Origin: a virus
IMG/VR virus record: IMGVR_UViG_3300047157_000064
Coordinates: 1-22,368 of that record
Length of the DNA: 22,368 nucleotides
Reading direction: 5' to 3' (one strand)
A model generated the notes under the pieces. The model saw only the letters and a program-made list of their open reading frames with translations. It was not told the origin of the DNA and did no database searches. Shown piece by piece: positions 1 through 22,368 of this stretch. The position numbers were made by a program, and so were the translations under genes. The number at the start of each line of letters is the position of its first letter. Positions within the stretch are counted from its first letter, which is position 1.

Positions 1-1
1 C

Positions 2-1765
2 TCTGGTTTGGCTGAACAGGTCGGGGACATTGCGTTTGATATCGGCGCTAAGATCCAGACAGAGCGAGGCCAAGAAGCTGGCGTTGCATCCGGCATGGAA
101 GCGGCACAGGAAGGCCAAGCACCAGAAACCAAAGAAGGCTTTCTCTCTGCGATCTCTATATACGATCAGGCATACAACAAAGCAGCATTAAATGCTTACA
201 GCTCTGGCATCCGTGTTGATGGCAAGAAGAAACTGTTTGAGCTTGAGGAAAAGTACGCCACTGATCCCGATCCCGTAGCATTCCAAAGCGACTTCAATGG
301 CTACATGAAGGGCGTCACGCAAGGCTTGCCAGAAGATATGGCGGCAGACCTACGATTACGACTTACTGAAGATGCAATGCGTGTACAGGGCCGTCTAGCA
401 GACTCACAGCGAAGGCGCCAGTTTGACCTTGCCACTGCAAACTTGAATGAAGAGCTAACGACACTTGCAGATGAGCAAGCAACAGCGGCTCGTGCGGGTG
501 ACGACACTCGCGTACAAGAGCTACAGGTCCAGATGGAGAATATCGGCATCGAGAATGCTGAACTACTCGACCCGGCGGACCTTGCGAAGTTTGAAGCAGA
601 GCAAGAAGATCGACTGATTATCCAAGGCAACTTGGGACAGCTTGATCGCGCTATTCTTGAAAATGAAGAAGACCTATCGCTTCAGGAAAGGATCGAGAAC
701 GGTAAGCAGATGCTTACGACCATTACCGCCAATCCCATCGAAGGGCTGACACCAGAACAGCAATCAAAGCTAGAGTCGCAGATGGCGACCAGACTGAATC
801 AGCTTGAGAGCCGTTTAGTTGAAGAAGACACAGCATTTGGTATCGAGTTATCTGACTATAAGGTACAAGTGGCAAGCGGAAACCTTGAGCCTGTTGACGT
901 AGATCAGAAAGCAAACGATTGGTATAGAGCTGGACGTATCTCAGAACCCGAGATGACCAGCCTCAAGAAGTCGGCGCGTACTGCCGTGGCTAAAAAGGCT
1001 GAGACCACTGCCGTCAATGTCAAAATCACCAAGCAGTTCACAGACCAGCGCGATCCCTATGCTACCGGCACTTTTGATCAGTCTGACATCAACAAATACT
1101 ACGATGACGTGTACGTGCCAGCGCAAGAAGGTGCGACACCCGAGCAACGTATGTTGACCGACGCGATCTTTATCCAGAAGACGCGCATGATCCCAAGCAC
1201 CGTGAAGAACCAGACAAACAGCTATCTATTGTCAGGCGATCCCGCGCTGATTATGCAAGCGGCCCAGCTTATTGATCGAGTTGATGAGACGCCCGGTATG
1301 TTTGACCAGATCACCAATGTTCAGACAAAAGCCTTTGCATCGAACATGGTTAGATTGATGGAAGTCATGGACCCCCAAGAGGCACTCCGACTCAGCCAAC
1401 AACTAACTGACCCGGCTGACCAGAACCGTGTAACGGCTCGACGTGACCAAATCAAGACTGAGAAGTACAACGACAAGTATGTTGACTGGACTCGCGACAT
1501 CGTTGGTGAGGCTGATCCGACATCATTCCAGAATGCCGTAACGCAGTATCAAACTATCTTTGAAAGCTACTATCTCGCTGGTTCCGATGAGGATGCGGCA
1601 AGAGCGCAAGCCGAGAAGATGATCCAATCGAACTACACTCAGTCCATATTCGGCGACATGATGTACGCGCCCGAACAGTATTACGCTGTGAATGGAAGCG
1701 TTGAGTATATGCGCGACCAGTTAGATGCTGAGATCCGCGACAGAGGCTCCGAATCTCCAGTTTGA
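2..1765 (+). CDS. Internal virion (DNA-ejection) protein, 5'-partial, apparently frameshifted at its 3' end
   Basis: The frame is open to the left window edge, so the true start probably lies upstream; the TTG at base 8 is only the first possible start inside the window. The product is long, hydrophilic, Gln/Glu/Asp-rich and largely helical in appearance, with no signal peptide or membrane segment. This look, together with the gp16-like gene downstream, fits the middle-sized internal virion proteins of podoviruses, which are packaged in the head and ejected with the DNA to build a channel across the envelope. No catalytic motif is visible. The frame ends at a TGA at 1763, while the sequence that looks like its natural C-terminal continuation lies in the +1 frame (next gene). 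Family assignment rests on context and composition, not on a diagnostic motif. Confidence 0.75.
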   Translation, partial: SGLAEQVGDIAFDIGAKIQTERGQEAGVASGMEAAQEGQAPETKEGFLSAISIYDQAYNKAALNAYSSGIRVDGKKKLFELEEKYATDPDPVAFQSDFNGYMKGVTQGLPEDMAADLRLRLTEDAMRVQGRLADSQRRRQFDLATANLNEELTTLADEQATAARAGDDTRVQELQVQMENIGIENAELLDPADLAKFEAEQEDRLIIQGNLGQLDRAILENEEDLSLQERIENGKQMLTTITANPIEGLTPEQQSKLESQMATRLNQLESRLVEEDTAFGIELSDYKVQVASGNLEPVDVDQKANDWYRAGRISEPEMTSLKKSARTAVAKKAETTAVNVKITKQFTDQRDPYATGTFDQSDINKYYDDVYVPAQEGATPEQRMLTDAIFIQKTRMIPSTVKNQTNSYLLSGDPALIMQAAQLIDRVDETPGMFDQITNVQTKAFASNMVRLMEVMDPQEALRLSQQLTDPADQNRVTARRDQIKTEKYNDKYVDWTRDIVGEADPTSFQNAVTQYQTIFESYYLAGSDEDAARAQAEKMIQSNYTQSIFGDMMYAPEQYYAVNGSVEYMRDQLDAEIRDRGSESPV

Positions 1766-2267
1766 TCGTGACAACATCTACTTATTAACCGATGACAGTA
1801 CGGCTCGATCAGCGGCGGCTGGATCGCCCATGTATCGCGTTCTTATCCTTGATGATGATGGTGTATTCCAACAGCGCAGTGGATACTTTGTCCCAGATGT
1901 AGCGGCGCAAGAAGCGAATCTACGCGCTGAAACTGAGGCGCTAACTGAAGAGCTACGAACCGAAGAGGAAGAGGCCAGCGTTTCATATAAGCGCCAGCAG
2001 TTTGAAGAGAAGAGAGCGGCATACGAAGAGCGCAAGGGCAAGCCAAGAAAGGCTGTGCCAGCGTCGGAGTTGTATGCAGACACCGTTCTATCTGATAGCC
2101 GCAAGATCGTTGCAGAGGCCATACAGCTACCCGGTGAAATCCGCAGGGAAGTAGCAAAGTCTGCCGCTGAAGTGCTAACAACGGTTGGCGAAAGGATTGA
2201 ACAGACTGGTAAGCGCCAGCGATCAAAACTCATTGAGGATATCCAAGAGCGAGAGAGCCAAGACTGA
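1725..2267 (+). CDS. Probable C-terminal part of the internal virion protein, in the +1 frame
   Basis: This 180-codon frame overlaps the previous one by 41 bases. Its ATG directly follows an in-frame TAG (1722-1724) and has no convincing Shine-Dalgarno sequence. From about residue 9 it reads like the continuation of a virion protein: a DNIYLLTDD stretch, a TARSAAAGSPMYRV segment and an acidic DDDGVF turn. A charged Glu/Arg/Lys-rich coiled-coil-like region follows (about residues 60-110), then a helical tail. The stop overlaps the next start by one base (TGATG), so translation is probably coupled. Either this is a separate small gene, or, more likely, it is the C-terminus of the upstream protein joined by a +1 frame change or separated by a single-base error. 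I favour one interrupted protein of roughly 750 residues in the visible part. Confidence 0.65.
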   Translation: MLRSATEAPNLQFDRDNIYLLTDDSTARSAAAGSPMYRVLILDDDGVFQQRSGYFVPDVAAQEANLRAETEALTEELRTEEEEASVSYKRQQFEEKRAAYEERKGKPRKAVPASELYADTVLSDSRKIVAEAIQLPGEIRREVAKSAAEVLTTVGERIEQTGKRQRSKLIEDIQERESQD

Positions 2268-5200
2268 TGCCTTTTATCGAAGCGCCAGATGATCTCGTAC
2301 TGATCAACAAGCTGACTAACCTTGCGGAATCACCCGAGGATGAAGATCCGTCGGTAATCGAGATCGCAAGCGCGTTGTGGCGTCAAGAAAACACAATCGG
2401 TTCATTCGTTAATCAAGAGTCTGGCCTACCCGATGGCGTGGATGATCAGTCATTCAACCCTTATGACTATTTATCGGAAGGCGAGAAGCTAGACAAAAAG
2501 TTTGTATCCCATGCGGCACTAGCCGATACGGTCGATGAGATTGAGGCAGTACGCAAACAGTATGCTAAAGAGACGACAGATCGAGAGACCATTCAGAAGG
2601 GCGGCGCTATGTCGTTCCTTGTTGGCCTTGGTGTTGTTGGTGTCGCTGACCCTATTAGCTTGATACCGATTGGCGGTGCGGTTGCTAAGACGTATAAGGC
2701 GGGTAACTCGATCCTTGATGCGGCAGTCGTTACAGGCAGTGTTGCAACGGCCTCCACAGCCGTCACAGAAGCCGCTCTCCACCAATCACAGCTAACCCGT
2801 ACCTATGGCGAGTCTGCGATCAACTTGGGCGCGGCGGCCCTTCTAGGTGGTGTACTGGGCGCAGGCGGTAAGGCTCTTGCTAACTCACTCGATGCGTCTG
2901 CTATCAAGACTCTTGAAGACTCAATGAATGTTGAGCCAAAGGTAAAAGCAGGTGATGACAGCGTTTTGTCCCCTGAGTACCGGGCGACTCCAGAAGAGAA
3001 AAGCGCAGGTGCGGCGCAGCGTGTTGCAGATGTTGAGGTAAGCGGTAAGTTTGCGAAGGGATTGGTTAAGGCTTTGGGCTTTGATCCATTATCTCGCACG
3101 ATCACCAGTGACAACCCATTTACCCGGATAGTTTCCAATCTACTTGCTGAGAATCCAGTCAAGATGGATGGCGATATCGTTACGTCTGTTGAGTCACGCG
3201 CCAAGATTCACGACGGCAAGTATGCGACGGCACTCCAAAACCACTTAGATATTTATAAGCAGTACCGATCTAACGGCGGTCGTCTGCGTCGTCGGCAGTT
3301 CAACGAGGAAGTAGCGCGGGCCATGCGGAATGAAGAGTCTGCAATCCCCGAGGCTTTGCAATCTGCGAACAACTGGCGCACAGAACTATACAACCCGATC
3401 AAGGATGACTTGGTTGAGCTTGGCTTGCTACCCGAAGACGTAAGCGTTGGCACTGCTGTTGGCTATCTGAACCGACGCTGGAACAAGGGCAAGGTATCAG
3501 CGAACCTTCCTAAGTTTATCGACACCACGGCGAAGTGGTTGCGCGATGAAGATGTGCGTTTGCGCGATCAAGCGACAAAGGCCGAAGCTGATATTGCTGA
3601 AGCTACTGGCGCAGAGCGTACACGGTTACAGGAAATCATCGACCGGGCAGAGCGTAAAGAAGCCAAAGACCTAACCGATGAGGATTATCAGCGCATTGCG
3701 GAGCAGATCGCACAGCGTATTCAAGGCACTCCAGACGGTCGGCTCCCCTATGATTGGAAGATCGGCGAAGGCTCTGCGAACAACAATCTGAATGGCACTG
3801 TTGGATTGCGTGGGCCGCTCAAGTCTCGAACATTCCAGATCCCCGACAACATGGTCGAAGAGTTTCTGGATAACGACATTGAGGACTTGGGCCGTTACTA
3901 CCTTCGCAACACAGCGACGGATATGGAGATCGTGCGAGAGTTTGGCGATCTTGATCTGACCATTCAGAAGAAAGAGATATTGGACTGGTATACCGAAGCC
4001 CAGCGTGTAGCCAAGACCGAGAAAGAGCGTATCAAGCTGAAGAAGCAAGCCGACGCAGATATACGCGACATCGTGGCAATGCGTGATCGTATGCGTGGCG
4101 TCTATGCTCAACCCGATCCTGATAACGTATGGGTACGAGCGGGTCGTGTATCTCGAAACCTTAACTATATGCGGTTCATGGGTGGCGTCGTAGCGTCGTC
4201 GGTCCCCGATGTAGCGCGTATCTTTATGGCCGAGGGCATTGGCAAGACTTTCTCAAAGGGCCTGTTGCCGCTCGCAAGGAATATCAATTCGTTTAAGGTG
4301 TCATCGGCAGAGGCCAAGCGGTATGGCGTTGGCGTTGATGCGTTGATGGGCGGTCGCTCGCAGATCATTTCGGACGTTGCTGATTACACACAACCAAACA
4401 CAGCGTTTGAGCGTGGCATCCAGTACGCCACTGATAACTTTGGTCGCGTAAACCTCATGGACTACTGGACGACCGGAGTGAAACAGCTTCACGCCGTAAC
4501 CATGCAGAACAGCGTCATTGATGGACTGCTGAAAGGTCAGGTCGATAAGCGTCTGGCTCGCTTAGGTATTGATGCTGGTAACGCACAGGCAATGGCGGCA
4601 GAGCTAAAGAAACATGCGACCAAGGTTGATGGCGTATGGCTTTCGAATGCTCGCAACTGGGATTCACCCGAACTTGAAAGACTCTGGGGCGCGGCGATTC
4701 GTAAGGAATCTGACCGCGTGATTGTAGTCCCCGGCCAAGAAAAGCCCCTCTTTATGTCTACTGAGCTGGGCAAGACGATCTTTCAGTTCCGCTCGTTCAT
4801 GTTCGCATCGACTCAGCGCATGACTATCGCGGCCTTGCAGAATCAGGATCACAATGCTCTGGCTGGCGTATTGATGCTGACTAGCTTGGGCATGATGTCC
4901 TACTCGTTCAAGCAGTGGGATGCGAAGCGCGATATTGCAGAAGACCCGGTTGAGCTAGTAATTGAGGGCATTGATAGATCAGGTGCGCTTGGCGGCATCA
5001 TGGAGATCAACAATACGCTTGAGAAGCTATCGAGCAATAACTTTGGAATGCGCCCATTGTTGGGTGTAGACATCCCGGCGGCTCGCTTTGCCTCACGTAG
5101 CATGTCGGAAAACTTACTTGGCCCCACATTCGGGAGCTTTTTGGATACGTCTCTAAGGGTGGCTAACGCTGGGCTGGCAGAAGACGGATGGAATGAATCA

Positions 5201-5296
5201 GACACCCGCGCATTGCGTAGGCTTATACCCTATCAAAATCTTACGTTTATTCGACAAGCCTTTGATAGAATAGAGGAAGAGGTTGGAGACTTATGA
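2267..5296 (+). CDS. Large internal virion (DNA-ejection) protein, T7 gp16-like
   Basis: A 1009-residue protein directly coupled to the gene upstream (TGATG) and overlapping the tailspike start by four bases (ATGA). Small-residue-rich hydrophobic stretches occur at about residues 112-172 and 183-205, suited to insertion into the host envelope. A charged helical middle follows (about 310-620). A conserved-looking region at about 825-880 contains ELGKTIFQFRSFMFAS and then a hydrophobic helix, which I recognise from the C-termini of large ejection proteins of T7-like and related marine podoviruses. Proteins of this type sit in the capsid core and are extruded through the tail to form a conduit for DNA. 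I see no lysozyme or transglycosylase domain at the N-terminus, unlike T7 gp16; this protein is also shorter than T7 gp16. Confidence 0.8.
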   Translation: MPFIEAPDDLVLINKLTNLAESPEDEDPSVIEIASALWRQENTIGSFVNQESGLPDGVDDQSFNPYDYLSEGEKLDKKFVSHAALADTVDEIEAVRKQYAKETTDRETIQKGGAMSFLVGLGVVGVADPISLIPIGGAVAKTYKAGNSILDAAVVTGSVATASTAVTEAALHQSQLTRTYGESAINLGAAALLGGVLGAGGKALANSLDASAIKTLEDSMNVEPKVKAGDDSVLSPEYRATPEEKSAGAAQRVADVEVSGKFAKGLVKALGFDPLSRTITSDNPFTRIVSNLLAENPVKMDGDIVTSVESRAKIHDGKYATALQNHLDIYKQYRSNGGRLRRRQFNEEVARAMRNEESAIPEALQSANNWRTELYNPIKDDLVELGLLPEDVSVGTAVGYLNRRWNKGKVSANLPKFIDTTAKWLRDEDVRLRDQATKAEADIAEATGAERTRLQEIIDRAERKEAKDLTDEDYQRIAEQIAQRIQGTPDGRLPYDWKIGEGSANNNLNGTVGLRGPLKSRTFQIPDNMVEEFLDNDIEDLGRYYLRNTATDMEIVREFGDLDLTIQKKEILDWYTEAQRVAKTEKERIKLKKQADADIRDIVAMRDRMRGVYAQPDPDNVWVRAGRVSRNLNYMRFMGGVVASSVPDVARIFMAEGIGKTFSKGLLPLARNINSFKVSSAEAKRYGVGVDALMGGRSQIISDVADYTQPNTAFERGIQYATDNFGRVNLMDYWTTGVKQLHAVTMQNSVIDGLLKGQVDKRLARLGIDAGNAQAMAAELKKHATKVDGVWLSNARNWDSPELERLWGAAIRKESDRVIVVPGQEKPLFMSTELGKTIFQFRSFMFASTQRMTIAALQNQDHNALAGVLMLTSLGMMSYSFKQWDAKRDIAEDPVELVIEGIDRSGALGGIMEINNTLEKLSSNNFGMRPLLGVDIPAARFASRSMSENLLGPTFGSFLDTSLRVANAGLAEDGWNESDTRALRRLIPYQNLTFIRQAFDRIEEEVGDL

Positions 5297-7728
5297 CAGT
5301 AGCAGACAACACAAGCCGTAACCAATATAGCGCGACTGCTGGTCAGACGATCTTCTCCTATACGTTTGAGATAGTAGACAAAGACGATCTCGTTGTACTG
5401 CAAAACGGCACTACCCTCTCAGAGGGCACAGATTACTCTGTAGCGGGCGTTGGCGATGAGAACGGCGGGACTATCACTTTAACCGCAGGCGCGACCCTGA
5501 ACGATATTATGACCCTCTACAGGGACATGCCGTATGAGCGCAACCAAAACTACACCAACTCAGGTGACTTTTTAGCATCCGATGTTAACTCTGACTTTGA
5601 TAACCTTTGGCTGGCAGGTGAGCAGACCAATCGGTCGTTTGACCAGTCTGTTCGTAGGCCCATTACAGACTCCACAACGATCTCAATGGAGCTGCCTGAC
5701 GCTGCTACGAGAGCAAACAAGTACCTATCATTCAGCCCTACCGGCGCAGTAACAGCAACAACGACTGTACCTCCCGGTATTACAGATGCAGCTCTAGTTA
5801 CCTATACGCCCGGCGGCACTGGCGCAATAGACACGACCGTAGAGGATAAGCTCCGCGAGACTATTAGCGCAGATGATTTTGGTGCGTTTGGCGACGGAAG
5901 CGCGGACGACACTGCTGCTTTGCAAAAGGCCGTTAACTACGTCACGACTACAGGCGCATGGCTAGACGGTGGCAACAAGACCTACAAGATCACAACTACA
6001 ATCAACGCGACAGGCGCGTTTCTGCGTTTAAGAAATTTTAAGTTTGTACTTGGCACTTCATACGCTGATCAAGGCAGGTTTAATTGTGACGCTGGATCTG
6101 GCATTGCAGCGATGACAGTTGCTTTGGAGAACATTGTTGTTGACGGCGGACGCGGCACATACAAAACCGGCAATGAAACATGGACAGTAAGCGTCTCAGA
6201 CTTTTTTGGATACGACACAATTCAACCAACGCTTAGTGCCTTTTTCAAAGTAAACGCTGTAAACGAAGATACAAACGTCCATATCACTAACAGCAGATTT
6301 GAAAACTATCATGGCATAGCCGCAATACGAGTTAACTCTTACGGCACGACCATCATTCAAGGCTGCATATTTAAAAATATTTCACACCAAAGTTTTGTCG
6401 TGTATCAGACATTAGATGGAGGTGTTACAGAAAAAGGCCGCACTTTAGTATCTGATGTTTATGCCGAAGATGTAGGGCTATTGCCAGACACGTTTGATGT
6501 TGATGGCTCACCTATGAACTTCGCTACGACAACAGCAGCTCCGCAAGGATCATTTAACTTTTTAGTTATTGGCGCTGACTTTAGCATATCCAATGCAGTC
6601 GTTAAGAATTACGGCTCATGCGGCGTAACAGCAGATAGAAATGTAAACTTCAACGCAACCAACATAACGATCACTAACGACTCCGATCGTTCATTCTCAA
6701 ACAACCCTTCTGGCGCATTTTGGATAGAGGCTTGCGAGCGATCTAACGTAGATAATTTGACTGTAGAGATTAGCGCCCGAGCAACTATCGACACGACCGG
6801 CCTAGATAACTCTCTCTTGCAGATATTTTTAACTGACGGCAACCGGGCTTACTTTAATAATGTAATCCTAAAAACAGATGAGTCTACTGCTTACGTTAAT
6901 AAGCTGATCAGAGGAAGTCTCAAAGATAGCGTTCATGTCAGCATTGAAAATTTCTACGTGTCAGGAATTTGCAGAAACCTTGATGACGCTGTTAGCTTTT
7001 TGCTGTTGCCAAACTCATCTATTGACCACGATGTCAGACTATCTAGCGGCTACATTAAGCATGGTGATATTAAGATAGAAGGCCCATATAACGCCACCGT
7101 TGACGATGTATACCTTGAAGGCGTCTCGGGCGACGGCTCTATTTTATTTCCCGTGCCTGCCAACCCCGGCGTTTCAGGAACCATTAAAGACGCTACTGTA
7201 ACGGGGTGTCATGTTGCTGGCGCAATAACAAATGCGTCAAACATTACCGGCAGCCTTAATATCGTAAAAAACAAATACCTTGGATCTATTTCATCTACCG
7301 GCGCAGGCAATACAGGCAAATATGTCATTAGTGACAATTCGCACATTGCTGGCGGAGTTGCCATTATATGCTCCGGCTCTACAAGCACGGCCTCCGTAGA
7401 GATGCGCGGCAATGCACTGATAGAGGGTGTAACGCGAGTAGATGGAGCTAACAACGCAATTATCAACGACAACAACACTGAGCGCCGCTTAACCGTTGAA
7501 GACGTGCAAAACTTTCAAGTTGTTGGAAACACAGCAAAAACTGACGCAAGCGAGCCGTGTATTTGGATAAACCCAACAACGACAAGCAATGTTTTGTCTG
7601 GCGTTGTAACTGGTAACAACTGCCTAATAAAGACAGGAACTAGCGGTGCCGGTCATATATCTCTGGCAAGCGGCGTTACAAACGTAATAGAAGGCTTGAA
7701 CAACAAGCTAACAGTAAATTGGTCATAA
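5293..7728 (+). CDS. Tailspike protein with T7-tail-fibre-like N-terminus and predicted pectate-lyase-type beta-helix
   Basis: 811 residues, preceded by GGAG six bases before the ATG. Residues about 1-122 resemble the T7 gp17 N-terminal domain that attaches fibres to the tail: an opening NQYSATAGQTIFSYTFEI, then a GGTITLTAGATLNDIMTLYRDMPYER segment in two parts and a closing NLWLAGEQTNRSFDQSVRRP. A short linker leads to DDFGAFGDGSADDTAALQKA (about residues 194-213), the typical entry to a right-handed parallel beta-helix of the pectate_lyase_3 kind. The remainder is rich in Asn, Thr, Val, Ile and Gly with a beta-rung rhythm. Such proteins bind, and often depolymerise, surface polysaccharide. 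The substrate cannot be inferred. The gene lies between ejection genes and the long fibre gene, as expected for a receptor-binding module. Confidence 0.85.
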   Translation: MTVADNTSRNQYSATAGQTIFSYTFEIVDKDDLVVLQNGTTLSEGTDYSVAGVGDENGGTITLTAGATLNDIMTLYRDMPYERNQNYTNSGDFLASDVNSDFDNLWLAGEQTNRSFDQSVRRPITDSTTISMELPDAATRANKYLSFSPTGAVTATTTVPPGITDAALVTYTPGGTGAIDTTVEDKLRETISADDFGAFGDGSADDTAALQKAVNYVTTTGAWLDGGNKTYKITTTINATGAFLRLRNFKFVLGTSYADQGRFNCDAGSGIAAMTVALENIVVDGGRGTYKTGNETWTVSVSDFFGYDTIQPTLSAFFKVNAVNEDTNVHITNSRFENYHGIAAIRVNSYGTTIIQGCIFKNISHQSFVVYQTLDGGVTEKGRTLVSDVYAEDVGLLPDTFDVDGSPMNFATTTAAPQGSFNFLVIGADFSISNAVVKNYGSCGVTADRNVNFNATNITITNDSDRSFSNNPSGAFWIEACERSNVDNLTVEISARATIDTTGLDNSLLQIFLTDGNRAYFNNVILKTDESTAYVNKLIRGSLKDSVHVSIENFYVSGICRNLDDAVSFLLLPNSSIDHDVRLSSGYIKHGDIKIEGPYNATVDDVYLEGVSGDGSILFPVPANPGVSGTIKDATVTGCHVAGAITNASNITGSLNIVKNKYLGSISSTGAGNTGKYVISDNSHIAGGVAIICSGSTSTASVEMRGNALIEGVTRVDGANNAIINDNNTERRLTVEDVQNFQVVGNTAKTDASEPCIWINPTTTSNVLSGVVTGNNCLIKTGTSGAGHISLASGVTNVIEGLNNKLTVNWS

Positions 7729-7737
7729 GGTAACGAC

Positions 7738-8091
7738 ATGGATTTTATTGATCACAGAAGTACGGCGCAGTTTACATTCCTAACCTCAGCTACAGATGAG
7801 AAAATCCGCATCAATGCGGATGGAGATTTGCTGGTTGGAATCTCTACGCCATTTGATACTTCCGGGATTACGCTCGACGCTACTGGTGCGCTAGGTGTTG
7901 ATGGCCACATTACAGTGGCTACTGGCGCAACTTATGATATCGGCTACGGCCACCAACAAGTTCCGCGATCTTTATCTTTCTGGCGACATCAATGTTGCTG
8001 GCGTATCTACCTCTGGCGACTTAACGGTTGGCGGCTCTCTAAGCGTTACAACGGACGCTACTGTTACCGGCAGTCTAACTGTCAGCACTGA
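7738..8091 (+). CDS. N-terminal fragment of the long tail fibre gene (frame broken near 7945)
   Basis: Starts at the ATG at 7738, ten bases after the tailspike stop, with a weak AAGG ribosome-binding site. The first 69 residues look like genuine fibre sequence: KIRINADGDLLVG matches the RMRIDASGNLLVG repeats further along the long fibre, and the segment ends GATYDIG. After codon 69 the frame turns into Arg/Trp/Cys-rich sequence that resembles nothing else in the protein and stops at 8091. Skipping one base (T at 7945) would join YDIG to TATNKFRDLYLSG, restoring a motif found twice more downstream (DIGNSGVRFKNLYLSG and DLGRSSGRFKNLYLSG). I therefore regard only 7738-7944 as real coding sequence and as the true beginning of the fibre protein. 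Confidence 0.6.
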   Translation: MDFIDHRSTAQFTFLTSATDEKIRINADGDLLVGISTPFDTSGITLDATGALGVDGHITVATGATYDIGYGHQQVPRSLSFWRHQCCWRIYLWRLNGWRLSKRYNGRYCYRQSNCQH

Positions 8092-11000
8092 CGCGACTGT
8101 AGCTGGCGATCTCACGGTTAGCACCAACGCAACTATTACTAACGACTTAACAGTAAGCAATGACGCCACGATTTCTGGTGATTTAACCGTTAGCACTAAC
8201 GCAGTTATTGCAGGCGATCTGACTGTAAACGGCACGACTACCACGATCAACACTGAGACGCTTGATGTTAAAGACAAGAACATTACGCTGAACTATGGCG
8301 GCGATACAACGTCAGCCAACGGTGCCGGGATTACAATTGAGGATGCTGTAAGCGCGGGTAACGACGCAACCATTTTATGGGACGGCAGCAACGACACGTT
8401 TGATTTCAGCCACGCCATAGACGTTACAGGCACGATCACGGCTGACAACAACCTAACCATCCAAAACTCTAATGCGTATGGTTCTATCGAGGTTGGCGGC
8501 GTATCTGGCGGCTTCATCGACATCAAGCGTCCATTCTCTGACGACTACGATCTACGTCTAATAGCAGAGGGTGACGGCGGTGTCATTAACGTCGCTTCTG
8601 GCGAGCTAACGATACAGCGAGCAGGGTCGGCCAAGCTTGCTACCTCAAGCGCAGGCGTCGACGTAACAGGTGATATTGCTGTTAGCGGCACTGTAGATGG
8701 TCGAGATGTAGCAACTGACGGCCTCAAGCTAGATGGCATTGAAGCCTCAGCAGACGTAACAGACACAACTAATGTGACTGCTGCTGGTGCCTTGATGGAC
8801 TCAGAGGTAACTAACTTAGATCAAGTTAAGGCGTTTGATTCTTCTGATTACGCTACAGCCGCACAAGGCTCTACTGCTGACTCTGCATTGCAGAACGTAG
8901 TAGAAGACACTACGCCACAACTGGGTGGTGATCTTGACCTTAACGGTAATGACATCACTGGCACAGGTAACATCGACGTAACTGGCACAGCCACGATGGA
9001 TGGGCTTGATGTACAAGGCAACGTCATTATTAATAATAGTTACGCATATCAAATTGGTGGAGACAGTGCCAGTACTAGCGTAATTGGTAAAATGCACAAT
9101 TCTTCAGGTGTGTTTACTTTAGCGTCTCTAGACTCTAGGCATATGAAGTTAACTACAAGTAATGCTGACCGTCTAAAAGTAGATGCCAACGGCGACATCA
9201 GCTTCTACGATTCGGCGGGGTCAAGCCAATCTCTGTTCTGGGACGCCAGCACAGAATTTTTAGGGTTAGGCAGCACGACGCCACAGGCCAAGCTAGATAT
9301 CGTCGACACAGCCTCTGACGTACAGATGCGCGTCTACAAGTTTGACGGCACCAAGAACACACGGATTACGCTAACGGCTGACGACAGCGGCGCTAAGATC
9401 CACTACCGAGATGCAGACAACGCAGGCGCACTAAGGTTTAACAACAACCTTGGCGAGGTCATGCGGATTACTGCGAATACTACGCGGTTAGGAATTGGGA
9501 CTAGCAACCCGACTACTGAGCTTGAGGTTGACGGTGTCATTACTACAGCAGGTTTAACGACTACAGCTGACATTAACTTTGGTGACAACGACAAAGCTGT
9601 CTTCGGTGCTGGCTCTGACCTACAGATTTATCATGATGGTACACACAGCTACATTAAAGATGCAGGCACTGGAAACTTAAACATTTTAGCCTCTACGTCT
9701 ATCAACCTGTTAAACGGTGATAGTTCAGATTACATGGCGCGGTTTAACGACAACGGCAGTAATCAATTCTTTTACGATGGCTCACAAAAACTAGTCACAA
9801 CCTCCACAGGCATCGACGTAACGGGGAGTGTTGTTAGCGACGGCTTGACTCTTGATAATAACGGTTCGGTTATTTTTAACGCCCCGCAAGCAACAGATAC
9901 AGTTCTTATCGGCACAAATGATAACGACCTTGTTCTACGCACTGATGATGGCGATATCATTCTCAAAACAAATGAAAATAAACAGCAATTAAAAGTAAGC
10001 AACAACGGCGACATTAGCTTCTACGAAGACACTGGCACGACTGCGAAGTTGTTCTGGGATGCTTCTGCGGAAGCGTTGGGTATTGGTACTAGCAGTCCAG
10101 AAAAACTGTTGCATTTAAAAACTTCAGCAATTAATACGGCTTTTGCTCGAATAGAATCTACAGCGACTAACAGCTACCCAACACTTTCTCTTAAAAATGA
10201 CGCAAGAGAATACCAGCTTACTGCACACGGCCCGCTTGGTGATGTGTTTACTATTTACGATGGAACAGCAGGTAGCCACAGACTTATTATAGATTCTAGC
10301 GGGAATGTTGGTATTGGCACTAGTTCGCCTGACGCAAAATTTCATTCATACCAATCAGCGGCAAACTATGCGGCACACTTTGAATCTGCTAATGCAAACT
10401 CTTACGGTGTATGGGTTGAAGAAGGTGCAAGTGCTAATAATGGCTACCCCTTACTAAGCGTTACAGATAATGGAGGTTCTACTCAATATTTTAGAGTAGA
10501 TAGTGGAACAGGGAATGTTGGGATTGGTACTAGCAGTCCTTCTTCTGTTTTACATTTAAGCACATCTAATGACCCAAAAATAACCCTGACAGATACAGGA
10601 TTTGGAGCGTCTGCTGATATTACAGGTTCAAATGGGAATCTTAGACTTAACAGCCAAACAGCTACTATTTTTGATATGGCTGATAGCGAAGTTGCACGTA
10701 TCGACTCTAGCGGGAATGTTGGTATCGGCACTAGCAGTCCAAACAGTTACTCTAATTTAAAGACACTAACAATTAATGGAACTAACGGCTCTGTTGTTGA
10801 TTTTGAAACTAATGGAACGCTTTCAGGTGAAATATTTGCAGAATCGAATAGCTTAAAAATAGATGCAGTAGGTTCTAGTGGAGTTTTAAAACTACTAACC
10901 AACTCAACAGAACGCATGCGCATCGATGCTTCAGGCAACCTGCTGGTTGGTAAGACTGCAACAGCCTTTGGAACAGCAGGGGTAGCAGTTTTTGGTGGCG

Positions 11001-13261
11001 GTGAGATAGATATAACTAATACTAACGAAGCACCTCTGTTTTTAAATCGTCTATCTTCAGATGGCGCTATTGCTCAGTTCTACAAAGACGGCACCGCAGT
11101 CGGTAGTATTGGTACACAAAGCGGCAATCCTTATATTGGAGGAACAAACAGAGGTATCCGTTTCGACAGCACACAGATTATTCCTGCTGATATGACTGCC
11201 TCTGGAAGCAATTCAGACAACTCAATAGACATTGGTAACTCTGGTGTTCGCTTCAAAAATCTTTACTTGTCAGGCACTGCTAATGTTGGTGGTGTGGCTG
11301 TAATAGGAACAGATGCAACCGATGTAGCCTCTATTGGAACATCGGGGCAACGAGTTTATATCAAGCCTAACGGCACTGAAATTATTTACAATGCTAGTGG
11401 TAATTCAGCAGGTCAGCACGTTTGGCAGACAGGCAATGCAGAACGCGTGCGTATCGATGCCAGCGGCAACTTGCTGGTTGGTAAGACTGACACTAGTATT
11501 GCAACGCAAGGTGTATTCTTCGGCCCTAATTATTCACACATTACATCAACCAATGATACTCCCTTAGCTTTGTCTCGTAAAAGCAGCGACGGCACTATCT
11601 TGGATATACGCAAAGACGGCACCACAGTCGGTAGTATTTTTAACTCTGGTACTACAATGGGCATTGGCTCATTAGATACTGGCGTACTACTTGCTAACAA
11701 TATCGACGCAATACTTCCGTGGAACGCTTCAACGAATGCAGAGCGAGATGCCGCAATTGATCTAGGTCGATCATCTGGACGCTTCAAAAACCTTTACCTG
11801 TCAGGCAATGTAACTTCAAGCGGAACTTTCAGAGGTGGCGCTGGTAGTGCATCAACTCCAACATTCCTTACTGACGGCTCTACAGGAATGTTTAGAGCGT
11901 CATCCAATGACATTGGCTTTAGTTGTGCTGGAAGTGAGGTTGCTAGGTTTGATAGCTCTGGCAACTTGATGGTTGGTACTAGTGATACTTTTGTCGCTGA
12001 TAATACATCAGGCAATGGCTTAAGTTATCGCGCAAGTGCAGGTGATTTGGGTGTTGCCGCTACTAACACGCCAGCATTTTATGCAAATCGTATGAGTTCT
12101 GACGGAACCATTGTGGACTTCCGCAAAGACGGCACCTCAGTCGGTAGTATTGGTAGTAATGCTGCTGGAGGAACGCCAGTTCTTGACATAAGCGCCAATA
12201 CCTCTTCAGGTATTATGAGGATGCTTACGTCCGGCTCAGAACGCATGCGTATCGACTCAAGTGGTAATGTTGGGATCAACACTAGCAGTCCTACCTCAGT
12301 ACAAGGTTTTGCCAAAGTATTAAAGTTAGAAGATTCAAGCAACGCCTCCATTGTTGTTAGTGGTGGTTTGCATGAAGCTGAATATGCTGTTTCTTCAAGT
12401 GGCGGTTGGTTTGGTACATCGACAAACATTCCGCAACGGTTTATAACCAACAACACAGAACGAATGCGTATCGACTCGACGGGTCGTGTAGGTCTGGGTA
12501 CAAATTCACCGGACGTTAAGCTCGATATAGTTGACACTGCCGCAGACGTTCAATTACGTGTCTATAAGTTTGACGGTACTAACAACACTCGTCTTACTCT
12601 GACTGCCGATGATAGTGGTGCCAAGATCCACTACAGAGACGCTACAAACGGCGGTGCCTTGCGCTTCAATAACAACGCAGGGGAGATGGCTAGGTTTGAT
12701 GCTAGCAGCAACTTGCTGGTGGGTACTACTGCTCCACACCCTGCGGGAAATAATACAGCAGGTATGTCGGTAGGCACTGGTATCGGTTTGTCTGTTCAAG
12801 GCGCAAACACTGCCCTGACAATTGGCGTTCCTTCAGCACAAACCTATGGCATGGCTTTCCGTTTCCAAGGCGCATTAGCAGGTCGTATTGGTATTGAGGC
12901 TAATAACATTACTGTAGCTGATGTTTCAGATTATAGGCTAAAAGAAAACGTAGCTCCGTTATCTGATGCGCTTACAAAAATTAAGGCATTAAAACCATCG
13001 TCATTTAATTTCATCAATTACCCTGATAAGACACATGAAGGCTTTATTGCACACGAACTACAAGAGGTAATTCCTTATGCTGTTTCAGGAGAAAAAGATG
13101 CACTCATAACAGAAGCTACTAAAGATAGAGGCACTGTTGGTGAGATAGACCCGCAAGCTGTAGATTTAAGGAAATTAGTACCTACGCTTGTCGCGGCAAT
13201 ACAAGAGCTATCTGCACAAGTAGAATCATTAACCGCCCGTATTGAGGCACTAGAATCTTAA
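7895..13261 (+). CDS. Very long tail fibre with C-terminal S74 intramolecular chaperone
   Basis: The frame can be opened at a GTG at 7895, but the first 17-18 residues do not look like fibre and no ribosome-binding site is present; joined to the upstream fragment the protein would have about 1840 residues. After a 12-residue repeat region come many copies of a fibre motif of the IDSSGNVGIGTSSP type, and two near-duplicate 60-residue blocks (residues 466-525 and 1542-1601). The last 111 residues form a peptidase S74 chaperone domain, starting SDYRLKENV, with the expected Ser1678-Lys1683 dyad. In this family the domain trimerises the fibre and then cleaves itself off just before the Ser. It ends in a short coiled coil (about 1765-1785). 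This is probably a host-recognition fibre working beside the upstream tailspike; receptor unknown. Confidence 0.85.
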   Translation: MLMATLQWLLAQLMISATATNKFRDLYLSGDINVAGVSTSGDLTVGGSLSVTTDATVTGSLTVSTDATVAGDLTVSTNATITNDLTVSNDATISGDLTVSTNAVIAGDLTVNGTTTTINTETLDVKDKNITLNYGGDTTSANGAGITIEDAVSAGNDATILWDGSNDTFDFSHAIDVTGTITADNNLTIQNSNAYGSIEVGGVSGGFIDIKRPFSDDYDLRLIAEGDGGVINVASGELTIQRAGSAKLATSSAGVDVTGDIAVSGTVDGRDVATDGLKLDGIEASADVTDTTNVTAAGALMDSEVTNLDQVKAFDSSDYATAAQGSTADSALQNVVEDTTPQLGGDLDLNGNDITGTGNIDVTGTATMDGLDVQGNVIINNSYAYQIGGDSASTSVIGKMHNSSGVFTLASLDSRHMKLTTSNADRLKVDANGDISFYDSAGSSQSLFWDASTEFLGLGSTTPQAKLDIVDTASDVQMRVYKFDGTKNTRITLTADDSGAKIHYRDADNAGALRFNNNLGEVMRITANTTRLGIGTSNPTTELEVDGVITTAGLTTTADINFGDNDKAVFGAGSDLQIYHDGTHSYIKDAGTGNLNILASTSINLLNGDSSDYMARFNDNGSNQFFYDGSQKLVTTSTGIDVTGSVVSDGLTLDNNGSVIFNAPQATDTVLIGTNDNDLVLRTDDGDIILKTNENKQQLKVSNNGDISFYEDTGTTAKLFWDASAEALGIGTSSPEKLLHLKTSAINTAFARIESTATNSYPTLSLKNDAREYQLTAHGPLGDVFTIYDGTAGSHRLIIDSSGNVGIGTSSPDAKFHSYQSAANYAAHFESANANSYGVWVEEGASANNGYPLLSVTDNGGSTQYFRVDSGTGNVGIGTSSPSSVLHLSTSNDPKITLTDTGFGASADITGSNGNLRLNSQTATIFDMADSEVARIDSSGNVGIGTSSPNSYSNLKTLTINGTNGSVVDFETNGTLSGEIFAESNSLKIDAVGSSGVLKLLTNSTERMRIDASGNLLVGKTATAFGTAGVAVFGGGEIDITNTNEAPLFLNRLSSDGAIAQFYKDGTAVGSIGTQSGNPYIGGTNRGIRFDSTQIIPADMTASGSNSDNSIDIGNSGVRFKNLYLSGTANVGGVAVIGTDATDVASIGTSGQRVYIKPNGTEIIYNASGNSAGQHVWQTGNAERVRIDASGNLLVGKTDTSIATQGVFFGPNYSHITSTNDTPLALSRKSSDGTILDIRKDGTTVGSIFNSGTTMGIGSLDTGVLLANNIDAILPWNASTNAERDAAIDLGRSSGRFKNLYLSGNVTSSGTFRGGAGSASTPTFLTDGSTGMFRASSNDIGFSCAGSEVARFDSSGNLMVGTSDTFVADNTSGNGLSYRASAGDLGVAATNTPAFYANRMSSDGTIVDFRKDGTSVGSIGSNAAGGTPVLDISANTSSGIMRMLTSGSERMRIDSSGNVGINTSSPTSVQGFAKVLKLEDSSNASIVVSGGLHEAEYAVSSSGGWFGTSTNIPQRFITNNTERMRIDSTGRVGLGTNSPDVKLDIVDTAADVQLRVYKFDGTNNTRLTLTADDSGAKIHYRDATNGGALRFNNNAGEMARFDASSNLLVGTTAPHPAGNNTAGMSVGTGIGLSVQGANTALTIGVPSAQTYGMAFRFQGALAGRIGIEANNITVADVSDYRLKENVAPLSDALTKIKALKPSSFNFINYPDKTHEGFIAHELQEVIPYAVSGEKDALITEATKDRGTVGEIDPQAVDLRKLVPTLVAAIQELSAQVESLTARIEALES
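7945..7945 (+). other. Apparent single-base insertion (+1 frameshift) in the long fibre gene
   Basis: The frame from 7738 reads ...GAT ATC GGC (to 7944). Omitting T7945 lets ACG GCC ACC AAC continue into the main fibre frame, giving DIGTATNKFRDLYLSG. Internal repeats of the same protein support exactly this join. The local sequence is not a homopolymer and not an obvious slippery site. Confidence 0.6.
8033..8230 (+). repeat. Tandem 36-base (12-residue) repeats in the fibre gene
   Basis: Five full units start at 8033, 8069, 8105, 8141 and 8177, and a partial one at 8213. Each encodes a variant of GDLTVSTNATIT, where alternating small/polar and aliphatic residues suggest a triple beta-helix or beta-prism shaft. 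The DNA of the units has diverged at synonymous positions, so this is not a recent slippage product. Confidence 0.8.
9290..9469 (+). repeat. Fibre duplicate block A (pairs with 12518-12697)
   Basis: Encodes a 60-residue block beginning KLDIVDTASD and containing RVYKFDG, LTADDSGAKIHYRD and GALRFNNN. It matches the block at 12518-12697 at 50 of 60 residues while the DNA differs at most synonymous positions. The two copies bracket most of the fibre shaft. Confidence 0.8.
12518..12697 (+). repeat. Fibre duplicate block B (pairs with 9290-9469)
   Basis: Second copy of the 60-residue block, beginning KLDIVDTAAD. Within the first 40 codons, 36 residues are shared with block A but 22 of those 36 use a different codon, indicating an old duplication or separate acquisition with the protein sequence maintained. 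Confidence 0.8.
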
Positions 13262-13275
13262 CAAGGAGATAAACA

Positions 13276-13587
13276 ATGGCTACATGGACTATTGCAACAC
13301 TTGAGAGAGAGCTGTCTGACGGCGGCGTGATGATCGCTCATTGGCGTTGCGCAGAATCGCAGACCGTCGAAGAGGAAACGTACAGTGCATCATCGTATGG
13401 CACTTGCAGTTTCACTTACGACGCATCTTCACCCGACTTCGTACCTTACGACCAACTCACAGAAAGCACAGTAATGGGCTGGGTGTGGGAACAAGTAAGT
13501 CAAGAAGAGACTGAGGCAGCATTAACTGCTAATATTGAAGGCCAAATCAACCCAACAACTGCTGACGGAGTGCCTTGGGAATCTTAA
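13276..13587 (+). CDS. Small conserved phage protein downstream of the fibre, function unknown
   Basis: 103 residues, with a strong AAGGAGAT ribosome-binding site just before the ATG. The sequence is acidic and aromatic-rich, with TWTIATLERELSDGGV near the N-terminus, ETYSASSYGTCSF in the middle and YDQLTES / VMGWVWEQV towards the C-terminus. I recognise this kind of protein from tail-fibre neighbourhoods of uncultured aquatic phages, where it has no established function. The position suggests a small virion or fibre-assembly accessory. No signal peptide, membrane segment or catalytic motif is visible. Confidence 0.75.
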   Translation: MATWTIATLERELSDGGVMIAHWRCAESQTVEEETYSASSYGTCSFTYDASSPDFVPYDQLTESTVMGWVWEQVSQEETEAALTANIEGQINPTTADGVPWES

Positions 13588-13607
13588 ACCACAACTAGGA
13601 GACTGAC

Positions 13608-13820
13608 ATGGGAAAAAATGAACAGACCCCCATCACAGTAAATGAAAAGGAATACATCCTTGAGGATATGACTGACCAACAGAAAGCCATGGTTAATCAT
13701 ATTAACGATCTCGACCGCAAGCTGGCTAGTGCCAGATTCAATGTAGATCAATTAGCGGTAGGACGTGACGCATTCGTAAGCATGTTGTCACAGTCTTTGG
13801 AGTCGGAAGACGAAGAATGA
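13608..13820 (+). CDS. Small acidic hypothetical protein with helical C-terminal half
   Basis: 70 residues, preceded by TAGGAG at good spacing. An N-terminal beta-like segment (PITVNEKEYILEDM) is followed by a helical INDLDRKLASARFNVDQLAVGRDAF stretch that could form a short coiled coil, and an acidic tail ending EDEE. Similar small proteins occur between fibre and lysis genes in aquatic phages and remain uncharacterised. The stop overlaps the next start (ATGA), so the pair is probably translationally coupled. Confidence 0.7.
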   Translation: MGKNEQTPITVNEKEYILEDMTDQQKAMVNHINDLDRKLASARFNVDQLAVGRDAFVSMLSQSLESEDEE

Positions 13821-14095
13821 GTCAGAGCCTTTTAGATCGCATTGGAGTTTCTGGGTACAACAAGCCCAAGAGAACCCCTAAACATCCTGAGAAGTCGCAC
13901 GTTGTTGTGGCTAAGGAAGGCGATCAGGTAAGGACTATTCGCTTTGGACAGCAGGGAGTCTCTGGCTCTCCTGCTAGTTCAGGTGAGTCCGAGTCAGCTC
14001 GTAATCGTAGGAAGTCATTCAAGGCGCGTCATGCGCGTAACATAGCTAAGGGCAAGATGTCTGCCGCTTATTGGGCTAATAAGGTGAAATGGTAA
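13817..14095 (+). CDS. Small very basic conserved phage protein, function unknown
   Basis: 92 residues, strongly basic in its second half (RNRRKSFKARHARNIAKGK) and ending SAAYWANKVKW. The middle contains HVVVAKEGDQVRTIRFGQQG. I recognise the general pattern from many uncultured marine phage genomes, always as a small protein of unknown function near the tail/lysis genes. The charge suggests nucleic-acid contact or packaging in the virion, but that is inference. It overlaps its upstream neighbour by four bases and its downstream neighbour by one base (TAATG). Confidence 0.75.
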   Translation: MSQSLLDRIGVSGYNKPKRTPKHPEKSHVVVAKEGDQVRTIRFGQQGVSGSPASSGESESARNRRKSFKARHARNIAKGKMSAAYWANKVKW

Positions 14096-14250
14096 TGAGG
14101 AAGCCAAAGAAAGGTTTGTATGCAAACATAGCTGCAAAGCGTAAGCGCATTGCTGGAGGCTCTGGTGAGCGTATGCGTAAGCCCGGCACTGCCGGTGCGC
14201 CTACTTCTCAGGCATTTAAAGATGCAGCCAAGACGGCTAAGAAGAGATAA
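14095..14250 (+). CDS. 51-residue basic conserved phage protein
   Basis: The ATG at 14095 shares its A with the stop of the previous gene (TAATG), so it is likely read by coupled reinitiation. The 51-residue product begins MRKPKKGLYANIAAKRKR and continues with a GGSGERMRKPG / GAPTSQAFKDAAKTAKKR pattern. It is Lys/Arg/Ala-rich and probably helical at both ends. The pattern recurs in many aquatic phages next to the preceding gene; function unknown, with DNA or RNA contact plausible from charge alone. It is easy to miss because of its size. Confidence 0.75.
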   Translation: MRKPKKGLYANIAAKRKRIAGGSGERMRKPGTAGAPTSQAFKDAAKTAKKR

Positions 14251-14252
14251 CC

Positions 14253-14585
14253 ATGAGCATAGAGCGGTCAGTAGCGAAGCTCGAAGCCCAGCAGGAAGCG
14301 ATGGCGCAAGACGTTAGCGAGATGAAGTCCGCTCTCACAAGTATTGCCCAAACTCTTCAAGACTTATCAAGCATGGAGCAGAGGCAGGTTCACTTGACCG
14401 AGACTGTAACCCGCGCCCACAAGCGCATTGATGAGATCCAAGCTATCGTGAAAGATGAAGTAAAGAACCACGAGAAGCGCATCCAGGCTATCGAGATTAG
14501 CATAGCCAAGAACCAATGGATTGAACGCATCATTATGGCCGGTGTCATGGCTGTTATTGGCGTGTGGATCAAGGGCGGCATCTAA
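14253..14585 (+). CDS. Coiled-coil protein with C-terminal membrane anchor, lysis region
   Basis: 110 residues. About residues 1-85 are a charged heptad-rich coiled coil; about 92-107 (RIIMAGVMAVIGVWIKG) form one membrane-spanning helix at the very C-terminus, so it would be tail-anchored with most of the protein in the cytoplasm. It sits directly upstream of a holin gene (TAATG overlap) and two genes before an M15 peptidase, which suggests a lysis-timing or holin-modulating role. It is not an obvious Rz-type spanin, because those carry the membrane helix at the N-terminus and a periplasmic coiled coil. Confidence 0.7.
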   Translation: MSIERSVAKLEAQQEAMAQDVSEMKSALTSIAQTLQDLSSMEQRQVHLTETVTRAHKRIDEIQAIVKDEVKNHEKRIQAIEISIAKNQWIERIIMAGVMAVIGVWIKGGI

Positions 14586-14983
14586 TGGTTAAGCTATTGG
14601 TTGGCCCTATCTTCAAGCTATTAGACAAGGTTATCCCGGACGCGGATGAGCGCAGCCGGTTAGCCCACGAGATCGCAACACTAGCGGAGAGACAGACCCA
14701 TGAAATTGCAAAAGCTCAAATCAATGTCAACCAGAATGAGGCCAAGCACAAATCGGTTTTTGTCTCTGGCTGGCGACCGGCGTGTGGTTGGGTATGTGTT
14801 CTTGGTTTCAGCGTTAATTTTCTTATTGTTCCAATTGTAAACATCTACCTAACTGCATGGACTCAGAACCCTCTATTAATCCCGTCACTGGACGTTAGCG
14901 AAATGATGCCTGTACTACTGGGTATGCTGGGATTGGGCGGTATGCGTACTGTAGAAAAGACCAAGAACGTAGCACGTCAATGA
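14585..14983 (+). CDS. Holin, 3TM superfamily type (GTA_holin_3TM-like)
   Basis: I choose the ATG at 14585, which overlaps the stop of the upstream gene (TAATG); an ATG at 14564 would add seven unlikely residues. The 132-residue product opens with GPIFKLLDKVIPDADERSRLAHEI, characteristic of this holin family, followed by a helical AERQTHEIAKAQ region. The hydrophobic segments at about residues 64-90 and 107-120 would span the inner membrane. Holins accumulate there and open holes, or collapse the membrane potential, to time lysis. The gene overlaps the M15 peptidase by four bases, giving a compact lysis cassette. Confidence 0.8.
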   Translation: MVKLLVGPIFKLLDKVIPDADERSRLAHEIATLAERQTHEIAKAQINVNQNEAKHKSVFVSGWRPACGWVCVLGFSVNFLIVPIVNIYLTAWTQNPLLIPSLDVSEMMPVLLGMLGLGGMRTVEKTKNVARQ

Positions 14984-15333
14984 CCTACAAGTTCTTTAGA
15001 CTCGAAGAGTTCAACTGTACCCACACTAACAAGAACGAGATGGACCATGAGTTTCTCGTAAAGCTCGATGAGCTGCGCGAACGTGTGGGCTTTCCTTTCG
15101 TAATCACTTCGGGCTACAGGGATGCAACCCATCCTGCCGAGGCGCGCAAGTCTGAACCCGGCACCGGCTATCATTGCCAAGGTCTCGCGGCAGATATCAA
15201 AGTCTCCAATGGCTTCGAGCGTATGAACATCGTGCATGAAGCAATCAAGATGGGGTTCTCTATCGGTGTTGCTAGGACATTCGTACACGTTGACGACCGG
15301 AAGACCACCCCGGTTATGTGGACCTATTCTTAA
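14980..15333 (+). CDS. M15-family peptidase, probable endolysin
   Basis: 117 residues, a normal size for the M15A carboxypeptidase-like domain. Zinc ligands are visible as His65 and Asp72 in HCQGLAADI and His103 in FVHVDD, where Asp105/Asp106 follow. The N-terminal FRLEEFNCTHT and the SGYRDATHP turn are typical of the family. These enzymes cut peptide cross-links in the cell wall. Overlap with the holin gene (ATGA) supports a lysis role. There is no signal peptide, so export would rely on the holin. I find no spanin gene nearby. An alternative role in virion-associated wall digestion is less likely given the context. Confidence 0.88.
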   Translation: MTYKFFRLEEFNCTHTNKNEMDHEFLVKLDELRERVGFPFVITSGYRDATHPAEARKSEPGTGYHCQGLAADIKVSNGFERMNIVHEAIKMGFSIGVARTFVHVDDRKTTPVMWTYS

Positions 15334-15361
15334 ATAACAAATAATGTTGCACTCCCCTCAA

Positions 15362-15382
15362 AGATAACGTAAAGTGTTATCT
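15362..15382. promoter_or_regulatory. Perfect palindrome, AGATAAC-7-GTTATCT (candidate operator)
   Basis: Seven-base arms separated by seven bases, lying in the gap between the lysis cassette and the first rightward early gene. Part of it, AACGTAAAGTGTTATCTG (15366-15383), matches 15 of 18 positions at 21744-21761, in the divergent control region. This repeated placement suggests a binding site for a phage regulator. Confidence 0.45.
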
Positions 15383-15396
15383 GTTCCATGTGGAAC
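15383..15396. promoter_or_regulatory. Perfect palindrome, GTTCCA-TG-TGGAAC
   Basis: Six-base arms with a two-base centre, directly adjoining the palindrome at 15362-15382 and just upstream of the AACCAAGGGAG leader of the next gene. It could be a second operator or a leader hairpin that limits access to the ribosome-binding site. Confidence 0.4.
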
Positions 15397-15416
15397 TAAC
15401 CAAGGGAGAAGGACAA

Positions 15417-15776
15417 ATGTCAGAATTTGATTTCTATGAAATCGCTACAAACTTCCCTAACTGGGAAGATAATGTTGATTGCATTGAGGACATGGATATC
15501 CGCCGTGACTTAATGCGTCAAGTCGAACGCGACTCATCCGAGCTTGCGCCTACCGCCGCACACCAGACTGGCTCCGAGCTGGAATTCGTTGACATGATTT
15601 TTAACGACCAGATGGAGCCGGCTGATGTCGTCAACAAACTCCGCACCATGCTTTGGAACTATGCCAAGCCAATGACCATTGAGGCCATTGCGGATGAGCA
15701 ATCAAAGTATGCCTATGAAATGGATATCAAGCCTGAGACGGCACTTGATTTGGGGGTGCGTGACAGTGACTTTTGA
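15417..15776 (+). CDS. Hypothetical acidic early protein
   Basis: I choose the ATG at 15417, which has the ribosome-binding site GGGAGAAGGA at proper spacing; an upstream ATG at 15390 lies within the control region. The 119-residue product is acidic and mostly helical, with FDFYEIATNFPNWEDNVD near the start and a later DVVNKLRTMLWNYAKP segment. I do not recognise it. It is the first gene after the palindromic control region, so it is probably expressed first in this transcript. No membrane segment or catalytic motif is visible. Confidence 0.7.
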   Translation: MSEFDFYEIATNFPNWEDNVDCIEDMDIRRDLMRQVERDSSELAPTAAHQTGSELEFVDMIFNDQMEPADVVNKLRTMLWNYAKPMTIEAIADEQSKYAYEMDIKPETALDLGVRDSDF

Positions 15777-15978
15777 TGTTGAAGAGGTGTTAAGCAAAGG
15801 CTTACGAGAGCACATGGACCCCAAGATTAGGGCGTACAGGTGCGGCTTTGAAGATGGCATGGCCCACGATTGGGGTAAGCGCCATATACCAGATCAGAAC
15901 TATCAGGCAGGTTTTGCCCGTGGTTATGAGTTAATTCAAATGATGGACGCGGCAAGTGTCGCAGGAGAAACATTGTGA
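15760..15978 (+). CDS. Small hypothetical protein with GTG start
   Basis: The frame extends further upstream, but the GTG at 15760 preceded by GGGGGT is the best start, giving 72 residues and a 17-base overlap with the gene before. The core GFEDGMAHDWGKRHIPDQNY / QAGFARGYE is a repeated Gly-Phe/aromatic pattern seen in small phage proteins of unknown function. The stop overlaps the next GTG start (GTGA). No function can be assigned. Confidence 0.6.
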   Translation: MTVTFDVEEVLSKGLREHMDPKIRAYRCGFEDGMAHDWGKRHIPDQNYQAGFARGYELIQMMDAASVAGETL

Positions 15979-16193
15979 AAATAGAAAAAGGAATACCAAT
16001 TCCATTGTCAAAACGCCAAGGGAAATACATCAAAGCTATTAGGTTGATGGAGGTCGGTGACAGCGTATTACTAAACTGCAAAGACACGGCAGATAATAGT
16101 GTTCATGCAATTCGACAAGCTGGAAGAACGATTGGTTTTAAAATGTCGGCGCGAACTATGGATGCGGGCGTTCGAGTATGGAGGGTTAAATAA
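15975..16193 (+). CDS. Small hypothetical phage protein (KGIPIP...MEVGDS pattern)
   Basis: 72 residues from a GTG that overlaps the previous stop (GTGA). The pattern IEKGIPIP, MEVGDSVLL, a basic RQAGRTIGFKMSAR segment and a closing GVRVWRVK matches a widespread group of small phage proteins found among early replication and recombination genes; their function is unknown. The fold looks like a small beta barrel with a helix, which would suit nucleic-acid binding, but this is inference. The stop overlaps the start of the annealing-protein candidate by one base (TAATG). Confidence 0.7.
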   Translation: MKIEKGIPIPLSKRQGKYIKAIRLMEVGDSVLLNCKDTADNSVHAIRQAGRTIGFKMSARTMDAGVRVWRVK

Positions 16194-16783
16194 TGAATGG
16201 AATAGTTAAAATCCACGGTAAGGAATACAAGACCGTGGCACTTCGGGTCGCAGAGTTTAGAGCGGCCCATCCCCACTACACGATCTCAACCGATCTGGTC
16301 GAGGCCAATGATGTGCTGGTCATTATGAAGGCCAGCATCTTAGATAACGATGGTCGCCTGTTGGCTACTGGCTACTCAGAAGAGGTACGTGCGGCGAGCA
16401 AGATCAACGCCACTAGTGCACTCGAAAACGCCGAGACCTCAGCAATCGGTAGATGCTTGAGTGCCCTAGGCTTTGGCGGTACAGAGTACGCGTCTGCCGA
16501 TGAGGTTGCGAACGCTATCCAACAGCAACAAGACACCGGGCCAATCATGGCTCACAACGAAGCACTACAGCGCAACTACGCGTCTGTGTACTTCATTAAA
16601 GAACACCTCGCATTGAAGGCATGGGAGGCTGTAGCAGAAGCATGGGGCGAGATCACTAACGAAGACAAGAAAGCTTTGTGGGTTGCGCCTAGTAAGGGTG
16701 GCATCTTCACAACTGCCGAACGTAGTGATCTGAAGTCCAACGAATTTAACGAAGCTAGAAAGCTAATCTTAGGAGAAGCATAA
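16193..16783 (+). CDS. Candidate single-strand annealing/recombination protein
   Basis: 196 residues. A beta-rich N-terminus (about 1-65, with ISTDLVEANDVLVIMKASIL) leads to the conserved motif INATSALENAETSAIGRCLS followed by ALGFGGTEYASADEV (about 71-105). I associate this with phage proteins grouped loosely with ERF/Sak-type single-strand annealing proteins or with unknowns next to SSB genes. The C-terminal half is helical and hydrophilic. The next gene encodes an SSB-like protein with an acidic tail, which supports a role in handling single-stranded DNA during recombination-dependent replication. Function is inferred from motif and neighbourhood; an uncharacterised family is the alternative. 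Confidence 0.6.
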   Translation: MNGIVKIHGKEYKTVALRVAEFRAAHPHYTISTDLVEANDVLVIMKASILDNDGRLLATGYSEEVRAASKINATSALENAETSAIGRCLSALGFGGTEYASADEVANAIQQQQDTGPIMAHNEALQRNYASVYFIKEHLALKAWEAVAEAWGEITNEDKKALWVAPSKGGIFTTAERSDLKSNEFNEARKLILGEA

Positions 16784-17047
16784 ATGGAGTACGACAACAC
16801 CAGTCGCGGCGTCCTGTTCAAGAACGACCGCAAAGAAAAGGAAACGCACCCGGACTACAAAGGGAGCTACACCGATGCCAGTGGGTCAGAGTTTTGGCTG
16901 TCTGCGTGGCTAAAGAAGGACAAGAACGGCAACACCTTCATGTCTCTCAGCACCACGGCCAAGGATGAGGCGCACAACAAGGGTATGCAACAAGCCCGAA
17001 AAGCCGTCCAGCCAAGCGATGACTTCTCTAATGACATTCCATTTTGA
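16784..17047 (+). CDS. SSB-like single-stranded DNA-binding protein candidate
   Basis: 87 residues starting immediately after the preceding stop, with TAGGAGAAG as ribosome-binding site. The sequence reads NTSRGVLFKNDRKEKETHPDY, then GSEFWLSAWLKKDKNG, beta-strand-like segments of the kind found in small OB-fold-like phage proteins. The C-terminus, DDFSNDIPF, closely mimics the acidic tip with which bacterial SSB recruits partner proteins. This, with the annealing-protein candidate just upstream, makes a role in coating single-stranded DNA likely. It is much shorter than bacterial SSB, and classical OB-fold residues cannot be verified by eye. Confidence 0.6.
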   Translation: MEYDNTSRGVLFKNDRKEKETHPDYKGSYTDASGSEFWLSAWLKKDKNGNTFMSLSTTAKDEAHNKGMQQARKAVQPSDDFSNDIPF

Positions 17048-17252
17048 TATTGGGCTGTCGCTGAGAACAGCGCAGAAAGAGTTTCGTGTCAGCAATAAAC
17101 AACTGGCACGGGACTTTGATGTAACTGAAATGACAATCCACAGATGGCGCAAGAGCAAGGACGCAACCCTTAGCCGCACAGTGGATTTGGCAGAGCGATT
17201 TGATATGGACTTTGAATCGTTTCTTGATCTGCCATACAGGGAGGAAGCATGA
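17031..17252 (+). CDS. Helix-turn-helix protein, XRE/Cro-like
   Basis: The ATG at 17031 gives 73 residues; ATG 17022 is also possible, and the frame is open further upstream inside the SSB-like gene. The predicted HTH lies at about residues 15-40: QKEFRVSNKQLARDFDVTEM leading into TIHRWRKSKD. A second helix pair (TVDLAERFDMDFESFLDL) follows, as in Cro/CI-type proteins. It should bind a short DNA operator, probably as a dimer, and is a natural candidate for reading the palindromes at 15362 and 21744-21803, though nothing in the sequence links them directly. The gene overlaps both neighbours (17 bases and ATGA). Confidence 0.75.
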   Translation: MTFHFDIGLSLRTAQKEFRVSNKQLARDFDVTEMTIHRWRKSKDATLSRTVDLAERFDMDFESFLDLPYREEA

Positions 17253-17452
17253 GTCAGAAAGATCGGGTACTTCAGTACCTCAAGCAAGGCAAGGTGTTAA
17301 CCAGACTAAACGCATGGGATGAGCTGGGTGTGATCGAAGCCCCGGCTCGTATCTCAGAGCTGCGGCATGAAGGTCACGACATTCAGACAGCCATGAAGCT
17401 AGTGTTCAACCGTTATGGTGATCAGGTGCGGATTGCTGAGTGGTTTATCTAA
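17249..17452 (+). CDS. Small winged-helix/HTH protein
   Basis: 67 residues, overlapping the upstream gene by four bases. The pattern SQKDRVLQYLKQGKVLTRLNA / WDELGVIEAPARISELRHEGHDI is a compact winged helix that I recognise from many phage genomes (an HTH family often annotated as helix-turn-helix domain protein). The last strand pair, VFNRYGDQVRIAEWFI, would form the wing. It probably binds DNA, as a regulator or a replication accessory. The stop lies at the start of an A-run and hairpin at 17451-17476 that forms an intrinsic terminator only on the opposite strand. Confidence 0.75.
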   Translation: MSQKDRVLQYLKQGKVLTRLNAWDELGVIEAPARISELRHEGHDIQTAMKLVFNRYGDQVRIAEWFI

Positions 17453-17476
17453 AAAAAAGGCCCCATCGCTGGGGCC
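17451..17476 (-). terminator. Intrinsic terminator for leftward transcription
   Basis: GGCCCC-ATCGCT-GGGGCC forms a six-base-pair GC stem. Read on the minus strand it is followed by eight T residues, the classic intrinsic terminator; on the plus strand the stem is followed by ATGTCACTTG, which is not a U-tract. No leftward protein gene precedes it nearby. Confidence 0.65.
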
Positions 17477-17510
17477 ATGTCACTTGTCCAAGGGAGGGAC
17501 TACGTGATAT
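17477..17510. other. Long imperfect hairpin next to the terminator
   Basis: ATGTCAC pairs with GTGATAT (one G-U) and GTCC pairs with GGAC, separated by a 2x3 internal loop and closing a seven-base loop AAGGGAG. On the minus strand the loop reads CTCCCTT, complementary to the Shine-Dalgarno leader AAGGGAG used elsewhere in this window. Confidence 0.5.
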
Positions 17511-17623
17511 CTTCGAAGGGTCAAGTAAGAAGATGTATGGATTATACACTACAAAACCATTCCGTATCCTCCCTCATCTACTTTTTTGTCAGAGATTACT
17601 GGGCGTTAGGCCGACGAACTTAA
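17504..17623 (+). CDS. Possible 39-residue small ORF (GTG start)
   Basis: The GTG at 17504 lies seven bases after CCAAGGGAG, the same leader seen upstream of three other genes in the window. The product would be 39 residues with a hydrophobic/aromatic C-terminal half (SSLIYFFVRDYWALGRR). Against it: the ORF runs through a region dense in inverted repeats, the start lies inside the hairpin at 17477-17510, and the sequence resembles nothing I know. It may be a small toxic peptide or a chance ORF. Confidence 0.25.
   Translation: MISSKGQVRRCMDYTLQNHSVSSLIYFFVRDYWALGRRT
17541..17546 (-). promoter_or_regulatory. Candidate leftward -10 box (TATAAT)
   Basis: A perfect TATAAT on the minus strand with no recognisable -35 element at 16-18 bases. 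It would start a leftward transcript near 17534, ending about 80 bases later at the terminator at 17451. The call is weak because a lone -10 is common by chance. Confidence 0.25.
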
Positions 17624-17632
17624 GAACGTCGG
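17611..17632. other. Hairpin CCGACG-10-CGTCGG
   Basis: Perfect six-base arms around a ten-base loop centred on CTTAAG. It lies in the middle of the 330-base region without a convincing gene. There is no U-tract after it on either strand, so it is not an intrinsic terminator; it may be part of a structured RNA. Confidence 0.4.
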
Positions 17633-17693
17633 AGACAGAGTTGACCCTCTCTATGATGCGCCTCCCTGTGCCGAGAGCTGGTAAAGGGAATAG

Positions 17694-17735
17694 ATGTCAA
17701 GATTCGATACAGTAATCAAAGCTCGTCATTACTAA
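17694..17735 (+). CDS. Possible 13-residue leader peptide
   Basis: ATG with a good upstream AAAGGGAA opens a 13-codon frame (MSRFDTVIKARHY). It is followed by a stable hairpin at 17749-17762 and then the ribosome-binding site of the next gene. That order resembles a leader peptide controlling a downstream gene, but such a short ORF can arise by chance. Confidence 0.25.
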   Translation: MSRFDTVIKARHY

Positions 17736-17748
17736 TTAACTGATTTGT

Positions 17749-17762
17749 CGGAGCTTGCTCCG
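17749..17762 (+). promoter_or_regulatory. Leader hairpin with CUUG tetraloop upstream of the 17783 gene
   Basis: CGGAG-CTTG-CTCCG: a five-base-pair stem closed by the especially stable CUUG tetraloop, nine bases before the AGGGAAG ribosome-binding site. It is not followed by a U-tract. It may set the mRNA 5' end, stabilise the transcript or tune translation. Confidence 0.4.
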
Positions 17763-17782
17763 GCATCAAAAGGGAAGTGTGG

Positions 17783-18007
17783 ATGAAATTAACTAGTGAA
17801 ATAAGATTAAGGCTAGACGAATGGGCTGGCGAAGGCGACATTCTTATATGTGATAGCTGGGAAGAAAACGGCGCGTTATGGAGGGCTGACATTCTCAAAG
17901 ATTGGATTCTTCATTTAGGCGAGCTTTATAGCGATGCTTGTGAAGATATGGGTAGAGATGGCCCTACGGCAATCGAATTTGTAGAGGTTCCTTGTGATCA
18001 TTCTTAA
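17783..18007 (+). CDS. Small acidic hypothetical protein
   Basis: The ATG at 17783 has AGGGAAG at good spacing; the GTG six bases earlier abuts that site and is less likely. The 74-residue product is acidic and helical, with DEWAGEGDILICDSWEENGA in the middle and a DILKDWILHLGELYSDACED helix. I do not recognise it. It is the first gene after the structured non-coding region and overlaps the next gene by 14 bases, so it probably belongs to the replication/recombination cluster that follows. Confidence 0.6.
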   Translation: MKLTSEIRLRLDEWAGEGDILICDSWEENGALWRADILKDWILHLGELYSDACEDMGRDGPTAIEFVEVPCDHS

Positions 18008-18377
18008 TGATGGTACTTACTACGAGCCAGACGATGAATACCTGATTCAACTGCAACAGGCTTATTCAACTGTCGATGTCTTTGCCGAGCTAAATGCGAT
18101 GGCTATGTGGTGCGATGCCAACCCCAAGAAACGTAAAACGCCAAGAGGAATTAAGCAGTTCATTACCTCATGGCTCAAGCGGGCCGCCGACATGGAAAAG
18201 GGTGTGTCCCCATTTGCCGAGAAAATGCAGTCAACTTCTGGTAAAATCGGCTTGAAGAGTTGGAGCTTCCTAGACGATTGCACCCATGATTACCTCAAGT
18301 CGGAAAAGTTTCGAGCATACTGTCTCGAGAAGTATGGGCAGTACGTTACCTTTGAAGGCGAAAGGGTAACTGCATGA
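17994..18377 (+). CDS. Replication-associated domain protein (helicase-loader/O-like C-terminal type)
   Basis: 127 residues from a GTG, with AGAGG upstream. The segment LNAMAMWCDANPKKRKTPRG / IKQFITSWLKRA (about residues 33-64) closely resembles the C-terminal domain of many phage replication-initiation or helicase-loader proteins, where it usually follows an N-terminal DNA-binding domain. Here that N-terminal part is absent; the domain starts almost at residue 1 (DGTYYEPDDEYLIQLQQAY). It therefore acts as a stand-alone protein, perhaps with one of the small HTH proteins upstream. A NinB-like gene follows with ATGA overlap. Function is inferred from domain resemblance. Confidence 0.55.
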   Translation: MIILNDGTYYEPDDEYLIQLQQAYSTVDVFAELNAMAMWCDANPKKRKTPRGIKQFITSWLKRAADMEKGVSPFAEKMQSTSGKIGLKSWSFLDDCTHDYLKSEKFRAYCLEKYGQYVTFEGERVTA

Positions 18378-18769
18378 GCGAGCGGTGGTTTGTAAACAAC
18401 AAATTCCAAGCCGATCAGTTTTGCGAATATATCCGGGCTAATCAAGACAAGGGGAATATCTACGAGATCATTCCTCTCACCCGAACCGGGAAGCAAAACG
18501 ATGCTATCCATGCTTATTGCCGAGAAGTCGCCAGTGTTATGGCGGCGCATGGTATGGACATGAAGACCGTTATCAAGGAAGGCGTCCCCATTGATCCCAC
18601 TATGTACCTGATTAAGGATTATATGTGGCGTCCAATTCAAAAGGCTGTAACAGGCGTTGAGTCCACCAGAAAGATTAATCCCGTGGAGGTCAACGAAATT
18701 TACGAGGTCTTGAGTAGGCTGCTAGTCGAAAAATACTCGATCAACGTGCCATTCGGGAGGCGCACTTAA
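18374..18769 (+). CDS. ninB: NinB-like recombination protein
   Basis: 131 residues, the usual NinB size (lambda NinB is about 146). Recognisable segments are TRTGKQNDAIHAYCREVASVM, GMDMKTVIKEGVPIDPT, IKDYMWRPIQKAVTG and a closing NEIYEVLSRLLVEKY / NVPFGRR. In lambda, NinB (Orf) binds single-stranded DNA and SSB and acts as a recombination mediator with the Red system. Here it would work with the annealing-protein and SSB-like candidates upstream. It overlaps the preceding gene by four bases. Family membership is well supported; the precise role is transferred from lambda. Confidence 0.8.
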   Translation: MSERWFVNNKFQADQFCEYIRANQDKGNIYEIIPLTRTGKQNDAIHAYCREVASVMAAHGMDMKTVIKEGVPIDPTMYLIKDYMWRPIQKAVTGVESTRKINPVEVNEIYEVLSRLLVEKYSINVPFGRRT

Positions 18770-18786
18770 CATCTATCCGGGGGGAG

Positions 18787-19953
18787 ATGATGTCATTACT
18801 TGAGTATTGCAATACCGACAGACAGCGACAAATTGTAGAGCTTCACGAACAGGGCTTGGGCTACACCAAGATCAGCCAACAGATAGGCATTACCCGATTT
18901 TCTGTTAGAGACTCTCTTCAAGCCATAAAATCTAGGGCCGCTGCCCAAGGCTATTCACCCGAGCATGATATGACTCGCACTGTTCCGGATGTCTTCAAGG
19001 TCCGAGGCGTCTCTACGTACTACAATGAAGATGGCAAGCCGGTCGGCCAGTGGGTTAAATCCATGGCAGACAAAGAGGCAATGCTTGAGGCGATGCTTGA
19101 GTCATTCAAGGCTGGATTCCTCGAAGAGATAGATGGCCTCTACAAGCCCGTAAAGGCTCCAGAATCAACGAAGAATGAAGATAGGCTATCGGCCTACCTC
19201 ATAGGAGATCATCACCTCAACGCCCTCTGCTGGTCTCCTGAGACGGGTGGCGATGACTGGGATACAAACATTGCCCAAGACGTACTGATCAGGGCGGTCG
19301 ACAAGCTGGTCTCTGCGGCAGGTGACTCGGAAGTAGGCGCTCTGATTAACTTGGGTGACTTCCTTCACGCTAACTCAGGTGACAACAAGACAGCCAAAGG
19401 AACCCCGGTCGATGTCGATGGAAGGCTGGGCCGGGTCATTCGTATTGTCGGCAACCTCTTCAAAGTCCTAATTACCCGGATGCTGGAGACGCACAAGGAA
19501 GTTTGGTTGATCAACGTAAGGGGTAACCATGATCCCGATGCGAGCCTCTGGCTAAATGAAATGATGCGCCTGTACTTCCATAATGAACCACGGGTGAAAG
19601 TGTTCGACAATTTCTCCAAGTGGATACATTTTGAGTGGGGCAAGACTCTTGTGGTTATGCACCACGGGGACCGGGTAAAGACTCAGGCGCTCTATGAAGC
19701 TGTGACAAGAGACTACGCAGAGGAATGGGGTCGGACTACTCACCGATATCTTTACCACGGTCATATCCACCACCGGACTGTGACGGAGCTGGGCGGGTTG
19801 CATCTGGAGAGTTTTGGGGTCCTCTGCCCACCCGACAGCTTCCACTCAGCTTCGGGCTATGGCTCTGCAAGGTCCATGTCCTGCGTTATACTCGATAAGA
19901 ACTATGGTGAGCACAGTCGATTTAAAGTTGGCATTGATGAGGTTAAAGCATGA
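18787..19953 (+). CDS. HTH-metallophosphoesterase (calcineurin-like; probable nuclease or phosphatase)
   Basis: 388 residues; ATG 18790 is an equally possible start because GGGGGAG abuts the first ATG. Residues about 11-50 form an HTH (RQIVELHEQGLGYTKISQQI then GITRFSVRDSL). The metal-binding motifs of calcineurin-like phosphoesterases appear in order: Asp141/His143 in GDHH, Asp191 in GDFLH, Asn247/His248 in GNHD, His293 in MHHGD, and His324/His326 in HGHIHH. All di-metal ligands look intact, so it should be active. Related phage proteins combining HTH and phosphoesterase are common; they are presumed DNA-processing enzymes of the SbcD/Mre11 type, but the substrate is unproven. Its place beside NinB and an HNH nuclease supports recombination or DNA degradation. 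Confidence 0.85.
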   Translation: MMSLLEYCNTDRQRQIVELHEQGLGYTKISQQIGITRFSVRDSLQAIKSRAAAQGYSPEHDMTRTVPDVFKVRGVSTYYNEDGKPVGQWVKSMADKEAMLEAMLESFKAGFLEEIDGLYKPVKAPESTKNEDRLSAYLIGDHHLNALCWSPETGGDDWDTNIAQDVLIRAVDKLVSAAGDSEVGALINLGDFLHANSGDNKTAKGTPVDVDGRLGRVIRIVGNLFKVLITRMLETHKEVWLINVRGNHDPDASLWLNEMMRLYFHNEPRVKVFDNFSKWIHFEWGKTLVVMHHGDRVKTQALYEAVTRDYAEEWGRTTHRYLYHGHIHHRTVTELGGLHLESFGVLCPPDSFHSASGYGSARSMSCVILDKNYGEHSRFKVGIDEVKA

Positions 19954-20195
19954 TCCCAATAATTAGCTGTCCATTACCGGGCGGAGGTCAGGCACTTATC
20001 AAGACACAAGACATTGGCGGCGCAACCAGTGGCAAGAATCCAAAAGAGTGCGACGTTTACATTCTAGGCTGGGCGGCTAACGGGATCACAGTCGATTTAA
20101 GTTTGGATGACTTCGCAGAAATATGGGTATCAGCATTGATAGACGATGGAGCGCCGGAGTATGAAATCGTATTTACCCCAGATGAAGTGCACTGA
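19950..20195 (+). CDS. Small hypothetical protein
   Basis: 81 residues, overlapping the phosphoesterase gene by four bases (ATGA). It begins with IISCPLPGGGQALIKTQDIG and has a likely beta-rich core followed by an acidic helical tail. I do not recognise the family. Coupling to the phosphoesterase and the overlap with the zinc-ribbon gene place it in the recombination cluster. Confidence 0.65.
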   Translation: MIPIISCPLPGGGQALIKTQDIGGATSGKNPKECDVYILGWAANGITVDLSLDDFAEIWVSALIDDGAPEYEIVFTPDEVH

Positions 20196-20358
20196 ATGCT
20201 TCAAGATCATGGTGCCCCAGTTTAAGAGCGAATACCCTCACAAGCTGGAAGGCTGGTCATGCGATTGCGGGAACAGCGAGAAGGCCATACTTCGAGAGCG
20301 TCAATACACGAGGGCAGACGATGGCAGTGAAGAGAGACCAAGCAGACATTTGGTTTAG
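20182..20358 (+). CDS. Small zinc-ribbon protein
   Basis: 58 residues if started at ATG 20182; in-frame ATGs at 20146 and 20161 are possible, and none has a clear ribosome-binding site, so coupling to the upstream gene (14-base overlap) is likely. Four cysteines in a CTEC...CDC arrangement, about 30 residues apart, indicate a single zinc ribbon. The C-terminus is charged and probably disordered. The role is unknown; such ribbons often contact DNA or a partner enzyme. It overlaps the HNH nuclease gene by 38 bases, suggesting joint expression. Confidence 0.6.
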   Translation: MKCTECFKIMVPQFKSEYPHKLEGWSCDCGNSEKAILRERQYTRADDGSEERPSRHLV

Positions 20359-20704
20359 TAAGGCGGTAAGGCTACGCGACGGAAAGTGTATGCACTGCCA
20401 CAAGACTGATCGACTTGAGTGCTCACATATCTACGGCCGGGCAAACAAGCGGGTGAGATGGGCCATGTCAAATTGTATCGCCCTCTGCCATGCTTGCCAC
20501 AGATACATGACCTCCAATCCCGTGGCGCACTTCGACTTCTTGAATGACCTGCTCGGCGAAGAGCACATGGATAAGTTGCGGATGGATCGCAATGAGATAT
20601 ACAAGACCAACAAGCTGTTGAGAAAGGATATCGGCGATCACTACCGCGATGAGGTCAGGCGTAAGGAACTTGATCCTGATTACGAGATTCAGAGCTGGAA
20701 CTAA
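20321..20704 (+). CDS. HNH endonuclease, NinG-like recombination nuclease candidate
   Basis: 127 residues, with GAGGGC upstream of the ATG. It opens with DIWFSKAVRLRDGKCMHCHK. Zinc ligands are Cys23/Cys26 and Cys56/Cys59; the HNH core runs from CSHIYGR (His36) through SNCIAL (Asn51) to HACH (His60). This is a compact beta-beta-alpha-metal nuclease. The arrangement and position after a NinB-like gene resemble lambda NinG (Rap), which resolves recombination intermediates, although a packaging-type or homing HNH cannot be excluded. The 3' end overlaps, tail to tail, the end of a leftward gene by 50 bases. Confidence 0.8.
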   Translation: MAVKRDQADIWFSKAVRLRDGKCMHCHKTDRLECSHIYGRANKRVRWAMSNCIALCHACHRYMTSNPVAHFDFLNDLLGEEHMDKLRMDRNEIYKTNKLLRKDIGDHYRDEVRRKELDPDYEIQSWN

Positions 20705-20858
20705 CATAGTCCAGATAATACTGCCTAAGAATGAAACGATCCCGGAGCTTAGTTAGGGCGCTCTTTTCTAACTGAGCCACCCTACTCCGGGTAATACCTA
20801 ACTCATCGGCAATCTCTTGATGAGTCATTAGGTAGTCGTCGTTGATTGCTCTTGTCAT
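20655..20858 (-). CDS. Sigma-70 region-4-like HTH protein
   Basis: 67 residues with AGGGG before the ATG. The segment MTHQEIADELGITRSRVAQ / LEKSALTKLRD is a textbook sigma-70 region 4.2 helix-turn-helix, the part that reads the -35 element. No region 2 is present, so it cannot be a complete sigma factor. It more likely acts as a small DNA-binding regulator, an anti-sigma-like decoy, or a partner of the host RNA polymerase. It is the last gene of the leftward block. An interrupted inverted repeat (20741-20791) lies inside its HTH codons, and its 3' end overlaps the HNH gene. Confidence 0.75.
   Translation of the reverse strand: MTRAINDDYLMTHQEIADELGITRSRVAQLEKSALTKLRDRFILRQYYLDYVSSSSESRNQDQVPYA
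20741..20791. repeat. Interrupted 16-bp inverted repeat inside the sigma-like gene
   Basis: CCCGGAG plus CTTAGTTAG (20741-20756) pair with CTAACTGAG (20768-20776) and CTCCGGG (20785-20791). All 16 pairs form, one of them G-U, around an 11-base loop with an eight-base bulge on one side. No U-tract follows on either strand. It lies just past the end of the rightward cluster and inside coding sequence of the leftward one. Confidence 0.6.
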
Positions 20859-20883
20859 TGTTACCCCTAAAAGAAAAGGCCGC

Positions 20884-21120
20884 TTACGCGACCTGTCTTG
20901 TGTATTGGTGCTCGCCGTTCTTTTTCTCGACGATCATAAAGTGGCAACGATCAGAGTCTAAATACGCTTGCGCCATATCGACAGCGTCTGATTTTAAATG
21001 GTAGTACTCTGACTCACCAACGCAGTCATCGTACTTGTCTTTATGGGTGACTACCCAGCCTTCCCAGCCCTCTTGATCGCAGTACCAAACTTCAGTTACG
21101 TGCCAGCTATCTAAATACAT
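20884..21120 (-). CDS. Small hypothetical protein, leftward block
   Basis: I choose the internal ATG at 21120 because it has a strong GGAGG ribosome-binding site eight bases upstream and shares its first base with the upstream gene's stop (TAATG). The 78-residue product is acidic and aromatic: DSWHVTEVWYCDQEGWEGWVV, then DMAQAYLDSDRCHFMIVEK. Such Trp/Tyr-rich small proteins are common in phage early regions and are usually unassigned. No membrane segment or catalytic motif is visible. Confidence 0.65.
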   Translation of the reverse strand: MYLDSWHVTEVWYCDQEGWEGWVVTHKDKYDDCVGESEYYHLKSDAVDMAQAYLDSDRCHFMIVEKKNGEHQYTRQVA

Positions 21121-21389
21121 TAATAAACCTCCACTAAAATCCAAAAGCTGCGAGCAAACCACTTGCTTGGGAAAAACCCGGTTTCTCGCAAGTTCACTTG
21201 CGCGCTCCAGTATTCAACCATCACTGGCTGATCTTGCTCGTAAGTGATTGCGTCGGTTGCGCTTGCTATCTGAAACGCAAGCTGTGCTTTTAGGAAAGAA
21301 CAAACCAACTTCATTTGATCTTGAGGGATGGGCAAGCACTGACCTTCTGCCTCTCCATCTACGCACTTAAGAATATAACCTGTGTCCAT
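21120..21389 (-). CDS. Small hypothetical protein, leftward block
   Basis: 89 residues. The ATG at 21389 follows the leader AACCAAGGGAG, which also precedes 15417 and, in ten-base form, 21670. The product contains CLPIPQDQMKLVCSFLKAQL and a C-terminal aromatic segment (GFFPSKWFARSFWILVEVY). I do not recognise it. It is coupled to the next leftward gene by a one-base overlap, and starts 20 bases after the stop of the gene upstream. Confidence 0.65.
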   Translation of the reverse strand: MDTGYILKCVDGEAEGQCLPIPQDQMKLVCSFLKAQLAFQIASATDAITYEQDQPVMVEYWSAQVNLRETGFFPSKWFARSFWILVEVY

Positions 21390-21409
21390 GTCTATCTCCC
21401 TTGGTTTGA

Positions 21410-21670
21410 TTAGCTGTACTGAAGTTGCTCGTCATATTGCTCGGTTACGAGGTCGAGGATTGTGTCTGCCTCCCACGTCGCGCCGTCTGGCGTCTCTTCT
21501 GGTAGCTCGCGAAGGATTTCGCATACAGCTTGAGACTTTGTGCAGGCCATGTAGACAACCAGCTCGACTTTGTTCTTGAGTAGGTTGTAAAAGCTCTCAT
21601 CATTGTTGAGCCAAAGAGCAGTGTTCCAGTGGTTGTAAGATTCGTAGCCGTTGAAAGTATTGTTAGTCAT
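21410..21670 (-). CDS. Small conserved phage protein (NHWNTALWLNND type)
   Basis: The ATG at 21670 gives 86 residues and has the leader AACCAAGGGA upstream; the longer frame from 21748 would run through operator-like palindromes. The N-terminus TNNTFNGYESYNHWNTALWL resembles a widespread phage group with the signature YxxWNxALW followed by an acidic C-terminal half (ELPEETPDGATWEADTILDL). The function is unknown. As the first gene of the leftward block it lies closest to the divergent control region and is probably the most strongly expressed of the four. Confidence 0.75.
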   Translation of the reverse strand: MTNNTFNGYESYNHWNTALWLNNDESFYNLLKNKVELVVYMACTKSQAVCEILRELPEETPDGATWEADTILDLVTEQYDEQLQYS

Positions 21671-21711
21671 GTCTCTAGTCCCTTGGTTAGTGGCTGTGTC
21701 CCCAGCCGATG

Positions 21712-21728
21712 AACACATGAAAACACAT
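21712..21728. repeat. Two AACACAT copies ten bases apart in the divergent region
   Basis: AACACAT at 21712-21718 and 21722-21728 are one helical turn apart; the inverse, ATGTGTT, occurs at 21792-21798. The spacing is suited to cooperative binding of a regulator on one face of the DNA. Confidence 0.35.
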
Positions 21729-21743
21729 CTAAAAATAAAAAAC

Positions 21744-21761
21744 AACATAAAATGTTATCTT
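21744..21761. promoter_or_regulatory. Operator-like palindrome AACAT-AAA-ATGTT plus TATCT
   Basis: The 18-base segment matches 15 of 18 positions at 15366-15383. It lies between the divergent starts at 21670 (leftward) and 21777 (rightward). The extension TGTTATCTT could overlap a -10 element. Confidence 0.45.
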
Positions 21762-21776
21762 TTTTAGGTAGGGTGG

Positions 21777-21803
21777 TTGCAAAGCCACAAAATGTGTTAT
21801 CAT
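21777..21803 (+). promoter_or_regulatory. Candidate rightward promoter overlapping palindrome CACA-AAA-TGTG
   Basis: TTGCAA (21777-21782) and TATCAT (21798-21803) form -35 and -10 matches with a 15-base spacer, slightly short. The palindrome at 21786-21796 lies between them, so a bound regulator would block polymerase. The segment shares GTGTTATC with the 15362 site. Confidence 0.35.
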
Positions 21804-22004
21804 TGCCGCATGTGTACTACAGTGAAGCGAGCCATGTTTTGCACTCGTAACGGCGAAAAGCACATTGAGAACCTTGATAAGGTATGTGTACTCATCGGGC
21901 GTTTGAAAGGACTTACAGAGTCCGAGTATCTCGATCTTTGTGCTGTCAGTAAGCTAGAGAATGCACGAGCGCTAGGTATGGCGAAATATTACCCGACTCA
22001 CTGA
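21777..22004 (+). CDS. Small hypothetical protein, start uncertain
   Basis: The longest frame starts at a TTG (21777) after TAGGGTGG; ATGs at 21792, 21810 and 21834 are alternatives. The early part is cysteine-rich (CYHCRMC, then MFC), which would make a small metal site if the longer forms are real. The rest is helical (NLDKVCVLIGRLKGLTESEY) and ends in KLENARALGMAKYY. If the candidate promoter at 21777-21803 is real, transcription would begin close to 21810, favouring a leaderless or shorter protein. The function is unknown. It is the first rightward gene after the divergent control region. Confidence 0.55.
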   Translation: MQSHKMCYHCRMCTTVKRAMFCTRNGEKHIENLDKVCVLIGRLKGLTESEYLDLCAVSKLENARALGMAKYYPTH

Positions 22005-22010
22005 GTTAAG

Positions 22011-22063
22011 GGTGACAACAGGCCGGAAAGGTCACGGGGCTTCTTGCCCCTCAAAAAAGGGAA
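22011..22063 (+). promoter_or_regulatory. Leader with competing hairpins before the 22070 gene
   Basis: Two mutually exclusive pairings exist: GTGAC (22012) with GTCAC (22031), or GGCC (22021) with GGTC (22030). A strong GGGGC-TTCTT-GCCCC hairpin (22036-22050) follows. Its 3' arm can instead pair CCCT (22048-22051) with AGGG (22058-22061), which is the ribosome-binding site. The arrangement could switch translation on and off. Confidence 0.35.
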
Positions 22064-22069
22064 TGGGTC

Positions 22070-22276
22070 ATGTACGAGCAAGAAATGTTTAACAGGAATC
22101 CGGGCTTTGTAATCGGCGCGGTTATCTTATTTATCACTGTGTTGGGCATCGTAGGTAATGCCGACATGGAAGAAGAAATCAGCCAGTACGAGTTCTATTG
22201 TGAGAACGTCGCCATGTGGATCGACTCCAATGGTGAGAACGGTCACCCAAACTTCCGAGGTGTAGATTGTGAATGA
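22070..22276 (+). CDS. Small membrane protein
   Basis: 68 residues with AAGGGAA seven bases before the ATG. One membrane helix is clear at about residues 13-29 (FVIGAVILFITVLGIVG), followed by an acidic stretch and EFYCENVAMWIDSNGENGHP / NFRGVDCE. The YCENVAMW... pattern with a late cysteine is common to small phage membrane proteins of unknown function. The short N-terminus before the helix and the acidic part after it leave the topology open. It overlaps the next partial gene by eight bases. Confidence 0.65.
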   Translation: MYEQEMFNRNPGFVIGAVILFITVLGIVGNADMEEEISQYEFYCENVAMWIDSNGENGHPNFRGVDCE

Positions 22277-22368
22277 TCTAACTGACTACATCATGGCAGT
22301 TCGGGCGGCAGACACGATGGCTAAGACATGGAAGGCAGACGTAGCAATCCTATCCAACCTGAAGATCG
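22269..22368 (+). CDS. Partial hypothetical protein at the right window edge
   Basis: A frame starting at GTG 22269, or at ATG 22293, stays open to the window edge. The visible residues read NDLTDYIMAVRAADTMAKTW, then KADVAILSNLKI, a typical amphipathic helical start. It overlaps the membrane-protein gene by eight bases, as neighbouring genes here often do. Too little is present to assign a function. An ATG at 22273 is out of frame and hits a stop after two codons. Confidence 0.45.
   Translation, partial: MNDLTDYIMAVRAADTMAKTWKADVAILSNLKI

Follow-up and report, generated by a model that had tools for sequence, protein, structure and literature searches.

We describe a short noncoding gene on the minus strand of an uncultured phage genome (the window, 22,368 nucleotides), at 17535-17451(-), that very probably encodes a trans-acting small RNA which covers the Shine-Dalgarno sites of a set of the phage's cassette genes and so represses them as a regulon. 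An earlier note on this DNA had proposed an sRNA aimed at the phage's own messages, and this proposal is well supported by sequence, with seed-leader matches kept across lineages: comparison among relatives establishes that the RNA gene is conserved and its stems compensated, that unrelated genes have a leader box in common, and that the seed of the RNA covaries with these leaders. From these patterns we infer leftward transcription, with host RNA polymerase the probable enzyme and a GTGTATAAT box its start signal, of an RNA of about 85 nt that would end at a U8 terminator. The C-rich seed of this RNA (CUCCCUUGG here), predicted to be exposed in a hairpin loop or, among certain relatives, in the unpaired stretch leading into the terminator, could in cells form a direct duplex of 8–9 bp at the Shine-Dalgarno region in a number of phage mRNAs with leaders of the form hairpin-(A)CCAAGGGAG-N6-9-AUG. 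With the Shine-Dalgarno covered, ribosome binding would be blocked, and small, swappable accessory genes would be shut down together, perhaps in a timing role such as early-gene shut-off. Repression is the natural sign of such an effect, judging from position, because the predicted duplex covers the Shine-Dalgarno.

A candidate leftward RNA gene and its relatives

The strand from 17535 to 17451(-), about 82–85 nt, reads as an intrinsically terminated bacterial-type sRNA gene with a predicted promoter, compact stem-loops and a rho-independent terminator, an assignment that draws on the fold z-score, covariance model R1 and diverged members. The 85-nt strand folds at −27.2 kcal/mol (z = −3.4) into two hairpins, H1 and H2, followed by the terminator. 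H1 (17509-17534(-), AUCUUC/GAAGAU) has an arm that begins 6 nt after the TATAAT −10 box, and H2 (17486-17500(-), GUCC-CUCCCUU-GGAC) carries in its loop (CUCCCUU, 17496-17490) the seed CUCCCUUGG (17488-17496(-)). The earlier note had drawn one long hairpin with a CTCCCTT loop; the loop stands, as that of the second hairpin, whereas the single hairpin is really two. The terminator stem-loop (17459-17476(-), with U8 at 17458-17451) had been described as perfect and leftward only, and indeed GGCCCCAGCGATGGGGCC-TTTTTTTT, at 17476-17451, forms one on the minus strand alone, the plus side having no T run. Nor does a leftward gene feed it, again in agreement with the note, as no conserved leftward ORF was found at 17.45–17.78 kb. 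An ORF at 17440-17715(+) was rejected as a gene, since relatives show indels and its reading frame is broken.

The −10 element GTGTATAAT (17541-17549(-)) is predicted from the letters only, with TATAAT itself at 17546-17541. Both the box and the lack of a −35 element had been pointed out before, and both are confirmed: no sigma-70 −35 element lies near TATAAT in the window, and none is conserved in relatives. There the −10 box is GTGTATAAT or a near variant (TATAAT/TATACT) within unrelated upstream contexts. We considered whether TATAAT might instead lie inside a longer structured RNA, given that the upstream block folds on both strands, yet the spacing of the box is constant in unrelated contexts, and we therefore prefer the promoter reading. 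No T7-type phage RNA polymerase was found that might serve the promoter, a weak negative, as the search control gave no match either. In the window as a whole, 10 terminator-like sites were found against 8.6 expected, so that as a class they are not above chance, and the count from a promoter scan was likewise not above chance; conservation therefore had to decide.

Two further features lie next to the promoter. At or just 5' of the sRNA −10 box (17541-17580 in the window, and in contigs L022, L098 and L151), lineage-specific inverted repeats occupy a similar position (GAATGG..CCATTC, GTAGAGT..ACTCTAC, ATAACAATAAATGTTAT and ACAGC..GCTGT) and are possible operators. A second conserved noncoding block (17550-17782) separates the sRNA promoter from the gene 17783 Shine-Dalgarno. 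It exists as two unrelated types among relatives, shows compensatory changes on both strands with an alignment-fold signal of z = −5.0 (minus) and −5.4 (plus), and may be a structured 5' leader for the operon that runs rightward.

The same RNA gene, with strongly compensated stems, occupies the same place in roughly 70 IMG/VR contigs, its carriers forming a group of uncultured aquatic phages. A first set of relatives was gathered through a neighbouring protein, and among these the element is seen wherever the contig covers the site; a later search through an ERF-like neighbour protein added distant relatives, in which a diverged RNA stands at the corresponding position. Promoter, hairpins and terminator stand also in contigs with unrelated upstream sequence. 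Several model matches were weak (20–26 bits) and were accepted on position and the shared promoter.

The earlier note had suggested analysing covariation of the hairpins in relatives, and this analysis finds compensated stems. Across 38 distinct classic members, covariance model R1 gives 99.2% standard pairs and 54 both-side changes, with a covariation score of 0.204, where shuffling gives 0.065 and sliding the pairings no more than 0.047, values obtained from an alignment fitted to the model and with compensation mostly in the terminator. The stem of the latter is rebuilt by double changes in relatives, and its U-rich tail holds six to eight U in most members. H1 is invariant in the 38 classic members and compensated in diverged ones only (AUCCU/AGGAU in L151/L224, which are the same contig, and AUCUUG/CAAGAU in L189); the H2 stem is compensated in L189 and L151. 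We also ran a loop-blind scan, built from the promoter and first-hairpin pattern with zero loop letters, in which contigs with a terminator and the shared upstream signature were taken as true members and the other pattern matches had neither. UCCCUU was found in the loop of every true member, while the bases 5' of it differed (CU, GCU, ACU, GUU, UCU, AUU) and the terminators were rebuilt; in the 38 classic members, too, the UCCCUU is invariant and its 5' flank variable.

Beyond this group, at the search sensitivities applied to Rfam and to the phage and genome collections, the RNA was not found: the window had no match in Rfam 15, and a lax search returned only isrD, at 18.3 bits against a cut-off of 37 and over the terminator. 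The phage DNA collection held no DNA match to region 17240-17820. Copies in bacterial genomes were considered and rejected, as the 23 pattern matches in the genome collection were without promoter and terminator and were judged to be chance, and a supposed homologue in Vibrio phage CKB-S2 turned out to be only a terminator. The virion protein is about 27–31% identical to those of Vibrio and enterobacterial podoviruses, which speaks for kinship only.

A leader box shared by unrelated small genes

The complementary leaders to which the earlier note had drawn attention are present: CCAAGGGAG is found at 15400-15408(+), in what we call slot 1 and after the hairpin GTTCCATGTGGAAC, and at 21404-21396(-), each directly 5' of an ATG (15417+ and 21389-). 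A third leader, CCAAGGGAC (21678-21686(-), slot 2), offers an 8-bp match and precedes 21670, likely the true start of the next leftward gene. The candidate target genes behind these leaders encode, in the same order, proteins of 119 aa (15417-15776(+)) and 89 aa (21120-21389(-)), neither with a Pfam match, and of 86 aa (21410-21670(-)), assigned to DUF7249. RNA-RNA interaction prediction with the three leaders, another check suggested in the note, gave net cofold energies of −12 to −14 kcal/mol (−13.8, −12.3 and −12.2), whereas three ordinary leaders reached −1.4 to −5.8. Other G-rich leaders were intermediate in net pairing (−9.7 for 18787 and −8.3 for 17783), and leader 22070 reached −13.6 in another register. 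In the leaders at 22030-22070 and 17750-17783, too, the start codon is preceded by a hairpin and AAAAGGGA; that of the 17783 type is independent of the sRNA type.

Across the family, about 16 families of small, mutually unrelated genes have the box CCAAGGGAG 6–9 nt 5' of ATG, in most cases directly past a hairpin, which is GTTCCATGTGGAAC in slot 1, a stem ending CACAGCC in slot 2 and CGCGTAAGCGG in slot 3. Gene clustering returned 17 families with a CCAAGGGA leader, one of them the RNA's own antisense, leaving 16 real. In 587 kb of family contigs CCAAGGGA occurs 120 times, compared with about 18 expected by base count, and once the antisense of the RNA and roughly a dozen sites in coding sequence are discounted, every occurrence lies 6–9 nt before an ATG. 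Nearly every member of each family has such a leader (20/20, 6/6, 4/4, 4/4), and in slot 1 the box is kept in 10/10 as the protein falls to 53% identity. Leaders with CCAAGGGA number zero in four related phages without the RNA and 1–4 in each of ten with it. The slot 1 box was present in 29 contigs, 27 of which bear the RNA; of the remaining two, L151 has a diverged RNA and L152 apparently ends before the RNA site. The target genes are small, most have no recognised domain, and they are swapped from phage to phage in fixed slots, a make-up that would suit accessory, early-infection genes.

AAGGGA is the leader hexamer shared by the most gene families (37/240), and we asked whether all such leaders could be counted as targets. 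Those of the 17783 slot and of the ERF-like gene are independent of sRNA type and look like plain ribosome-binding sites; an AAGGGA leader by itself therefore does not make a gene a target.

The layout of the leaders also bears on the sign of regulation. The leader hairpins directly adjoin the box and could be remodelled by pairing, in which case the RNA might activate its targets or the leaders might be sponges that titrate it. The Shine-Dalgarno, however, is part of the box, and the box is not part of the leader hairpin; an RNA paired there should prevent initiation, and we consider activation or titration very unlikely.

Joint change of seed and leader box

In the window, the seed CUCCCUUGG is the exact complement of CCAAGGGAG. 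The earlier note had held that its model would fall if loop complementarity were lost in relatives; the opposite is seen in loop-blind and protein-anchored scans, where seeds are complementary to their own leaders and both sides have changed together. Diverged relatives have the seed/leader pairs CUCCCUUGU/ACAAGGGAG (L189, with three ACAAGGGAG leaders), CUCCCUUAG/CUAAGGGAG (L193-195), CUCCCGUAG/CUACGGGAG, and UUACCCUUC/GAAGGGUAA (L151/L224, with two GAAGGGUAA leaders). For L193, the sRNA was predicted from the leader and then found. In several relatives the seed has shifted from the loop to the single strand 5' of the terminator (CUCCCUUAG, CUCCCUUUG, CUCCCGUAG, CUCCCGUGG). Its covarying seed, complementary to distant ribosome-binding sites, thus marks the RNA as a putative trans-acting, Shine-Dalgarno-occluding sRNA.

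Single-base differences within one slot follow the same rule. Slot 2, after GGGGATGTCCCG, reads AAGGGAG in contigs with CCCUU sRNAs and ACGGGAG in those with CCCGU sRNAs. Counting leaders with either box, in slots 1 and 2 set by the upstream hairpin alone, AAGGGA accompanied CCCUU sRNAs in 35/35 cases and ACGGGA accompanied CCCGU sRNAs in 10/10 (Fisher p = 3e-10, relatedness of contigs ignored); since the contigs are related, these counts are not independent and are inflated, and some of the complementarity would arise in any case, G-rich leaders being ribosome-binding sites. A 9-mer seed-versus-leader matrix was near-diagonal, and own seeds paired better than seeds swapped among contigs, with 0/2000 swaps scoring as high. 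The CCCGU type is scattered on the ERF tree, still matching its leaders, and forces at least three changes; inheritance from a single ancestor is therefore insufficient, and recombination could have carried linked pieces. Exceptions were seen as well: ACGGGA was found in 0/4 slot 3 leaders of CCCGU contigs, L151/L224 keep one old-type CCAAGGGAG leader with which their own RNA pairs over only 5 bp, and no leader in L228/L229 matches the seed.

Could the main targets lie elsewhere? As S. aureus RNAIII and RsaE illustrate, a UCCC seed can pair with G-rich ribosome-binding sites in general (PMC9217828), and the RNA might mainly hit host mRNAs or mimic the 16S rRNA anti-Shine-Dalgarno, disturbing host translation, with the phage matches as a side effect. 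The covarying bases, however, do not belong to the GGAG core that 16S rRNA recognises. Ribosome binding by itself thus fails to account for them whereas sRNA pairing does, and the 8–9 nt complementarity is specific to the phage's own leaders and missing in control phages. We thus hold this account to be decidedly unlikely, although additional host targets could exist beside the phage ones. It is very unlikely, too, that the box is a recombination or cassette-slot sequence of which the RNA gained an antisense copy, the match reflecting shared ancestry or joint transfer and not pairing. The genomes are mosaic, and the leaders do stand at gene-swap boundaries with common upstream hairpins, but the box is kept behind different hairpins and in slots separated by kilobases, while the seed of the sRNA shifts between loop and linker, and pairing would predict just such joint changes at single seed bases. 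Most improbable of all is that the hairpins are a mere terminator region, with no regulatory RNA, for the leftward-pointing accessory operon at 20.7–21.7 kb: the leftward terminator is strong, but promoter box, spacing, hairpins and seed are kept where the terminator sequence is wholly different, and a terminator needs no seed covarying with leaders kilobases off.

If the RNA does repress by covering Shine-Dalgarno sites, this phage group would coordinate swappable accessory genes post-transcriptionally, and any new cassette could adopt the leader box. The box would offer a simple means to recognise such cassettes, and the lineages provide a ready-made natural compensatory-mutation pair; targets proposed purely from sequence seldom have covariation between two RNAs to back them. 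More tentatively, and with the balance somewhat against it, the system may form a lineage-specific lock-and-key translation code, in which one RNA gates interchangeable cassettes through a shared box and RNA and boxes switch jointly. A cassette or co-infecting phage with the wrong box would then escape control, and one with the right box would fall under it.

Comparison with known RNAs and other features of the window

Cuckoo/CcsR RNAs of Alphaproteobacteria are chromosomal and have hairpin loops with the anti-Shine-Dalgarno motif CCUCCUCCC; membership was rejected on the loop motif alone, which here is CUCCCUU. S. aureus RNAIII and RsaE bring a C-rich, unpaired UCCC seed to the Shine-Dalgarno regions of several mRNAs and block translation (PMC9217828; see also PMC2837412). 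The likeness, a C-rich seed set against the Shine-Dalgarno regions of several mRNAs, is one of mechanism only: those RNAs are bacterial and built differently, whereas the phage RNA would aim at the phage's own genes with a longer, lineage-specific seed that coevolves with the leaders, and no Rfam match pointed to homology. The c4 RNA of P1/P7 and the sar RNA of P22 are likewise phage-encoded and pair near the ribosome-binding site or start of a phage mRNA, ant, blocking its translation (PMC12197685). Theirs is a role in immunity or lysogeny control through ant, whereas here several unrelated genes have one leader box; a c4/sar-type antisense RNA was rejected, the window targets being one DUF7249 gene and two genes without Pfam match in place of ant. 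VpdS of phage VP882 and PreS of lambda are phage-encoded sRNAs as well; both are described as binding Hfq, with host dnaN as the target of PreS and both host and phage RNAs as those of VpdS (PMC12197685).

Our search of open-access papers returned no description of this RNA, which belongs to neither the S. aureus UCCC-seed nor the c4/sar families and, unlike c4 and sar, appears to control a regulon of several genes by way of one common box that coevolves with it. To our knowledge, phage sRNAs with a multi-gene regulon among the phage's own messages are rarely documented.

Elsewhere in the window, the leftward accessory cluster includes a 67-aa protein (20658-20858(-)) that matches Pfam sigma-70 region 4 (E = 2e-10) and is a putative stand-alone sigma region 4-like protein. 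Finally, a 1788-residue repetitive ORF at 7895-13261 resembles a tail fibre, an identity judged by eye.
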